Below, in pieces: positions 1-64,000 of a stretch of 64,000 nt of DNA. The stretch is from NCBI GenBank assembly GCA_004212735.1, contig SHBD01000007.1, positions 1-64,000 on the forward strand, in the 5' to 3' direction. Under the pieces are notes generated by a model that saw only the letters and a list, made by a program, of their open reading frames with translations, did no database searches and was not told the origin of the DNA. The DNA is from SAR116 cluster bacterium. Lineage in GTDB: Bacteria; Pseudomonadota; Alphaproteobacteria; Puniceispirillales; Puniceispirillaceae. Numbering within the stretch: the stretch's first letter is position 1; each line of letters opens with the position of its first letter. Both the position numbers and the translations under genes were made by a program.

Positions 1-78
1 CAGTAAAGGACCATGAACAGCCAATAACTCTTTAATTAGATCAGACGTGCTTTCTGTTGCAGACACTCTCTTGATCAT
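1..78 (-). CDS. DUF779 family protein, N-terminal part (cut by window edge)
   Basis: Only the first 26 residues are inside the window; they begin MIKRVSATESTSDLIKELLA and continue with VHGPLL. The start is ATG at 78, with AGGGAG six bases upstream. The pattern RV.AT....LI..L...HGPL is what I recognise as the beginning of DUF779 proteins, small cysteine-containing proteins of unknown role. They are typically encoded beside acetaldehyde/aldehyde dehydrogenases of the ExaC/AldB type, which is exactly the neighbour upstream. The two genes are separated by 63 bases that contain a terminator-like hairpin. The function is not established, and the rest of the protein cannot be seen. Confidence 0.65.
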   Translation of the reverse strand, partial: MIKRVSATESTSDLIKELLAVHGPLL

Positions 79-91
79 CAATATCTCCCTT

Positions 92-127
92 AAAAAAATG
101 TGCCTCCAGAGGATAACTCTGGAGGCA
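92..127 (-). terminator. Intrinsic terminator-like hairpin between aldehyde dehydrogenase and DUF779 gene
   Basis: A perfect 11-bp inverted repeat (TGCCTCCAGAG / CTCTGGAGGCA, loop of 5) lies at 101-127. On the minus strand it is followed by CA and seven T (98-92). This is the classic rho-independent layout, placed just after the dehydrogenase stop and before the DUF779 start. It may limit rather than abolish read-through into the downstream gene. Confidence 0.8.
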
Positions 128-141
128 ACGCTGTTTAAACC

Positions 142-1704
142 CTAGAAGAATCCGTCAGGAACTTCTGAATAGGACACAAGAACGTTCTTGGTTTGCTGGT
201 AATGGCTAAGCATCATTTTGTGTGTCTCTCTGCCAATACCTGAGTTCTTGTAACCGCCAAAAGCGGCATGAGCTGGGTAGGAATGGTAGTTGTTTACCCA
301 TACGCGACCAGCTTCGATACCCCGCCCCATCCGGTAGCAAATGTTGGCATCTCTCGACCAAACGCCGGCACCAAGGCCGTAAAGCGTATCATTTGCAATG
401 GCAAGAGCCTCAGCCTCATCTTTGAAGGTTGTGACTGACACAACTGGGCCAAAGATTTCTTCCTGGAAGATACGCATCTTGTTGTTGCCCTTGAAGGCTG
501 TGGGCTGAACATAATACCCACCCCCAAGTTGGCCATCCAAAGCGCGCTTTTCGCCGCCAAACAGCACCTCAGCGCCCTCCTGGCGACCGATATCCATGTA
601 AGACATGATCTTTTCGAATTGCTCATTGGAAGCCTGGGCGCCTACCTGAGTGTTTAAATCAAACGGATTGCCACAATTCAACGCAGCAGCGCGTGCCTGA
701 ACCATTTCCATAAAGGGCTCAAAGATATCCTCATGGATGATCGCCCGCGACGGGCAGGTACAAACTTCACCCTGGTTGAAATAAGCGTGAAGGAAACCCT
801 CTACACAACGGGATATGTATTCGTCCGAGCCTTGCATGATGTCTTTGAAGTAGACGTTGGGGCTCTTTCCACCAAGCTCTAGAGTCACGGGGATCAAATT
901 TTCAGAGGCATATTGCATGATCAATCTGCCCGTGGTCGTCTCACCCGTGAATCCCACTTTCTTGATCCGGTTACTGGATGCAAGGGGCTTTCCGGCTTCC
1001 ACACCGAAACCCTGAACAATATTCACAACTCCAGCTGGCAAAAGGTCTTCGATCAATTCCATCAGAACGCAGATGGAAAAAGGTGTCTGCTCAGCAGGCT
1101 TCAAAACAACAGCGTTACCTGCAGCCAGAGCTGGTGCCAATTTCCATGCAGCCATCAAAATTGGAAAATTCCATGGAATAATCTGGGCGACCACACCAAG
1201 CGGCTCGGGATAATGATAGGCCATCATCCCCTGCGCAGAGTTACCACCGCCAGACTGCATACCATCGATATTGCCGATCGTGCCTTCCTGTGCACGGATT
1301 GCGCCGGCAAAATAGCGGAAATGATCTACGGTCAATGGAATATCAGCCGCGAAACCCTCACGGATCGGCTTGCCATTATCCAGGGTTTCCGCCAGCGCCA
1401 ACATCTCTGTGTTTTCTTCGATGCGGTCAGCAATCTTCAGAAGAATGTTGGCACGAATTGCTGGTCCGGTTCGCCCCCACGCTGGGGCCGCTGCATGAGC
1501 TGCATCCAGTGCCAGCTCAACATCATCTTTGTTGGAACGTGGCATTTCGCAGATAATTTTGCCACTGGTCGGCGAGACGTTCTCAAAATATTGGCCATTT
1601 TTTGGCTTGGTCCATTTGCCACCAATAAAGTTCTCATAGCGAGATTTGGGTTTCAGTTTGGCGCCCTCATCGCCGGGGTAAATAAAGGGAGCTGCTTGAT
1701 CCAT
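142..1704 (-). CDS. NAD-dependent aldehyde dehydrogenase, ExaC/AldB type
   Basis: A 520-residue cytoplasmic enzyme oxidising an aliphatic aldehyde (acetaldehyde is typical for this group) to the acid with NAD(P)+. Visible motifs are PWNFP and [12 protein letters not shown] of the cofactor site, the general-base Glu in LELGGKSPN (about residue 276), and the catalytic Cys in [11 protein letters not shown] (about 315). An ATG four codons upstream (1716) overlaps the Shine-Dalgarno GGAGG. That motif sits five bases before ATG 1704, so 1704 is taken as the start. The DUF779 gene downstream supports the ExaC/AldB assignment. The true substrate is an inference. Confidence 0.9.
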
Positions 1705-1870
1705 ATTTTCCTCCATTTTTTAAGACATCAATCTGGACAACCACGCGCTTCGCGTCAACTGCAGACGGTGCGCTTAATCAGCACAGCATATATTTGCTGA
1801 TTGAAAATTAGAGGTGGCAAAACCCCGCGCTCCCGTCATATTTTCTGTGATTAATCTGTGACTCAAACAC

Positions 1871-1904
1871 AAAAAAACCGTCGCTTTCATAATGAAAACA
1901 ACGG
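1871..1904 (-). terminator. Intrinsic terminator downstream of tRNA-Asp
   Basis: On the minus strand an imperfect hairpin (CCGT...TTTCA / TGAAA...ACGG) at 1904-1878 is followed by seven T (1877-1871). It starts seven bases after the CCA end of the tRNA. Confidence 0.75.
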
Positions 1905-1910
1905 CTTGAA

Positions 1911-1987
1911 TGGCGGGAGTGACGGGACTCGAACCCGCGGCCTCTGGCGTGACAGGCCAGCGCTCTAACCAACTGAGCTACACCCCC
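1911..1987 (-). tRNA. tRNA-Asp(GTC)
   Basis: Read on the minus strand, the acceptor arm GGGGGTG pairs with CACTCCC, with one G-T pair. The D-arm GCTCAGTTGGTTAGAGC, anticodon loop CTGTCAC (anticodon GTC), T-arm GGGTTCGAGTCCC, G discriminator and encoded CCA are all present. Length 77 bases including CCA. Confidence 0.97.
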
Positions 1988-2162
1988 AAACCTTTTGTCA
2001 AAAGCCCGAGGCGCACGGTCGAAAACGGTGCGCCCTGAAGGGTGAGAGACAATTAGAGGAAGCCCGTCTGGCTGTCAAGCAAGGCAGCCGAAGAAAACGT
2101 TTTTTTTCTGCCGCAGGGATAGGTTTGATAGGTTGCACCGTGATCAACCGGTCTTTGGGCCG

Positions 2163-2861
2163 TCACTTGCCAAAAACCTGATTTGGCAGCCACAGTGCCA
2201 GTTCCGGAAACAGCATCATGATCGTCAACATCACCACCATCACGCCAACAAAGGGAATGACCGAGCGATAGATGTCGATGATCGAAATTTCCGGTGGGGC
2301 CATCGCCCTCACAAGGAAAAGATTATAGCCAAAGGGCGGTGTCATATAGGCGATCTGGCAGGTGATCGTATAGAGCACCAGCACGACCGAGGGCGGCCTC
2401 AAAATACCAAGTGACGAGCCAGCTTGAATAACACCGGTAATCATCAGTTTGTCATAACCGCGTTTGAGCAATTCCGGCAGGGCAATGGTCGCGCCAATGG
2501 CCATGCCAGCAACAGACCGTCCATTCATCGCCGAGATCAGCACCATCAGCCCGATCGTGCAGATGGCAAGTCCGCCATTGAGCGGCCCCATCCAGACATG
2601 GAACATCCGGTATAAATCATCGGCAATCCAGCTTTCCGACATCACATAACCCATCAAAACGAACATCGGCAGGGTGAGCAGAGGGTACCATTCCATCAAT
2701 TTCATTGAGGCGGTGAACCCCAGCTCCGATCCACCAGTTCCATAGAGGAGAAAAGCGGAAATCACCGCGACAAAGCCGATCGCAACAAATACCCGCTGGC
2801 CAGTCAACAGCATCAGCATCATTGATGAAAACATCAAAACCGCAATGAGCTCATAGGACAT
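2163..2861 (-). pseudogene. TRAP transporter large permease (DctM) with internal deletion
   Basis: The reading frame is open for 232 codons, but DctM proteins are usually about 420-440 residues. The first roughly 165 residues match the N-terminal half (GQRVFVAIGF, LPMFVLMGYVM, SAMNGRSVAGMAIGATIALPEL, the LG.L.PPSVVLVLY loop). The text then jumps to the C-terminal signature (QIAYMTPPFGYNLFLVRAMAPPE) and final membrane segment. About 200 central residues, with several membrane spans, are absent with the frame kept. It follows a truncated dctQ remnant directly, and no DctP gene is present. A functional half-size transporter is unlikely, so I call it a deletion pseudogene. Confidence 0.8.
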
Positions 2862-2864
2862 GTG

Positions 2865-3026
2865 TCAGCGCCCCGCTTTGCGCTGTAAACCATGGCGCGG
2901 CGGCGTTGGCGCACTGCCCTGACGAAGCATCAGAATATCACGGAAAAATTCGGCAATTGATTGTAGCAGCATCAAGACAATGCCAAAAATCATGACGACA
3001 TCGGGTGCACGGTTTACAAAGGCAGC
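2865..3026 (-). pseudogene. TRAP small permease (DctQ) C-terminal remnant
   Basis: On the minus strand about 53 codons are open between a stop at 3029-3027 and the stop at 2867-2865. They read ..NRAPDVVMIFGIVLMLLQSIAEFFRDILMLRQ.., the final membrane helix and basic tail of a DctQ-type small permease. No start codon or N-terminal three-quarters remains. It ends three bases before the ATG of the deleted dctM, the usual tight dctQ-dctM spacing, so both are leftovers of one operon. The truncated end lies about 60 bases from the 3' end of tRNA-Val. Confidence 0.7.
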
Positions 3027-3086
3027 TCATGGGACAACAACCCATCTGCGCGTGGCCGGATAATAACAAGGAAACATAGAAGTAAA

Positions 3087-3162
3087 TGGTGGGTGGTGAG
3101 GGGTTCGAACCCCCGACCTACTCGGTGTAAACGAGTTGCTCTCCCAGCTGAGCTAACCACCC
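3087..3162 (-). tRNA. tRNA-Val(TAC)
   Basis: On the minus strand the acceptor arm GGGTGGT pairs perfectly with ACCACCC. The anticodon stem ACTCG/CGAGT has loop TTTACAC (anticodon TAC). The T-arm GGGGGTTCGAACCCC, discriminator A and encoded CCA are present. Length 76 bases. Confidence 0.97.
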
Positions 3163-3199
3163 GACACCATTCTTCCGTTAGCGTGAATATATGATCCAC

Positions 3200-3232
3200 A
3201 AAAGACGCCGACCCTTATATCGGGCCGGCGTC
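3200..3232 (-). terminator. Intrinsic terminator after hup
   Basis: The hairpin GACGCCGGCCC / GGGTCGGCGTC (one G-T pair) at 3232-3204 is followed by TTTT on the minus strand, 18 bases beyond the HU stop. A-rich flanks on both sides could also let it work in the other direction. Confidence 0.75.
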
Positions 3233-3250
3233 CAAAAAGATAGTCGAAAA

Positions 3251-3526
3251 TTATCCGTTAACTGCGTCTTTCAAAGGAGCGCCTGCTTTAAATTTAGGCT
3301 GTTTTGAAGCTTTAATCTGGATTGTCTCACCAGTGCGTGGATTGCGGCCTGTAGTGGCAGCGCGATGGGCAACAGAAAATGTACCAAAACCAACAATGCG
3401 AACATCTCCGCCTGATTTAAGAGCGCCAGCAATGCTATCAAAAACAGCATCAACAGCGCGGCCAGCATCAGCCTTTGTCAGGCCTGATGAATCAGCGACA
3501 GATGCAATAAGATCATTTTTATTCAT
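3251..3526 (-). CDS. hup: DNA-binding protein HU
   Basis: A 91-residue nucleoid protein of the HU/IHF family that bends DNA non-specifically as a dimer. It starts MNKNDLIASVADSSGLTKADAG and has the conserved beta-arm region GFGTFSV.HRAATTGRNPRTGE, typical of HU-beta, followed by the KFKAGAPLKDAVN C-terminus. Length is normal for the family. It lies downstream of lon, the common arrangement in proteobacteria, but is separated from it by a terminator and has its own promoter-like sequence. Confidence 0.96.
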   Translation of the reverse strand: MNKNDLIASVADSSGLTKADAGRAVDAVFDSIAGALKSGGDVRIVGFGTFSVAHRAATTGRNPRTGETIQIKASKQPKFKAGAPLKDAVNG

Positions 3527-3579
3527 GGTTTGTACCCCCGATATTAGGTTGTGTTTTAGATCCGTTGACCGTACAGAAA

Positions 3580-3606
3580 ATTATAAAAAACGCCAGAAAA
3601 AAGCAA
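3580..3606 (-). promoter_or_regulatory. Putative promoter of hup
   Basis: On the minus strand TATAAT (3585-3580) is preceded by TTGCTT (3606-3601) with a 15-base spacer, about 55 bases before the HU start. The -35 partly overlaps the T-run of the lon terminator. The -10 is perfect, but the spacing is short, so the -35 is uncertain. Confidence 0.45.
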
Positions 3607-3632
3607 CGGGCTTGGCAAAAAACCCAAGCCCG
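3597..3632 (-). terminator. Intrinsic terminator after lon
   Basis: On the minus strand the stem GGGCTTGG/CCAAGCCC (3631-3608, 8-base loop) is followed by GTTGC and then six T (3602-3597). It lies 27 bases past the lon stop. Confidence 0.75.
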
Positions 3633-3658
3633 ACGCCAAATTTACGCTCTATTAATTT

Positions 3659-6067
3659 TTAGTGGGCAACAATATCGTCAACGCCCGTGCGCTCTTCCGC
3701 ACCGGCGATTGGTGCATTTGGATCGGCTGCAATCGCAACTGGCAGTGGTTCGCGCGTCAAGGCCTGTGACAACACCTCATCAACCATCGCCACAGGGATG
3801 ATCTCGAGTCCGTCCTTCACATTGTCCGGAATATCCGCCAGATCTTTCTCATTTTCTTTTGGAATCAACACCGTCTTTAGCCCTCCACGAAGGGCGGCAA
3901 GCAGTTTTTCCTTAAGTCCGCCGATCGGCAGAACGCGGCCACGCAGGGTGATCTCCCCCGTCATCGCCACATCCCGGCGCACCTCAATGCCCGTTACAGC
4001 GGAGATGATGGAAGTGGCCATCGCAACACCGGCAGATGGACCATCCTTTGGCGTTGCGCCTTCAGGGACATGCACATGAAGGTCATGCTTGGCCAGATCT
4101 TCGACATCTATGCCATAGACCTGCGCCCGTGACTTAATGAAGAATTCAGCCGCCTGAATTGATTCTTTCATCACATCGCCGAGCTTTCCAGTGGCACTCA
4201 CCTTGCCTTTTCCGGGAACGCGAACCGCCTCAATCTGCAGCAATTCACCACCGACCTCGGTCCAGGCAAGACCTGTGGTCACGCCAACTTGATCCGCCGC
4301 TTCAATCTCACCAAAGCGGAAGCGGGCAACACCGAGGAAATCCTCAATATTTTCTGGTGTCACGGTCATGCTGGTCGCCTCGCCACTGACAATCTTGGTC
4401 ACCGTCTTACGGGCCATTTTAGCGATCTCGCGCTCCAGATTGCGGACGCCTGCCTCGCGTGTATATAGCCGGATTACCGTGCGGATGGCATCATCGCTGA
4501 TCGACAATTCCCCGTCCTTGAGGCCATGATCATCGATTTGACGCTGGATGAGATGCCTCTTGGCAATTTCCAGCTTTTCATCTTCGGTGTATCCCGACAG
4601 CCGGATGATCTCCATCCTATCCATCAGGGGCTGAGGCATATTCAGCGTGTTTGCCGTGGTAATGAACATCACGTTGGACAGATCAAGATCAAGCTCGAGA
4701 TAATGATCCTGGAAAGAATTGTTCTGTGCTGGATCCAACACCTCGAGTAGGGCTGAGGTTGGGTCCCCACGCCAATCAGCACCGAGCTTGTCAACCTCGT
4801 CCAGCAGAAACAGCGGGTTGTTGGTCGCTGCCTTTTTCATACCCTGAACAATTTTTCCGGGCATTGAGCCGATATAGGTACGACGGTGACCACGAATTTC
4901 CGCCTCGTCACGCACACCACCTAGCGCCATGCGGACATATTTGCGACCTGTCGCCCGGGCAATTGACTTGCCAAGCGATGTTTTGCCAACACCCGGAGGG
5001 CCAACAAGACAAAGGATCGGCCCCTTCATTGATTTTGTGCGTTGTTGGACCGCCAGAAATTCAATTATCCGGTCTTTGACCTTCTCCAATCCAAAATGAT
5101 CCTCATCAAGAATTTCGCGTGCCAGCTTGATGTCTTTTTTCAGGCGACTTGCCTTTTTCCACGGAACAGCCAGCATCCAGTCCAAATAATTGCGGACAAC
5201 GGTTGCCTCGGCACTCATCGGACCCATGTTGCGGAGCTTTTTCAACTCGGCGTCGGCTTTTTCACGCGCTGCCTTTGGCATTTTCAGCTCGGCAAGCGCC
5301 GCTTCCAGCTCATCCAACTCATTGCCGCCATCCTCGCCGTCACCAAGTTCCTTCTGGATGGCCTTCATCTGTTCATTGAGATAGTATTCGCGCTGCGTCT
5401 TTTCCATCTGCCGCTTGACCCGGTTGCGCACTCGCTTTTCCACCTGCAGGGCGCCAATCTCACCCTCCATCAGACCGAAAATACGCTCCAACCGCTCATG
5501 GATATTCAATTGTTCCAGCAATTCCTGCTTTTCCGGGATTTTGATTGCCAGATGCGAGGCGATCATATCGGCGATCTTTTCAGCTTCCTCAACCTGTTCA
5601 ATCGCGTTCAGAACCTCTGACGCGACCTTTTTGTTGAATTTGATATATTGCTCAAACTGCTGCACAGCGGCACGGGCAAGCCCGGTGGTATCTGTCCCCT
5701 GGTCACCATGCTGATCAACCATCACCGCATCGACAGACAGAAAACCGGCATCCGCATTGAGGCTTTCTGGCAAAATCTGCACCCGCTCGCCGCCCTCGAC
5801 GAGGACCTTGACGGCACCATCGGGCAATTTGAGAAGTTGCAAAATAGATCCCACTGTCCCGGTCACATAGAGACCATCGGCATCCGGGTCCTCGAGATCG
5901 GCCTCGGTCTGCGTCACCAAAATGATCTGCTTGTCCTCAGCCATCACGGCTTCCAGCGCCTTGATGGATTTTTCACGACCAACAAATAACGGTACGATCA
6001 TGTGAGGAAACACGACAATGTCGCGTAGCGGCAGAACAGGCAATGAAATGACTTGTGACTCTGACAT
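3659..6067 (-). CDS. lon: ATP-dependent protease Lon
   Basis: An 802-residue cytoplasmic AAA+ serine protease that degrades misfolded and regulatory proteins. It has the full domain order: LON substrate-binding domain (about 1-200, beginning LPVLPLRDIVVFPHMIVPLFVGR), coiled-coil linker, AAA+ module with Walker A GPPGVGKT (356-363) and Walker B LFLLDEVDKL, and the C-terminal protease domain. The catalytic Ser678 is in PKDGPSAG and Lys721 in IGGLKEK. Length is normal. It lies downstream of clpX, from which a terminator-like hairpin separates it, and upstream of hup. No clear sigma-32 promoter could be picked out by eye. Confidence 0.98.
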   Translation of the reverse strand: MSESQVISLPVLPLRDIVVFPHMIVPLFVGREKSIKALEAVMAEDKQIILVTQTEADLEDPDADGLYVTGTVGSILQLLKLPDGAVKVLVEGGERVQILPESLNADAGFLSVDAVMVDQHGDQGTDTTGLARAAVQQFEQYIKFNKKVASEVLNAIEQVEEAEKIADMIASHLAIKIPEKQELLEQLNIHERLERIFGLMEGEIGALQVEKRVRNRVKRQMEKTQREYYLNEQMKAIQKELGDGEDGGNELDELEAALAELKMPKAAREKADAELKKLRNMGPMSAEATVVRNYLDWMLAVPWKKASRLKKDIKLAREILDEDHFGLEKVKDRIIEFLAVQQRTKSMKGPILCLVGPPGVGKTSLGKSIARATGRKYVRMALGGVRDEAEIRGHRRTYIGSMPGKIVQGMKKAATNNPLFLLDEVDKLGADWRGDPTSALLEVLDPAQNNSFQDHYLELDLDLSNVMFITTANTLNMPQPLMDRMEIIRLSGYTEDEKLEIAKRHLIQRQIDDHGLKDGELSISDDAIRTVIRLYTREAGVRNLEREIAKMARKTVTKIVSGEATSMTVTPENIEDFLGVARFRFGEIEAADQVGVTTGLAWTEVGGELLQIEAVRVPGKGKVSATGKLGDVMKESIQAAEFFIKSRAQVYGIDVEDLAKHDLHVHVPEGATPKDGPSAGVAMATSIISAVTGIEVRRDVAMTGEITLRGRVLPIGGLKEKLLAALRGGLKTVLIPKENEKDLADIPDNVKDGLEIIPVAMVDEVLSQALTREPLPVAIAADPNAPIAGAEERTGVDDIVAH

Positions 6068-6154
6068 GATACGTCTCCGATGCCCTAGAGAGGGCGCGAA
6101 AGTGGCACTGATTTTCTTTTATGGATATGGGATGTGCCGCGCAGGCTTTCAACC

Positions 6155-6185
6155 AAAAAACCACCTAATTCACGTAAATTGGTGG
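6155..6185 (-). terminator. Intrinsic terminator after clpX
   Basis: On the minus strand the hairpin CCACC.AATT / AATT.GGTGG (6185-6161, one bulged base) is followed by six T (6160-6155). It lies in the 174-base gap between clpX and lon. Confidence 0.65.
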
Positions 6186-6241
6186 CAAAAACCGGCTTCG
6201 TTGCAGGATTCGAGACATTTGAACGCAGAGGATGAGGTAAA

Positions 6242-7504
6242 TCAGGCGCTTTGATCAGCGCCCTTCGCCACCTTTGAATGAACAACAAGCGGCGCTGCCC
6301 CTTCATTCACGACGTCGCTGTTAATCACAACCTCTTCGATGTCACCCGAGGTGGGAATGTCGAACATCGGCTCCATCAGAATATTCTCCATGATGGAGCG
6401 CAGACCACGGGCCCCTGTTTTGCGGGCAATCGCCCGCTGGGCAATGGCCTTAAGCGCATCATCACGGAATTCCAACGCCACGTCATCCATTTCGAACAGT
6501 TTCTGGTACTGCTTGACAAGAGCGTTGCGCGGCTCGGTGAGAATCCTGATCAGTGCTTCCTCATCGAGATCCTCAAGCGTGGCCACAACAGGAAGGCGGC
6601 CGACAAACTCGGGGATAAGGCCGAATTTGATCAAATCCTCTGGTTCGAGTGATGACAGCAATTCACCAATCTTGCGATCATCCGGCGCGCGCACATCAGC
6701 GCCAAAACCAATGCCTGCACCGCTGTCACGGCCAGCAATCAGTTTATCGAGGCCAGCAAACGCACCGCCACAGATAAACAGAATGTTGGTCGTATCAACC
6801 TGTAAAAATTCCTGTTGAGGGTGTTTGCGTCCACCCTGCGGCGGCACGGAAGCAACCGTGCCTTCCATGATCTTCAGCAAGGCCTGCTGAACCCCCTCAC
6901 CCGATACATCGCGGGTGATCGATGGATTATCAGCCTTGCGCGAAATCTTATCGACCTCGTCAATATAGACGATACCGCGCTGTGCGCGCTCAACATTGTA
7001 ATCTGCTGCCTGCAACAATTTCAGAATGATGTTTTCAACATCCTCACCAACGTAACCAGCTTCGGTCAGCGTTGTGGCATCGGCCATGGTGAAGGGCACA
7101 TCCAACATACGCGCAAGTGTCTGCGCGAGCAACGTCTTGCCACATCCGGTCGGACCAACCAGCAGAATGTTTGACTTGGAAATTTCGACATCGCCCGTCT
7201 TGCCGGCATTGGCAAGGCGTTTGTAATGATTATGCACAGCGACAGCGAGCATCCGCTTGGCGCGTGCCTGACCAATCACATATTCGTCCAGCACGGCATT
7301 GATATCCGCTGGAGTCGGCACACCGTCATGGCCCTTGGACAGCGCTGTCTTATGCTCTTCACGGATAATGTCCATACAAAGTTCGACACATTCATCGCAG
7401 ATGAATACGGTCGGGCCGGCAATGAGCTTGCGAACCTCATGTTGGCTTTTCCCACAAAATGAGCAGAAAAGCGTGCTCTTTTCACCGTCTTCAGTTTTCG
7501 CCAT
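6242..7504 (-). CDS. clpX: ClpX, ATPase subunit of the ClpXP protease
   Basis: A 420-residue AAA+ unfoldase that recognises substrates, for example ssrA-tagged proteins, and feeds them to ClpP. The N-terminal zinc-binding domain has Cys14, Cys17, Cys36 and Cys39 (CSFC...CDEC). Walker A is GPTGCGKT (about 117-124) and Walker B is [10 protein letters not shown]. The [13 protein letters not shown] sensor-2 region is present. The frame is open for a further 21 codons upstream, but ATG 7504 is preceded by AAGGAG at good spacing and gives the family's usual MAK.. start. clpP lies 150 bases upstream in the same orientation. Confidence 0.98.
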
Positions 7505-7654
7505 GATAAGGCTCCTTACTGCGTGTCTTGGCTGCGTGTCGTGACCCGTTTGGTTAAAGCGTGGCACTAGTTTAGAGGCGCATCGCCTCCAGATTCAATT
7601 GAAATCTTGCCTTTAGCTGCAATTCACATGCCCAAACGCACCGGATCGCGGCCC

Positions 7655-8281
7655 CTAGGCGTCATTATCGGAAACGGGACGATTTTCGACGACAGCATCA
7701 ATCAGGCCAAATGATTTGGCATCTTCCGCCGTCATGAAAGTGTCACGCTCCATAATTTTATCAATTTGTTTCAATGTCTTGCCAGTATGCTTCTCGTAAA
7801 TGCCATTGAGACGGCGGCGCAAGTCGAGGATTTCCTTGGCGTGGATTTCGATATCACTTGCCTGGCCCTGAAAGCCTCCGCTCGGTTGGTGCGTCATAAT
7901 GCGCGCATTTGGCAGCGAATACCGCTTTCCAGCAGCTCCGGCAGTGAGCAGCAGTGATCCCATTGACGCCGCTTGCCCCATGCAGACGGTTGAGACGTCG
8001 GGGCGGATGTACTCCATGGTGTCGTAGATCGCCAGGCCGGACGTGACGATGCCACCGGGCGAATTGATATACATCGAGATATCCTTGTTCGGGTTTTCCG
8101 ATTCAAGAAACAGCAACTGCGAGCAGATCAGTGCAGCAAGGCCATCATCAACCGGGCCATTGAGAAAGATGATCCGCTCCTTGAGCAGACGGGAGAAAAT
8201 GTCGTAGGCGCGCTCACCACGGTTGGTTTGCTCGACGACCATCGGGACCAGATTGGCACTGGTTTTGTCGAATTCACTCAT
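7655..8281 (-). CDS. clpP: ClpP, proteolytic subunit of Clp proteases
   Basis: A 208-residue serine peptidase forming the double-heptamer chamber that partners with ClpX or ClpA. The catalytic triad is visible: Ser106 in MGQAASMGS, His131 in MTHQPSGG and Asp180 in MERDTF. A longer open frame runs to 8374, but ATG 8281 follows AAGGAG and matches the usual N-terminus (short segment before [25 protein letters not shown]). It lies between tig and clpX, the standard order. Confidence 0.98.
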
Positions 8282-8466
8282 TGCATCTCTCCTTAAACCA
8301 CCCAGCACAGACACGGCATGGGCAAGACCAGTCGATAACAGCGCAGTCAACGCCGAATTTGCCAGCGACCACACGTACCGAGACTATATGGGAAGGGTAG
8401 AAACGGGTTCAAGCAAAGAGTGACCCGTTTGTAAATTTAATCCACCCACCGGATGGTAAGTGGCAC

Positions 8467-8493
8467 CACCCCGCCATCCATAATGGCGGGGTG
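8467..8493 (-). terminator. Strong hairpin after tig
   Basis: A perfect 11-bp inverted repeat, CACCCCGCCAT / ATGGCGGGGTG with a 5-base loop, lies 16 bases past the tig stop. No run of T follows on either strand. It may be a rho-assisted terminator or an mRNA 3'-end stabiliser rather than a complete intrinsic terminator. Confidence 0.5.
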
Positions 8494-8508
8494 TGCATCA
8501 TTCGGCAG

Positions 8509-10011
8509 CTATTTTGCCGCTTTCTTTGTAGCTTTTTTGGCGGCCTTCTTGGCAGCGGCCTTCTTGGCAGGCGCCTTCTTGGCAGGTGCATCTTTCGCCG
8601 CAGCTTTTTTGGCAGTCGCCTTTTTGGCAGCTTTTTTGGCTGTTTTCTTCGCCGGTGCCGCAGTCTCTTCCGGCGCTGCATAGAGCGTCTCAACGTCAGT
8701 CTTGACCTCAGTCACATTGGCCATCTCCATGATAAAATCGATTGTCTTATCTTCGAAGATTGGGCCGGCAAGTTGCTGCATAGCCTCCGGATTCTTCTGA
8801 AAATATTCAAACACCATCTGTTCTTGACCGGGATAGCGACGGGCCTCCTCCAACACCGCGTTGCGTGTGTCTTCCTCGCTCACGTCAATGTTATTGTTCC
8901 GACCGATCTCCGTCAGCAGCAACCCAAGACGAACACGACGTTCAGCAACTTCACGGGCCTCCTGCCTGGCAGCATCGTCCATCCCCTCATCGGCGGCGGG
9001 GTGAACGTGATCTGGATCGTCATGATCATGATCATGCTGATCCTGCGCGGCAGGGTTCATCGCCCGCACAACGGACTCATATTCCTGAGTAAACAGTGAT
9101 GGTGGAATGTCAAACACATCACCTTCGGCCAAAGCGTCCAGAACGTTCTTCTTCAGCGCCTGCCGCAGGGCAGTTGAATGCTGTGCGTTAATCTGTTCGC
9201 GGATCGCCTCCTTCAACCCGTCAAGGTCCGCAAAACCGAGACGAACGCCGAGCTCATCGTCAATCTTCGCTTCACCCTGCTCACTCATTTCCTGAACAGT
9301 CACCTCAAAGACAGCTGGCTTGCCAGCGAGATGTGCCGCTTGATAATCCTCGGGGAAGTTTACCGTCACGTCCAATTTGTCGCCAACTTTTGTGCCGATC
9401 AACCCATCCTCGAAGCCGGGAATGAAGCTGTTTGAGCCAAGTTCGAGCGAATGGCCCTCAGCGGCGCCGCCCTCAAAGGCCTCACCATCTATTCTGCCGA
9501 TGAAATCGATAGTCAGAATGTCACCGGATTTCGCTGCCCGCTTCTTTTCGACCGCAACGCTTGGCTTGTTGCCATCGGCGATGTTGGTCAGGGCCTCTGC
9601 CACCTCATCATCACCAGCCTCAAGGGTTGGCCGCTCAATGGACAGCTTGCCAAGATCCGGCATGGATATTTCCGGCATCACCTCACAGGTCAGCGACGCT
9701 TCAAGGTCCTTGCCGTCCTCATAGCTTTTGATATCGACATTTGGCTGGCTTGCCAGACGCAAATCATTGCCCTCAATCGCCTGTTTGGCACCTTCATCAA
9801 GCGCCGCCTTGATGGCATCGCCCTGAGCCTGCGGACCAAAGCGGGATTTGACCACGGACATCGGCACCTTGCCGGGACGAAAGCCCGGCATATTCACGGT
9901 CTTGGCAAGCTCGGCCAATTTTTCCAAGACTTGCGTCTCGATCTCAGCTGCAGTGATCACAATTGAGTATTCGCGAACAAGCCCTTCGGCTTTGGTCTCT
10001 GAAACATTCAT
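8509..10011 (-). CDS. tig: Trigger factor with histone-H1-like Lys/Ala tail
   Basis: A ribosome-bound chaperone and peptidyl-prolyl isomerase of 500 residues; family members are usually about 430-450. The ribosome-docking signature GFRPGKVP is at 43-50. The FKBP domain is at about 157-242 (GDILTIDFIGRIDGEAFEGG..), and the chaperone domain follows. Two additions stand out: a His/Asp-rich stretch at about 325-337 (HDHDHDDPDHVH) and a final tail of more than 50 residues made of KKA/AKK repeats. The start is ATG 10011 (MNVSETKAEG); an upstream in-frame ATG at 10077 lacks family similarity. The tail is in frame and continuous with the core. Confidence 0.95.
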   Translation of the reverse strand: MNVSETKAEGLVREYSIVITAAEIETQVLEKLAELAKTVNMPGFRPGKVPMSVVKSRFGPQAQGDAIKAALDEGAKQAIEGNDLRLASQPNVDIKSYEDGKDLEASLTCEVMPEISMPDLGKLSIERPTLEAGDDEVAEALTNIADGNKPSVAVEKKRAAKSGDILTIDFIGRIDGEAFEGGAAEGHSLELGSNSFIPGFEDGLIGTKVGDKLDVTVNFPEDYQAAHLAGKPAVFEVTVQEMSEQGEAKIDDELGVRLGFADLDGLKEAIREQINAQHSTALRQALKKNVLDALAEGDVFDIPPSLFTQEYESVVRAMNPAAQDQHDHDHDDPDHVHPAADEGMDDAARQEAREVAERRVRLGLLLTEIGRNNNIDVSEEDTRNAVLEEARRYPGQEQMVFEYFQKNPEAMQQLAGPIFEDKTIDFIMEMANVTEVKTDVETLYAAPEETAAPAKKTAKKAAKKATAKKAAAKDAPAKKAPAKKAAAKKAAKKATKKAAK

Positions 10012-10143
10012 CGAACCCAAAATTCCTTCTTTTTCCGGGGCATTGCTGGCCTGTTTGGGAAAACTGCCGACACCCACTTTGCTGCGTTCTCAATACCGGT
10101 GCTGAGAACTCCCAAATAAACACCCACATCTGTCTGTGGGTTA

Positions 10144-10228
10144 TGGTGCGGGCGGAGGGACTTGAACCCCCACGACTTTCGCCACTGGTACCTAAAACCA
10201 GCGCGTCTACCAATTCCGCCACGCCCGC
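10144..10228 (-). tRNA. tRNA-Leu(TAG)
   Basis: On the minus strand the acceptor arm GCGGGCG pairs with CGCCCGC. The anticodon loop TTTAGGT has anticodon TAG. The long class II variable arm (TGGCGAAAGTCG), T-arm GGGGGTTCAAGTCCC, discriminator A and encoded CCA are present. Length 85 bases. Confidence 0.97.
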
Positions 10229-10312
10229 ACATTCACTTTTATTACCGTGTCCATGCGGACTGCGGCGCGCCGGCCATGAGAGCCAACTGATCCTGCCATC
10301 GCAGGAGGGAAA

Positions 10313-10389
10313 TGGGGCGAGTGACCGGTTTTGAACCGGCGACCTCCAGTGCCACAAACTGGCGCTCTAACCAACTGAGCTACACCCGC
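10313..10389 (-). tRNA. tRNA-His(GTG)
   Basis: On the minus strand the acceptor arm GCGGGTG pairs with CACTCGC. The anticodon loop TTGTGGC has anticodon GTG. The discriminator is C and a G lies just 5' (10390), the pair specific to tRNA-His. T-arm GCCGGTTCAAAACCGGT and encoded CCA are present. Confidence 0.97.
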
Positions 10390-10582
10390 CACCGAGCGAT
10401 ATGGATATCAATCTGTTCCGCGTCCTGTGAAAGACGCAAGATACCCGAATTCACGGCGGGAACATAGTCGAAGCCGATTTGCCTTGCAAGCGCGTTTTCC
10501 ACGATGGTCGATTTAAACGGCGATTGCCAATTTACCGCCTCGCCTACACAGAAAATCTTGCTGATATGACCAGCAAGCCGCC

Positions 10583-11530
10583 CTAAAAAAGCGCCAGAAC
10601 GGCGTCCAGATCATCCGGGCTGTCTAAATTGACGATTGTCTTATCGCTGAGTGTACGCTTAACCAGACCAGACAGTACTTTGCCGGTGCCAATCTCGACA
10701 AAAACACTTACACCTGCCGCATCAAGCGCCATCAGCGACTCGCGCCACCGCACCCGCCCAGTGATTTGGGTGATCAAATTGGCCTTCAGCGCGTCAGCTT
10801 TCTGCTCGCCTGCTGCCGTGACATTACAGATCACTGGCTGAGCGGCGTCAGCGAAGGAGACATCTGATAATGCAGCAGCCATCACCTTAGCAGCTGGTGC
10901 CATAAGGTCACAATGGAACGGAGCGCTAACTGGCAATTTGATGACTCTGCGCACCCCCTTGCCACGGGCACTTTCCATGGCCCTGTCGACCGCGACCGCA
11001 CTGCCGCTGATGACGATCTGTCCGGGCGCATTGTCATTGGCGAGTTGGACCACACCAACATCGCCTGCCTCAGTCACAATCTCGGTGATCAGGGCTTCGT
11101 CTGCACCCAGAATTGCCGCCATTGCCCCCTCACCCACAGCAACGGCATTCTGCATGGCGTCACCGCGCAGCCTGAGCAACCGGGCGCCATCGGCGATTGA
11201 TATGCTGCCAGCTGCCGCAAGCGCCGCATATTCGCCCAGCGAATGGCCAGCGGTGAAATCAGCCAGCGTAGCAACCGGCCGTCCGGTCTTAGCTGTCAGC
11301 ACAGCAAGCGCTGCCATCGAGGTTGCGAACAGCGCCGGCTGCGCGTTCCGGGTCAGACGGATGGCATCATCCGGACCATCGCGCATGATGGCAAAAAGAT
11401 CTTCGCCAAGCGCCTCATTAACCTCATCAAAAACGTGCCGCGCCTCACCGTGGGCTGCGGCCATCACGCTGCCCATACCAACGGCCTGCGATCCCTGGCC
11501 GGGGAATTGAAAGACAACCTTTTTGCTCAC
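10583..11530 (-). CDS. fabD: Malonyl-CoA:ACP transacylase FabD
   Basis: A 315-residue enzyme that loads malonyl groups from CoA onto acyl carrier protein for fatty acid synthesis. It begins SKKVVFQFPGQGSQAVGMG. The active-site serine is in AGHSLGEYAAL, and the arginine and histidine motifs are seen in the central region (..SAPFHCDLM). The open frame extends to 11605, but the natural start is GTG at 11530, preceded by GGAG eight bases upstream. The rest of the usual fab cluster is not adjacent downstream, where only tRNAs follow. Confidence 0.95.
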   Translation of the reverse strand: MSKKVVFQFPGQGSQAVGMGSVMAAAHGEARHVFDEVNEALGEDLFAIMRDGPDDAIRLTRNAQPALFATSMAALAVLTAKTGRPVATLADFTAGHSLGEYAALAAAGSISIADGARLLRLRGDAMQNAVAVGEGAMAAILGADEALITEIVTEAGDVGVVQLANDNAPGQIVISGSAVAVDRAMESARGKGVRRVIKLPVSAPFHCDLMAPAAKVMAAALSDVSFADAAQPVICNVTAAGEQKADALKANLITQITGRVRWRESLMALDAAGVSVFVEIGTGKVLSGLVKRTLSDKTIVNLDSPDDLDAVLALF

Positions 11531-11883
11531 GCCGTAATCTCCATCTGCTCTGTGGCCAGCAGTTGGCGCAGATTTGCCGCGCACACAAACAGGCCTCGAT
11601 GTCATAAGTTTTGTGTCATTTATGTGTCAGTTGTCAGTGCTATTCCATATCTGGCTGCCAAGATCAAGCGATGAGGACATCCACTGTACGGCAGGGGGAT
11701 GCGGCTTTTGTCCCAGCAAATGCTTGCATGGCCGTGTCGTTCGTGTATGGTTCGCGCAGCGTTGGATGGGATCTGACCGCTTTTTCCGTCCCCCGCTGTT
11801 GAAATCATTGTAGTAATCCTTGCCGGGAAACCGGTTGGTCGGATGCCGATAGGGCCCCGACAATGAGCCAGAAGGAGAAGTTC
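11531..11883. other. Divergent intergenic region fabD / rpsF
   Basis: About 350 bases separate the divergent fabD and rpsF genes and must hold both promoters. I see no convincing coding frame, tRNA or repeat here. Short in-frame stretches on both strands have no ribosome site or family resemblance. Confidence 0.6.
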
Positions 11884-12324
11884 ATGCGCTTGTATGAAAG
11901 CGTGTTTATTGCACGTCAGGATATTTCTGCCACCCAGGTTGAGACTATGGCAGACGAGTTTGCCGGGATCATCACATCCACCGGCGGATCAATTCAAAAA
12001 CGCGAGTATTGGGGACTGCGGTCTCTTGCCTACCGGATCAAAAAGAACCGGAAGGGGCATTATATCATGTTCAACATGGAAACAGACTCTGAAACGCTGA
12101 AAGAATATGAGCGGGTCATGGGACTGAACGAAGATGTGCTGCGTTTCCTGAACATCCGTATTGAGGAAGTTGAGGAAGGCCCATCAATCATCATGCAGAA
12201 CAAGAATGAGCGCCCGTCACGCGGTCCACGCGAAGGTGGCCGTGATGATGATCGCGCAGACGCCAGCAAGGAAGCCACCGCACCAAAGAGTGACGATGGC
12301 GCCACCGAAAGCAGTGAGGGGTAA
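11884..12324 (+). CDS. rpsF: 30S ribosomal protein S6
   Basis: A 146-residue small-subunit protein that forms a heterodimer with S18 on 16S rRNA. It begins MRLYESVFIARQDIS and contains the conserved YWGLR.LAYRIKKNRKGHYI segment and the ERVMGLNEDVLRFLNIRI segment. The open frame includes seven further codons upstream, but these contain the ribosome site AGAAGGAG, placed properly for ATG 11884. The C-terminus after about residue 105 is a charged extension (RPSRGPREGGRDDDR..), longer than in enteric S6. rpsR begins three bases after the stop. Confidence 0.96.
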   Translation: MRLYESVFIARQDISATQVETMADEFAGIITSTGGSIQKREYWGLRSLAYRIKKNRKGHYIMFNMETDSETLKEYERVMGLNEDVLRFLNIRIEEVEEGPSIIMQNKNERPSRGPREGGRDDDRADASKEATAPKSDDGATESSEG

Positions 12325-12327
12325 GTC

Positions 12328-12582
12328 ATGACACAACTCGAAATCAAACGCGAAGCTGTCCGCAAACCATTCAGCCGCCGCCGCAAATCCTGTCCGTTCT
12401 CCGGCCCGAATGCGCCGACGATCGACTATAAGGACACAAAGCTGCTGTCACGCTACACATCCGAGCGTGGTAAGATCGTGCCATCGCGTATTTCTGCGGT
12501 ATCGGCGAAAAAGCAGCGTGAACTGGCAACTGCCATCAAGCGGTCACGCTTTCTGGCACTGATGCCTTACGTCACATCGTAA
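12328..12582 (+). CDS. rpsR: 30S ribosomal protein S18
   Basis: An 84-residue rRNA-binding protein and partner of S6. It shows the family motifs ([26 protein letters not shown] and [27 protein letters not shown]). Length is normal. It is translated closely after rpsF and before rplI, the conserved rpsF-rpsR-rplI order. Confidence 0.97.
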
Positions 12583-12610
12583 GCAGCAGCCAGAAACAAG
12601 GAGACAGAAA

Positions 12611-13285
12611 ATGCAGATCATTTTGCTTGAACGTGTCGAAAAGCTGGGCCAGATGGGCGACCTCGTCAATGTAAAGCCGGGTTATGCACGCAATTATCTT
12701 TTGCCTCAGGGCAAAGCGCTTCGGGCCAACAAAGCCAATCTGGAGCGGTTTGATTCAGAAAAGGCTCAGCGCGAGGCAGACAATCTCAGCCGTCGTGGTG
12801 AGGCCGAAGCCGAAGCCGGCAAGATGTCAGGCCTTGCTGTCAGCATGGTACGGGCCGCATCGGAAATGGGTCAGCTGTTCGGGTCTGTCACGTCGCGTGA
12901 CATTTCCGAGGGCGTCACCGAGGCAGGTTTCACCATCCAGCGTGGTCAGGTGATCATGGACAAGTCGATCAAGACGCTTGGCCTCCACGACATCCGTGTC
13001 AGCCTACACCCGGAAGTGTCGGTTACCGTTGTTGTCAATGTGGCACGCTCACTTGATGAGGCTGAAACACAGCTGAAAACCGGCGTTGCCGTTACTGGCG
13101 GTGTTCAGGACATCGATGATGAGCCCGATGCCATCGCCGAAGCCGTTGCCGTGGTTGAGGAAGTTGAAGCCGCAGAAGCTGTGGCAGTGTCTGAAGATGA
13201 CGCAGCCGACTCCACAGATGCGGATGATGCTGGTGACGCCGGTGATGCGCCAACCGCAGATGATGCAGGCGAAGAGACCGCCTGA
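12611..13285 (+). CDS. rplI: 50S ribosomal protein L9 with long acidic tail
   Basis: A 224-residue large-subunit protein that helps keep reading frame. The N-terminal domain has [32 protein letters not shown], the classical signature, followed by the connecting helix and C-terminal rRNA-binding domain ([11 protein letters not shown]...[13 protein letters not shown]). The family is usually about 150-195 residues. The last roughly 60 residues here are almost only Ala, Val, Asp and Glu, a strongly acidic low-complexity extension. A good AAGGAG lies upstream. A terminator follows. Confidence 0.96.
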
Positions 13286-13325
13286 GCGTCATCTAGCAGC
13301 AATCCTACACCAATCGATTAAACGA

Positions 13326-13354
13326 CAGCCGGGTCAACATCCGGCTGTTTTTTT
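13326..13354 (+). terminator. Intrinsic terminator after rplI
   Basis: The stem CAGCCGG/CCGGCTG with an 8-base loop is followed by seven T. It lies 40 bases past the rplI stop and ends the S6-S18-L9 operon before dnaB. Confidence 0.9.
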
Positions 13355-13429
13355 GCAAAAATCAACTTATCCCCATTATCATCGACCTTAACATGGGGTG
13401 GATTTCCATTTCATTGCTACGGTGCTGGC

Positions 13430-14926
13430 ATGGCTGAGGAACAAAGCAACATCGAGACCTTCCCGAGCGCTGGCGGCGGACAGCAAAGCCGCCGTGTGCC
13501 GCATAATTTGCCAGCCGAGCAGAATTTGCTTGGCGCGATCCTGCTGGATAACAGCACTATTGAGCGCATTGATGACCGGCTGCGGGCGGAACATTTCTAT
13601 GATCCGCTGCATGGCCGGATCTTCAGCATCATGTCACGCCTCATTGAGCGCGGGCAGTTGGCCAATCCGGTAACGCTGAAATCCTTTTTCTCGGCTGAGG
13701 ATGATTTTACCGACACCAATGCCGAAGAATATCTGGGTGAGCTTGCCGATGGTGTGATCAGCATCGCACAGGCGCCTGATTACGCCACCACAATCCATGA
13801 GGCGCATATCCGCCGGGAGTTGATCTCTGTCGGCGATACCGTCATTCACGATGCCAGCCATCCCGATGTTGACGTACCGGCCAGCACGCAGATCGAGGCA
13901 GCCGAGGCGGCCCTGTTCAGGCTTGCCGAGACCGATCAGTCAGGATCGGGCCTGCGTGGTTTTGACAGCATCATGGCCGCCTCGATAAACCAAGCTGACA
14001 TTGCCCGCAAAAGTGATGGCCATTTGTCCGGAACCAGCACCGGTCTTACCGATCTGAATAATCTGCTTGGCGGCCTGCACCGCTCGGATCTCATCATCCT
14101 TGCCGGCCGGCCGGCTATGGGCAAGACGGCGCTGGCGACCAACATGGCCTTTCATACCGCTACCACGACCCGCACTGGTGAGATGGCTGCACCCGTTGCC
14201 TTTTTCTCGCTGGAAATGGCGGCAGAACAGCTTGGAACACGTATCCTGAGTGAGCGCGCACAGATTGATTCGGAACAAATCAGACGCGGCAAGCTGGATG
14301 GTGAGGAGTTTGACCGGCTGATCACCGCAAGCAATGGCATTTCGGCAGCGCCTTTTTTCATTGATGACACGCCCTCGCTGTCTGTCTCGCAGCTTGCCAG
14401 CCGCGCCCGACGGATGAAGCGGACAACCGGCCTTGGCCTGATTGTGGTAGATTATCTGCAACTGCTGACCCCGCAGCTTGGTGTGCGAGCAGAAAACCGG
14501 GTTCAGGAAATCTCCAACATCAGCCGTACATTGAAAGCCATCGCGAAGGAATTGGACGTGCCGGTCCTGGCACTCTCGCAGCTTTCCCGTGCGGTTGAAC
14601 AGCGTGAGGACAAGCGGCCAAATCTGGCTGATTTACGTGAATCAGGATCGATTGAGCAGGATGCCGATGTCGTGATGTTTGTCTATCGCGGGGAGTATTA
14701 TCTGAGCAAGCGCGAACCAGAGCAGGATCTGCGCGACACCATGGAAGATTACAATTCGAAACATGAGGCCTGGATCCAGAAAATGCAGACCGCTGAGAAC
14801 AAGGCCGAGGTTATTGTCGGCAAACAGCGGCACGGGCCAACAGGATCGGTGAATGTGCATTTTGAAAAGCGGTTCACCCATTTCAGTGATCTGAAGGAAA
14901 GCACGCATCTGCCAGAGGGGTTCTAA
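13430..14926 (+). CDS. dnaB: Replicative DNA helicase DnaB
   Basis: A 498-residue hexameric helicase that unwinds DNA at the replication fork. The N-terminal domain starts at the typical RVPHNLPAEQNLLGAILLDN. The RecA-like C-terminal domain has Walker A GRPAMGKTALATNMAF (near residue 226), the LGLIVVDYLQLL Walker B motif and the ALSQLSRAVEQREDKRPNLADLRESGSIEQDADVV region. No intein or insertion is seen. It is located between the ribosomal operon and alr, as in many alphaproteobacteria. Confidence 0.97.
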   Translation: MAEEQSNIETFPSAGGGQQSRRVPHNLPAEQNLLGAILLDNSTIERIDDRLRAEHFYDPLHGRIFSIMSRLIERGQLANPVTLKSFFSAEDDFTDTNAEEYLGELADGVISIAQAPDYATTIHEAHIRRELISVGDTVIHDASHPDVDVPASTQIEAAEAALFRLAETDQSGSGLRGFDSIMAASINQADIARKSDGHLSGTSTGLTDLNNLLGGLHRSDLIILAGRPAMGKTALATNMAFHTATTTRTGEMAAPVAFFSLEMAAEQLGTRILSERAQIDSEQIRRGKLDGEEFDRLITASNGISAAPFFIDDTPSLSVSQLASRARRMKRTTGLGLIVVDYLQLLTPQLGVRAENRVQEISNISRTLKAIAKELDVPVLALSQLSRAVEQREDKRPNLADLRESGSIEQDADVVMFVYRGEYYLSKREPEQDLRDTMEDYNSKHEAWIQKMQTAENKAEVIVGKQRHGPTGSVNVHFEKRFTHFSDLKESTHLPEGF

Positions 14927-14966
14927 AATCGCGGCGGCTGTTTCAGGGGCTATCAGGATAGGGTGA

Positions 14967-16133
14967 ATGGTTTTGCAGCATATGTTCGAGTCGGCTGACA
15001 GTCTGATTACCATCGATCTTGACGCCATTGCAGCCAATTGGCGCTTTCTGGATGGTCTTTCTGCCCCCGCGACAATGACCGCAGGCGTTGTCAAGGCTGA
15101 TGCCTACGGCCTTGGTGCCAACGTCGTTGCGCCCCGCCTTGCCGCTGCGGGATGCCAGCTGTTCTTTGTGATGTCACTCGATGAGGGTGTAGAGCTGCGC
15201 CAGAACCTACGCCTCGCTGGATTTGACGGCCTACCCATTTTCTGTCTCTCCGGCTGCCATGCAGGACAGGAGGACGCTTATCTTGCCCATGGGCTGTCAC
15301 CAGTGATCAATGACCTCGGCCAGGTTGCCCGGCTCGGCATGCTGGCCAAGCGCCATGATGTCGCTATTCCAGCCGCTCTGCATATCGACACCGGCATGAC
15401 ACGACTCGGCCTCACGCCGGATGAGACGGATTGGCTGATCGAACATCTGCAGGATGGGGCGAACGCGCTTGAGGGGATTGAGCTGGTCTATCTGATGAGC
15501 CATTTGAGCAGCGCCGAGACAAAAAATGCAACCAGCAATGGCCAGCAATTGGCTGCTTTTGACGCCTTGCGGCCCTTTTTTCCAAAAGCGAGGGCCAGCC
15601 TTGCCAACAGCGGCGGGGTGTTGCTTGGCCCATCCTTTCATTTCGACATGACCCGACCCGGCATTGCGCTCTATGGCGCGCACCCGGCTGGTACCGGCGT
15701 CACTGGTGTCACGGGAGAGCAGACTGCAGCGCTGCAACCCGTGGTGAGATGGGATGCCCGCATCCTGCAACTGCGTCATGCCAGCAGCGGTGAGGCTGTA
15801 GGTTATGGGGGCACCCATATCCTGACGCGCGACTCGTTGATTGCCACAATTGGCGTTGGGTATGCCGATGGTTATCCACGTTGCCTTGGCGGCATTGCCT
15901 CGGCACTGATCGACGGCCACAATGCCCCGATTATCGGCCGCATCTCAATGGACAGTATGGCCTTGGATGTCACCGACATTCCCGAGGCCACCATCCGCGC
16001 AGCCACCGCTGCCAGACTGCTTGGCCCAGATTATGACAGCAGCATGATGGCCCGTGATGCCGGAACTATCAGCTATGAAATTCTGACCGGTCTTGGCCGG
16101 CGGCCTGCCCGGCACTATCTTGACGACATCTGA
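14967..16133 (+). CDS. alr: Alanine racemase (PLP-dependent)
   Basis: A 388-residue enzyme that interconverts L- and D-alanine for peptidoglycan. The PLP lysine lies in VVKADAYGLG (about residue 44), the catalytic tyrosine region in GVGYADGYPR, and the TRPGIALYG motif is present. The start ATG 14967 follows AGGATAGG; an internal ATG at codon 6 is an alternative. The last codons and the stop lie inside the first unit of a 17-bp tandem repeat, so copy-number change there would not alter the protein except at its very end. Confidence 0.95.
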   Translation: MVLQHMFESADSLITIDLDAIAANWRFLDGLSAPATMTAGVVKADAYGLGANVVAPRLAAAGCQLFFVMSLDEGVELRQNLRLAGFDGLPIFCLSGCHAGQEDAYLAHGLSPVINDLGQVARLGMLAKRHDVAIPAALHIDTGMTRLGLTPDETDWLIEHLQDGANALEGIELVYLMSHLSSAETKNATSNGQQLAAFDALRPFFPKARASLANSGGVLLGPSFHFDMTRPGIALYGAHPAGTGVTGVTGEQTAALQPVVRWDARILQLRHASSGEAVGYGGTHILTRDSLIATIGVGYADGYPRCLGGIASALIDGHNAPIIGRISMDSMALDVTDIPEATIRAATAARLLGPDYDSSMMARDAGTISYEILTGLGRRPARHYLDDI

Positions 16134-16187
16134 GGCTTGACGACATCTGAGGCTTGACGACATCTGAGGCTTGACGACATCTGAAGC
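16120..16187. repeat. 17-bp tandem repeat, four copies, at the 3' end of alr
   Basis: The unit TTGACGACATCTGAGGC occurs four times head to tail (16120, 16137, 16154, 16171). The last copy has one change (GAAGC). The first copy contains the final alr codons and the TGA stop. The 17-bp period shifts frame, so the array is not a coding repeat. Its function is unknown; replication slippage is the simplest origin. Confidence 0.95.
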
Positions 16188-16354
16188 CCCCCACGCACTT
16201 GTCTGGTCCATTTGGCTGGTCCACTTGTCTGGCGTAATTGACTATAGCCAAAACTGGCAAATGGCGGCATAACTATAACGGACGTGGGGCCGGGCAACGC
16301 TGCTTGTTGGCAAAATGCGCCGGTGGATCTGGTACCGTCAATCAAGGGGATATA

Positions 16355-17128
16355 ATGATCGGCTTTCTGCAGAACATTGGACGGGCGGCTCTTGGCTTTC
16401 TGGCAGCGTTCGGGCGGATCACATTGTTCACGGCAAATGCCGTGAGATGGACATGCCTGCCTCCCTATTATATGCGACAATTTTTTCGGCAGGTTCTTGA
16501 TATCGGCTATTTCTCACTGCCGGTTGTTGGCCTGACAACGCTGTTTTCTGGCATGGTGCTGGCACTCCAATCCTACACAGGTTTTGCCCGTTTTTCCGCC
16601 GAGGACACTGTGGCGACGGTGGTTGTGCTGTCTGTAACACGTGAATTGGGCCCGGTCCTTGCTGGCCTGATGGTTGCTGGCAGGATTGGTGCCTCGATGG
16701 CAGCAGAGATTGGCACCATGCGGGTAACAGACCAGATTGACGCGCTGGACACGCTATCGACGCGGCCGATGCAATATCTGGTTGCGCCGCGAATCCTGGC
16801 AGGAACAATTTGCCTTCCTTTTCTGGTGCTAATCGGCGATTTGATCGGGGTGTTTGGGGGTTATATCGTCGGTGTCTACCGCCTTGGCTTCAATCCCTCG
16901 ATCTATCTATCACGGACCCTTGAATATCTTGAATTTTCCGATGTTACTTTGGGGCTGATCAAGGCCGCGGTGTTCGGCTTTCTGATCGCGCTGATGGGCT
17001 GTTACCACGGCTATAACTCTGGGCGGGGAGCCGAAGGGGTCGGCAGGGCCACCACCAATGCCGTTGTGTCATCATCGATCCTGATCCTGATCTCCAACTA
17101 TCTCGTAACAGCGCTTTTCTTCGGCTAG
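16355..17128 (+). CDS. mlaE: MlaE-type lipid ABC transporter permease
   Basis: A 258-residue inner-membrane permease of the MlaE/YrbE family, part of systems moving phospholipids between inner and outer membrane. It has about five to six hydrophobic segments. The family hallmark ELGPVLAGLMVAGRIGASMAAEIGTMRVTDQIDAL is present, and the end is typical (SSSILILISNYLVTALFF). The frame is open for 39 codons upstream, but ATG 16355 has AAGGGG at good distance and matches the family start. The ATPase gene follows after 21 bases. No MlaD, MlaC or MlaB gene is next to the pair. Confidence 0.93.
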   Translation: MIGFLQNIGRAALGFLAAFGRITLFTANAVRWTCLPPYYMRQFFRQVLDIGYFSLPVVGLTTLFSGMVLALQSYTGFARFSAEDTVATVVVLSVTRELGPVLAGLMVAGRIGASMAAEIGTMRVTDQIDALDTLSTRPMQYLVAPRILAGTICLPFLVLIGDLIGVFGGYIVGVYRLGFNPSIYLSRTLEYLEFSDVTLGLIKAAVFGFLIALMGCYHGYNSGRGAEGVGRATTNAVVSSSILILISNYLVTALFFG

Positions 17129-17149
17129 CGGCTTGGGCATTCTTTGATC

Positions 17150-17980
17150 ATGGCAAAAAAGACAGATACAGGCAGCACGGATAAGGGCAGCAAGACAGCA
17201 GTGCCAAAGATCGAAATGCGAGACGTCGTGAAATCCTTTGGCAGCAAGCGTGTGCTCAAGGGCATCGATCTTGCCGTCAATGCCGAAGAGTCTTTGGCTC
17301 TGATCGGCACATCGGGCTGCGGTAAGTCAATCACGCTGAAATGTCTACTCGGACTGATCACCGCCGATGGTGGTTCGATCAAGGTTGATGGCACGGAAAT
17401 TCTGGGAACCGACCGCAGAACGTTGGAGGGGATGCGTCGTCGTTTTGGCATGACTTTTCAATTTGGCGCTCTTTTTGATTCGCTGCCAATCTGGGAGAAT
17501 GTTACGTTCCGTCTACGCCAGCAGCAGAAAATGAACCGTGCCGACGCCCGTGATCTTGCCGTTGACACGATTACCCAGCTTGGGCTGTCACCGCAAGTCA
17601 TTGACCAATATCCAGCTGAGTTGTCGGGTGGCATGCAAAAACGGGTCGCACTGGCACGGGCCATTGCCGACAAGCCGGAAATTCTGCTCTTTGATGAGCC
17701 AACATCAGGCCTCGATCCGATCACTGGTGGGGTCATTGACCGTTTGATCATCGATGCTGTCAAACGTTTGGGCGCAACAGCCATGACGATCAGCCACGAC
17801 ATGGCCTCGGTCCGCCGGATCGCCGACAAGGTGGCAATGATCCATAATGGCGTGATCATCTGGTGTGGATCAGTGGAAAAAATGGATGATACGGGTGTCC
17901 CCGTAGTTGACCAATTCGTGCATGGCCGCGCCGAGGGTCCGCTGACCACGGCCGCCAAGGAAGAGGCACGGCGAGGATAA
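17150..17980 (+). CDS. mlaF: MlaF-type lipid ABC transporter ATPase
   Basis: A 276-residue ATP-binding subunit partnering with the MlaE permease just upstream. Walker A is GTSGCGKS, the signature is LSGGMQKRVALARAI, and Walker B is ILLFDEPTSGLDP, followed by the H-loop TISHD. The family-specific FQFGALFDSLPIWENV is visible. ATG 17150 is chosen over an in-frame TTG two codons earlier. The final A of its stop codon is the first base of the radA start codon, so translation is probably coupled. Confidence 0.94.
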   Translation: MAKKTDTGSTDKGSKTAVPKIEMRDVVKSFGSKRVLKGIDLAVNAEESLALIGTSGCGKSITLKCLLGLITADGGSIKVDGTEILGTDRRTLEGMRRRFGMTFQFGALFDSLPIWENVTFRLRQQQKMNRADARDLAVDTITQLGLSPQVIDQYPAELSGGMQKRVALARAIADKPEILLFDEPTSGLDPITGGVIDRLIIDAVKRLGATAMTISHDMASVRRIADKVAMIHNGVIIWCGSVEKMDDTGVPVVDQFVHGRAEGPLTTAAKEEARRG

Positions 17981-19350
17981 TGGCAAAGACCAGTGTTAGT
18001 TTTGTCTGTCAGGAATGTGGTGGCACGCACCGCAAGTGGTCCGGCCGGTGCGATCATTGTGGGGCCTGGAACACCATAGCCGAGGAACGCGAAGAGGCTG
18101 TCGCTGGGCCGGGCAAACGTGCCGCCGGACGACGCATTGACATGCAGCCACTGGCTATGGATGCCAACACCAAACCCCTCCAGCGGATGATCACTGGAAT
18201 TGCCGAATTTGATCGGGTTTCCGGCGGCGGCCTTGTCCCCGGTTCGGCGAGCCTGATCGGCGGCGACCCTGGAATTGGCAAATCGACCCTGCTGTTGCAG
18301 CTGGTGTGTCAGTTGGCAAAGACTGGTGTGCGCACGGCCTATATCTCCGGCGAGGAATCCGCCGATCAGGTGCGAATGCGGGCCCGACGCCTCGGTCTTG
18401 GTGACGCCAATGTTGAACTGGCGACAGCCACCAATGCCAGCGATATTGCCGCCTCAATGGGCGGTGCCGATGGACCGGCGGTCATTGTGATTGATTCGAT
18501 TCAGACGATGTTTCTGCCGACATTGGACTCGGCACCCGGAACCGTCTCACAGGTACGCGGTAGCGCCCAAGAGCTGATCAGAACGGCGAAACAGCATAAT
18601 GCAGCGCTGCTGATCGTAGGGCATGTGACCAAGGATGGAGCCATTGCCGGCCCGCGTGTTCTTGAGCATATGGTTGATACCGTGCTGTATTTTGAAGGTG
18701 ACAGATCGCATCATTTCCGCATTCTGCGGGGCGTGAAGAACCGCTTTGGCGCAACGGACGAGATTGGTGTCTTTGAGATGGTTGAGGCCGGTCTTGCCGA
18801 GGTGCCAAACCCGTCGGAGCTGTTTCTGGCTGACCGCCGTGATGATGTTACTGGCGCTGTGGTCTTTGCCGGAATTGAGGGAAGTCGCCCTCTCCTTGTT
18901 GAAATTGAAGCTTTGGTTGCCCCCTCCTCGCTGGCCTCGCCACGGCGCAATGTTGTCGGCTGGGACAGCAGCAGACTGGCAATGCTAACCGCCGTTCTGG
19001 AGGCGCGCTGCGGGGTTCCGCTCTCCGGGCGTGATATTTTTCTCAATGTTGCCGGCGGTTTGAAAATTTCAGAAACAGCTGCCGATCTTGCCGTCGCTGG
19101 CGCGCTGATCTCTTCGGTGACCGGCCGCGCCGCGCCAGCCCGGACCGTATTCTTTGGCGAGGTGGCGCTCTCAGCCGAATTGCGGCAGGTGGCACAGGCC
19201 GAGGCCAGGCTCAAGGAAGCGGCGAAATTGGGCTTTGACAACGCGGTCTTGCCACGCCCGCGAAAGAAATTGCTTGCGCCAGAGGGAATTTCGCTGTCAC
19301 AACCGGCGACACTCGCGGAATTGATTGATATGATGGGTGGTACGTCATGA
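17980..19350 (+). CDS. radA: DNA repair protein RadA
   Basis: A 456-residue RecA-like ATPase that promotes branch migration in recombinational repair. An N-terminal C4 zinc finger (CQECGG....GRCDHCG) precedes Walker A GGDPGIGKST, the RadA-specific KNRFG motif, and a C-terminal Lon-protease-like domain (LNVAGGLKISETAADLAVAGALISS) with no protease function expected. Length is normal. It overlaps mlaF by one base and is followed by cvpA after 28 bases. Confidence 0.97.
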   Translation: MAKTSVSFVCQECGGTHRKWSGRCDHCGAWNTIAEEREEAVAGPGKRAAGRRIDMQPLAMDANTKPLQRMITGIAEFDRVSGGGLVPGSASLIGGDPGIGKSTLLLQLVCQLAKTGVRTAYISGEESADQVRMRARRLGLGDANVELATATNASDIAASMGGADGPAVIVIDSIQTMFLPTLDSAPGTVSQVRGSAQELIRTAKQHNAALLIVGHVTKDGAIAGPRVLEHMVDTVLYFEGDRSHHFRILRGVKNRFGATDEIGVFEMVEAGLAEVPNPSELFLADRRDDVTGAVVFAGIEGSRPLLVEIEALVAPSSLASPRRNVVGWDSSRLAMLTAVLEARCGVPLSGRDIFLNVAGGLKISETAADLAVAGALISSVTGRAAPARTVFFGEVALSAELRQVAQAEARLKEAAKLGFDNAVLPRPRKKLLAPEGISLSQPATLAELIDMMGGTS

Positions 19351-19378
19351 CCGGTATCACAAGCAAGAGCCTGCCCCG

Positions 19379-20071
19379 ATGAGCATCGATATCAGCGCGC
19401 TGAACATTCTTGACTATGCCATCATCATCATCCTGATGGTCTCGGCGATATTATCGACATTGCGCGGCATGACGCGTGAGGCGCTGGGCCTTGTTGGCTG
19501 GCCCATAGCTATTTTCGCCGCAAAATACTCCGCGCCAGTGATTGAGCCGATGATCGTCAGCGTGATCAAGGTGGGCGGCATTGGTCAGGCGCTGTCGTGG
19601 GCGCTGCCATTTGCGGTTGTTGTTGTTGTGTGGTTTGTCATCGCCAGCGTTCTGGCACCGGGGTTGAAACGCGCCGGACTTGGCGCGCTTGATCGGTGGC
19701 TTGGCGTAATCTTTGGTTTGATCCGTGGCTATGTTATCGTGCTGCTGACTTATGCAGTTGCCGTTGTCATCATGGAGGGTGAGGACAATTTACCAAAACA
19801 GGTTGGCAAGGCCGCCTTCAATCCCTTCGTGCGGGCCAGCGTGATCAGCCTGTCCGCGATGGCACCCGATGACATACGCAGCCGCATTCTGGACAATGTA
19901 CCATCAGCGCCCGATCTGAAACTTGATGATACGGCAGGCGACATGACCGTGTCGGCGAGTGATGGCGTCAGCGAACCCGTTTCTGATACGGCAAATGACG
20001 CAGCCAACACGATGACAGACGAGACAACGACCAATTTTAACCTTTTAGAGGATGAGGCCAAGAGCCAATGA
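19379..20071 (+). CDS. cvpA: CvpA family membrane protein
   Basis: A 230-residue inner-membrane protein with four predicted hydrophobic segments in the first 150 residues (LDYAIIIILMVSAILSTLRGMTREALGLVGW is the CvpA start signature), then a polar, acidic tail rich in Asp, Thr and Ala. In E. coli CvpA is needed for colicin V production; its cellular role is poorly known. It lies directly before purF, as is widely conserved, and its stop overlaps the purF start by four bases. The start at 19379 lacks a strong ribosome site; a start 14 codons earlier is less likely. Confidence 0.9.
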   Translation: MSIDISALNILDYAIIIILMVSAILSTLRGMTREALGLVGWPIAIFAAKYSAPVIEPMIVSVIKVGGIGQALSWALPFAVVVVVWFVIASVLAPGLKRAGLGALDRWLGVIFGLIRGYVIVLLTYAVAVVIMEGEDNLPKQVGKAAFNPFVRASVISLSAMAPDDIRSRILDNVPSAPDLKLDDTAGDMTVSASDGVSEPVSDTANDAANTMTDETTTNFNLLEDEAKSQ

Positions 20072-21528
20072 CACACCCTTTCGCCGCGCCGAACGATGAT
20101 GACGATGACAAACTGAAGGAAGAATGCGCCATTTTCGGGATATATGGGTCTGAAGAGGCGAATGTGCTCACCGCCCTTGGATTGCATGCCCTGCAGCATC
20201 GGGGTCAGGAAGCCTGTGGCATTGTCACCTTCGATGGCCAGCATTTTCATGCACACCGGGGCCTTGGCCATGTGGGAGAGAATTTCAACGCCAATTCCGA
20301 ACATATGGACGCACTTGCTGGTCATGTCGGCATCGGTCACAACCGTTATTCAACAAGTGGCAAGACCAATCCATTTCTTGAGATACAGCCCTTTTCTTCC
20401 AGACTTGCCTTTGGTGGTTTCGCGCTGGCACATAATGGCAATTTGACAAACGCCGCCCGGCTGCGTTCATCGCTTGTTGATACTGGCAGTCTGTTCCAGT
20501 CATCATCCGATACTGAAATCATTGTGCACCTTGTCGCACGCTCACATCAAGAAAGCGTCACTGACAGGCTGGTTGACGCGCTGCGGCAAATTGAAGGCGC
20601 ATATTCACTGGTCTGTGTCGCTGACGACATACTGATTGGCGTGCGTGATCCTCTTGGCATTCGACCTCTGGTTCTGGGTGAGCGTGAGGGCAATTTCGTG
20701 CTGGCGTCTGAGACCTGCGCTCTGGATATTGTGGGGGCGACTTTTGTTCGTGATATTGAGCCCGGTGAACTGGTTGTTGTTGACCGCGATGGGCTGCGCT
20801 CACTGCATCCATTTCAATCAAAGTCATCGCGCTTCTGTGTCTTTGAATATATCTATTTTGCACGCCCTGACTCGGTTTTGGAAGGCCGCGGTGTCTATCA
20901 TGTCCGTAAGGCGATTGGGGCCGAGTTGGCCAAAGAGTCCAGTGTCGAGGCCGACATCGTCATCCCGGTTCCAGACTCTGGTGTTCCGGCCGCCCTTGGT
21001 TTTGCAGAGGCGTCAGGTGTGCCGTTTGAGCTTGGCATCATCCGAAACCATTACATCGGCCGGACTTTTATCCAGCCAACGCAAAAGGGTCGCACTGACT
21101 CCGTTAAGCTCAAGCATAATGCCAACCCCGAAGCCGTTCGCGGCAAGCGGGTGGTGTTGGTTGATGACTCAATCGTCCGCGGCACGACCTCACGCAAGAT
21201 TGTCGATATGATGCGGTCTGCCGGTGCTGCCGAAGTGCATATGCGTATTGCCAGCCCGCCAACCAAAAGCCCCTGCTTCTATGGTGTCGATACACCTGAT
21301 CAGGATCAATTGATTGCAGCGAAGATGACAGTCGAGCAGGTCGCCAAGGATATCGGTGCCGATAGCCTTGCCTTCATCAGTCTTGATGGATTGTATAGAG
21401 CACTTGGTGAGGAAAAGCGCAAGACAGCATCACCGCAATTCTGCGATGCCTGTTTTACCGGCGATTATCCGATCGGTCTGGCATCGGGGTTGAGTGACAA
21501 GCGCGTCTCGCACGGCAGCAGCGCCTAG
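20068..21528 (+). CDS. purF: Amidophosphoribosyltransferase PurF
   Basis: A 486-residue enzyme that makes 5-phosphoribosylamine from PRPP and glutamine, the first committed step of purine synthesis. After a short acidic leader (NDDDDDKLKEE) comes Cys in EECAIFGIYG, the N-terminal nucleophile after propeptide removal. The glutaminase domain follows (LQHRGQEACGI, HNRYSTSG). The PRPP-binding loop is VVLVDDSIVRGTTS. Length is normal. It overlaps cvpA by four bases; the next gene starts 11 bases after it. Confidence 0.98.
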   Translation: MTHPFAAPNDDDDDKLKEECAIFGIYGSEEANVLTALGLHALQHRGQEACGIVTFDGQHFHAHRGLGHVGENFNANSEHMDALAGHVGIGHNRYSTSGKTNPFLEIQPFSSRLAFGGFALAHNGNLTNAARLRSSLVDTGSLFQSSSDTEIIVHLVARSHQESVTDRLVDALRQIEGAYSLVCVADDILIGVRDPLGIRPLVLGEREGNFVLASETCALDIVGATFVRDIEPGELVVVDRDGLRSLHPFQSKSSRFCVFEYIYFARPDSVLEGRGVYHVRKAIGAELAKESSVEADIVIPVPDSGVPAALGFAEASGVPFELGIIRNHYIGRTFIQPTQKGRTDSVKLKHNANPEAVRGKRVVLVDDSIVRGTTSRKIVDMMRSAGAAEVHMRIASPPTKSPCFYGVDTPDQDQLIAAKMTVEQVAKDIGADSLAFISLDGLYRALGEEKRKTASPQFCDACFTGDYPIGLASGLSDKRVSHGSSA

Positions 21529-21539
21529 GAGTGAATTTG

Positions 21540-22277
21540 ATGACAGATTTATCTCACGGTCTGGCTGACAAGCTGGTTCTGGTCACTGGCGCAAGCCGTG
21601 GCATTGGCCGGGCCGTTGCCGTTTCTGCCGCCGTGGCCGGTGCCGAACTGGTGATAACCGGAAGAACAATCGGCGCGCTTGAGGAAGTCGATGACGAGAT
21701 CAAGGCCGCCGGTGGAAAAGCGACGATTGTCGAACTGGACATGAAGGACACTGCGGCGATTCCACGTCTGGCCGCCGCAATCGAGGGGCGCTGGGGGCGT
21801 CTGGACGGTCTGGTTGCCAATGCCGGAATGCTGCCCGCACTGACCCCGGTTGCACATCTGCAGGAAAAAGACTGGAACGAATCTATTGCAGTGAATTTGA
21901 GTGGCCAATGGCATCTGATCAAGGCGATGGACCCCTTGTTGCGGGCAGCACCCGCCGGCCGCGCTATTTTGGTTTCGTCAGGTGCAGCGGTTGGCAGTAG
22001 ACCTTTTTGGGGACCGTACGCCGCAGCAAAAGCCGGACTGGAAGCGCTTGGCAGATCATGGGCAGGAGAGAGCGAACAAACCAATCTGCGGATCAACATC
22101 CTTAATCCCGGCGGCACCGCGACAACGATGCGGGCCTTGGCTTATCCCGGCGAGAACCAGGCCACCCTGCCCCAACCCAAAGATATCACCCCTGCCTTCC
22201 TGCAATTGTTAAGCCCCGATTGCAAGCATCACGGCGCTCTGCTCGCTGCGCGTGAAATGCTTGGACTGACTGCCTAA
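21540..22277 (+). CDS. Short-chain dehydrogenase/reductase
   Basis: A 245-residue classical SDR oxidoreductase: NAD(P)-binding GASRGIGRAVA near the N-terminus, NAG motif in LVANAGML, catalytic serine in ILVSSGAAVG and YAAAK near residue 160. The substrate is unknown. ATG 21540 is preceded by TAGGAG; an in-frame GTG at 21531 overlaps that site. An SDR after purF is common in alphaproteobacteria. Its last four bases overlap the end of the convergent mnmC. Confidence 0.9.
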   Translation: MTDLSHGLADKLVLVTGASRGIGRAVAVSAAVAGAELVITGRTIGALEEVDDEIKAAGGKATIVELDMKDTAAIPRLAAAIEGRWGRLDGLVANAGMLPALTPVAHLQEKDWNESIAVNLSGQWHLIKAMDPLLRAAPAGRAILVSSGAAVGSRPFWGPYAAAKAGLEALGRSWAGESEQTNLRINILNPGGTATTMRALAYPGENQATLPQPKDITPAFLQLLSPDCKHHGALLAAREMLGLTA

Positions 22278-24121
22278 AGCCGACTTGCGCGGTCGCAAAA
22301 GCGATAAGGATCGAGCAGTTGCCGCGTCGGTCGGTCAAGCGACACCGCGCGCCCAAGCATGAATGCGGCCAATTGATCACCAAGAAGCGGCGCAAAGGTA
22401 AAACCGCGCGCGCCCAGAGCCCCAAGCACAAAGATGCGTTCTGCCAGCCTGCCAGATATGGGGTTGCGGTCGGGTGTACTCACCCGGCGGCTGGTCCGCC
22501 CCGACAGGCTGTCTGGTCCGATAGCGGCAAAAAGGTCACGCAGCCCGGACGGCAACAGGTCAAGATTATGGCGATGCCCCGCGGAGGTGACCTCCATGGC
22601 TGCATGCCGGTCAAAGGTCGCGCCAAGCTCGTGCAGGCCGTCGATGGCCGGGGTCAGATAGCCACCATAGCTCAGACCTATACCAAGCCCGGCAGATTCT
22701 GCGGTTGCCGGAAGATGGCTGACCTGCCCCGCAGTCACATCAAGTGGCACACCTTGGCAGTCGAATTTCATAAGTAATTCAGGTATTTCAGCGCCATTGG
22801 CGAGAACGATGGCGTCAAACCTTTCCTGTCGACCATTTTCTGCGGTGATGGTTATTCCGTGATCATTATGCGTACAGGACGCAACACCAAAATCCGTAGT
22901 GACTGAAGAGCGCTCAGCCAACCAGGCAATCAGCTTTGCTGGTTTGATGACACGCCCGTAATCATGGCGCATCGCTGGCAAGTGGATTGCAACACCACTC
23001 TGCACCGAGGCAGAGTCCGCCGATAGATCTTGAGCGAGCTCATCCGGCCATGACTGGCGACGGAATTTGGCGTGCCGTTCGGCCTCACGCGCTGGCCAAT
23101 CAAGGGCAAGCACCGGCGCTGCAACACTTGCGCCTGCTTTGTCTGACAGAGCGGCGGCAAACGCAAGGCAGGTCGCCGAAAGCCGACTTGCGGGATTGTG
23201 ATCGACGGCCAGTCTCGGGCTCTGTAGCGCAAGTCTGTTTCCCGACGCGGCATTCGCAAGGTCCGGTCCAGCTTCCATAATCATCACCTCGGCGCCGCGC
23301 CGGACAAGCCCTGCCGCCACCGATGCACCGGCGATGCCGCCACCGATGACGCCAATGCGCGCCAATGACGTCCGGGCATCACTTGCGCCACCTGTCCCCG
23401 AAACCTTGTGCCCAACGATCATGTCCCTCTTGCGAGCAAAACCGCGCCGCTTTTCGATGGTGAAGCCAGCCTCAGTCAAGCCATGACGCACGGCGGCCGC
23501 AGCTGTGAAGCTGGCGACGCTGCCGCCGGCTTTGGTCAGCCTGCCGATCTGCTGCAGAATCCCCGGTGACCAGAAATCAGGGTTTTTTGCAGGGGAAAAC
23601 CCGTCAAGAAACCAGCAATCAGCCCTGAAATCGCATGCTGGCAAAACCGTATCTGCCGCCCCATAGAGGAGATGAAGGCTGAGACGCCCGCCAAGCAATG
23701 CAACAACATGCTGGCCCGGCCAGCGAGGGGGCATCGCTGCCCTCAGAGCCGCAGCATAATCCGCCATTTCGGGGAATTGATCATGGACAAACGCCATCTG
23801 GTCTGTATCCAGCGGGTGCGCCTCAACCGAGAGAAAATCGACATGCAGATCTGGAAAGCGGGCCATCTCTGCCATCAATGCCAGCAAATTAAGACCTGAT
23901 CCAAACCCGGTCTCGGCGACACACAAATAGCTGGTCTGGCCCATCCGGGCGGGAAGGTCATTCCCCGCGAGAAATACATGCCGGGTTTCAGCCACCCCAT
24001 CTTCACGCGAAAAATACACATCATCATAGCCATCGGCCCGCATCACGCCGTCTCGCACCGATATCTCAGGCGGTATCAGACGATAATCCGAGCCGTCATG
24101 CGTGTTTGGCTTCCTAGGCAT
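22274..24121 (-). CDS. mnmC: Bifunctional tRNA-modification protein MnmC
   Basis: A 615-residue fusion enzyme that finishes 5-methylaminomethyl-2-thiouridine at tRNA wobble U34. The N-terminal part is the SAM-dependent methyltransferase (YLCVAETGFGSGLNLLAL, then CWFLDGFSPAKNPDFW). The C-terminal FAD-dependent oxidoreductase starts at IGVIGGGIAGASVAAGL (near residue 252), removes the carboxymethyl group, and ends with a GARGFTFAPL motif. Domain order and length fit MnmC. It is convergent with the upstream SDR gene. Confidence 0.95.
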   Translation of the reverse strand: MPRKPNTHDGSDYRLIPPEISVRDGVMRADGYDDVYFSREDGVAETRHVFLAGNDLPARMGQTSYLCVAETGFGSGLNLLALMAEMARFPDLHVDFLSVEAHPLDTDQMAFVHDQFPEMADYAAALRAAMPPRWPGQHVVALLGGRLSLHLLYGAADTVLPACDFRADCWFLDGFSPAKNPDFWSPGILQQIGRLTKAGGSVASFTAAAAVRHGLTEAGFTIEKRRGFARKRDMIVGHKVSGTGGASDARTSLARIGVIGGGIAGASVAAGLVRRGAEVMIMEAGPDLANAASGNRLALQSPRLAVDHNPASRLSATCLAFAAALSDKAGASVAAPVLALDWPAREAERHAKFRRQSWPDELAQDLSADSASVQSGVAIHLPAMRHDYGRVIKPAKLIAWLAERSSVTTDFGVASCTHNDHGITITAENGRQERFDAIVLANGAEIPELLMKFDCQGVPLDVTAGQVSHLPATAESAGLGIGLSYGGYLTPAIDGLHELGATFDRHAAMEVTSAGHRHNLDLLPSGLRDLFAAIGPDSLSGRTSRRVSTPDRNPISGRLAERIFVLGALGARGFTFAPLLGDQLAAFMLGRAVSLDRPTRQLLDPYRFCDRASRL

Positions 24122-24274
24122 TTCAATAACTCTATCCAGCAGTCAAACAACGACAGGAAGGTCTCAAACAACATTTATCAGAAAGGTGTTGCTTGATGTA
24201 TTCCCATTAACAGTTTGTTAGTTTTTTCACGGTAATATTGTGTGAAATCGTTCACTTATTGAGCTTGATACCTC

Positions 24275-25546
24275 ATGTTTGACCAATTGGTACTAACCGT
24301 TTTCTCCCAGTTCATTATCTGTGGTGAACTGAAATTGAGTATTGGCGACGGCACCCATGTTGTTATACGCGGCACGGTGCCCGGACCGGCTGCATCTATC
24401 CATCTTGCTGGCAGCCGAACTCTATGGCGCATTGTGATCAAGCCAGATCTGGCAATCGGCGAGGCCTATATGCAGGGCAAATTACGCATTGATGATGACG
24501 ATCTGGAAGCATTCATACATCTGCTCATGGCCAATTCCAAACATTGGGAATCCCATTGGGCCGGTCGGTTAAGCCTCTTTTTCAGTGACAGGTTTGCACC
24601 ATTGGCTCATCTCAACCTGCTGCGCGCGTCAAAACGTAATGTTGCGCATCATTATGATCTGACGGATGCGCTGTTTGCCAGTTTCCTGGATCCACACCGC
24701 CAATATTCATGTGGCTATTTTGCGGAAACCGATACATCACTCGATGAGGCACAGGTTATCAAGGTGGCGAGGCTCGCTGCAAAGCTAAACTTGCAGCCAG
24801 GTGATAGAGTGCTAGACATCGGCTGCGGCTGGGGCGGTCTGGCCGCCGCAATGATAAAATGCCAACCAGATGTGCATGTCAGCGGCATCACCCTGTCGGA
24901 ACAGCAATTGGCCTATGCCAATGAGCATCTAAAGACAACAGCATCCAGTGACAACTTCTTCCTCGCTCTGCGGGATTATCGCCAGCAGACCGGGCATTTC
25001 GATAAAATCGTGTCGGTTGGCATGCTCGAACATGTGGGACCGCGTAATTTTAGAACCTATTTCAGAAAGGTCAGAGATCTGTTGGATGCCAATGGCATCG
25101 CTGTCATCCACAGCATCGGCGTGCATGGCCGGGCAAGACCGGTCAATCGCTGGCTCCAGAAATATATCTTCCCGGGGGGCTTTTTGCCGTCACTCGACCA
25201 GATGGTCGCAGCAACGGAAATGCAGGGGCTGAAAATACTCGATCTGGAGATCATGAGGGGACATTATGCTGAAACACTCAAACAATGGCGGTTGAATTTT
25301 TACAGCAATATCGATGATGTGCGCAAACATTACGATGACACCTTCATCCGAATGTGGAATTTCTATCTGCTTGGATGCGAATATTTTTTCCGCCAGCAGC
25401 ATGGTATGGTGTTGCAACTTCAGTTGGCGCATAATCAGATGGCGGCTCCAGCAAACCGCCGTTATATTGGTGAACTCCAAGACAAATTCAGGGATATATT
25501 GTGCACGGACAACCCTTCTGGAAAACAAAGCAACTCAGAGATATGA
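24275..25546 (+). CDS. cfa: Cyclopropane-fatty-acyl-phospholipid synthase
   Basis: A 423-residue SAM-dependent enzyme that converts unsaturated membrane acyl chains to cyclopropanes. Visible features are the substrate-approach segment NVAHHYDLTDALFASFLDPHRQYSCGYF, the SAM site VLDIGCGWGGLAAAMI (about residue 182), the active-site GMLEHVGPRNF, and the HSIGVHGR.....WLQKYIFPGG segment. The start ATG 24275 has only a weak ribosome site. Its 3' end overlaps the next gene, ycgN, by 46 bases. Confidence 0.94.
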   Translation: MFDQLVLTVFSQFIICGELKLSIGDGTHVVIRGTVPGPAASIHLAGSRTLWRIVIKPDLAIGEAYMQGKLRIDDDDLEAFIHLLMANSKHWESHWAGRLSLFFSDRFAPLAHLNLLRASKRNVAHHYDLTDALFASFLDPHRQYSCGYFAETDTSLDEAQVIKVARLAAKLNLQPGDRVLDIGCGWGGLAAAMIKCQPDVHVSGITLSEQQLAYANEHLKTTASSDNFFLALRDYRQQTGHFDKIVSVGMLEHVGPRNFRTYFRKVRDLLDANGIAVIHSIGVHGRARPVNRWLQKYIFPGGFLPSLDQMVAATEMQGLKILDLEIMRGHYAETLKQWRLNFYSNIDDVRKHYDDTFIRMWNFYLLGCEYFFRQQHGMVLQLQLAHNQMAAPANRRYIGELQDKFRDILCTDNPSGKQSNSEI

Positions 25547-25938
25547 GCAGTAGCGAGTGGGAGTCCCTGTGCGATGGCTGCGGCAAATGCTGCGTGCTGA
25601 AGCTCGAGGATATCGACACCGAGGAAATCTATTACACCGATGTCGGATGCAAGCTGCTGGATTGCGAAACCTGTCGATGCCTGAATTATGCTGACAGAAA
25701 GAAACTCGTCCCCGATTGTGTCGTGCTGACGGCGGATGGGCTTGATGCGCTCCATTGGATGCCAAAAAGCTGTGCCTACAGGCTGGTCAATGAAGGCCTC
25801 GACCTGCCAGATTGGCATCCGTTGGTAACGGGCATTGCCAACAGCACGCAATTGTCGGGCAACTCGGTCTCCGGTCAGATTGTCACGGAAACAAGTGTTG
25901 CCGAAGCGGATATGCCTGATCACATCCGTGAATGGTGA
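25501..25938 (+). CDS. ycgN: YcgN / UPF0260 family cysteine-cluster protein
   Basis: A 145-residue protein of the YkgJ/YcgN cysteine-cluster type. The family core WESLCDGCGKCCVLKLED is at about 20-37, with further cysteines in CKLLDCETCRCLNY, DCVVLT and KSCAY. These presumably bind a metal or Fe-S centre; the role is unknown. The start is GTG 25501, inside the end of cfa, because the conserved QPFWKTKQLRDMS segment lies at the very N-terminus. The 46-base overlap suggests translational coupling with cfa. Confidence 0.9.
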   Translation: MHGQPFWKTKQLRDMSSSEWESLCDGCGKCCVLKLEDIDTEEIYYTDVGCKLLDCETCRCLNYADRKKLVPDCVVLTADGLDALHWMPKSCAYRLVNEGLDLPDWHPLVTGIANSTQLSGNSVSGQIVTETSVAEADMPDHIREW

Positions 25939-25956
25939 AGATTGGAGGGTGATTAA

Positions 25957-26136
25957 ATGAGCCGAAATATGTGGATACTCGCCGCCCTGATTGCGCTTCT
26001 CTCGTTGGCAACAATCTATCGCAGTGAAAGCGGCATGCCGGACCCGAAATGGTCACTGTGCAAGGAGTCACTTGTCACACAGATTTTCACGGGTGACTGC
26101 ACACTGCGCTTTAAGGGTGAACAGGCACCTTCATAG
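25957..26136 (+). CDS. Small membrane-anchored or secreted protein, 59 residues
   Basis: The ATG at 25957 has a strong GGAGG site eight bases upstream, and the frame runs 59 codons. Residues 5-20 (MWILAALIALLSLATI) are a membrane segment or signal sequence. The remainder is short, with two cysteines (SLCKES.., GDCTLRF) that could form a disulfide outside the membrane. It follows ycgN by 18 bases in the same direction. I do not recognise a family. The ribosome site, hydrophobic start and paired cysteines support a real gene. Confidence 0.65.
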   Translation: MSRNMWILAALIALLSLATIYRSESGMPDPKWSLCKESLVTQIFTGDCTLRFKGEQAPS

Positions 26137-26168
26137 GTGGCTGGCCTAAGTGGCTGGAGCAATATGCC

Positions 26169-26852
26169 TCAATTCATGCCAAACAGCTTTTTCCACTGCT
26201 CCTCGTTCAGATCCTTCAACTCCTCACGAAACTCGGCACCGACCTTCATTCCAGCAAGCACGGCAGGACGGTCGAACATGCGAATGCGCCAGCTTTTCAC
26301 ATGCGGATAGTCATCAATGTCGACACTCTGGCGGTCAAGGCTGCGTGTCCATGGAAAAATCGCAATATCGGCGATGGAGTAAGCACCTGCGACAAATGAT
26401 TTACCGGCGAGTTGCCTATCGAGAACGCCATAAAGCCGGTTGGCCTCATTGCTATAGCGTTCCATCGCATAATCTATACGATCAGTCGCATAATAATTGA
26501 AATGATGCGCTTGGCCCAACATGGGGCCAAAGCCGCCCATCTGCCACATCAGCCATTCCAGAACAGTTTTGCGTTCCGGCCCCACCTCAGTTGGCATCAA
26601 TTTCCCTGTCTTCTCCGCCAGGTAAATTAGAATGGCACCAGTTTCAAAGATACTGACCGGCTTTCCGTCAAAGCCATCATGATCAACAATTGCCGGAATC
26701 TTGTTATTCGGGCTGATCGCCAGAAAGTCTGGATCAAACTGATCACCTTTGCCGAGATTTATGCGATGCAGCGTATAGGGAAGGCCTAACTCTTCGAGAG
26801 CTATAGTAATTTTATGCCCATTCGGCGTGGGTGCGTAATAGAGGGCGATCAT
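26169..26852 (-). CDS. Glutathione S-transferase, YfcG/YghU (Nu)-like
   Basis: A 227-residue cytosolic protein with an N-terminal thioredoxin-like domain (MIALYYAPTPNGHKITIALEELGLPY, then NNKIPAIVD and the glutathione-binding S.FETGAILIYLA) and an alpha-helical C-terminal domain (SIADIAIFPWTR). The TPNG.K motif is typical of the Nu/YfcG group, which has disulfide-bond reductase activity. ATG 26852 begins the recognisable domain; the frame is open for 70 unrelated codons upstream, which are discounted. Confidence 0.92.
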   Translation of the reverse strand: MIALYYAPTPNGHKITIALEELGLPYTLHRINLGKGDQFDPDFLAISPNNKIPAIVDHDGFDGKPVSIFETGAILIYLAEKTGKLMPTEVGPERKTVLEWLMWQMGGFGPMLGQAHHFNYYATDRIDYAMERYSNEANRLYGVLDRQLAGKSFVAGAYSIADIAIFPWTRSLDRQSVDIDDYPHVKSWRIRMFDRPAVLAGMKVGAEFREELKDLNEEQWKKLFGMN

Positions 26853-27017
26853 CGGAATGGCCTTTGTGTTTGCGTTTGACTGCCATTCTATAGATGGTAA
26901 CTGATGAAGAAAATGAAATGACAGATGGTCTTTTTCAGAGTCAAATATCATCTGGTGTTTGCACCACCATGTCCATACTGGTAGACAGCAGGCGAACAAA
27001 GTAGCGGAGTCAGGGCA

Positions 27018-27641
27018 ATGTTTTTTGAGCCGATGGATTATAAGAATGCCGGTCTGGCACACAATCCCCTTAAAGCCATCGTCGCACCCCGACCTATTGG
27101 CTGGATTTCTTCATGCGGCAATGATGGTAGTGTCAATCTGGCGCCCTACAGCTTTTTCAATGCGGTGTCCGAAGACCCGGCAATTGTTATTTTTTCGGTG
27201 CAGGCATCCGGCCCGAACCACCAGAAGGACACATTGCGTAATGTCACCGAGACCAGCGCCTTTACGGTGAACATTGTTGGCGCCAATCAGGTGCAGGCGA
27301 TGAATGTCAGTTCGGGTGATTACCCCTATGGCGAGAATGAATTCACCACCGCCGGGCTCCGGATGATCCCGGGCACAACCGTGAATGTGCCGCATGTCGG
27401 CGAGGTGCCGGCGGCGCTTGAGTGTACGCTTTTGCAGACCATCACTCTGCCAGCCAACGACCGCGGCGGTCATTACACAGCAATCCTAGGAACGGTCACC
27501 GGCATTTTCGTTGACGAGTCCGTTATTGTTGACGGCAAGATCAGCTATGCGCTGCTTGCGCCAGTCGCCCGCATGGGATACAGAGACTATGCCAACATCA
27601 ATGACTTCTTTGAGCTGGGGCGTCCTGTTATCAAAGGTTGA
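27018..27641 (+). CDS. FMN-binding flavin reductase-like protein
   Basis: A 207-residue protein of the flavin reductase / split-barrel FMN-binding family. It has the motif IVAPRPIGWISSCGNDGSVNLAPYSFFNAVSEDPAIVIFS at about 20-60, and FTVNIV and MGYRDY near the C-terminus. Such proteins bind FMN and reduce flavins or serve small oxidoreductase systems; the substrate is unknown. The ribosome site AGGG lies close to ATG 27018. It is divergent from the GST gene and convergent with the next gene. Confidence 0.88.
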   Translation: MFFEPMDYKNAGLAHNPLKAIVAPRPIGWISSCGNDGSVNLAPYSFFNAVSEDPAIVIFSVQASGPNHQKDTLRNVTETSAFTVNIVGANQVQAMNVSSGDYPYGENEFTTAGLRMIPGTTVNVPHVGEVPAALECTLLQTITLPANDRGGHYTAILGTVTGIFVDESVIVDGKISYALLAPVARMGYRDYANINDFFELGRPVIKG

Positions 27642-27647
27642 GAGCTG

Positions 27648-28346
27648 CTAGCGCAATGTGCAACTGGAGACGATCACCCGCACATATCCACGCAGATCGG
27701 ATTTCTCGAAGCGCAGTTTCAGCAGCCACTGCTCAGCAGGAATGATTGCTTCAAGCGGGAGCATCCCGCTGGAAATCTTCTGGCCATTCAGGAACACCTG
27801 CCGCACTTTGATTGGCAGTGACGGGTCGAACCAAGGCGACTCCCGGGCTGCCTTCTTGCCGGTTTCACCCTCGATATGCAGATTAAGTCCCCCCTCAAAC
27901 AGCGAGAGTTTTGACTCAGGCCCCGCATATAGCGGGGTAGCCACGGCAATGTTCTGGCGATCAACCTCCCGGCAATTGGATGGCTTGCCAAGCCCCTGAA
28001 CTGATTGCAGAATTTGTTCCGGCTCAACCCCGCGGGCAATCTGTTTGGTCACGATGCGCTGTAGTTCGGCCTTGTTACCCTCGGTGAGCTCGACCGTTTT
28101 GCGGTGCGCCTCGGCCTCAGCCAAAAGCCGCTGTAATGACTGCACTTCAGCACTCAGCGCGGTAATCCTCAAATTGTTCTCATAGATCACAAGATCGGCC
28201 TCAGCCTGTAGACTTGTCTGCTCCGCATGGCCCCACAACCAGCCAAGCCAAAGAACACCGGCAACAACGCCGGTACGAAAAAACAGCAACAACCAGCCAC
28301 GCATTTCGCGTTTGCGGTATCTTTCCTGAGTTTCAAAAAAATCCAT
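27648..28346 (-). CDS. Membrane-anchored coiled-coil protein of unknown function
   Basis: A 232-residue protein. A basic N-terminus (YRKREMRGW) precedes one membrane helix (LLLFFRTGVVAGVLWLGWLWG, about 18-38). A helical, probably coiled-coil, stretch of about 60 residues follows (ALSAEVQSLQRLLAEAEAHRKTVEL). A periplasmic C-terminal domain with two cysteines (SNCREVD, SSCTLR) ends at about residue 232. I do not recognise the family. It is transcribed alone, with only seven bases to the convergent flavin reductase gene. Confidence 0.75.
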   Translation of the reverse strand: MDFFETQERYRKREMRGWLLLFFRTGVVAGVLWLGWLWGHAEQTSLQAEADLVIYENNLRITALSAEVQSLQRLLAEAEAHRKTVELTEGNKAELQRIVTKQIARGVEPEQILQSVQGLGKPSNCREVDRQNIAVATPLYAGPESKLSLFEGGLNLHIEGETGKKAARESPWFDPSLPIKVRQVFLNGQKISSGMLPLEAIIPAEQWLLKLRFEKSDLRGYVRVIVSSCTLR

Positions 28347-28490
28347 TTGCGTCTGCTTCGGACAAAATGAGAGGTATCTGTTGATGGCGTGTCATGCGTC
28401 TCTAAGGTGATACAGCAAACCCGTGAAAAGGCAAGCCACCACGCCGTTCAGGGCTTGAAACATTGGCATCGTATAAGGCACAGTGTGACG

Positions 28491-29135
28491 ATGGTTTCAA
28501 AGGCAAAGTCATCCTCATCAAACTCACCAAAAGTCACTGCCACAGGCCGCGCATGGCAACGGATGCTGAGTGGGCGACGCCTTGACATCATCGACCCTTC
28601 GCCGATGGATATCGAGATCGAAGACATTGCCCATGGGCTGGCCCGGGTTAGCCGGTGGAACGGCCAGACGAAGGGCAAATATCCCTTCTCCGTTGCCCAG
28701 CATTCGGTGCTTGTCGAAAAGCTCGTGATTTCGATCGCCCCTAATCTCGATCAGAAATGGCAGCTTGCCACTCTGCTGCATGACGCGCCAGAATATGTGA
28801 TCGGCGATATGATCACACCCTTCAAGGGGGTGCTTGGTGATCGCTACAAAGACATCGAAGCACGGCTTGAGGCGGCCGTACATATCCGCTTTGGGTTACC
28901 GGCAACACTGCCCGATTACGTGAAAAAAACAATCAAACGTGCTGACCGGATGGCTGCCTGGCTTGAAGCAACACAATTGGCTGGTTTCACCGAACAAGAA
29001 GCCAGCAAAATCTTTCCAAAACCACGCGGAACGCCCGCAACCCTGCGCATCCGCTCCCGCGCCCCAGCCGAAGCAGCCAGCCAGTTCCTGCAGCGGTTCG
29101 CCATTCTGGGCGGCAAAAGAAAAATCAGCCTTTAG
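28491..29135 (+). CDS. HD-domain phosphohydrolase (YfbR-like)
   Basis: About 214 residues. The metal-binding histidine and aspartate residues of the HD superfamily are seen in VAQHSVLVEKL, LLHDAPEYVIGDMITPFK and the final D of KRADRMAAWLEA. This arrangement resembles 5'-nucleotidase YfbR and related hydrolases found in alphaproteobacteria. Substrate specificity is not known. The frame is open from 28389, but nothing before ATG 28491 looks conserved; even that start is uncertain, since similarity begins near WQRMLSGRRLDIIDPSP. Confidence 0.85.
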   Translation: MVSKAKSSSSNSPKVTATGRAWQRMLSGRRLDIIDPSPMDIEIEDIAHGLARVSRWNGQTKGKYPFSVAQHSVLVEKLVISIAPNLDQKWQLATLLHDAPEYVIGDMITPFKGVLGDRYKDIEARLEAAVHIRFGLPATLPDYVKKTIKRADRMAAWLEATQLAGFTEQEASKIFPKPRGTPATLRIRSRAPAEAASQFLQRFAILGGKRKISL

Positions 29136-29150
29136 TGTCCTTGGAGGTGG

Positions 29151-29381
29151 CTAGCGCGCCACACGTACTGCCGAATTTTGCCTTTGTTTACGCCTGACTT
29201 TTCGTGCCTTCGTCATTTCCTTAGCGGTGCCAAGGGTCATACAGTCAGGGCAGACACATTTGCCGGCAAGGTCAAAATTTTGCCGCAGATTGGGCAACTC
29301 CATACACCAGCAATGATCCTTGCCAGGCGGTGCACCGCAATTGAAACTTGTCCCGCATTCTTCACAGGTCAGCTTATCCAT
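29151..29381 (-). CDS. Cysteine-rich CWC family protein
   Basis: A 76-residue small protein with the pattern LTCEECGTSFNCG....CWCMELP......CVCPDC, the hallmark of the cysteine-rich CWC family, presumably zinc-binding. Function is unknown. ATG 29381 has GGAGG six bases upstream (an in-frame ATG at 29393 overlaps that region). The C-terminus is basic (KARKVRRKQRQ). It is convergent with the HD-domain gene. Confidence 0.85.
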   Translation of the reverse strand: MDKLTCEECGTSFNCGAPPGKDHCWCMELPNLRQNFDLAGKCVCPDCMTLGTAKEMTKARKVRRKQRQNSAVRVAR

Positions 29382-29452
29382 GAGGCCCTCCATTGCCTAT
29401 GATGGTCCAGCCTGTCCTAGTTCATGAATTTCGGCAATATCAAAATGGCCCG

Positions 29453-32413
29453 TTACCGCTGCTGGTGCATCAACCTATCCAGTAAAACCGCAACATGCGC
29501 CGCCTCACGGCCCGTGCCATCCATGATCTGACACCGGCAGGATGTGCCGTCAGCGGCGATCAACGCATCCGCTGGGGCACTGCGAATGGCAGGCAAGAGG
29601 TTGGCATTGGCCATTTTCATCGATACGTCATATGTGTCAGCACCATAACCAAAGGCACCCGCCATCCCACAGCAGGAGGTCTCAATCGGCTCAACCTTAA
29701 GCCCGGCAAGCTCGCCAAGCACCTCTTGCACTGGTTTTACCACATCAAAGGCTTTCTGGTGGCAATGCCCATGTAGCATGACTGTCTGTCCAGACCCGGC
29801 AATTCCCAAATCCGGGCGATCCTCGGCCAGCAATTCCTCGAACGTACGGACCGCGCCAGCGACTGCATTGGCCTCCGGGCTGTCAAGCAATGCCGGCACC
29901 TCATCCCGCAGCGCCAAAGTACAGGACGGCTCCAGCCCGACAATCGGAATGCCCGCAGCAACAAACGGGTGCAGAGTGGCCACAAGACGCTGCGCCTCAG
30001 CGCGGGCACGATCAACCACGCCAGCCGACAGATAGGTCCGCCCACAGCAGAGTGGCCGCCGGTTTTCGGGAACAGGGGCAAACACATCATAGCCAGCTGC
30101 CGCAAGGACGCGGCAGGCTGCGCGCAGATTCTCCGGCTCAAAATAGCGATTGAACGTATCGGCAAACAGAACAACCGGCTGTCCACCACCCGTAGGCGCG
30201 TCAGCAACATCGCCCGCACCAAACGGCCGAGCTTGCCATTTCGGCAAGGCGCGGCGGGCGGTAAAACCGGTAATCCGCGCCACAAGGGGAGCAAGAAGCG
30301 GCACATGCCGCCAAACGGATTGCAGTAGATTGGCAAATGACGCAATACGCGCCGCATATGGTGCATAGTCAGGCAGAAAAGCAATCAGCCTGTCATGCAG
30401 GGACAAGCCCTTTGCAGCCGTACGCAGGGCCGTTACCTCCACTTTCATGCGCGCCATGTCAACACCAACCGGACATTCACGCTTGCACGCCTTGCAGGAC
30501 ACACACAGCTTCATGGTGTCCGCCATCTCATCACTGATCAGCGCGTCTGGTCCCATCTGACCAGATAATGCAAGACGAAGGCTGTTGGCCCGACCGCGCG
30601 TCACATCCCGCTCATCACGGGTGGCACGATATGACGGGCACATCACACCCCCCTCAAGCTTACGACAGGCACCATTATTGTTGCACATCTCGACAGCGCC
30701 TTGCAGGCCGCCTGCCTTTCCCGGAAAAGCCTGCCAGTTCAGCTGTGTGGGGAAATCATCAACATGATAGGACGGCGCAAAGCGAAACAACGCGCGATCA
30801 TCCATTTTCGGCGCATCGACGATTTTGCCCGGATTGAACAGATTGTCCGGATCAAACATCGCCTTGATCTGCCGGAACAAGCCGGGCAGTACCGGCCCAA
30901 ACATAATGTCATTGAATTCAGAGCGCACGATGCCGTCACCATGTTCGCCCGAGTGTGAGCCACCAAATTTGCGTACCAGCGCAAATGCCTCCTCAGCGAT
31001 GGCCCGCATGGTGGCAACGTCATCCTGTTTTTTCATATCCAACACAGGCCGGACATGCAGGCATCCCACCGACGCATGCGCATACCAGGTTCCCTTTGCA
31101 CCATATTTGTCAAAAATGCTGATCAACTGGTCCGTATATTCGGCAAGATCAGACAGCTCGACGGCACAATCTTCGAGAAAGGAAACAGGCTTTGCCGAAT
31201 CTTTCATGCTCATCATGATGTTGAGGCCAGATTTGCGCATTTCCGCAATACGCCCCTGCATCGCCGGGTCGATGGCGTCAACCACGCCGCCGCACCATTC
31301 ATCTGATTTGTCCCAGCCAAATCCAAGGTTGGCCATCATCTCATGCAGCTGCGCCAGACGGCGATGGTTCTCATCCATGTCATCCTCGGCAAACTCAACC
31401 ACCAGCAGCGCTGCAGGGTCACCCTTTACCGCTTCTTCGACAATTGGCCGGAAAATAGCAATGGAACGCGCCAGCTCGATCATCGTATCATCGATCAGCT
31501 CGACCGCCACGGGATCAAGGGTGACAAGATGTTGGGCTGCATCCATCGCTTTGTAAAAACTCGGAAAATGGCAGATACCCATGAGCTTTTTTGCGGGTAG
31601 CGGCCATAATTTCAGGGTAATGGCCGTCGAATAGGCAAGTGTACCCTCAGACCCCACAAGCAAATGCGCCAGATTGATCCCATCACCAGCCGCCCCGCCC
31701 GGGCGAAGTGCCATGGCATCAGGCATCAGTGCATCAATGTTGTAACCACCGACACGCCGCAACACCTTTGGAAAGCCGGCCAGAATATCCGCTGCACAAT
31801 CGGTTCCCATCGCCAGCAGATCCGGCAACAACCGGCCAAGCTGGCCCGCCGTTTTGGTACCAGGCGTCAACGGTCCGAAATGGGCCTCGCTGCCGTCCGC
31901 CATGATGGCGTCAATGCCCAGCACGTTGTCACGCATCATTCCATATCGAATGGACCTGCCGCCACAGCTGTTATTGCCGGCCATGCCTCCAATGGTCGCC
32001 CGGCTGGAGGTCGACACATCAACCGGAAACCAAAGCCCATGCGGCTTTAACTGGCGGTTCAGATCGTCCAGCACGATACCCGGTTCAACGACACAGGTTT
32101 TGTTTTCAACATCGAGATCAATGATCCGGTTCAGATGCTTGCTGTTGTCGATCACGATGGCGTGGTTGACTGTCTGGCCACATTGCGATGTTCCACCGCC
32201 GCGCGGCAGCACCGCAATGCCTTCGCGCCGGGCGAACGCAAGGGTTCGGCGAACGTCATCCAGATTTTCCGGAATGACGACGGCATGCGGCATCATCTGA
32301 TAGATCGATGCATCAGTGGCATAGCGGCCACGAGACAGCGCATCGTCCAAAACTGCCCCACTTAGTCCCGCCTTTAAAGAGGAGAGTTGTTGCGGTGTGG
32401 TATCGTTGTGCAT
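29453..32413 (-). CDS. FAD-linked and Fe-S oxidoreductase (YdiJ / D-lactate dehydrogenase type)
   Basis: A 986-residue fusion: an FAD-binding PCMH-type domain (VLPRGGGTSQCGQTVN near residue 72, TIGGMAGNNSCGGRS), an FAD-oxidase C-terminal domain (HSGEHGDGIVRSEF), ferredoxin-type cysteines (CNNNGAC...MCPSYRAT and CVSCKACKRECPVGVD), and a CCG-type cysteine-rich domain (CCGRTYLSAG and ETSCCGMAGAFGY). The architecture matches YdiJ-like 2-hydroxyacid oxidoreductases. They oxidise D-lactate, D-2-hydroxyglutarate or similar acids and pass electrons to the respiratory chain. The exact substrate is unknown. No strong ribosome site was seen for ATG 32413. Confidence 0.9.
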   Translation of the reverse strand: MHNDTTPQQLSSLKAGLSGAVLDDALSRGRYATDASIYQMMPHAVVIPENLDDVRRTLAFARREGIAVLPRGGGTSQCGQTVNHAIVIDNSKHLNRIIDLDVENKTCVVEPGIVLDDLNRQLKPHGLWFPVDVSTSSRATIGGMAGNNSCGGRSIRYGMMRDNVLGIDAIMADGSEAHFGPLTPGTKTAGQLGRLLPDLLAMGTDCAADILAGFPKVLRRVGGYNIDALMPDAMALRPGGAAGDGINLAHLLVGSEGTLAYSTAITLKLWPLPAKKLMGICHFPSFYKAMDAAQHLVTLDPVAVELIDDTMIELARSIAIFRPIVEEAVKGDPAALLVVEFAEDDMDENHRRLAQLHEMMANLGFGWDKSDEWCGGVVDAIDPAMQGRIAEMRKSGLNIMMSMKDSAKPVSFLEDCAVELSDLAEYTDQLISIFDKYGAKGTWYAHASVGCLHVRPVLDMKKQDDVATMRAIAEEAFALVRKFGGSHSGEHGDGIVRSEFNDIMFGPVLPGLFRQIKAMFDPDNLFNPGKIVDAPKMDDRALFRFAPSYHVDDFPTQLNWQAFPGKAGGLQGAVEMCNNNGACRKLEGGVMCPSYRATRDERDVTRGRANSLRLALSGQMGPDALISDEMADTMKLCVSCKACKRECPVGVDMARMKVEVTALRTAAKGLSLHDRLIAFLPDYAPYAARIASFANLLQSVWRHVPLLAPLVARITGFTARRALPKWQARPFGAGDVADAPTGGGQPVVLFADTFNRYFEPENLRAACRVLAAAGYDVFAPVPENRRPLCCGRTYLSAGVVDRARAEAQRLVATLHPFVAAGIPIVGLEPSCTLALRDEVPALLDSPEANAVAGAVRTFEELLAEDRPDLGIAGSGQTVMLHGHCHQKAFDVVKPVQEVLGELAGLKVEPIETSCCGMAGAFGYGADTYDVSMKMANANLLPAIRSAPADALIAADGTSCRCQIMDGTGREAAHVAVLLDRLMHQQR

Positions 32414-32805
32414 AATTTTGCCGAGAAGCCTTGGATAGTTAAGAAGACGAAGAGAGTAAAAACCCCAGGCTGCCTAAGGTGCGCTCGAAGCAATGAACCC
32501 GGTGTGTTAAATTCCTACATAAATTTTGCGCCATCTCCACCCGCTAAATTGACGCACACTTAATATAGTCCCGCTCACTTGAAATTAGGCAATTGTGGCT
32601 CGGTCTTACCAATAGCTTAGCCATGGCTTCGAAAACATCCGGCTGCTTAAACCCGCTAGTTGCGGTTTCAAACGGCACAGGCGAGACTGTTGAAAGAAAC
32701 CGGAAAATGTGTAAATGTCAGACTAGCCAAGCCAAGCTAAGATAAGATGTTCAGTCCACAGCCGTTTGATCTCCCCATGGCTCGAATGCGCTTTTCTAAG
32801 ATCAC
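32414..32805. other. Intergenic region at the left border of the accessory block
   Basis: About 390 bases without a convincing gene. On the minus strand a 28-codon frame starts near 32812, but it has no ribosome site or family resemblance. The region is AT-richer than the oxidoreductase gene to its left. It marks where composition changes, but I found no terminal inverted repeats, integrase or tRNA here. Confidence 0.5.
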
Positions 32806-33612
32806 TCATTTAGGCAAGAATTTTTCCTGAAATTCGATCCCGGCCAGCATATCGTCAAGTGATCCAAACGCGTTCATGTAATGACCTTTGTACCCAGTGT
32901 CTTCGATCAATTGAAACATCTCTTTCCAGTCAATCATGCCAGTTCCGGGTTGCATATGCAGTTCATATTCACCGTTGCTGTCTGCCATTCGAACCTCGCC
33001 CAATCTCTTGATTGGCCCACCTCGCACGAATCCTTCAATACCTTCTGGCACCAAAGTGGCGTGATTGATCGTGAACGACCAACCCAAATTGGGGGAGTCA
33101 ATCCTATCAAAATAGTAGTTCACTTCCTCAAGATTGTGAGCAAGATAGTGCACTTCGGCTCTGTCTGGTTCCCAATTTGTGTTCTCCAAAAGCAAATGAG
33201 CGCCTTTTTTTTCTGCATAATCAACAATTCGCTTCAATCTCTCCAGACCAGTGTCCCTCCTCTTCTCAAAATCATCGGAGAAATGATAGCCCGCGTGCAC
33301 AACAATCCACTTGGCGTCCAGTCTGACAAAAGTATCGATGTAAGCCTTCAGGTAATCATCAACAGCGTCATCCACAAACGGTGAAAACTCGGCGATGTTC
33401 ACTGACGAAAGTGTGTGCAGGCCTAAATTAATGTCATTCTTGCTGCAATGTTCCCTGATCGGAGCGCATCTCTTCTCATCGAAGGATTTGAGTTCGTTAG
33501 GAGCAACGTCAATTTGACAGTCTATGTATTTGATACTGTTGGATATCGCCCATTCAACCGCATTCTCAACTGATAGTTTACGCCCAATATCTACACCAAT
33601 ACGTTCTTTCAT
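32806..33612 (-). CDS. Sugar-phosphate isomerase/epimerase-like TIM-barrel protein (copy 1)
   Basis: A 268-residue protein of the xylose-isomerase-like TIM-barrel superfamily. Likely metal ligands are visible: Glu in LLLENTNW, His in VVHAGYHF, and the ADSNGEYELHMQPGTGMIDW segment, whose H..PG.G is a family hallmark. It is clearly paralogous to the gene at 47862-48704 along its whole length. The family includes isomerases, epimerases and dehydratases, so the reaction is not fixed. ATG 33612 follows GGGAG; an earlier ATG overlaps dctM. It is last in the TRAP operon. Confidence 0.85.
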   Translation of the reverse strand: MKERIGVDIGRKLSVENAVEWAISNSIKYIDCQIDVAPNELKSFDEKRCAPIREHCSKNDINLGLHTLSSVNIAEFSPFVDDAVDDYLKAYIDTFVRLDAKWIVVHAGYHFSDDFEKRRDTGLERLKRIVDYAEKKGAHLLLENTNWEPDRAEVHYLAHNLEEVNYYFDRIDSPNLGWSFTINHATLVPEGIEGFVRGGPIKRLGEVRMADSNGEYELHMQPGTGMIDWKEMFQLIEDTGYKGHYMNAFGSLDDMLAGIEFQEKFLPK

Positions 33613-33628
33613 ATCATGCATCTCCCGT

Positions 33629-34915
33629 TCATCTTGCAATGCTAGGCAGCCATGTAGCCAAGCTCGGAACGCCTATAATGATCAACAAAAAACCCAGTAT
33701 ACCGAGTAAAAACGGTAAGTTAGCCCTCAGCACCTGAATTTGATCCACCTTTGCTATTCGGCCCGCAATGATAAGGGCGATCGCCATCGGTGGGGTGACC
33801 TGTCCAACGACAACTGCAATCACCATCAACACACCGAAATGGATCAAATCAATATCAAATGCCAACAATGTTGGCAGGATTATTGGCAGCAAAACTGGGA
33901 TTAATGGGTCAAGAATCATACCCGCCAATATGGCCAATCCAACCAAGACAAGGATCCTGAAATATTCACTGTCAATAGTTACCAAACCATCAATCATGCC
34001 AACCAGAAACTCTGGAACATGCGCGTTTGTTAATCCTGCTCCCAAAGCAAAGGAAAGTCCTACAATGATCAGCAATTCTCCAGATAATTGGACGGCATTT
34101 ACCAAAACTCGATACAAGCCTTTGAGGTCCAAGGCTTTGTGAACAAACATGGCAAGAACGAGTGCATATACAACGGCGAAGGCGCCAGCCTCTGAGGGGG
34201 TAAACACACCAAGAACCATCCCGCCTACAATTATCAACGGCAAGCCAAATGATAGGATGGCACGTTTGCCTGTCCTTAAAACCTCCGGCAAATCAAATGC
34301 AGAATATGGCAACCACCCCTTTTTCCTCGCAAGGTACGCAACAATCAGCATTTGCAACAATCCAAGCAACAAACCGGGAATCAAGCCGGCGAGGAACAGC
34401 GCACCTAAAGACACACCTGTCACGGCTGAATAGAGTATCATTGGCGAACTGGGCGGGATCATCGGTCCAATGCCGGCAGATGATGCCGTCAATGCCGCTG
34501 AGAAATCTGCTGGATATTTTGCATCTTTCATTGCCGGTATGACAATCGAGCCTGTCCCCGCTAAATCCGCTGTCGATGAACCGATCATGCCACCAAAAAA
34601 CATGCTGGTCACAACATTAACATGCGCTAATCCACCACGAAGGGAGCCAACGATTGCTCTTGCGAAATCAAATAAACGCCCGGATATCCCACCCGAGTTC
34701 ATCAACCCCCCTGCCAAGACGAAAAGTGGCAATGCAATCAGAACAAATCTACCCAGCCCGGACATCATCGTCTGAGGCAAGCTCAAAGCCCACGCTCCAG
34801 AGAAATATATGTTTAAAAATACAGCTGCGGTTACTGAAATAAGCATTGGGATTCTTATGATCAGTAAAAAACACAGCAGCAACACGGCGGCACCTGCTCC
34901 CATAAGTGGTGTCAT
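33629..34915 (-). CDS. dctM: TRAP transporter large permease DctM
   Basis: A 428-residue inner-membrane protein with about twelve hydrophobic segments, the translocation subunit of a sodium-driven TRAP uptake system. Family motifs are GRFVLIALPLFVLAGGLMNSGGIS, GMIGSSTADLAGTGSIVIPAM, IGPMIPPSSPMILY and GQVTPPMAIALIIAGRI. Full length, unlike the deleted copy at 2163-2861. It overlaps dctQ by four bases. The substrate is unknown but probably an acid, in view of the enolase and isomerase genes around it. Confidence 0.95.
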   Translation of the reverse strand: MTPLMGAGAAVLLLCFLLIIRIPMLISVTAAVFLNIYFSGAWALSLPQTMMSGLGRFVLIALPLFVLAGGLMNSGGISGRLFDFARAIVGSLRGGLAHVNVVTSMFFGGMIGSSTADLAGTGSIVIPAMKDAKYPADFSAALTASSAGIGPMIPPSSPMILYSAVTGVSLGALFLAGLIPGLLLGLLQMLIVAYLARKKGWLPYSAFDLPEVLRTGKRAILSFGLPLIIVGGMVLGVFTPSEAGAFAVVYALVLAMFVHKALDLKGLYRVLVNAVQLSGELLIIVGLSFALGAGLTNAHVPEFLVGMIDGLVTIDSEYFRILVLVGLAILAGMILDPLIPVLLPIILPTLLAFDIDLIHFGVLMVIAVVVGQVTPPMAIALIIAGRIAKVDQIQVLRANLPFLLGILGFLLIIIGVPSLATWLPSIAR

Positions 34916-35490
34916 GTTTCTGCATCCCCTCTTTTGAGACTGAGTTGTTTATTTCGCCATAAAACAAAAAATTCTGCAAAATAAGCCATCGCTGCACCGG
35001 CGGCGCCACAAACAAGCGCGGACGTAGACCATCCGGTCGGCACCTCGACATATAGAGCCACGTCACCCCCAAACAGCATTACAAAATCAAGTGACACATA
35101 GGCCAAACCGAGAAGAATAGCGATATTCATCATGTAACCAAAAATGGCTACTGCGGCTTGAAACCGCTGGGGAATTTTTTCAAAAAAGTAATCTATTCTG
35201 ATCATCGCACCGCGACGAACAGACAGGAAAACTCCTGTCATAGCGAGCCAAGGCATCGACATTTGAACGAATTCTTCAGCCCAGGGAAAACTGAAATTCA
35301 GTGCATAGCGGCCTACCGCATTCACAAAAACAACCACGACAATTGAGGACAACACGGTGACCCCGACTATTTCCACGATGGAATTCACCACCCTGTTAAT
35401 CAGGGACAAACCCGCATCCGGATTTGCAAGCTCCATACTTTTGGAAGCCTCGGTTATTTTTTTTGCTAGCTCGTCCAATTTACCACACAC
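34912..35490 (-). CDS. dctQ: TRAP transporter small permease DctQ
   Basis: A 192-residue membrane protein with four hydrophobic segments. The DctQ signature is FVNAVGRYALNFSFPWAEEFVQMSMPWLAMTGVFLSVRRGAMIRID. An N-terminal polar extension of about 35 residues precedes the first helix. The gene lies between dctP and dctM and overlaps dctM by four bases. It associates with DctM in the membrane. Confidence 0.94.
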   Translation of the reverse strand: MCGKLDELAKKITEASKSMELANPDAGLSLINRVVNSIVEIVGVTVLSSIVVVVFVNAVGRYALNFSFPWAEEFVQMSMPWLAMTGVFLSVRRGAMIRIDYFFEKIPQRFQAAVAIFGYMMNIAILLGLAYVSLDFVMLFGGDVALYVEVPTGWSTSALVCGAAGAAMAYFAEFFVLWRNKQLSLKRGDAET

Positions 35491-35604
35491 CCATTTCTAG
35501 CCTGCTCCCAAAAACATCTTTTTTTGAGAAGCTCATAAACCTAATAGAGAGTTCTTCAATCAACGAAAGAGGGAAGGCGGACATCTCCGCCTTCCCTGAG
35601 AGAC

Positions 35605-36603
35605 TTAACCACCTTGGGCAGCAGCCACAAACTTAGCTGTGAAATCTTTGCCAGCAATTTCTGCAATTTCATCCGCAATCGGCCCCGCAGCGGCCTTGAA
35701 TGACGCTGCGTCGATGTCATTGAACTGAACGTCAGGAGCCTTTTCCCGAATCTCAGCTTCCAGATTCGCGTCATTTTCCGCACCGTAATTACGGCTCATT
35801 TCGACGGCTTTCCGAGCGGCATTGTGAACTTGTTGTTTCTGAGCATCAGATAGCCCGTTATACCGCTTGAGGTTCATCACAAAGGTGATCGGCGTATAAA
35901 CGTGGCGAGACACTGAAATGTACTTCTGGACCTCGTACCATGATTTTTTGACAATGTTTCCATATGGGTTTTCCTGCCCATCGATCACGCCCTGCTGAAG
36001 TGCCAAATATATTTCACCCATATTCATCTTGATTGGTGAGGCACCAAGCATTTTGAAGGACAAAATCCTTGTCTTGCTTCCGGGTGTTCTCAATTTGAGG
36101 CCCTTCAAATCCGCCGGCGTCACGACAGGCCGAACATTGTTCGTAATCTGCCGGAAACCGATTTCCCCAAATCCAAGAACTTTCAGTCCCGCGCTTTTCT
36201 GGAAGGACTTGTCCAACTCGTCACCGATAGGTCCATCCAACAAAGCTGAGACCTGCTCGCGCGAAGAGAAAAGGAAGGGAATGTCAAACACTGCAAATTT
36301 GGAATCGAGTTGTACAGCATCGGAGCCGATCGGGATCACATCAAGCTGACCCGTCCTTACCTGCTGCATGTGAACAATTTCGTCACCCAGCGTCCCACTA
36401 TCGAAATATTCGATATCCACATCATTACCCATCTCCTGCTTCAAAGCATCGCGAAAGGAGGCAAGCATATGTTGGGTTGACGCACCTGGGGTGCTCTCAA
36501 CGGATAATCTTAGTTTCAAAGGTTCAGCGACAGCTATTCCAGCTACCAACATACAAACAGTAGCGAGAGCGGACGCGCCAAGCCTCATTATTGATTTACG
36601 CAT
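35605..36603 (-). CDS. dctP: TRAP transporter solute-binding protein DctP
   Basis: A 332-residue periplasmic protein. A signal peptide is clear (MRKSIMRLG..ALATVCMLVAGIAVAEP, cleaved after about residue 26). The mature protein has DctP family features, including the carboxylate-contacting region LKGLKLRTPGSKTR with its conserved arginine and the GVIDGQENPYGNI motif. Start ATG 36603 is preceded by GGAGG; the frame is open 20 codons further but without family similarity. The enolase-superfamily gene lies upstream in the same operon, hinting that the ligand is a sugar acid or other hydroxy acid. Confidence 0.94.
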   Translation of the reverse strand: MRKSIMRLGASALATVCMLVAGIAVAEPLKLRLSVESTPGASTQHMLASFRDALKQEMGNDVDIEYFDSGTLGDEIVHMQQVRTGQLDVIPIGSDAVQLDSKFAVFDIPFLFSSREQVSALLDGPIGDELDKSFQKSAGLKVLGFGEIGFRQITNNVRPVVTPADLKGLKLRTPGSKTRILSFKMLGASPIKMNMGEIYLALQQGVIDGQENPYGNIVKKSWYEVQKYISVSRHVYTPITFVMNLKRYNGLSDAQKQQVHNAARKAVEMSRNYGAENDANLEAEIREKAPDVQFNDIDAASFKAAAGPIADEIAEIAGKDFTAKFVAAAQGG

Positions 36604-36695
36604 AATTTCCTCCATTTTTGGTTTTGTGATTTTATTCTTTACTGGTTTTTGCAGTTGTGTCAAACTCAGCCAATATCTTCGAAAGTTGTATTCGC

Positions 36696-37829
36696 CTAAA
36701 TATCACGGAAGTCATATCGATATTTGTCGACCGTTAACCAGTCCAAGGTCACACCAAGACCCGGTCCTTTTGGGATCTCCATATAGCCGGCTTCTTTCCT
36801 CAAACTTTCCGCAATCAGATCATCCTTTACGCCTATTGGCCCAAGAGATCCAATTTCATTGACACATCTTATCTCAGCGCAGCTGGCCGCTAAATGAGCC
36901 TCCGCCACCGCTCCCAAACCTGTCTGAAACACGTGTCCAAGAATCACCTCAAGGCCAGCTGCTCTCGCCATTTTGGCAATTGCTCTCGCGTCCGTCAGCC
37001 CATGCTTGGTGACTTTGACTTTGATCCTATCAGTGGCATCCAGCCGAATTACATTCATAGCATCCTCAACTGATGCGACCATGTCATCGGTGGTAATTGG
37101 GATACTGACTTTTTTCCTCAGATTTTTCATTCCAAGCAGGTCAAAACGGCCAATGGGCTGCTCGACATGCTCAATCATACAATCTTCGATTTTGTTTATT
37201 AGCGAGACCGCTTCAGCGACCACATAATGATCGTTCGCGTCCACCCGGATGGAAACATCATCCCCGACAGCCTGTCGCACCGCCCTGACCCGATCAACAT
37301 CAGCCGCAACTGTTTCGCCAACCTTAATCTTAAGGGTCTTGATCCCGTCTCTAACTTGGTGAGCTGCTACCTCTGCCATTGCATCAGGCGACATAATGCC
37401 AATCACATCCCCAATGACGGGTATGCGGGATTTTACCTCTCCACCAAGCATCGTCAGCAATGGTTGCTTTTGCGACTTAGCCCACAAATCGTGCAGAGCA
37501 ACATTTGTAGCGGCTTTCGTCCAATTTTTACCCTTTATTGATTTGTGCACCAGTTGCATTGCTTGATTGAGATGGGTTGCCTTTGTTCCGACCAAAGCAG
37601 GCCCAATGTAATTCTCGATGGCACTGACTACCTCGCCGGGAATTTCCTCGGGTTTTCCGGGTGGTGCACAGGCGATTTCAGAAAAACCATAAATGTTTTC
37701 ATCATCTGTTTTCAAAATTAGGAGAACTGCAAAATGCGCGTTGGCGCGACCCTCCGATATTGCAAAATGAGTATCGCCAAAAATTTTTAGCGGTATGGCC
37801 TCAACGGCGCTAATAACCAAGTCACTCAT
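36696..37829 (-). CDS. Enolase-superfamily enzyme, muconate-lactonizing/mandelate-racemase type
   Basis: A 377-residue (alpha/beta)8-barrel enzyme. Catalytic KxK is Lys167-Ile-Lys169 (LKIKV). Metal ligands are Asp197 (RVDAND), Glu223 (HVEQP) and Asp248/249 (ITTDD). The second-face lysine is Lys272/275 (VKVTKHG). This two-lysine arrangement defines the MLE subgroup (cycloisomerases, dipeptide epimerases, racemases). The substrate is unknown. Start ATG 37829 follows GGAG. It heads the operon with dctP, dctQ, dctM and the TIM-barrel isomerase, so it probably acts on the imported compound. It lies in the AT-richer block. Confidence 0.88.
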   Translation of the reverse strand: MSDLVISAVEAIPLKIFGDTHFAISEGRANAHFAVLLILKTDDENIYGFSEIACAPPGKPEEIPGEVVSAIENYIGPALVGTKATHLNQAMQLVHKSIKGKNWTKAATNVALHDLWAKSQKQPLLTMLGGEVKSRIPVIGDVIGIMSPDAMAEVAAHQVRDGIKTLKIKVGETVAADVDRVRAVRQAVGDDVSIRVDANDHYVVAEAVSLINKIEDCMIEHVEQPIGRFDLLGMKNLRKKVSIPITTDDMVASVEDAMNVIRLDATDRIKVKVTKHGLTDARAIAKMARAAGLEVILGHVFQTGLGAVAEAHLAASCAEIRCVNEIGSLGPIGVKDDLIAESLRKEAGYMEIPKGPGLGVTLDWLTVDKYRYDFRDI

Positions 37830-38110
37830 GGAAACACTCCGGCGTTGATGTAAATGTAGAGTCTCGATAGCGATGCAAGAGACTCCTTGCAATAAATTAG
37901 AAGATAAACCCTGAATTTTGCGACCGTATCGGCAAAAAAAGTCTTTGAGCTTAATATTTAAAATGCGTCAATTTTTATTTAGACACTAAGGTTCAAAGAC
38001 GTAATATCCCTTGATCATCATTTTCAGTGATCGTCCATCAGATTTTGTACTGCAAAACTTAAAGTTGAAGATTTCACCAGTATTACACAATAAACACGTG
38101 AGGACAAATT

Positions 38111-39307
38111 ATGCCGAACAGAGATTACAGTGCCGGTCGCCATTTCCTTCAGATTCCCGGCCCAACAAATGTTCCTGATCGCGTTTTGCGGGCAATGGAC
38201 CATCCAACGATTGATCATCGCGGACCCGCCTTCACCGATTTGGGAAAGCGCTGTCTTGACGGCATGAAGACCATCTTCAAAACAGACACGCATGTGGTGA
38301 TCTATCCGGCCTCAGGAACAGGTGCCTGGGAGGCGGCGCTGGTCAATCTGCTCTGTGAAGGTGACACGGTCCTGATGGTTGAGACTGGACATTTTGCCTC
38401 ACTGTGGCAGAAAATGGCGACAAGCCTAGGACTCAAAACAGAGTTTCTGGAAACTGACTGGCGGCGCGGCGTTGACCCGCAGGCCGTTGAGGATAGGCTT
38501 CGTGACGATAGCGCTGGAGAAATTCGGGCCGTCTGCGTGGTTCATAACGAGACCTCCACCGGATCGCGCTCGCGCATTGGCGAGGTTCGCAAGGCTATGG
38601 ATGCAGCCGGCCACACAGCCCTGTTGATGGTCGACACCATTTCTTCGCTGGCATCAATCGATTATCGGCATGATGAGTGGGGCGTCGATGTGACCGTCTC
38701 CGGTTCGCAGAAAGGGCTGATGCTGCCCCCGGGGCTGTCTTTCAATGCCCTTTCAGAGCGCGCCATCGCCGTGTCCAGGAACGGTGGGATGAACCGCTCC
38801 TATTGGGATTGGCATGATCAGATTGCCGCCAACGCTTCCGGTGCCTTTCCGTTCACGCCAGCAACAAACCTGCTTTATGGTCTCGCCGAGGCGATCGACA
38901 TGCTGCATGAAGAAGGGCTGGATAATGTCTTTGCGCGCCATGACCGCCACGCCGAGGCAACGCGGCGCGCCGTGCAGGCATGGGGGCTGGAGGTTCTGTG
39001 TCAGGAGCCACAGGATTACTCAAGCTCGCTGACGGCGGTTTTGTTGCCTGAAGGACACGATGCTGATGCCTTGCGGGCGACAATATTGCAGCATTTCGAT
39101 ATGTCGCTTGGCAATGGGCTGTCGCGCCTTGCGGGTAAGGTGTTCCGCATCGGGCATTTGGGTGATTTCAATGATCTGATGCTGATGGGAACGTTGAGCG
39201 GTGTCGAGATGGGCTTGAAACTTGCCGATATACCGCATCAGTCAGGTGGCGCCGCCACCGCAATGCAATATCTAGCACAAACGGCTGATGTCAGGAGTGC
39301 TTCATGA
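38111..39307 (+). CDS. Class V aminotransferase, serine-glyoxylate aminotransferase type
   Basis: A 398-residue PLP enzyme of the SgaA/AGXT group, transferring the amino group of serine or alanine to glyoxylate. Family motifs are QIPGPTNVPDRVLRAMDHPTIDHRGPAF, the YPASGTGAWEAAL cofactor loop and the PLP lysine in VSGSQKGLMLPPGL (about residue 200). The ribosome site GAGGA precedes ATG 38111. It overlaps the next gene by four bases. The surrounding acid-sugar genes leave open a role in hydroxypyruvate or glyoxylate handling. Confidence 0.9.
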   Translation: MPNRDYSAGRHFLQIPGPTNVPDRVLRAMDHPTIDHRGPAFTDLGKRCLDGMKTIFKTDTHVVIYPASGTGAWEAALVNLLCEGDTVLMVETGHFASLWQKMATSLGLKTEFLETDWRRGVDPQAVEDRLRDDSAGEIRAVCVVHNETSTGSRSRIGEVRKAMDAAGHTALLMVDTISSLASIDYRHDEWGVDVTVSGSQKGLMLPPGLSFNALSERAIAVSRNGGMNRSYWDWHDQIAANASGAFPFTPATNLLYGLAEAIDMLHEEGLDNVFARHDRHAEATRRAVQAWGLEVLCQEPQDYSSSLTAVLLPEGHDADALRATILQHFDMSLGNGLSRLAGKVFRIGHLGDFNDLMLMGTLSGVEMGLKLADIPHQSGGAATAMQYLAQTADVRSAS

Positions 39308-40092
39308 CGGAGGAACTGCTCTATGAGGTGGAGAACGATATAGGCCGGATCATTCTCAACCGGCCACACCGCCGCAATGCGCTTACCTTTGCCATGTATG
39401 ACCGGATCAGGGAAATCTGCCGCATCGCTGGCACGTATGATGACCCCGACGAAGTCAAAGTGCTAATCTTTTCGGGTGGCGGCGATATGGCCTTTGCTGC
39501 TGGAACGGACATCTCTCAATTCCGCGATTTCACCGACAAGCAGCACGCCATTGATTACGAAGAAAAGATCGAGGTGGTGATGGAGCAGATTGAGCAATGC
39601 GCCGTGCCAACCATCGCCGCTCTCAACGGTTTTGTGACAGGCGGCGGTGCCAGTGTCGCCGCGTCCTGTGCGATCCGCATCGCCAGCACTGATGTGCAGA
39701 TTGGTGTGCCCATTGCACGCACTCTGGGAAATTGCCTGTCGATAGGTGGGCTTAAAAGGCTGGTGGCTCTGGTCGGTGAAGCACGGGCGCGCTATATTCT
39801 GTTGACTGGGCAATTGATGGATGCCACCGCAGCGCAATCTGCTGGCTTCATTTCCGAGACGCTTGCCGACAAACAAGCGGTTGATGCACGGGCAATGGAA
39901 CTGGCCCAGATGATGACAGCATTTGCACCGCTTACAATCAAGGCGACAATGGAAGGGTTACGGCGTCTGCGGGCGGCAACGCCCACACCACGCGACCATG
40001 ATTTGATTGAAATGTGCTTTGGCAGCGAAGATTTCAAAGAGGGTATCTCAGCCTTTTTTGAAAAACGTAAACCAGACTGGCAAGGCAAATAG
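39304..40092 (+). CDS. Enoyl-CoA hydratase/isomerase family protein (copy 1)
   Basis: A 262-residue crotonase-fold protein. The oxyanion-hole segments are GGDMAFAAGTDISQF and LNGFVTGGGASVAASC, and a C-terminal SEDFKEGISAFFEKRKPDW is typical. The two glutamates used by classical hydratases (Glu144/Glu164 in the rat enzyme) do not appear at the expected places (GGGAS; TLGNCLSIGG), so it may catalyse another crotonase-type reaction. It overlaps the aminotransferase gene by four bases, so the two are probably co-translated. Confidence 0.88.
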   Translation: MTEELLYEVENDIGRIILNRPHRRNALTFAMYDRIREICRIAGTYDDPDEVKVLIFSGGGDMAFAAGTDISQFRDFTDKQHAIDYEEKIEVVMEQIEQCAVPTIAALNGFVTGGGASVAASCAIRIASTDVQIGVPIARTLGNCLSIGGLKRLVALVGEARARYILLTGQLMDATAAQSAGFISETLADKQAVDARAMELAQMMTAFAPLTIKATMEGLRRLRAATPTPRDHDLIEMCFGSEDFKEGISAFFEKRKPDWQGK

Positions 40093-40169
40093 CAACACCA
40101 TTGGCAACTGGAAAAACCCCCGTTGGCACAGCAGAGATCAATCCTTTGCTCTTTGCCTTTTCCCAATTT

Positions 40170-40179
40170 TGGTATACCA
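40170..40179. promoter_or_regulatory. Putative GntR-family operator TGGTATACCA
   Basis: A perfect 10-bp palindrome in an AT-rich setting (TTTTGGTATACCATATTT), 144 bases before the semialdehyde dehydrogenase start. The same motif appears at three other promoters of this region. It resembles the UxuR/ExuR-type operator of the FadR branch of GntR regulators. Confidence 0.6.
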
Positions 40180-40323
40180 TATTTCTTAATAGAAATGACC
40201 ATTGACAGAACACGGGCTGTCACTGTCCATCGTCTTTGTCGGTAGATTCCGGAAATTCCTCAGGGATTTCAGCGGAGATCCAGCCGGATTTTAGTGGAAT
40301 TTTTAGTGGGAGAGCAATCCTAA

Positions 40324-41748
40324 ATGACATACGCGCATTACATCGCTGGAGAGTGGGTCACCGACGACGCCGTTTCCATCAATATCAACCCATCCAATAT
40401 AGATGACATTGTCGGTGAGTTTTCGCGTGGTGACGCGGCCCGTGTTGACGAGGCCGTTGCCGCGGCGAACGCCGCACAGCCAGACTGGGCGGCCGCCAGC
40501 CCCCAACTGCGCCATGATGTGCTTGAAAAGGCCAGCAATCTGATCACCAGCCGCAAAGATGAATTGGGCCGTCTGCTCTCGCGTGAGGAAGGCAAGACAC
40601 TGGCCGAGGGAATTGGCGAGACAATGCGCGCCGCGCAGGTCTTCAAATTTTTTGCCGGTGAAGCCATTCGCAACGTTGGTGACGCTGTCGCCTCAATCCG
40701 TCCCGGTATTGATGTAACGGTGGAGCGCGAGGCTGTCGGCACAATCGGCCTGATTACCCCTTGGAATTTTCCGATTGCCATTCCAGCCTGGAAGCTGGCA
40801 CCCGCATTGGCCTATGGCAATGCGGTAGTGATGAAACCAGCAGAGTTAACGCCGGGTTGCGCCTGGGAGCTTGCGAAGATTCTTCATGAGGCAGGTTGTC
40901 CGACGGGTGTGTTTAATCTGGTGATGGGACCGGGATCAACCGTTGGTGCACGGATTGTCGAACATCCGGGCATTGATGCCATCAGCTTCACCGGCTCAGT
41001 CGCCACTGGCAACACTATCGCTGTGCAGTGCGCCTCTACCGGTAAACGTGTGCAGATGGAGATGGGCGGCAAAAACCCACTCGTTGTCGTCGATGATGCC
41101 GATCTTGATGTTGCTGTCGCCACAGCCATCAATGGTGCGTTCTTCTCAACAGGTCAGCGCTGCACGGCCTCTTCCCGGCTGATTGTGACCGCCGGCATCC
41201 ATGATGCCTTTCTGGAGAAACTGACAAGTGCCGCCGCCAATCTGATCGTCGGTGACGCACTAGATGCGGCAACCCAGATCGGGCCCGTTGTCGATCAGAA
41301 ACAGCTCGACCAGAATTTGCGCTATCTGAAACTTGCCAGTAATGAAGGCTGTGACGTACGCGGCGGCGAGTTGGCAAACGGCCCGGGCTTTTTCATGAAA
41401 CCGGCAATCTTTGCCGGGGCAACAAATCAGATGACCGTCAGCCGTGAGGAAATTTTCGGTCCAATGGCCTCGGTTATCAAGGTGGCTGACTATGACGAGG
41501 CGCTTGCAGTGGCAAATGATACTGAATTCGGCCTGTCAGCCGGCATCTGCACCACATCACTGAGATATGCCTCAGACTTTCGCAAAAAGGCACAGGCGGG
41601 AATGGTGATGGTCAATCTGCCGACCGCCGGGGTGGATTATCACGTTCCCTTTGGCGGACGAAAGGGGTCGAGCTATGGTCCACGTGAGCAAGGAAGCTAT
41701 GCGCGGGAGTTCTATACTATCGTCAAGACCAGCTACATAGCCCCCTGA
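40324..41748 (+). CDS. Semialdehyde dehydrogenase, probably 2,5-dioxopentanoate (2-oxoglutarate semialdehyde) dehydrogenase
   Basis: A 474-residue NAD(P)-dependent aldehyde dehydrogenase. It has [29 protein letters not shown], base Glu in QMEMGGKNP, and catalytic Cys in STGQRCTASSRLIV, a form I associate with 2-oxoglutarate semialdehyde and succinate semialdehyde dehydrogenases. The next gene is an L-2-keto-3-deoxyarabonate dehydratase-like protein, whose product is 2,5-dioxopentanoate. That favours oxidation of this compound to 2-oxoglutarate. The first gene of a four-gene plus-strand set, with a palindromic operator upstream. Confidence 0.88.
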   Translation: MTYAHYIAGEWVTDDAVSININPSNIDDIVGEFSRGDAARVDEAVAAANAAQPDWAAASPQLRHDVLEKASNLITSRKDELGRLLSREEGKTLAEGIGETMRAAQVFKFFAGEAIRNVGDAVASIRPGIDVTVEREAVGTIGLITPWNFPIAIPAWKLAPALAYGNAVVMKPAELTPGCAWELAKILHEAGCPTGVFNLVMGPGSTVGARIVEHPGIDAISFTGSVATGNTIAVQCASTGKRVQMEMGGKNPLVVVDDADLDVAVATAINGAFFSTGQRCTASSRLIVTAGIHDAFLEKLTSAAANLIVGDALDAATQIGPVVDQKQLDQNLRYLKLASNEGCDVRGGELANGPGFFMKPAIFAGATNQMTVSREEIFGPMASVIKVADYDEALAVANDTEFGLSAGICTTSLRYASDFRKKAQAGMVMVNLPTAGVDYHVPFGGRKGSSYGPREQGSYAREFYTIVKTSYIAP

Positions 41749-41796
41749 CCAACCACCTAGCCCCCTGATAAGACACAATCCTCCAGAGAGCAAGCA

Positions 41797-42714
41797 ATGA
41801 TAGCACGATCCTATTCCGGCATTTGGCCCGTGGCCCCCACACCGTTTCACGACAATGGCGCGTTGGATGACGATGGTATGCGCAACGTTCTTGACTGCAT
41901 GATTGATCAGGGTGTTGACGGCATTTGTATTCTGGCAAATTTTTCAGAACAATTCCTGATCTCCGATGCCGAGCGCGATCATCTGATGAGGTTGTGCCTC
42001 GCGCATGTCGATGGTCGTGTTCCGGTGATTGTGACGATCAGCCATTTTGCCACACAGATTGCCGTGGAACGGACGCGCCTTGCCAAGGAGTTGGGGGCAG
42101 CTATTGTCATGATGATGCCACCTTATCACGGTGCCTTGCTGAAAGGTACCGCCGACCAGACATTTGAGCAGGTTAGGGCTGTTGGCGCGGTTGGCATTCC
42201 AATCATGATCCAGGATGCCCCACTCTCAGGGGTCGAATTGCCGGTCCCGCTTCTGGTGCGTATGGCGACCGAGATTGAGATGGTCAAACTTTTCAAGATC
42301 GAGTCCATCGGTGTTGCTGGCAAACTCCGTCAGTTGCTTGCTGCCGGCGGCAGTGCTATCGAAGGACCGTTCGATGGCGAGGAAGCAATCACCCTTCTTG
42401 CAGATCTGGATGCCGGAGCAACCGGATCGATGACCTCGGCGCTGATCCCTGATCTGATTGGACAGGTAATCACGGCGCATGCCGCCGGCAACAGGCAAGA
42501 AGCCGTTGCTGGTTACACACGAATTTTGCCTGTGATCAATCACGAAAACAGGCAATGTGGCTTCCGGGCGGCAAAGGCTGCCATGGTTGCGGGCAAAGTC
42601 ATCAAATCCGATTTCTGCCGTCATCCAATCGCGCCGCTTCATCCAGAAACAAAGGCCGGTCTTCTCGAGTTGCTAACCCCTCTTGACCCGATTGTATTAA
42701 AATGGGGACACTAA
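41797..42714 (+). CDS. L-2-keto-3-deoxyarabonate dehydratase-like protein (DHDPS superfamily)
   Basis: A 305-residue protein of the dihydrodipicolinate synthase / N-acetylneuraminate lyase fold. The Schiff-base lysine is probably in VKLFKIES. The segments ILANFSEQF, VTISHFATQ, MPPYHGA, QDAPLSG, IEGPFDGEEAITLLAD, NHENRQ and the C-terminal LDPIVLKWGH are those I recognise from L-2-keto-3-deoxyarabonate dehydratase of the non-phosphorylative pentose pathway. That enzyme gives 2,5-dioxopentanoate. The dehydrogenase that would use this product is just upstream and the GntR gene starts three bases after the stop. Confidence 0.82.
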   Translation: MIARSYSGIWPVAPTPFHDNGALDDDGMRNVLDCMIDQGVDGICILANFSEQFLISDAERDHLMRLCLAHVDGRVPVIVTISHFATQIAVERTRLAKELGAAIVMMMPPYHGALLKGTADQTFEQVRAVGAVGIPIMIQDAPLSGVELPVPLLVRMATEIEMVKLFKIESIGVAGKLRQLLAAGGSAIEGPFDGEEAITLLADLDAGATGSMTSALIPDLIGQVITAHAAGNRQEAVAGYTRILPVINHENRQCGFRAAKAAMVAGKVIKSDFCRHPIAPLHPETKAGLLELLTPLDPIVLKWGH

Positions 42715-42717
42715 TGT

Positions 42718-43416
42718 ATGGCTAAGCAGAATGTCCTGTCAGCATTGGTGAATGATGGCCCCATCATTGCCAACGAGCATAGATCGCTCAGTGCCGAGAC
42801 GGCAGAAAAGCTGCGCGAGTTGATCCTGCTTGAAAAGCTGCCACCGGGCATGCATATCCCTGAGCGTGATCTGGCCGAAGCGCTCGGCATAAGCCGGACT
42901 CCAATGCGCGAGGCATTGCGCACCCTCGCAATTGAAGGGCTGGTCGAATTCACCGCAACACGGCGCTCGCGCGTGGCCAATCCCTCCATCGACGAGCTTC
43001 GTGAAAGCATGACAGTCCTAGCCACATTGGAAGCACTTGGCGGCGAGCTTGCCTGTGCGATCGCCACGGACAGAGAAATCACAGCGATCGCTGACTTCAA
43101 TCAGAAAATGATTGAGTGCACCGATAAATTCTCAGCGATCAATTTCTTTAACACCGATATGGCGTTTCACAGCAGCATCATTGCCGCCACCCATAATCAG
43201 GCGCTGATCGACACACACCGGCAATATAATGCAAAGCTATGGCGGGCCCGCTTTATGTCATCGAAGCGCAAACAAGGGCGCGCTAAAACCTTGCAACAGC
43301 ATCAGGATATCACCAATGCGTTGATCGCCCGGAATGCGCCCAAGGTGGCGCAAGCCATGCGCGGCCATATTGAGACGGCGATTGAAAATCTTAGCATCCA
43401 GCAAAACGACACATAG
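42718..43416 (+). CDS. GntR-family regulator, FadR/FCD type
   Basis: A 232-residue transcription factor. The winged helix-turn-helix lies at about 25-90 (LRELILLEKLPPGMHIPERDLAEALGISRTPMREALRTLAIEGLV). A C-terminal FCD all-alpha ligand domain follows, with candidate metal ligands (DMAFHSSI, HQDI, HIETA). It follows the dehydratase gene by three bases. It is the only transcription factor in the region, so it is the best candidate to bind the TGGTATACCA palindromes. The inducer is unknown, possibly the acid sugar or its keto-deoxy derivative. Confidence 0.92.
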   Translation: MAKQNVLSALVNDGPIIANEHRSLSAETAEKLRELILLEKLPPGMHIPERDLAEALGISRTPMREALRTLAIEGLVEFTATRRSRVANPSIDELRESMTVLATLEALGGELACAIATDREITAIADFNQKMIECTDKFSAINFFNTDMAFHSSIIAATHNQALIDTHRQYNAKLWRARFMSSKRKQGRAKTLQQHQDITNALIARNAPKVAQAMRGHIETAIENLSIQQNDT

Positions 43417-43459
43417 TTTAAGTGCGCCACAAGACAGAGACAACAAGTAGGAGTTTGGC

Positions 43460-44467
43460 ATGAAACCACGCATTGGCATTATTCCGGGCGAACCGGGCGG
43501 CATCGGCCCAGAGCTGATCGCAAAATTGCTGAATGATACAGAGACATGCGCGAGGGCAGATATTCTGTTGATCGGCGATCAGCATTTGTTTGAACTGGGT
43601 CAGACGCAGGCCGGCATGGATTTTGCCATGACCCGTTGTGATGGCTGGAAGGATGAGTGGACAACGCTGCCAGGCTTTGCGTTGCATCCGATGGATACGA
43701 TCAGCCCGGACGATGTCAACATTTCCGAGGTCACATATGCCGGTGGTCACTCAGCACTGTCCAATCTGAATTGCGCTTTGGAAATGGCTCGCGATGGCAT
43801 CATTGACGCGATCATGTTTGGCCCTTTCAACAAGGTTGGTTTGATCAAGGCCGGGCTTGGTCATGAGGACGAGCTGCATTACATGGCTGAGTTTCTGGGT
43901 GTCGAGAGCTATATCTCTGAATTGAATACTCTCAACGGCATCTGGACGAGCCGCGTTTCCAGCCATATTCCGCTAAAGGATGTTCATACTTTCATCAACG
44001 AGCATCGCATTTCAGAGGCGGTGGATCTGCTCGACAAAACATTGCGGCACTCTGGTGTCGAACGTCCACGCCTGTCAGTTGCGGCGCTCAATCCTCATGC
44101 CGGTGACAATGGCAATTTTGGCATGGAGGAGATCGAGGTGATCATCCCGGCCGTCAAAAAGTTGCAGCACAAGCAGGTCAATGTCGATGGCCCGTGGCCA
44201 TCAGACACCGTTTTTCTGAAGGCCAAGGCTGGCGAGGTTGACGGCATCATCACCATGTATCACGACCAGGGCCAGATTGCGCTGAAACTGATGGGATTTG
44301 ATCGCGGTGTAACGGTTCAGGGGGGCATTCCCTTCCCGGTGACAACACCGGCGCATGGCACCGCCTTTGACATTGCCGGCAGTGGCACCGCCGATGTCGG
44401 GGCCACACGCGAAGCCTTTTTGATTGCCTGTGACATGGTCAGCCATTGGGAAAAAGCAGCCCGTTAG
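43460..44467 (+). CDS. PdxA-family dehydrogenase (PdxA2-like)
   Basis: A 335-residue metal- and NAD-dependent dehydrogenase of the 4-hydroxythreonine-4-phosphate dehydrogenase family. Motifs are GIIPGEPGGIGPELIA at the start, LNPHAGDNGNFG (about 215), TMYHDQGQIALK and AHGTAFDIAGSGTADVG. Catabolic PdxA homologues act on 4-phospho-erythronate or -threonate, or on aromatic dihydrodiols. No kinase gene (DUF1537 type) is near, and the role here is unknown. The clear GGAG ribosome site and the operon position imply a step in the local pathway rather than vitamin B6 synthesis. Confidence 0.87.
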   Translation: MKPRIGIIPGEPGGIGPELIAKLLNDTETCARADILLIGDQHLFELGQTQAGMDFAMTRCDGWKDEWTTLPGFALHPMDTISPDDVNISEVTYAGGHSALSNLNCALEMARDGIIDAIMFGPFNKVGLIKAGLGHEDELHYMAEFLGVESYISELNTLNGIWTSRVSSHIPLKDVHTFINEHRISEAVDLLDKTLRHSGVERPRLSVAALNPHAGDNGNFGMEEIEVIIPAVKKLQHKQVNVDGPWPSDTVFLKAKAGEVDGIITMYHDQGQIALKLMGFDRGVTVQGGIPFPVTTPAHGTAFDIAGSGTADVGATREAFLIACDMVSHWEKAAR

Positions 44468-44570
44468 GCCTACCATTCAGGACTGTCAGCAGACGCCAGC
44501 CGATGAAACTGGCCAATGAAACTGGCCAATAAAAACGGCAAATGAAGCCGCCCGACAAACCTTGCGTTTA

Positions 44571-46055
44571 TCAGGAGTCCTTCTGCTTTGTGATCATTCT
44601 CACAATCTGTGAGCCGAACAAGCCGAGGAATGACAGCACGAGGAACAACAACGCCAGAGGTTGCGCTGCAATCAGCCACCAGGCTCCATCAAACATCTTC
44701 AGTGAATTCTGCAGATTGACTTCGACCATATGACCAAGGATCAGACCCACGGCAATCGGTGCAACCGAGAATCCATGGCGACGGGCAAAGAAGCCGACAA
44801 CTCCAAAAATCAGGGCAATCCAAACATCGAGCAATGACGCGCTCAGCGAATAGGCACCAATCACCGACAAAGCAAAGACAATGGGCCACAGAATCGAGGT
44901 TGGCACCATGGAGATGCGTGCAAACAACTTGGCCGCGTAGAGGCCCATCGCCAGAAAGATGATGTTGGCAACCAGCATCGCTCCAAAAATCTGGTAAACC
45001 GTATCAACCTGCTCGGTAAAAAGATATGGTCCCGGGCGCAGTCCATGTACCATCAACCCAACAAGAATGATCGCGGTTGTGCCGCTACCTGGGATGCCAA
45101 GGACCATTGTTGGTACCATCGCTCCACCCGTTGCCGCATTGTTGGCAGCCTCTGCACCAGCGATCCCCTCGACAGCGCCCTTACCAAATTCTTCTTTGTT
45201 CTTTGACCAGCGCCGGGCCTCGGAATAGCCAATCATCGAAGCAACAGTCGCACCCTCTGCCGGCAGAATGCCTATGAAGGTGCCAATGCCCGACGACCGC
45301 GCAATGGTTCGCCATATCCGTTTGTAATCCTCTTTTGAAGGGAGCTTGACTGCCTTGAGGCTGATCACCTCGGCCACGAGATGTGCCTTTTTCGACTGCA
45401 CAAGCAGTTCCGAAATGGCAAACAGGCCGATCATCACCGGGACAAAGGATAGGCCCTCATACAATTCGTAATTGCCGAACATGAAGCGCTCGATCGAGGT
45501 CACGCGCTCTGCCCCGATTGTTGCCAACCAGACACCAAAGATGCCGCCAATCAGATTGCGCACAGCACCCCCTGCTCCCACGCTGGCAAGCATCGACAAG
45601 CCAAAGATCGTGAGAGCAAAATATTCTGGCGGTCTGAATTCATAGGCAACCCGGGCCAGCATAGGCGCGGCAAAACACAGCACAATAATCGAGAAAATGC
45701 CGCCAATCGTGCTGGCAACAACGGCGATGCCGAGCGCCCTTCCAGCCTCACCACGTTGGGCGAGGGGAAAGCCGTCAAAAGTGGTCGCCGCAGCCGCCGA
45801 GGTGCCAGGCGTATTGATCAGGATTGCCGTGATCGACCCGGCAAAGGTTGCCGAGACATAGAGCGTCGCCAAAACCGCAATGGCATGTACAGGCGACATC
45901 GTCAGGGTAAATGGTAACAGCAGCGCTGCGCCAGTTGTGGCGCCAAGCCCGGGCAATACGCCAATCACGATGCCACCAATAGTGGTGACAAAGATCAGCA
46001 TCAGCAGATAAGGGTCCAGCATAACCGAACCAATGGCCGAAAGTGCCTCATACAT
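44571..46055 (-). CDS. tctA: Tripartite tricarboxylate transporter large permease TctA
   Basis: A 494-residue inner-membrane protein with about twelve hydrophobic segments. TctA motifs are IGVLPGLGATTGAALLLPFT, NTPGTSAAAATTFDGFPLAQRGEAGRALG, and IGILPAEGATVASMIGYSEARRWSK, followed by the GMVPTMVLGIPGSGTTAI-like segment (GAMVPTMVLGIPGSG). It forms a TCT uptake system with the tctB and tctC genes upstream. Its 3' end faces the PdxA-like gene, with 103 bases between. Confidence 0.95.
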   Translation of the reverse strand: MYEALSAIGSVMLDPYLLMLIFVTTIGGIVIGVLPGLGATTGAALLLPFTLTMSPVHAIAVLATLYVSATFAGSITAILINTPGTSAAAATTFDGFPLAQRGEAGRALGIAVVASTIGGIFSIIVLCFAAPMLARVAYEFRPPEYFALTIFGLSMLASVGAGGAVRNLIGGIFGVWLATIGAERVTSIERFMFGNYELYEGLSFVPVMIGLFAISELLVQSKKAHLVAEVISLKAVKLPSKEDYKRIWRTIARSSGIGTFIGILPAEGATVASMIGYSEARRWSKNKEEFGKGAVEGIAGAEAANNAATGGAMVPTMVLGIPGSGTTAIILVGLMVHGLRPGPYLFTEQVDTVYQIFGAMLVANIIFLAMGLYAAKLFARISMVPTSILWPIVFALSVIGAYSLSASLLDVWIALIFGVVGFFARRHGFSVAPIAVGLILGHMVEVNLQNSLKMFDGAWWLIAAQPLALLFLVLSFLGLFGSQIVRMITKQKDS

Positions 46056-46067
46056 TGCGTATTTCCC

Positions 46068-46523
46068 CTAACCGTAATACCAGTTTGTGATCAGCCCACG
46101 CGGGAATCTGATCTTCAGCACTTCGTCAAAAATCAAAAACAACGTCAGCGGCACGGTCAGCGCGACAAGTCCGGCAACATGCAGCCGGCGCTCCCCCCAT
46201 GACACGCTGAGCAAAAACACGACGGCGGCAATCGCAATGAAAAAATCCGCATAGGTGGTCAGAATATAGAACAGGGCGAACAGACCAATGCTGATCCAGG
46301 TGGTCGGGCCTTCCATCTTTACCGGTTCAGGCGGATTTTTCAGATTCTGCCAGATCATGATGCCAACCAACAACAGATTGATCACCATCAGGAAAATGGG
46401 AAAAGATCGCGGCTGCATACTGGCCCCGACAATCAATGGCGGCGACGTTCTGAGCTGTAGAGCGAGGTAGATGATCACCACCGAGAACAGGGCAATGATA
46501 CCTGGAATAACTAACGGTCGCAT
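46068..46523 (-). CDS. tctB: Tripartite tricarboxylate transporter small permease TctB
   Basis: A 151-residue membrane protein with four hydrophobic segments (starting IIALFSVVIIYLAL). The AGLVALTVPLTLFLIFDEVLKIRFPRG end is typical of TctB. It has a good ribosome site (AGGGG) and lies 12 bases before tctA. It shows little sequence conservation, as is usual for this subunit; identification rests on length, topology and position. Confidence 0.88.
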   Translation of the reverse strand: MRPLVIPGIIALFSVVIIYLALQLRTSPPLIVGASMQPRSFPIFLMVINLLLVGIMIWQNLKNPPEPVKMEGPTTWISIGLFALFYILTTYADFFIAIAAVVFLLSVSWGERRLHVAGLVALTVPLTLFLIFDEVLKIRFPRGLITNWYYG

Positions 46524-46596
46524 GGTGATTGGCCCCTGTCACAAAACCGGTGAGCAGCATAACAACACTGCCCACCAAAAAGTTTGGACAGAAGTC

Positions 46597-47571
46597 CTAT
46601 TCGATCAAACCCATTTCCTTGAGGGCTGGACCAAATTCGTTGACCATCATCTTGATCTGCTCACCCCAAGCTCCAGATTCCATCGGCGAGGTGTTATCAA
46701 GGCCAGAATTCATCAGATAGGCCTGATAGAGTGAGTGACCCATAGCCTTCATCATCGCTGCTTCCATCTCGGCGCGGCGCTCTTCAGAGACACCAGCATG
46801 AGTGACAAAACCGCGGGTTGTTGACAGAACCAGATCGATGCCCATTTCCTTGGCGGTCTTTGCCGCTGGGATCGGGTCCATGCGGTTCTCACCAAGAATA
46901 ACCAGTGGACAAAGATCGCCTGCCTCGATTGGGGCTGATGCCTCAGACAGGTTCAGTGTGCCAACATCGACAGCACCAGCGACAACCTGTGTTGCCAGCT
47001 CACCGCCACCACCAAATGGAATGTAAGTCGGCATCGGCTGACCCGTGCGCTTGGCCCACAGATAGACAGTCAAATGGTCGATTGTACCTGATGATGTGCC
47101 ACCAAATTTCATGGCATCGCCATTCTTCATGCCAGCAACAAACTCCTCAGGGGTCTTGTAGGGGCTGGTCTTGCAGTTGACCATCAGGATCTGCGGGTCA
47201 TTGGTACCACGGGCGATTGGTGCCATCTCCTCGACTTTCAGGTCGGTCATGCCTTTGGCCATAGCAATGGCGTGACCAACGGTGAAGGTCAGGATTGTAT
47301 TGCCATCAGCTGGGCGGCTGTGAAAATACTGCATCGCCGCAGCACCGCCGCCACCACGCTTGTTGACAACAACCATGTCTTGCTTGAGATGCCGACGTGT
47401 CCGGATCATCATCATTCTTGAGTTGACGTCGGTACCACCACCGGCACCAGCGTGGGTGACAACCTCAATAGTACCCTCCGCTGCAATTGCGGGCGCTGTT
47501 GTCATGGCCATAACACCGGCCATTGATGCGATACCGACACCGGCCGCAAGAATCTGCTTTGTATTGAACAT
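46597..47571 (-). CDS. tctC: Tripartite tricarboxylate transporter solute-binding protein TctC
   Basis: A 324-residue periplasmic binding protein. It has a signal peptide with a hydrophobic core (AAGVGIASMAGVMAMTTAPAIAAEG, cleaved near residue 31). The mature part shows Bug/TctC features: EVVTHAGAGGGTDVNSRMM, NKRGGGGAAAMQYF and GGTSSGTIDHL. ATG 47571 has GGGAGG. First gene of the tctC-tctB-tctA operon, with a TGGTATACCA palindrome 160 bases upstream. The ligand is unknown; neighbouring enzymes suggest a sugar acid. Confidence 0.93.
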   Translation of the reverse strand: MFNTKQILAAGVGIASMAGVMAMTTAPAIAAEGTIEVVTHAGAGGGTDVNSRMMMIRTRRHLKQDMVVVNKRGGGGAAAMQYFHSRPADGNTILTFTVGHAIAMAKGMTDLKVEEMAPIARGTNDPQILMVNCKTSPYKTPEEFVAGMKNGDAMKFGGTSSGTIDHLTVYLWAKRTGQPMPTYIPFGGGGELATQVVAGAVDVGTLNLSEASAPIEAGDLCPLVILGENRMDPIPAAKTAKEMGIDLVLSTTRGFVTHAGVSEERRAEMEAAMMKAMGHSLYQAYLMNSGLDNTSPMESGAWGEQIKMMVNEFGPALKEMGLIE

Positions 47572-47730
47572 TTGGTTCCTCCCAGAACTTTAAAATCAGA
47601 ATATTTTACTCACTCGGTTTGACCAGTGTTATCCGGCCGCTTATTTGTTGCTGCCCCGGTCAATGCCGACACGGCATTCACCCGAACCTTCGCTGCAAAA
47701 CGGCATCATACATGCCCCGTTACCGTATTA

Positions 47731-47740
47731 TGGTATACCA
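47731..47740. promoter_or_regulatory. Putative GntR-family operator TGGTATACCA
   Basis: A perfect palindrome (TTATGGTATACCAAAA) 160 bases upstream of the tctC start on the minus strand, in the 290-base gap between the TIM-barrel gene end and tctC. It is identical in core to the site at 40170. Confidence 0.6.
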
Positions 47741-47861
47741 AAATTTCTGGCGAAACAACGCTCAATTACGCAAAAGGAACATTGCCTGAAATGTATCGTA
47801 ACTGTCGTTTAACTTGTTGATTTATTTTATATGTCTTTAAAGTTAATCACCATCAAGCGGA

Positions 47862-48704
47862 TCACTCGACAACAAGACCTGCCTCACTGGCGCGTGCCAC
47901 CATATAATCCCGCCCCGTCAGCATATCCTCGATGCTGGCAAAGCCATTCATATAATGTCCCTTGTAACCCAAACCTTCTATCTTGGTGAACATCGCGCCA
48001 AAATCGATTGTGCCCTCACCGGGTCTCTGATGGATCTCGTAGGAGCCGTTATTGTCGGCAAGCCGCACCTCATGGCACAGTGAAAAATCCATTGCGTCGA
48101 TAAAACCATCAATGCCAACACCAGGCAGAAAATGCGCGTGGTTGGCCGTAAAGGACCAGCGCAACGCCGGGCTCTCGATCTGGCGGAAGAAATGCATGCA
48201 TTCTGCTGGTGTCACCGGCATGTAATTGACTTCAGCCAGCACCGGCTCCCAGTTCAGATTTTCGAGGAGCAGAAGCACATTCTGGCTTTCAGCGTAATCC
48301 GCAATGCGCCGCAACCGGTCGATTGACGCCTGCATGCGCAAGTCACGGCAGGCAGTAAAATGATAGCCTCCATGGACGATGATCCACCCGGCACCAACCT
48401 TGCCAGCAAGATCAATATAGGCACGCATATATTGATCAACAGCGTCTCGGCAGAATGGTGAAATTTCGGCAACATTCACACCGGACAGGGTATGCAATCC
48501 CAGTTTGACACCGTGGGTATCGGTCAGGCTACGAACGTGCCGACAACGTTCATCATCGAAGGACTCAAGCTGGTTTGGCGCTATGTCGGTCTGCGCATCA
48601 ATGAAATGAACATCATTGGCCGCAGCCCAGACAATTCCTTCCTCGACCGGAACACGCCTTCCAAGATCAATACCTATTCGTTGCTTCAGATTGAGCTGTG
48701 TCAT
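47862..48704 (-). CDS. Sugar-phosphate isomerase/epimerase-like TIM-barrel protein (copy 2)
   Basis: A 280-residue paralogue of the protein at 32806-33612. They share RIGIDLGRR, IDAQTDIAPNQLESFDDERC, LGLHTLSGVNVAEISPF, IIVHGGYHF, LLLENLNWEP, LADNNGSYEIHQRPGEGTIDF and GHYMNGFASIEDMLTG. The motifs carry the probable metal ligands. Start ATG 48704 is chosen because GGGAG lies five bases before it; another ATG lies directly in front. It is last in the CoA-transferase/hydratase operon. The reaction is unknown. Confidence 0.85.
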   Translation of the reverse strand: MTQLNLKQRIGIDLGRRVPVEEGIVWAAANDVHFIDAQTDIAPNQLESFDDERCRHVRSLTDTHGVKLGLHTLSGVNVAEISPFCRDAVDQYMRAYIDLAGKVGAGWIIVHGGYHFTACRDLRMQASIDRLRRIADYAESQNVLLLLENLNWEPVLAEVNYMPVTPAECMHFFRQIESPALRWSFTANHAHFLPGVGIDGFIDAMDFSLCHEVRLADNNGSYEIHQRPGEGTIDFGAMFTKIEGLGYKGHYMNGFASIEDMLTGRDYMVARASEAGLVVE

Positions 48705-48747
48705 CATTTCTCCCTTTGTCCAAAACCCACTTTAACATCAAAGGCGT

Positions 48748-49560
48748 CTAGCGACCCTTAAAGGCGGGCTTTCGCTTTTCCATGAAGGCGCGGCGGCCCT
48801 CAACATAGTCTTCACTCTCAAAACAGCCTGTCACCATAGCCTCGATACGGGCCAGATCACGATCGCTGTCAGGTTTATGCAGTTCATGAGTTATGGCCTT
48901 GATCGATGCCATGGTAAGCGGGGCGTTCTCGGCAATGCGCGTGGCATAATCGGCAACATAGGCGGACAGCATGTGCACCGGCATGACCCGATTCACCAAG
49001 CCCATTTCGTGCGCTTCATCGGCAGTGAACTGACGTGCCGTAAAAAATATCTCTTTGACCATCGACGGGCCGACCAGATCAGCAAGCCGTTTAACCCCCT
49101 CAAATCCATAACCAACACCTAGCTTGGCAGCTGGCACGGCAAATCGGCTTCGGTCCTCGCAGATGCGCAGATCACAGGCAACCGCTAATCCCATGCCCCC
49201 GCCAATACAATAGCCTTGGATCATTGCAATGGTCGGCTTGGGAAAGCCAAAAACAGCATCGTAGAATGTCTTTGTGGCGGCGCTGTATGTGGCAACGTCG
49301 TCGCTGCTTGACCGTTCCTTTTCAAATTTGGAGATATCGGCACCAGAGGCAAAGGCCTTGCCGCCTGCCCCCTGAATGACCAGTAACCGCGCCGACGGAT
49401 CGGCTGCCATTGCCGCCACCTGGGAAGCGCCAGCCTCATACATTGCCAGCGAAATGGCATTATGTCGCTCTGGATTGTTGATCACCAGATAGCCGATATT
49501 AGCCACCACACCAGCTAGAACTTTGCCGTCGGCGAAGGCGTCAAGGTCGGAAAATTTCAT
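48748..49560 (-). CDS. Enoyl-CoA hydratase/isomerase family protein (copy 2)
   Basis: A 270-residue crotonase-fold protein: GAGGKAFASGADISKFEK and IQGYCIGGGMGLAVACDLRI form the oxyanion hole, LGVGYGFEGVKRLADLVG occupies the second catalytic segment, and the C-terminal FMEKRKPAFKGR is typical. The usual catalytic glutamates are not obvious (GGGMG; YGFEG has one). It overlaps the CoA-transferase start by four bases and is followed by the TIM-barrel gene, so these three are one operon. The substrate is probably a CoA thioester made by the transferase. Confidence 0.88.
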   Translation of the reverse strand: MKFSDLDAFADGKVLAGVVANIGYLVINNPERHNAISLAMYEAGASQVAAMAADPSARLLVIQGAGGKAFASGADISKFEKERSSSDDVATYSAATKTFYDAVFGFPKPTIAMIQGYCIGGGMGLAVACDLRICEDRSRFAVPAAKLGVGYGFEGVKRLADLVGPSMVKEIFFTARQFTADEAHEMGLVNRVMPVHMLSAYVADYATRIAENAPLTMASIKAITHELHKPDSDRDLARIEAMVTGCFESEDYVEGRRAFMEKRKPAFKGR

Positions 49561-50741
49561 ATGGCGCCCGCCTCTTCAAAGGCTGCTATTTCAGCCTCGC
49601 TATACTCACATTCAGCCAGAATTTCGCGCGTATGCTGGCCCAGCTTTGGCGGCGGGCGGCGGATGGTGGGTTCGGACTCGCTCATGATAATGGGTTGTCC
49701 GACGATCTGAGTTGCGCCGCGTTCCTGGCTGTCCATATCCCGGGCTATGCCCAGATGCACGACCTGAGGGCTGGAAAAAACCTTGTCGATGCTGTTGATC
49801 TCCCCGCATGGCACGCCGACCTTGTTGAGGCGGGATATCCAGTTATCAGACGTGTCAGCGCGGGTGTTCTCACTGATCAGTGCATTCAGCGTGTCGCGGT
49901 GCTCACTGCGGGACTCGGCTTCGGCATAGATATCCGCGTTCAATCGTGTATCGCCGATCTCGTCCTTCAAACGCTGCCAGATATGTTGCCCCGCGGCAGC
50001 GATATTGATATGGCCGTCAGCTGTCTCAAAAACCCCAGTTGGAATTGATTTGGGATGGTTGTTGCCAGCCTGATGCGGCACCTCACCATCCATCAGCCAG
50101 CGTGTGGCCTGAAAATCGAGCATGGCGATCTGCGCCTGCAAAAGAGAGGTTTGCACCCATTGACCTATGCCCGTTTTTTCCCGGCCAAGCAAGGCCAGCA
50201 GCACACCCTGCGCCGCAAAGCCACCAGCCGTCAGATCTGCAATTGGAATGCCGACGCGCATCGGCCCCTCACCCGGCGCACCGGTGATCGACATCAGTCC
50301 GCCCATACCCTGGGCGATCTGATCAAATCCGGGACGTGTGGCAAGTGGTCCATCCTGGCCAAAACCAGAGATCGACGCATAAACGATGCGAGGATTGATC
50401 GCCTTGATCGTCTCATAATCAAGGCCGAGGCGAAATTTTACGTCCGGCCTGTAATTCTCGACTATGACATCGGCGTTGGTCGCCAAACGCTTGAAAATGG
50501 CCACACCGGATTCATGCTTCAGATTGAGAATGATCGAACGCTTGTTGCGATGCAAGTTCTGGAAATCCGAGCCATCACGTGATCCACCCATATCCGCACC
50601 CGCCGCATTTGGTGCCTCAATCTTGATTACATTCGCGCCCCAATCAGCGAGCTGCCGCACACAGGTCGGCCCGGAGCGAACACGTGTCAGATCAAGAACA
50701 GTGATGTGTGACAGGATATCGCAAGCAGGTTCAAACGCCAT
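49557..50741 (-). CDS. Class III (CaiB/BaiF) CoA-transferase
   Basis: A 394-residue CoA-transferase of family III. The family start is visible (ITVLDLTRVRSGPTCVRQLADWGANVIKIEAP). So is the nucleophilic aspartate in GIPIADLTAGGFAAQGVLLAL (about residue 169) and the FQNLHRNKRSIILNLK segment. It transfers CoA between carboxylic acids such as succinate and a dicarboxylic or hydroxy acid. Which acid is unknown. First gene of the operon with the crotonase homologue and the TIM-barrel protein; a TGGTATACCA-like site is 64 bases upstream. Confidence 0.92.
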   Translation of the reverse strand: MAFEPACDILSHITVLDLTRVRSGPTCVRQLADWGANVIKIEAPNAAGADMGGSRDGSDFQNLHRNKRSIILNLKHESGVAIFKRLATNADVIVENYRPDVKFRLGLDYETIKAINPRIVYASISGFGQDGPLATRPGFDQIAQGMGGLMSITGAPGEGPMRVGIPIADLTAGGFAAQGVLLALLGREKTGIGQWVQTSLLQAQIAMLDFQATRWLMDGEVPHQAGNNHPKSIPTGVFETADGHINIAAAGQHIWQRLKDEIGDTRLNADIYAEAESRSEHRDTLNALISENTRADTSDNWISRLNKVGVPCGEINSIDKVFSSPQVVHLGIARDMDSQERGATQIVGQPIIMSESEPTIRRPPPKLGQHTREILAECEYSEAEIAAFEEAGAI

Positions 50742-50804
50742 TTTTTCCTCGGTAACTTTTCAGATTCTGTCCCTGAAACCCAGCGACACCCCTGACTCTA
50801 AAAA

Positions 50805-50814
50805 TTGTATACCA
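50805..50814. promoter_or_regulatory. Putative GntR-family operator (one mismatch), shared divergent promoter
   Basis: TTGTATACCA differs at one position from the perfect palindrome, with AT-rich flanks (AAAATTGTATACCAAATT). It lies between the divergent CoA-transferase operon and matB-like gene, 64 bases from the first and 125 from the second. Confidence 0.5.
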
Positions 50815-50938
50815 AATTAAGAAGCTATTACCCGGGTATGTCAATCGCCTTTGCCCGCGGCCTTTTGGACGCATTGAAATTGATCTGCGTTGTGAAACAG
50901 GGTACATCTTCTGCCGTTACATGCTTGGGATGGGTTCG

Positions 50939-52444
50939 ATGACAAATATTCTTTATGATGGGGTTTTCGCGCCCCATGCCGCTAGCGATAAGGTCTTTTT
51001 GTTCACACCCAACGGCGACGTCAGTTTCGCCGTTTTCACCCAGATGACAAACCGTTTGGCCAACTGCCTTGTCGAAAATGGCATGCAGTCCGGTGACAGG
51101 GTGGCGGTACAGGCGGAAAAATCGGTTACACAGCTGGCGCTTTATGCCGCAACTATCAAGGCGGGGGGTGTTTATCTGCCGCTCAACACTGGGTATACAC
51201 CACATGAGCTGGATTATTTTGTTGGTGATGCAAAGCCGGCGATTGTCGTCGCCGCCGACAGTGTCAGCGCGGCCATTGCGCCGCTGACGGAAAGCATTGG
51301 GGCATCATTGTTGACGTTGAATGCCGATGAGACCGGAAGCCTCACCCAGCAGGCAGACACAGCCTCGCCAGATTTTGTAACCGTGGCGCGTGGCAGTGAA
51401 GATCTGGGAGCCATTCTCTATACTTCAGGGACAACCGGGCGATCCAAGGGGGCAAAGCTGTGCCACCGCAATCTGCTGTCAAACGCTGAGGTGTTGGCCG
51501 AGAGCTGGCAATTCAGCGGCGATGATGTGTTGCTGCACATGTTGCCAATCTATCACACCCACGGGCTGTTCGTTGCCAGCAACCTACTCTGTATGGTGGG
51601 CGGCAGCATGATCTTCCTGCCAAAATTCTCCGCTGCTGATGCGCTGGCCTGGATGCCGCAAGCCACCAGCATGATGGGGGTTCCGACCTTTTATACGCGG
51701 CTTCTCGATGCCCCCGAATTTACCCGCGAGGCTGCGATCCATATGCGGCTGTTCATTTCCGGTTCTGCGCCCCTGTTGGCCGAGACACATGTCCAGTTTG
51801 AGGAACGCACCGGCAAGATGATCCTCGAACGCTACGGTATGACCGAGACCAATATGAGCATTTCAAACCCTTATGAGGGCGCACGCATCGCCGGCACCGT
51901 GGGCAAACCTCTGCCCGGGGTGGAGATTCGCATTGCTGATGCCGAAACAGGCGCGCCCGTTGCACCTGGTGAAATTGGAATCATCGAACAACGCGGCGAC
52001 AACGTGTTTTTAGGGTATTGGGAAATGCCTGAAAAGACATCTGAATCTTTCCGTAATGACGGGTTTTTCATCACTGGCGACATGGCGCAACAGAATGCGG
52101 ATGGCTACATCACCATCGTTGGCCGGGACAAGGATTTGATCATTTCTGGCGGTCTGAACGTCTATCCAAAAGAGATCGAGGGGCTGATTGATGAATATCA
52201 TGGTGTTCTGGAATCAGCGGTAATCGGCGTCCCCCACCGAGACTTTGGTGAGGCCGTGGTTGCTGTTATCGTATCGTCCGATGGCCCTCTTGATACCGAT
52301 GCCATCCGTGCCTCACTTGCCGGCCGGATTGCCAAATTCAAACAACCAAAGGCGGTCATTCTGGCAGACGCCCTGCCAAGAAACACCATGGGCAAGGTGC
52401 AAAAGGCTGAATTGCGGAAAACCCATGCAGATCTGTTTGCATGA
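50939..52444 (+). CDS. Malonyl-CoA synthetase-like acyl-CoA synthetase (MatB type)
   Basis: About 501 residues of the ANL superfamily. The ATP loop is ILYTSGTTGRSKGAKLCHRN, the adenylation motif is LERYGMTETNMS, the hinge is GRDKDLIISGGLNVYPKEIEG and the C-terminal catalytic lysine is in NTMGKVQKAEL. The overall pattern resembles MatB, which makes malonyl-CoA from malonate. Other short dicarboxylic acids are possible. ATG 50939 is taken as start; in-frame ATGs lie three and six codons earlier. It is divergent from the CoA-transferase operon and shares the operator region. Confidence 0.85.
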   Translation: MTNILYDGVFAPHAASDKVFLFTPNGDVSFAVFTQMTNRLANCLVENGMQSGDRVAVQAEKSVTQLALYAATIKAGGVYLPLNTGYTPHELDYFVGDAKPAIVVAADSVSAAIAPLTESIGASLLTLNADETGSLTQQADTASPDFVTVARGSEDLGAILYTSGTTGRSKGAKLCHRNLLSNAEVLAESWQFSGDDVLLHMLPIYHTHGLFVASNLLCMVGGSMIFLPKFSAADALAWMPQATSMMGVPTFYTRLLDAPEFTREAAIHMRLFISGSAPLLAETHVQFEERTGKMILERYGMTETNMSISNPYEGARIAGTVGKPLPGVEIRIADAETGAPVAPGEIGIIEQRGDNVFLGYWEMPEKTSESFRNDGFFITGDMAQQNADGYITIVGRDKDLIISGGLNVYPKEIEGLIDEYHGVLESAVIGVPHRDFGEAVVAVIVSSDGPLDTDAIRASLAGRIAKFKQPKAVILADALPRNTMGKVQKAELRKTHADLFA

Positions 52445-52448
52445 CAGC

Positions 52449-53351
52449 TTATCCAGCACCGCGTCGGCTTTTCTCGCGCCATAGGATGAACACTGACGAG
52501 AGCACAATGACGATGCTGCCAACAACAATTTCAAAAGTCAGCATTTCACCAAAGACCATGATTCCGGCGATGATGCCAAACGGAACCGAGAGATAGCGAA
52601 ACGGCGCGAGCAGGCTGGCCGGGGCAAGCCGGTGGCTGAGTGCAATAAAAAACTGCTGAAAGCTGGACAGAGCACCAATCAGCACGAGGATGACAAGACT
52701 GGTCTGATCCACTGGCATCCTTTCACCTTGCCAGACAAAGAGCAGCGCAAACAGCATTGCGCCAGCGCCATTGTACCAGATGGCGGTGCTGGCCGGGTTG
52801 TCACTACGGCCTAGCTTGCGCAGCATCACCAGCATCAGAGCCCCAAAAAAGGGAGCCCCAAATCCCAGCATCACACCCACTGGTGACCAGCCGTCAGCAC
52901 CCGGGCTGATGACCATAATCGCGCCCCCAAAACCGACAATCACGGCCGTCCACCGGCGCCACCCAACATGTTCACCAAGCAGAAATGGCGCAAGAAAAGT
53001 GATAAACAAAGTCAATGTCTGAAACAGCGTTGTGACCTTGGCCAGCGGCATCAGATCAAGCGCCGCATAGAAACAGGTCAGGCTGCTCAGCCCCGCGATA
53101 ATCCGTGCGGCCAGAATGCGATATTGCGAAACAGCGAATGCGGAACGCCCATGCTGAAGAACCGCAACAAGGATTAAAAGTTGCAAACACAGTGCATAGC
53201 GGAACATCAGAATAGTGATGATTGAGAAATCTGGAGCGATAAATTTCACCAGCACTGAAATACCCACAGTCAGCAGGATTTCAGCGATTCCAATGGAGAC
53301 TCCAAGGGGAATGTTGAGATGGCGATCAGACTGTTTTGCAGCATCCACCAT
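52449..53351 (-). CDS. EamA/DMT-family transporter
   Basis: A 300-residue inner-membrane protein with ten hydrophobic segments, two EamA repeats of the drug/metabolite transporter superfamily (FRYALCLQLLILVA; FYAALDLMPLAKVTTLFQTLTLFITFLAPFLLGEHVGWRRWTAVIVGFGGAIMVI in the first). Substrate unknown. It sits 33 bases after the enolase-superfamily gene and is probably co-transcribed with it, so transport of the sugar acid or its product is possible. ATG 53351 is used; a GTG directly precedes it. No strong ribosome site. Confidence 0.88.
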   Translation of the reverse strand: MVDAAKQSDRHLNIPLGVSIGIAEILLTVGISVLVKFIAPDFSIITILMFRYALCLQLLILVAVLQHGRSAFAVSQYRILAARIIAGLSSLTCFYAALDLMPLAKVTTLFQTLTLFITFLAPFLLGEHVGWRRWTAVIVGFGGAIMVISPGADGWSPVGVMLGFGAPFFGALMLVMLRKLGRSDNPASTAIWYNGAGAMLFALLFVWQGERMPVDQTSLVILVLIGALSSFQQFFIALSHRLAPASLLAPFRYLSVPFGIIAGIMVFGEMLTFEIVVGSIVIVLSSVFILWREKSRRGAG

Positions 53352-53384
53352 CACAGGTAACCAGAGCGAGGAATGAGCGTCACA

Positions 53385-54557
53385 TCAGCCCTCGATGTCG
53401 AATTGATCGACATATTTATCTGAAATGCTGATCCCAAGACCCGGCAGCGTATCATCCAGATCGAGGTGACCATCAACAGCGTCTGGATCACCATCGAAGA
53501 TATAGTAGAAGAGTTCATTGCCAACCTCGACATCAAAGACCGGGAAATACTCGCTGATCGGGCAATTGAAATTGGCCATCGTAAGGTGATAATTATGCAT
53601 CTGTCCGGCATGTGGAATCACCGGAATCTGGTGCGCCTCGGCAACCGCGTTGATCTTCTGGGCGGCGGTAATGCCACCGACACGGTTGGTGTCATATTGC
53701 AGAACGCTGACGGCCTTTTCCTGCAATAGCTGTGCACAGCCAAGCAGCGAGAATTCATGCTCGCCACCGGAAATCGGTATAGGCCCGCGGTTGAGTTCGG
53801 CATAGCCCCGCAAATCATCGGCGATCACAGGTTCCTCGAGCCAACGCGGCTCAAATTTTTCAAGCTTGGGAAGCATGCGACGGGTGTAATCAAGGTTCCA
53901 GCCCATATAAGCCTCAAGCATGATGTCGGTATCATAGCCGATCACCTCGCGCACCGCCTCGACGCGCTTCAGATTTTCCCGCATCCCGGTCATTCCGTCT
54001 TTCGGTCCGTAGCCAAAGCGTGTCTTGAAACCGGTATAGCCATTTTTCAATGCCTCTTCGGCTTCCGCCTGCATGGCCTCGATCGCCCCCGCATAGAGTT
54101 TCGAATAATAGACCGGGATTTTTTCCTTGGTACGCCCCCCGAGAAGTTTGAAAACCGGCTTGTTAGCCAGCTTTCCCATGAGATCCCAGATGGCAATATC
54201 TATGGCTGAAATAGCAACCATGCCAACACCTTTGCGCCCCCACGCATGGGTGCGGCGGTACATTTTTTCCCATAGATAGGCGTAATCAAACGGATCCTCA
54301 TCAATCACCAGCGGTGCATAGAACTCGTCAATGGCTTTTTTCGTCAATGACGGGGCAAGCGCCGCATTGCCGATGCCGACAGTGCCGCAATCGGTCATGA
54401 TCTCACAGGTGAGCCACTGGTGAAAGCGGAAGGAACTCATCGCATCACCCCGCTCCCACAGCGCGTCTGACGCATTAGTACAGAAATTTCCCTGTGGCGG
54501 AACGGTTGGCCCTTTCCAGTTCCAGACGCGTGCCCTGACCGACATTATTTTTGCCAT
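53385..54557 (-). CDS. L-rhamnonate dehydratase-like enolase-superfamily enzyme
   Basis: A 390-residue acid-sugar dehydratase. Segments [82 protein letters not shown] and [15 protein letters not shown] are those of the rhamnonate dehydratase group. Metal ligands would be Glu215, Glu241/242 and Glu266, and the base would be the His in IPHAG (about 316). L-rhamnonate and L-lyxonate dehydratases share this scaffold. The neighbouring keto-deoxyarabonate dehydratase favours an L-pentonate such as L-lyxonate; this is an inference. ATG 54557 follows AGGA. An operator is 43 bases upstream. Confidence 0.85.
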
Positions 54558-54599
54558 ATTCCTGTCACTCCCCCACAATACGATCGTCCATCCTAAATT

Positions 54600-54609
54600 T
54601 GGTATACCG
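54600..54609. promoter_or_regulatory. Putative GntR-family operator (one mismatch)
   Basis: TGGTATACCG in the setting AATTTGGTATACCGTTTT, 43 bases upstream of the dehydratase start. One mismatch from the palindrome seen at 40170 and 47731. Confidence 0.5.
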
Positions 54610-54692
54610 TTTTCGCAGGCGGCAAATCAAGATCAAATCTTGGTAGGCATTTTGTAGTCGCTGTGATATGCACCTCCCACCTTACAGGCGCG

Positions 54693-54777
54693 GCGGGCGT
54701 GATGGAATGGTAGACATAACGGACTTAAAATCCGTGGGCCCTAGGCCGTGGGGGTTCAAGTCCCCCCGCCCGCACCA
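54693..54777 (+). tRNA. tRNA-Leu(TAA)
   Basis: The acceptor arm GCGGGCG pairs with CGCCCGC. The anticodon loop CTTAAAA has anticodon TAA. The class II variable arm (TGGGCCCTAGGCCG), T-arm GGGGGTTCAAGTCCCC, discriminator A and encoded CCA are present. Length 85 bases. It bounds the accessory catabolic region on the right. Confidence 0.97.
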
Positions 54778-54944
54778 CCCAGCAGATGGGCCGACCGGGT
54801 TCGGCATCACTTTCCTCTTGGACTTTCCTCTTGGTGAAACGCCACAGCGCCGATATTGATATTGCTGCTCATGGGCAAAATAGCCTAACGTGATGTTGGG
54901 ATATCAGGACAAAGTTAAATGTTTATTCAGGGAATTTAGAGATT

Positions 54945-55652
54945 ATGAAAATTACAGGCAAGAAGGCCATCGTCCTCGGCGGCACCTCAGGAATTGGTTT
55001 GGCGACAAGTATCAGGCTTGTTGAGATGGGAGCAAACGTTGTCGCCGTCAGCCGCGACCCAAGCAAGGCTGGCGATGTGCCTGCCGGCATTCGCCTCGCC
55101 GCGCTGGACACTCGTAACGAGAGCGATGTGCACGCCTTCTTCGAGGCAGAGGGCAAGATTGACATTCTGGTTAATTCGGCAACAGGTGGCTCACGCGCCT
55201 TCGGCCCATTTCTGGAAATGGATATGCAGGGCTTTAAAGGATCATTCGACAAGCTATGGGGCTACGCCAATGTCGTTCGCCATGGCGCTCCGCATGTCGC
55301 AGATGATGGTGCCATTGTTCTGGTGAGTGGCAGCCCGGCACGCAGGCCAAAGCCCGGCCAGATTGCCCTGTCTGCTGTTGGCGGTGCTGTCGAGGCGCTA
55401 ACACGGGCATTGTCTGCAGAAATTGCACCAAAACGGATCAATGTTGTGTCACCCGGGATTATTGATACGCCGATGGTCGCGCTGAGCGGTGAGGAACGCG
55501 ATAAGCATTATCAGAACGTTACCAAGTCGCATTTGATCGAGCGGGCTGGCACTTCTGAGGAAATCGCCAGCGCAATTATCTTCGCCATCGAAAACGACTA
55601 TGTCACAGGCACGACAATCGATGTCGATGGCGGCTGGCTGACGGCGCAATAG
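54945..55652 (+). CDS. SDR-family protein lacking the YxxxK catalytic pair
   Basis: A 235-residue Rossmann-fold protein of the short-chain dehydrogenase family. NAD(P)-binding GGTSGIGLA is at 12-20, NSATGG replaces NNAG at 77-82, and VLVSGSPAR carries serine(s). Where the catalytic Tyr-x-x-x-Lys is expected the sequence is Leu142-Ser-Ala-Val-Gly146, so neither residue is present. The C-terminal SPGIIDTPM and VTGTTIDVDGGWL motifs are normal. It may be a divergent SDR subgroup with another mechanism or a binding role. It is not disrupted, so it is not a pseudogene. Confidence 0.85.
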   Translation: MKITGKKAIVLGGTSGIGLATSIRLVEMGANVVAVSRDPSKAGDVPAGIRLAALDTRNESDVHAFFEAEGKIDILVNSATGGSRAFGPFLEMDMQGFKGSFDKLWGYANVVRHGAPHVADDGAIVLVSGSPARRPKPGQIALSAVGGAVEALTRALSAEIAPKRINVVSPGIIDTPMVALSGEERDKHYQNVTKSHLIERAGTSEEIASAIIFAIENDYVTGTTIDVDGGWLTAQ

Positions 55653-55659
55653 CCACTAT

Positions 55660-56853
55660 CTATTGGTCGCGCAGATGGGTGATAGTGACACCAAGCTGTT
55701 CCAGCGCCAGATCGGGCATGATCAGAAAGCCCAGAAAATTAGACAAGATAATCGGCTGCTGGGGGCGCACTGAAACCTCCAGCCCTCCGCCCTGTTTCAA
55801 CAGGGTTTCCAATGGTCTGGCCATGCGCCGCCCATTGCGCGGCAACATCCCTTCCAGGGTCTGTGTCAGCATCGACCGCAAACTGCTCCGCATCTCGGCT
55901 GGGCTAACATTTTGTTCTGCCGCCATCACATCAACCAAAGTGTCGACCAGCCCGGCATCAAGGTAAGTCGCATTCAAACTGGCCAGTTCAATGCCGCCAA
56001 TCAGATTGAGCATCTCACTCTCTTTTGCCCTGCCCTGCGCTGCCATGCTTTCGAGCGCGACAAGCGTGGCCAGCTTGACCTCAAAACCTGAGACCAACTC
56101 CAGGGACGCCATTTCATCCATTACCAGATTGAACGCGTGTTCGGCGCGCAGCTCACCACCCACGAAATTGGCAATCTGTGACACCGCAAAATCAAACTCT
56201 GCCGCACGCAAGCCGCGCGCCGCCAGCGTGTCGGCAAGCTCTTTGAACTCTCGGTTGACCGTGCCAAGGTCAAAACGCAAATCATCAATCAACAGCCCGC
56301 CATTTCTGGCATAACGCTCGCCCGTCGGCAGCGCGTCAAAGACAAAGTCCAGCGTCTCCACATTGCCGACTGTGACCGTGGCCGACTCATCGCTGAATTC
56401 GATCCCCCGAACCTGCAGAAAACTGTCATCAAAAAAGCCAGCTGCACCAGCGTCAAAAGAGACGTTCCTGACCGGACTATGCTCGCCAAGCAACACGCCA
56501 AAATCCACATTTCGCGCAATTGCGCTGGAAAAACGTAGATCCTCGCCGGTGATCTCTGCATTGATCACCTCAAGGGATTTGACAAAAAAACTGCCTTCCT
56601 TGGGCTGACCGCCGGTTTCCAGATCAATCTGATCAGCTGTCATCACCAACTTATTATCGACAAAGTAGGAGACTCCCTGCATCTCGCCGCTATACCGCCT
56701 GACGTCAAAATTGCCTGATTCGAAGGAAATCCTCTGCGTCTCGTCAATATCGATGGATATCTGCGCCGCTGCACCGGTCGCAAGGAAGCAGGCAAGCATA
56801 GCGCCGGATCTGAGAAACCACGGCCGCCAGCTGCGAGGCACACACCCTGTCAT
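55660..56853 (-). CDS. Exported protein of unknown function
   Basis: A 397-residue protein with a signal peptide (WRPWFLRSGAMLACFLATGAAAQ, cleavage near residue 32). A long, polar mature domain follows, rich in beta-type repeats (ITGEDLRFSSAIARNVDFGVLLGEHSPVRNVSF; VRGIEFSDESATVTVGNVETLDFVFDALPTG). It probably acts in the periplasm; I do not recognise the family. The open frame extends to 57078 and overlaps the rhomboid start, but AGAGGAG nine bases before ATG 56853 fixes the start there. It is divergent from the rhomboid gene. Confidence 0.75.
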   Translation of the reverse strand: MTGCVPRSWRPWFLRSGAMLACFLATGAAAQISIDIDETQRISFESGNFDVRRYSGEMQGVSYFVDNKLVMTADQIDLETGGQPKEGSFFVKSLEVINAEITGEDLRFSSAIARNVDFGVLLGEHSPVRNVSFDAGAAGFFDDSFLQVRGIEFSDESATVTVGNVETLDFVFDALPTGERYARNGGLLIDDLRFDLGTVNREFKELADTLAARGLRAAEFDFAVSQIANFVGGELRAEHAFNLVMDEMASLELVSGFEVKLATLVALESMAAQGRAKESEMLNLIGGIELASLNATYLDAGLVDTLVDVMAAEQNVSPAEMRSSLRSMLTQTLEGMLPRNGRRMARPLETLLKQGGGLEVSVRPQQPIILSNFLGFLIMPDLALEQLGVTITHLRDQ

Positions 56854-57044
56854 TATCAACATCTCCTCTTTCAAACCTTGCCGATAAGTCAAACGGCCTT
56901 TGGGGCCGCGATGATCACATAGAATTCCATACATTGAATTCCACACAACGAATTTCACACACAATTGGCCTTCCATCTGGGCCAAATGGTAATCACATAT
57001 AAGTTTGTATATAGTAAGTAATTGGGAACAAGTAAAAAGCCACC

Positions 57045-57983
57045 ATGTTATTTTTTCCACTCTTTGACGATAATCCAACCCGGCGCCAGCCCTACGTGTC
57101 GTGGCTGATTATCGCCACCTGCATCATTGTCTTTTTCTGGCAGGAATCACTTGCTCCCGCGAGTGAACGTGAGGCCATATTCCAGCTTGGCTTCATTCCA
57201 GCCAACGCCAGCGGCATCGCGCCACTTCCGGCTGATTTTGCCCTGCTGCCAGCTTGGATGACCATCTTCACCTCCATGTTTCTGCATGGTGGTTGGATGC
57301 ATATCGGTGGCAACATGCTTTATCTCTGGATTTTTGGAGACAATGTCGAGGAATCGATGGGGCGGTTCAAATTCGTCCTGTTTTATGCACTTTGCGGGAT
57401 TGCAGCGGCATTTGCGCAATCTGCCGTGGATCCGGCTTCGCGGATCCCAATGATCGGTGCATCAGGGGGCATCGCCGGCATTTTGGGCGCCTATCTGATG
57501 CTGCATCCCAAGGCAGCGATTCGGACTTTTGTACTGATCATCATTTTTGTCAGATTCATCAACCTGCCCGCATGGATCGTTCTCAGCATCTGGATTGGCG
57601 GCCAGTTCGTCGCTGTGCCGAATGCACTTGCCAGCGATGGTGGGGGCGTTGCCTATTTTGCGCATATTGGCGGCTTTGCCGCAGGGATGCTTCTGATACC
57701 ATTTTTCAAACGGCGGGATGTGCCGCTCTTTGGCCGCGATGACACGCCGACTCAGAACTGGACAGGACAACCGATCAGCTTCTCCACCATCAAGGCAGAG
57801 GCACGTCACAGGTATCGGTCCGGCCGGGGGCGGGACCCGTTGGGCTCCCGGCGGATCAACCGGCCAGCCCCTCCAGCGCAAAACGACAGTAAAACAGACG
57901 AAAAAACCACCAAACAGGTAACGCGTGGATCCGTGCCAACGGTGAAACGATGTCCGGCTGAAAAGCGCGGTCCCTGGGGCTAG
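57045..57983 (+). CDS. Rhomboid-family intramembrane serine protease
   Basis: A 312-residue membrane protein with six or seven hydrophobic segments. The catalytic serine is in GASGGIAGILGAYLM (about residue 145) and the catalytic histidine in AHIGGFAAGMLL (about 207). HGGWMHIGGNMLYLWIFGDNVEESMG is the conserved L1/TM2 motif. A basic cytoplasmic tail of about 80 residues follows (RHRYRSGRGRDPLGSRR..). Substrates are unknown. It overlaps the convergent next gene by four bases. Confidence 0.93.
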   Translation: MLFFPLFDDNPTRRQPYVSWLIIATCIIVFFWQESLAPASEREAIFQLGFIPANASGIAPLPADFALLPAWMTIFTSMFLHGGWMHIGGNMLYLWIFGDNVEESMGRFKFVLFYALCGIAAAFAQSAVDPASRIPMIGASGGIAGILGAYLMLHPKAAIRTFVLIIIFVRFINLPAWIVLSIWIGGQFVAVPNALASDGGGVAYFAHIGGFAAGMLLIPFFKRRDVPLFGRDDTPTQNWTGQPISFSTIKAEARHRYRSGRGRDPLGSRRINRPAPPAQNDSKTDEKTTKQVTRGSVPTVKRCPAEKRGPWG

Positions 57984-58759
57984 GCAGTATCACCGGCAGC
58001 AACAATGAACGCATCAGCACCGGTTGCTTTCACCGCCGTGGCGACCGCCTCAGCCGCCTGTTCGGCAACGGCCTCATCAAGCCCGCTGATGACAACGGCC
58101 GTGCCAAAATTTCCCGGTTTGAACCAGGGATAACTGCCGATGGAGATGCCGTTATGCGCGGCCTGTACATTGGCAAGAATGGTGGCAATTGTACCCTCAC
58201 CTGTGGCGCATTGTACGGTAATCCGGGTCATCACAACGCCACCCGGCAGGCGGGAAGCCAACCCCTCGAACATCGCCTGCAGGATTGACGGCACACCCGG
58301 CAGAACATGCACATTCTCAAGAATGAAACCCGGTGCAGCACTCAGCGGATTGTCAATCAACGTGGCGTCCTTTGGTATGTCGGCCATCTTCTGTCGTGCG
58401 GCGTTGAATTCCAGATCTGTATTCTGGTAGTGCTTTTGCAATACTGCCTCGGCCTCGGGATGTCGGATCACCTGTTTGCCAAAGGCCGCTGCAATGGCAT
58501 CAGTAGTGATATCATCATGAGTGGGCCCTATCCCGCCACTGGTGAAGACAAGGTCACACCGCGCCGACAAGTCGAGAACCGTATCGATAATCACCTGTTT
58601 AATGTCGGGAATGATCCGCGCTTCGTGCAACGTAATACCCATCGCGCCAAGCTGTTCAGCCAGCCACCCAATGTTTTTGTCTTTTGTGCGGCCTGACAGG
58701 ATCTCGTCACCAATCACGATGATCGCCGCTGTCGGATTCGGTTGTGCGGGCTGGGACAT
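57980..58759 (-). CDS. MoaB/CinA-type molybdopterin-binding domain protein
   Basis: A 259-residue cytoplasmic protein with the CinA N-terminal / MoCF_biosynth fold: IVIGDEILSGRTKDKNIGWLAEQLGAMGI at the start, then FTSGGIGPTHDDITTDAIAAAFGK. It corresponds to the stand-alone CinA-like N-terminal domain (ADP-ribose/nucleotide pyrophosphatase type) found in many alphaproteobacteria. It lacks the C-terminal nicotinamide-nucleotide amidase domain. The exact reaction is not certain. It is convergent with the rhomboid gene. Confidence 0.88.
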   Translation of the reverse strand: MSQPAQPNPTAAIIVIGDEILSGRTKDKNIGWLAEQLGAMGITLHEARIIPDIKQVIIDTVLDLSARCDLVFTSGGIGPTHDDITTDAIAAAFGKQVIRHPEAEAVLQKHYQNTDLEFNAARQKMADIPKDATLIDNPLSAAPGFILENVHVLPGVPSILQAMFEGLASRLPGGVVMTRITVQCATGEGTIATILANVQAAHNGISIGSYPWFKPGNFGTAVVISGLDEAVAEQAAEAVATAVKATGADAFIVAAGDTA

Positions 58760-58946
58760 CTATACTCTTTTCTATAATTTTGCGACTGCGACCTTATGTA
58801 GTGCCATCGGGGGCCGGCAAAAAGGGTGCACACCCATTTCTGCCTTAAATACCGTTAAAATACTCCAGCGGGGGCTTGGCAGGACAACCTTTTGGCTTTA
58901 GTGCTATGCCCTGGCTGACAGCAACCCGACCACAGCAGGCAAGGCA

Positions 58947-59735
58947 ATGCGAAACGAAGCAGTTATGCGCCACACAGAAGATGGTTTTGCCGGTATGCGC
59001 GCGGCCGGAAGGCTGGCCGCAGAGGTGTTGGATATGATCGCGCCACATGTCGTGGCCGGGGTCACAACAGAAGAACTCGACAGGCGCTGCCATGATTACA
59101 TCCTTGCGCATGGTGCCGTGCCGGCTCCGCTAAATTACAAGGGCTTTCCAAAATCCACCTGCATCTCGCTAAACCATGTTGTCTGTCACGGCATTCCCGG
59201 TCCAAAAACCCTGCGCACCGGTGACATTCTGAATATCGACGTTACGGTGATTCTGGACAGCTGGTATGGTGATACGTCACGGATGTTTTTTGTCGGAACA
59301 CCATCGATCAAGGCCAAATTGCTGAGCGAGGTTACCTATGAGTGCCTGATGCGCGGCATTGCCACCGCGCGTGCCGGAAATACCCTTGGCGATATTGGCC
59401 ATGCAATCCAAAGCTATGCTGAGGCAATGCGGTTTTCCGTTGTACGTGATTTTACCGGTCATGGTTTGGGACAGACATTTCACTGCGCACCAACGGTGTT
59501 GCACTACGGCAACCCTGGAACAGGACTGACGCTGGAACCCGGCATGATCTTCACCATCGAACCGATGATCAACGCCGGCAAGGCTGAGACAAAAATTCTT
59601 GGTGATGGATGGACCGCGGTCACCCGTGACAAATCCCTGTCTGCGCAGTTTGAACATTCGATTGGCGTAACCGAGGGCGACCCGGAAATTTTCACTCTGT
59701 CACCTGCCGGGCACACACAACCGCCTTACAGGTGA
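58947..59735 (+). CDS. map: Methionine aminopeptidase type I
   Basis: A 262-residue dinuclear-metal peptidase that removes the initiator methionine. The metal ligands are visible: two Asp in NIDVTVILDSWYGDTSR, His in FTGHGLGQTFH, Glu in IFTIEPM and Glu in AQFEHSIGV. KGFPKSTCISLNHVVCHGIP is the family substrate-site segment. Start ATG 58947 is used, with a weaker alternative at codon 7. It lies upstream of radC. Confidence 0.96.
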   Translation: MRNEAVMRHTEDGFAGMRAAGRLAAEVLDMIAPHVVAGVTTEELDRRCHDYILAHGAVPAPLNYKGFPKSTCISLNHVVCHGIPGPKTLRTGDILNIDVTVILDSWYGDTSRMFFVGTPSIKAKLLSEVTYECLMRGIATARAGNTLGDIGHAIQSYAEAMRFSVVRDFTGHGLGQTFHCAPTVLHYGNPGTGLTLEPGMIFTIEPMINAGKAETKILGDGWTAVTRDKSLSAQFEHSIGVTEGDPEIFTLSPAGHTQPPYR

Positions 59736-59790
59736 TCATTTCCTGCGATCTGTTAACTATTTTTTTAGGATCAATGCTGTACCAAAAGGT

Positions 59791-60468
59791 ATGGTTGACC
59801 ATCACACAAAAGGACATCGCCAGCGCATGCGTGAAAGGTTGCTGAGCAAAGGCGCCGAAACGCTGACCGAGCTGGAGATACTCGAAATGCTTTTGTTTGC
59901 CGGGCAACCGCGCGGTGACACAAAACCTCTTGCCAAAAGTCTGATGCGGCAATTCGGGTCGCTTGCTGCTGTGCTACGAGCGCCCGTGCAGCGCCTGGCC
60001 GAACAGCGTGGGCTCGGTGATGCGTCCATTAGTGCGCTGAAACTCGTTGACGCAGCCAGCCTAAATCTGGCGCATTCCGATATCCACAACCGTCCGGTAC
60101 TGACCAGTTGGGGGGCGGTCAAACATTATTGCATCAACCGGCTTGCGCATGAACCGATCGAGTATCTGATCATGCTTTGTCTTGATAACCGCAATCGCCT
60201 GATTGCCGAGGAAACATTGTCAAAGGGCACCGTTGACCAAACCCCGGTTTATGTGCGTGAGGTGATCAATGCCGCGCTGAAACATCATGCGCAGGCCGTG
60301 ATCCTTGTTCACAACCACCCGAGTGGAGAGACAACGCCATCGTCAGCAGATATCGAGATGACCGAGGAATTGCAGCGCGCGCTCAGCCTGGTGACGGTTG
60401 ATCTGCATGACCATTTGATCGTCGCCGGCACACAATGTATTAGTTTCAAGTCACTGGGCCATCTATGA
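59791..60468 (+). CDS. radC: RadC family protein (JAMM domain)
   Basis: A 225-residue protein. An N-terminal helix-hairpin-helix-like part (LTELEILEMLLFAGQPRGDTKPLAKSLM) precedes a JAMM metallo-domain with HNHPSGETTPSSADIEMT, the metal-binding motif. RadC's role in DNA repair is disputed and the true substrate is unknown. It is separated from map by 55 bases in the same direction. Confidence 0.94.
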   Translation: MVDHHTKGHRQRMRERLLSKGAETLTELEILEMLLFAGQPRGDTKPLAKSLMRQFGSLAAVLRAPVQRLAEQRGLGDASISALKLVDAASLNLAHSDIHNRPVLTSWGAVKHYCINRLAHEPIEYLIMLCLDNRNRLIAEETLSKGTVDQTPVYVREVINAALKHHAQAVILVHNHPSGETTPSSADIEMTEELQRALSLVTVDLHDHLIVAGTQCISFKSLGHL

Positions 60469-60485
60469 TCTAGGCGTTGTCGCAG

Positions 60486-60674
60486 CTATTTGTCAGGTGA
60501 CGTGACCTTGTCCTTGGCTTGGCGGGTCAACTCCCCAGCGCGTCGACTCGCCCGCAACAGACCCGGTTTCGCCGCCTCTAACGCCTTGCCAGCTGCCTCA
60601 CCAGCCTTTTTCTGAACAGTTGGATTCCGTGCAGCCTGCATTAAGGCGCCAAAAATGATCCGACGTAACAGCAT
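60486..60674 (-). CDS. Small basic helical protein, 62 residues
   Basis: The protein starts MLLRRIIFGALMQAARNPTV and continues with an Ala/Lys-rich helix (KKAGEAAGKALEAAKPGLLRASRRAGELTRQAKDKV). GAGGA nine bases before the ATG makes translation likely. It has no hydrophobic core long enough for a sure membrane segment. I do not recognise a named family, but similar short proteins are common in alphaproteobacteria. It is convergent with radC and divergent from purB. Confidence 0.65.
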   Translation of the reverse strand: MLLRRIIFGALMQAARNPTVQKKAGEAAGKALEAAKPGLLRASRRAGELTRQAKDKVTSPDK

Positions 60675-60782
60675 CTTGTGGTTATCCTCGCATTACAGCC
60701 ACAAATTGTAGGTTCAGCACTGGTTTTTATCCGCATGTGATGGTACAACTTGGACCGATCCAACGCAAAGGAAATTGACCGC

Positions 60783-62099
60783 ATGATTCCGCGATATTCT
60801 CGGCCAGAAATGAGTGCCATCTGGTCGGAGGAAAGTAAGTTTCAAATCTGGTTCGAAATTGAGGCTCATGCCTGTGACGCGCAAGCTGCACTTGGCGTGA
60901 TCCCTGCCGAAGCGGCGCAAACAGTTTGGGAAAAAGGCACCTTTGACATCGACCGCATCAACGAGATTGAGCGCGAGACAAAACATGATGTTATCGCTTT
61001 TCTGACAAATCTTGCCGAACATGTTGGCCCGGAAGCGCGCTTTGTTCACCAAGGGATGACGTCCTCAGACGTTCTTGACACCACACTTGCGGTGCAGATG
61101 ACGCGCGCCAGCACCCTCATGCTTGAGGGAATTGAGCGTCTGTTGATCGCATTGCGTACGCGCGCGTACGAGTTCAAGCGCACTCCAACCATTGGCCGCA
61201 GCCATGGCATCCACGCCGAACCAACCACCTTTGGCCTGAAACTTGCCACGTTCTACGCCGAATTTGCCCGCTGTTACCGCCGCCTGCGGGCAGCGCGTGA
61301 CGATATCGCCACCTGTGCCATTTCCGGGGCTGTAGGCACATTTGCCCATATCGATCCCGCCGTTGAATCCCATGTCGCGGCAAAGATGGGGCTAACAATC
61401 GAACCTGTCTCGACACAAATCATCCCTCGTGACCGGCACGCGATGTTCTTTGCAACACTTGGGGTGATCGCAAGTTCAGTTGAGCGTCTGGCAACCGAGA
61501 TCCGTCATATGCAACGCACCGAGGTTCGGGAGGCGGAGGAATTCTTTTCTGCGGGACAGAAGGGTTCATCGGCGATGCCGCACAAGCGCAACCCTGTATT
61601 GACCGAAAATCTGACAGGCATCGCGCGAATCGTGCGAGCCGCTGTTACGCCGGCACTGGAAAATGTGGCGCTCTGGCACGAACGTGATATCTCGCACTCA
61701 TCCGTGGAACGCGTGTTCGGCCCAGATGCTACAATCGGCCTTGATTTTGCCCTGCACCGGCTCGCTGGCGTGATGGAAAATCTGTTGGTCTACCCAAAGC
61801 AAATGCAGGCTAATCTTGATCAGCTTGGTGGACTCGTTCATTCGCAGCAGGTTCTGTTGGCGCTCACCCAAGCCGGAGTGAGCCGGGAGGACGCCTACAA
61901 ATTTGTCCAGCGAAATGCGATGCGGGTATGGCAGGAGGGTGGCAGCTACCTTGATCTGCTGAAATCCGACGAAGATGTGCGGGCCCACCTCGATGATGCG
62001 GCGCTGGAATCCCTGTTCGATCTGGACCAGCATTTCCGCCATGTCGATACAATCTTTGACCGTGTTTTTACCGATCAACCAGCAACAGATGCCGCATAG
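60783..62099 (+). CDS. purB: Adenylosuccinate lyase PurB
   Basis: A 438-residue enzyme that cleaves adenylosuccinate and SAICAR in purine synthesis. It begins MIPRYSRPEM.AIWSEE. The active-site histidine region is GRSHGIHAEP, the mobile signature loop is GSSAMPHKRNP, and HERDISHSSVER lies nearby. ATG 60783 has AAAGGA upstream; the frame is open 11 codons earlier. First gene of the purB-purC-purS-purQ-purL cluster. Confidence 0.97.
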   Translation: MIPRYSRPEMSAIWSEESKFQIWFEIEAHACDAQAALGVIPAEAAQTVWEKGTFDIDRINEIERETKHDVIAFLTNLAEHVGPEARFVHQGMTSSDVLDTTLAVQMTRASTLMLEGIERLLIALRTRAYEFKRTPTIGRSHGIHAEPTTFGLKLATFYAEFARCYRRLRAARDDIATCAISGAVGTFAHIDPAVESHVAAKMGLTIEPVSTQIIPRDRHAMFFATLGVIASSVERLATEIRHMQRTEVREAEEFFSAGQKGSSAMPHKRNPVLTENLTGIARIVRAAVTPALENVALWHERDISHSSVERVFGPDATIGLDFALHRLAGVMENLLVYPKQMQANLDQLGGLVHSQQVLLALTQAGVSREDAYKFVQRNAMRVWQEGGSYLDLLKSDEDVRAHLDDAALESLFDLDQHFRHVDTIFDRVFTDQPATDAA

Positions 62100-62114
62100 G
62101 GGACTGACGCACAC

Positions 62115-62849
62115 ATGACTGACAGACAGCAGCTTTATGAAGGCAAGGCAAAGGTCATTTTTGAGGGGCCAGAGGACGGCACACTCGTTCAATATTTCAA
62201 AGATGATGCGACCGCTTTCAACGCGCAGAAGAAAGATGTGATCACCGGCAAGGGCGTGCTGAACAACTATATCAGCGAGCACATCATGCAGGCGGTGGAG
62301 CAGATCGGCATTCCCACGCATTTTCTTGAACGGCTGAATGACAGGGAACAGCTGATCCGCGAGCTCGAGATCATTCCGGTTGAAATTGTAGTGCGCAATG
62401 TGGCTGCTGGCTCGATCTGTCCCCGGCTGGGGCTTGAGGAAGGATCTGCCCTGCCCAACACGCTGGTGGAGTTCTGCTTAAAGGATGATGCTCTGGGTGA
62501 TCCAATAATTGCCGCCGAACATATCACAACATTTGGCTGGGCCAGCGCGGATGAGCTGGATGTCATCTATGATGACACGCTGCGGATTAATGACTTTCTG
62601 ACAGGATTGTTTCACGGCATCGGTGTGAGGCTGGTTGATTTCAAGCTGGAATTCGGCCGCGAGCAGAGAGAAGATGGGGTAAGAGTGATTCTTGCTGACG
62701 AGATTAGCCCGGATAACTGCCGCCTGTGGGACGCACAAACGAACGAGAAAATGGACAAGGATAGGTTTCGGCGCGACCTTGGCGGCCTGATTGATGCCTA
62801 TCAGGAGATTGCCCGTCGCCTCGGTGTCACGGTACCGGATCTGGCCTAG
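62115..62849 (+). CDS. purC: SAICAR synthase PurC
   Basis: A 244-residue ligase that joins aspartate to CAIR using ATP. It shows [51 protein letters not shown], and [33 protein letters not shown], all typical. Length is normal. It follows purB by 15 bases and precedes purS by 48. Confidence 0.98.
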
Positions 62850-62897
62850 CGACAATCACAACAGACAAACTGACAGCAACATACCAAAGGTAGACAC

Positions 62898-63146
62898 ATG
62901 CAAGTCATCGTCAATATTTCACTCAAAGAAGGGGTTCTGGACCCCCAGGGTCTGGCCATCGCACGGTCATTGAATGATTTGGGATTTCAGGAAGTTGACG
63001 GAATTCGTGTCGGCAAGAGAATTGTCCTTGAAGTTGACGAAACCGATGAGGCAAGGCTTCACCAGCGTGTTGCCAAGATGTGCGAGACGTTGCTGTCAAA
63101 CACGGTGATCGAAGATTACAACATTGACATTCCAGACGGACAATAA
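62898..63146 (+). CDS. purS: PurS subunit of FGAM synthase
   Basis: An 82-residue small subunit that bridges PurQ and PurL in bacteria with the three-part enzyme. It shows VNISLKEGVLDPQGLAIARSLNDLGFQEVDGIRVGKRIVLEVDE, the family pattern. It overlaps purQ by one base. Confidence 0.97.
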   Translation: MQVIVNISLKEGVLDPQGLAIARSLNDLGFQEVDGIRVGKRIVLEVDETDEARLHQRVAKMCETLLSNTVIEDYNIDIPDGQ

Positions 63147-63853
63147 TGATGAGCCTCACCTCAATGCGAATTGCCATTCTTGTTTTCCCCGGATCAAATT
63201 GTGATCGGGACATGATGGTAGCCATAGAAAGGCTGACAGGCCGACGCCCCTCGCTCGTTTGGCACAAGGAAAGCAGCCTTGACACGATTGATCTTGCGAT
63301 CATTCCGGGCGGCTTCTCATTTGGCGACTATCTGCGCTGTGGCGCGCTAGCGGCGCGCGCGCCGGTGATTGACGCGGTGCTTGACCATGCCGCGCGTGGC
63401 GGCGCTGTCATGGGCGTATGCAACGGATTTCAGGTTCTGCTTGAAACCGGTCTCCTGCCCGGTGTTCTGGTACAGAATGCGGGGCTGAAATATATTTGCC
63501 GCAACGTTACCGTGGACGTATGCGACACCATCGACTCACCCTTCACCCAAAATCTTGAGACCGGAACGCGGCTGACCATGCCAGTCGCACATAATGAGGG
63601 GAATTATTTTGCTAGCGAGGATGAGCTGGCGCGGTTGAATGACAATGGGCAGATTGCCTTTCGCTATAAAGACGGACCTGCCCATGGGCCAGCCAATCCA
63701 AATGGATCATCGCTCAACATCGCTGGTATCGTCTCCGCCAATGGTCGTGTGATGGGCATGATGCCGCATCCTGAAAGAGCCATATCGCCCGAGTTGGGCG
63801 GCTCTGACGGTGCCACATTTTTACAGGGATGTCTGGAGGCATTGGCATCATGA
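63146..63853 (+). CDS. purQ: PurQ glutaminase subunit of FGAM synthase
   Basis: A 235-residue class I glutamine amidotransferase that delivers ammonia to PurL. It has [26 protein letters not shown], the catalytic cysteine in [18 protein letters not shown], and the final His/Glu in MPHPERA. ATG 63146 overlaps the purS stop; an alternative ATG at 63164 would give the more usual [10 protein letters not shown] start. It overlaps purL by four bases. Confidence 0.97.
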
Positions 63854-64000
63854 GTGAACCGGAAATGACCTTTAAGAATGCAGCGTCCATGGGATTGTCA
63901 GAGGATGAGTGGGGCCTGATCCTGAAACGCCTCAAACGGACGCCAAACCTCTGTGAGCTCGGAATTTTCTCGGCAATGTGGTCAGAGCACTGCTCATACA
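63850..64000 (+). CDS. purL: PurL, large subunit of FGAM synthase (N-terminal part)
   Basis: The 50 residues visible start [20 protein letters not shown] and continue with [17 protein letters not shown], the FGAM synthase N-terminal signature. The gene is cut by the end of the window. Its ATG overlaps the purQ stop (ATGA), so the two are translationally coupled. Confidence 0.95.

Follow-up and report, generated by a model that had tools for sequence, protein, structure and literature searches.

A truncated dctM gene and an adjoining piece of dctQ, lying between two tRNA genes in the 64,000-nucleotide stretch of SAR116 cluster bacterium DNA analysed here (the window), are very probably the non-functional remains of a TRAP transporter operon of the dctPQM type, left by ordinary decay through deletions. 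The dctM pseudogene, hereafter dctM', occupies positions 2163–2861 on the minus strand. It is an open frame of 232 residues, free of stop codons and frameshifts, in which the N-terminal ~164 codons of DctM are joined in frame to the C-terminal ~68 codons. Intact homologues have ~440 residues, so that dctM' falls short of the full length (~12 TM segments) of a functional TRAP transporter. The Pfam DctM family (PF06808) matches it in two stretches, at profile positions 44–157 and 357–413.

Intact DctM orthologues (PF06808, TIGR00786) include those of two relatives, G021 (contig RFZL01000037.1, isolate WB5_5_028) and G010, with 88% identity in the N-terminal arm and 79–87% in the C-terminal one. 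Against the 440-residue protein of G021 (locus L066), dctM' is 88% identical over residues 1–169 and 87% over residues 162–232; the corresponding values for G010 are 88% and 79%. DNA alignment with these full-length genes fixes the junction: the window copy lacks exactly 624 bp, or 208 internal codons, which both relatives hold. The original prediction, of a gene keeping its first ~165 and last ~65 residues and missing about 200 central ones, agrees closely with this. The missing middle segment is absent from the rest of the assembly, which contains only distant paralogues. Beyond the 3' end of dctM', homology to the sequence following intact dctM stops after ~11 bp. A search of window positions 1700–3700 returned no sigma-70-like promoter.

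The deletion junction, at 2363–2378 on the minus strand, falls in a short imperfect direct repeat of 16 nt. It reads GTGCTCTATACGATCA in the window, while the two arms of the intact G021 gene read GTGCTCTATGCGATGA (N-terminal) and GTTCTCTACACGATCA (C-terminal) and agree with each other at 12 of 16 positions; the ancestral junction is thereby taken from a relative and may differ from the ancestor's own sequence. Among the 683 pairs of sites lying 624 bp apart in G021 dctM, the junction pair is the only one to reach this agreement, a level attained by ~0.02% of pairs 300–900 bp apart. The presence of such a repeat at the junction points to a deletion of the slippage type. Replication slippage, or another event mediated by short repeats, would have removed the middle of dctM, with the in-frame outcome being a matter of chance (one in three). 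Deletion between short direct repeats is a familiar origin of bacterial pseudogenes, and the present case, with its imperfect junction repeat and lost partner genes, resembles those without notable difference.

We looked for the short form of DctM among 86 homologous loci, made up of the best 80 of 575 confirmed ones and six more (L039–L044), and did not find it. L038, which duplicates L066, was left out of this set, and a single contig seems to have been counted under both L040 and L119. Both arms of DctM are present in 81 of the loci and are joined in none; relative to the window, the extra sequence between them measures 624 bp in 69 loci, 627 bp in 11 and 804 bp in one. The five single-arm loci (L043, L044, L067, L079 and L087) end near or before a contig end. 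Within the genus, four of five genomes yield any DctM match, and those outside the window genome are paralogues of at most 43% identity; the four other genomes, 57–73% complete, contain no orthologue of dctM'. Short homologues conserved in other species, which would have spoken against decay, are thus not seen (joined arms in 0 of 81 loci). Intact orthologues elsewhere and a disabling change here are marks of a pseudogene, and dctM' shows both. The reading of gene decay with an internal in-frame deletion stands: the arms are joined in none of the 81 two-armed loci, the middle segment is nowhere else in the genome, and radical changes affect conserved positions.

Full-length G021 DctM aligns with SiaM of Photobacterium profundum (PDB 7qha_B) over residues 28–437 (E 2.9e-33), and counting on this alignment places the deletion junction near SiaM residues 157 and 357. 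Following the SiaM topology given in PMC9971032, the lost segment would comprise part of TM5, TM6–TM9, arm II, HPout (TM10) and part of TM11; compared with SiaM, the window copy has no equivalents of the second scaffold repeat, arm II and HPout. By homology, a translated dctM' would therefore have lost half the scaffold along with the HPout hairpin, and its Na2 site would be incomplete.

The retained arms carry radical changes at invariant or nearly invariant homologue columns: G101C, L115R, V155R and K57E. In the 85 homologues of our set (best 80 of 575 plus six) that have this arm, G101 and L115 are invariant and the column of V155 holds only V, I or L. Positions counted on the alignment pair L115 with S108 of P. 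profundum SiaM, and V155 with V148. In PMC9971032, V148 is described as a ligand at Na1 and S106-S108A is reported to have ~3% activity; by alignment, dctM' has arginines at two Na1-site positions. Both PP motifs are retained; the deletion takes away the residues that correspond in the alignment to the HPout loop (G325). A functional TRAP transporter is characterized by twin-proline motifs and by the sites Na1 and Na2, and given L115R, V155R and the loss of the HPout loop these sites are not preserved in dctM'. Four unusual residues of dctM' fall at invariant columns, where 80 homologues average 0.25 (L084 also has four). Residues never seen in the other sequences number nine in dctM', while 86 homologues average 1.28 (15 in L043, nine in L084). 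Its count of unusual residues is high, not unique.

The rest of the operon is in no better state. What remains of dctQ is its last transmembrane helix and C-terminal tail, at 2865–2996 on the minus strand, as already suspected from the original sequence reading. At the DNA level, homology with intact dctQ starts at position 2996; the frame terminates at 2865. Of the small permease DctQ that a functional TRAP transporter needs, only the C-terminal ~43 codons are left. The truncated edge had been placed about 60 bases from the 3' end of tRNA-Val, a figure that holds for the open frame around dctQ', which extends to ~57 bp from it, and not for recognisable dctQ homology, which stops 90 bp away. 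The cognate DctP, also required for function, is indeed missing: in the window genome, whose assembly is 96% complete, no orthologue was found, and the best match to G010 DctP is 25% identical. A separate deletion, ending ~90 bp from tRNA-Val, would have removed dctP and most of dctQ. With arginines in the Na1 site, only half of the scaffold, no HPout hairpin and neither DctQ nor DctP as partner, a working transporter made from dctM' is very unlikely.

The intact operons of G021 and G010 have dctQ followed by dctM, the same order as in the remnant. In G010 the surroundings read, in order, RpiR-type regulator, N-formylglutamate amidohydrolase family protein, DctP, DctQ, DctM, glutamine synthetase-like protein, aldehyde dehydrogenase and iron alcohol dehydrogenase. 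In that genome ~16 kb separate the operon from the inter-tRNA spot, with lon between the two. In G021 the start of dctP is located beyond tRNA-Asp, near a contig end; this gene is split across two contig ends (L193:2-412 and L149:1-594). If the two contigs are neighbours, which their homology suggests, the intact operon would be ~3.5 kb beyond tRNA-Asp. The position of the TRAP operon is not conserved, as it differs between G021 (beyond tRNA-Asp) and G010 (past lon), and we rejected the idea that it is native to the inter-tRNA spot. A literature search on SAR116 TRAP transporter pseudogenes gave no paper that, judged by its title, deals with this locus.

The decay of dctM' appears recent. Pairwise dN/dS is 0.060 between the window and G021 and 0.056 between G021 and G010, rough figures since dS is near or above 1 in these pairs and thus near saturation. 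The low window-G021 value, similar to that of the intact pair, implies that most of the divergence would have accrued under constraint. The dN of the window copy exceeds that of G021 to all seven shared comparison sequences; the excess is small and fits a late loss of constraint.

A low dN/dS would also fit a short protein kept under constraint, either as a mini-DctM or as a membrane protein that has taken on another role. We hold such a functional protein to be highly improbable, despite its open frame and a dN/dS of 0.06 with G021, as low as between intact copies: the short form is found in none of the 81 two-armed loci (from the best 80 of 575 plus six), no orthologue exists in the four other genus genomes (57–73% complete), arginines occupy two Na1-site positions, and the DctQ and DctP partners are missing. 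Another reading would have the genome carry an intact dctM that the assembler collapsed across two similar stretches. In its favour, the genome is in 66 contigs; against it, the similar stretches are only ~16 nt long and imperfect in relatives, which makes a collapse unlikely; ~16 nt is short for an assembly k-mer. Moreover, no other contig has the missing segment, dctQ too has been cut short and dctP is gone, and the radical changes at conserved positions suggest that selection on the gene had by then been relaxed. We thus give an assembly artefact little chance.

A further explanation concerns the arrival of the operon and is compatible with its decay: the remnant could be the scar left by the loss of an element that had inserted at the tRNA-Val 3' end, as the original prediction had suggested. 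The intact tRNA-Val (tac; 3087–3162, minus strand) turns its 3' end toward the adjoining remnant, and the other border of the interval is, as had been noticed, a second intact tRNA, tRNA-Asp (gtc; 1911–1987, minus strand). Upstream of the latter, the stretch 2052–2106 (minus strand) is 91% identical to sister genome G003 and represents native flank; the lineage-specific part therefore begins ~57 bp past the dctM' stop. We surveyed the gap in 18 family genomes with both tRNAs on one stretch (17 of 22 stretches plus the window; the remaining five, without one or both tRNAs, were left uncounted). It measures 152–472 bp in 12 of them and 1099–6384 bp in six: the window genome, G003, G004, G010, G029 and G048. 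On these genomes, the varying gap size does show a spot that gains and loses DNA, and the intervals of some relatives hold other cargo. Neither DctM nor DctP is matched in the gaps of the 17 other genomes. An ABM-domain gene is common to G003 and G004. In G004, also a sister genome, the gap (L146:2114-6956, tRNA-Asp to tRNA-Val) contains in addition two genes with caspase domains, one of which has MORN repeats. Gaps of 1.1–1.5 kb with small unrelated ORFs occur in other family members (L179:15060-16371, L183:1988-3450, L197:1988-3095).

The locus is thus variable in relatives, exceeding 1 kb in six of 18, and bears no sign of an integrase-driven element. Our search of the interval for a copy of the tRNA-Val 3' end or for attachment-site repeats gave only similarity between the tRNAs and weak chance repeats. 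The eight ORFs scanned in relatives' intervals have no integrase domain, and the remnant itself has no integrase. With neither a tRNA 3'-end repeat at the far border nor an integrase, the marks of a tRNA-integrated element, a lost element is not supported, and we regard it as unlikely. There is hardly any probability that the fused TM5–TM11 frame is kept as a small membrane protein serving a new function and that, at the same time, the tRNA-Val/tRNA-Asp gap is a family cargo hotspot filled by a dedicated mechanism.

Decay by deletions remains our preferred reading, and its practical consequence was foreseen: the frame could easily be annotated as a normal transporter gene. dctM' scores 105.8 bits with Pfam DctM, over the cut-off of 23.8, and could for that reason receive such an annotation; with TIGR00786 it scores 114.5 bits, under the cut-off of 268.45. 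dctM' is chiefly an annotation warning, a relic that could be labelled a transporter gene, and it would also provide a clean example of decay via deletion at a short repeat.
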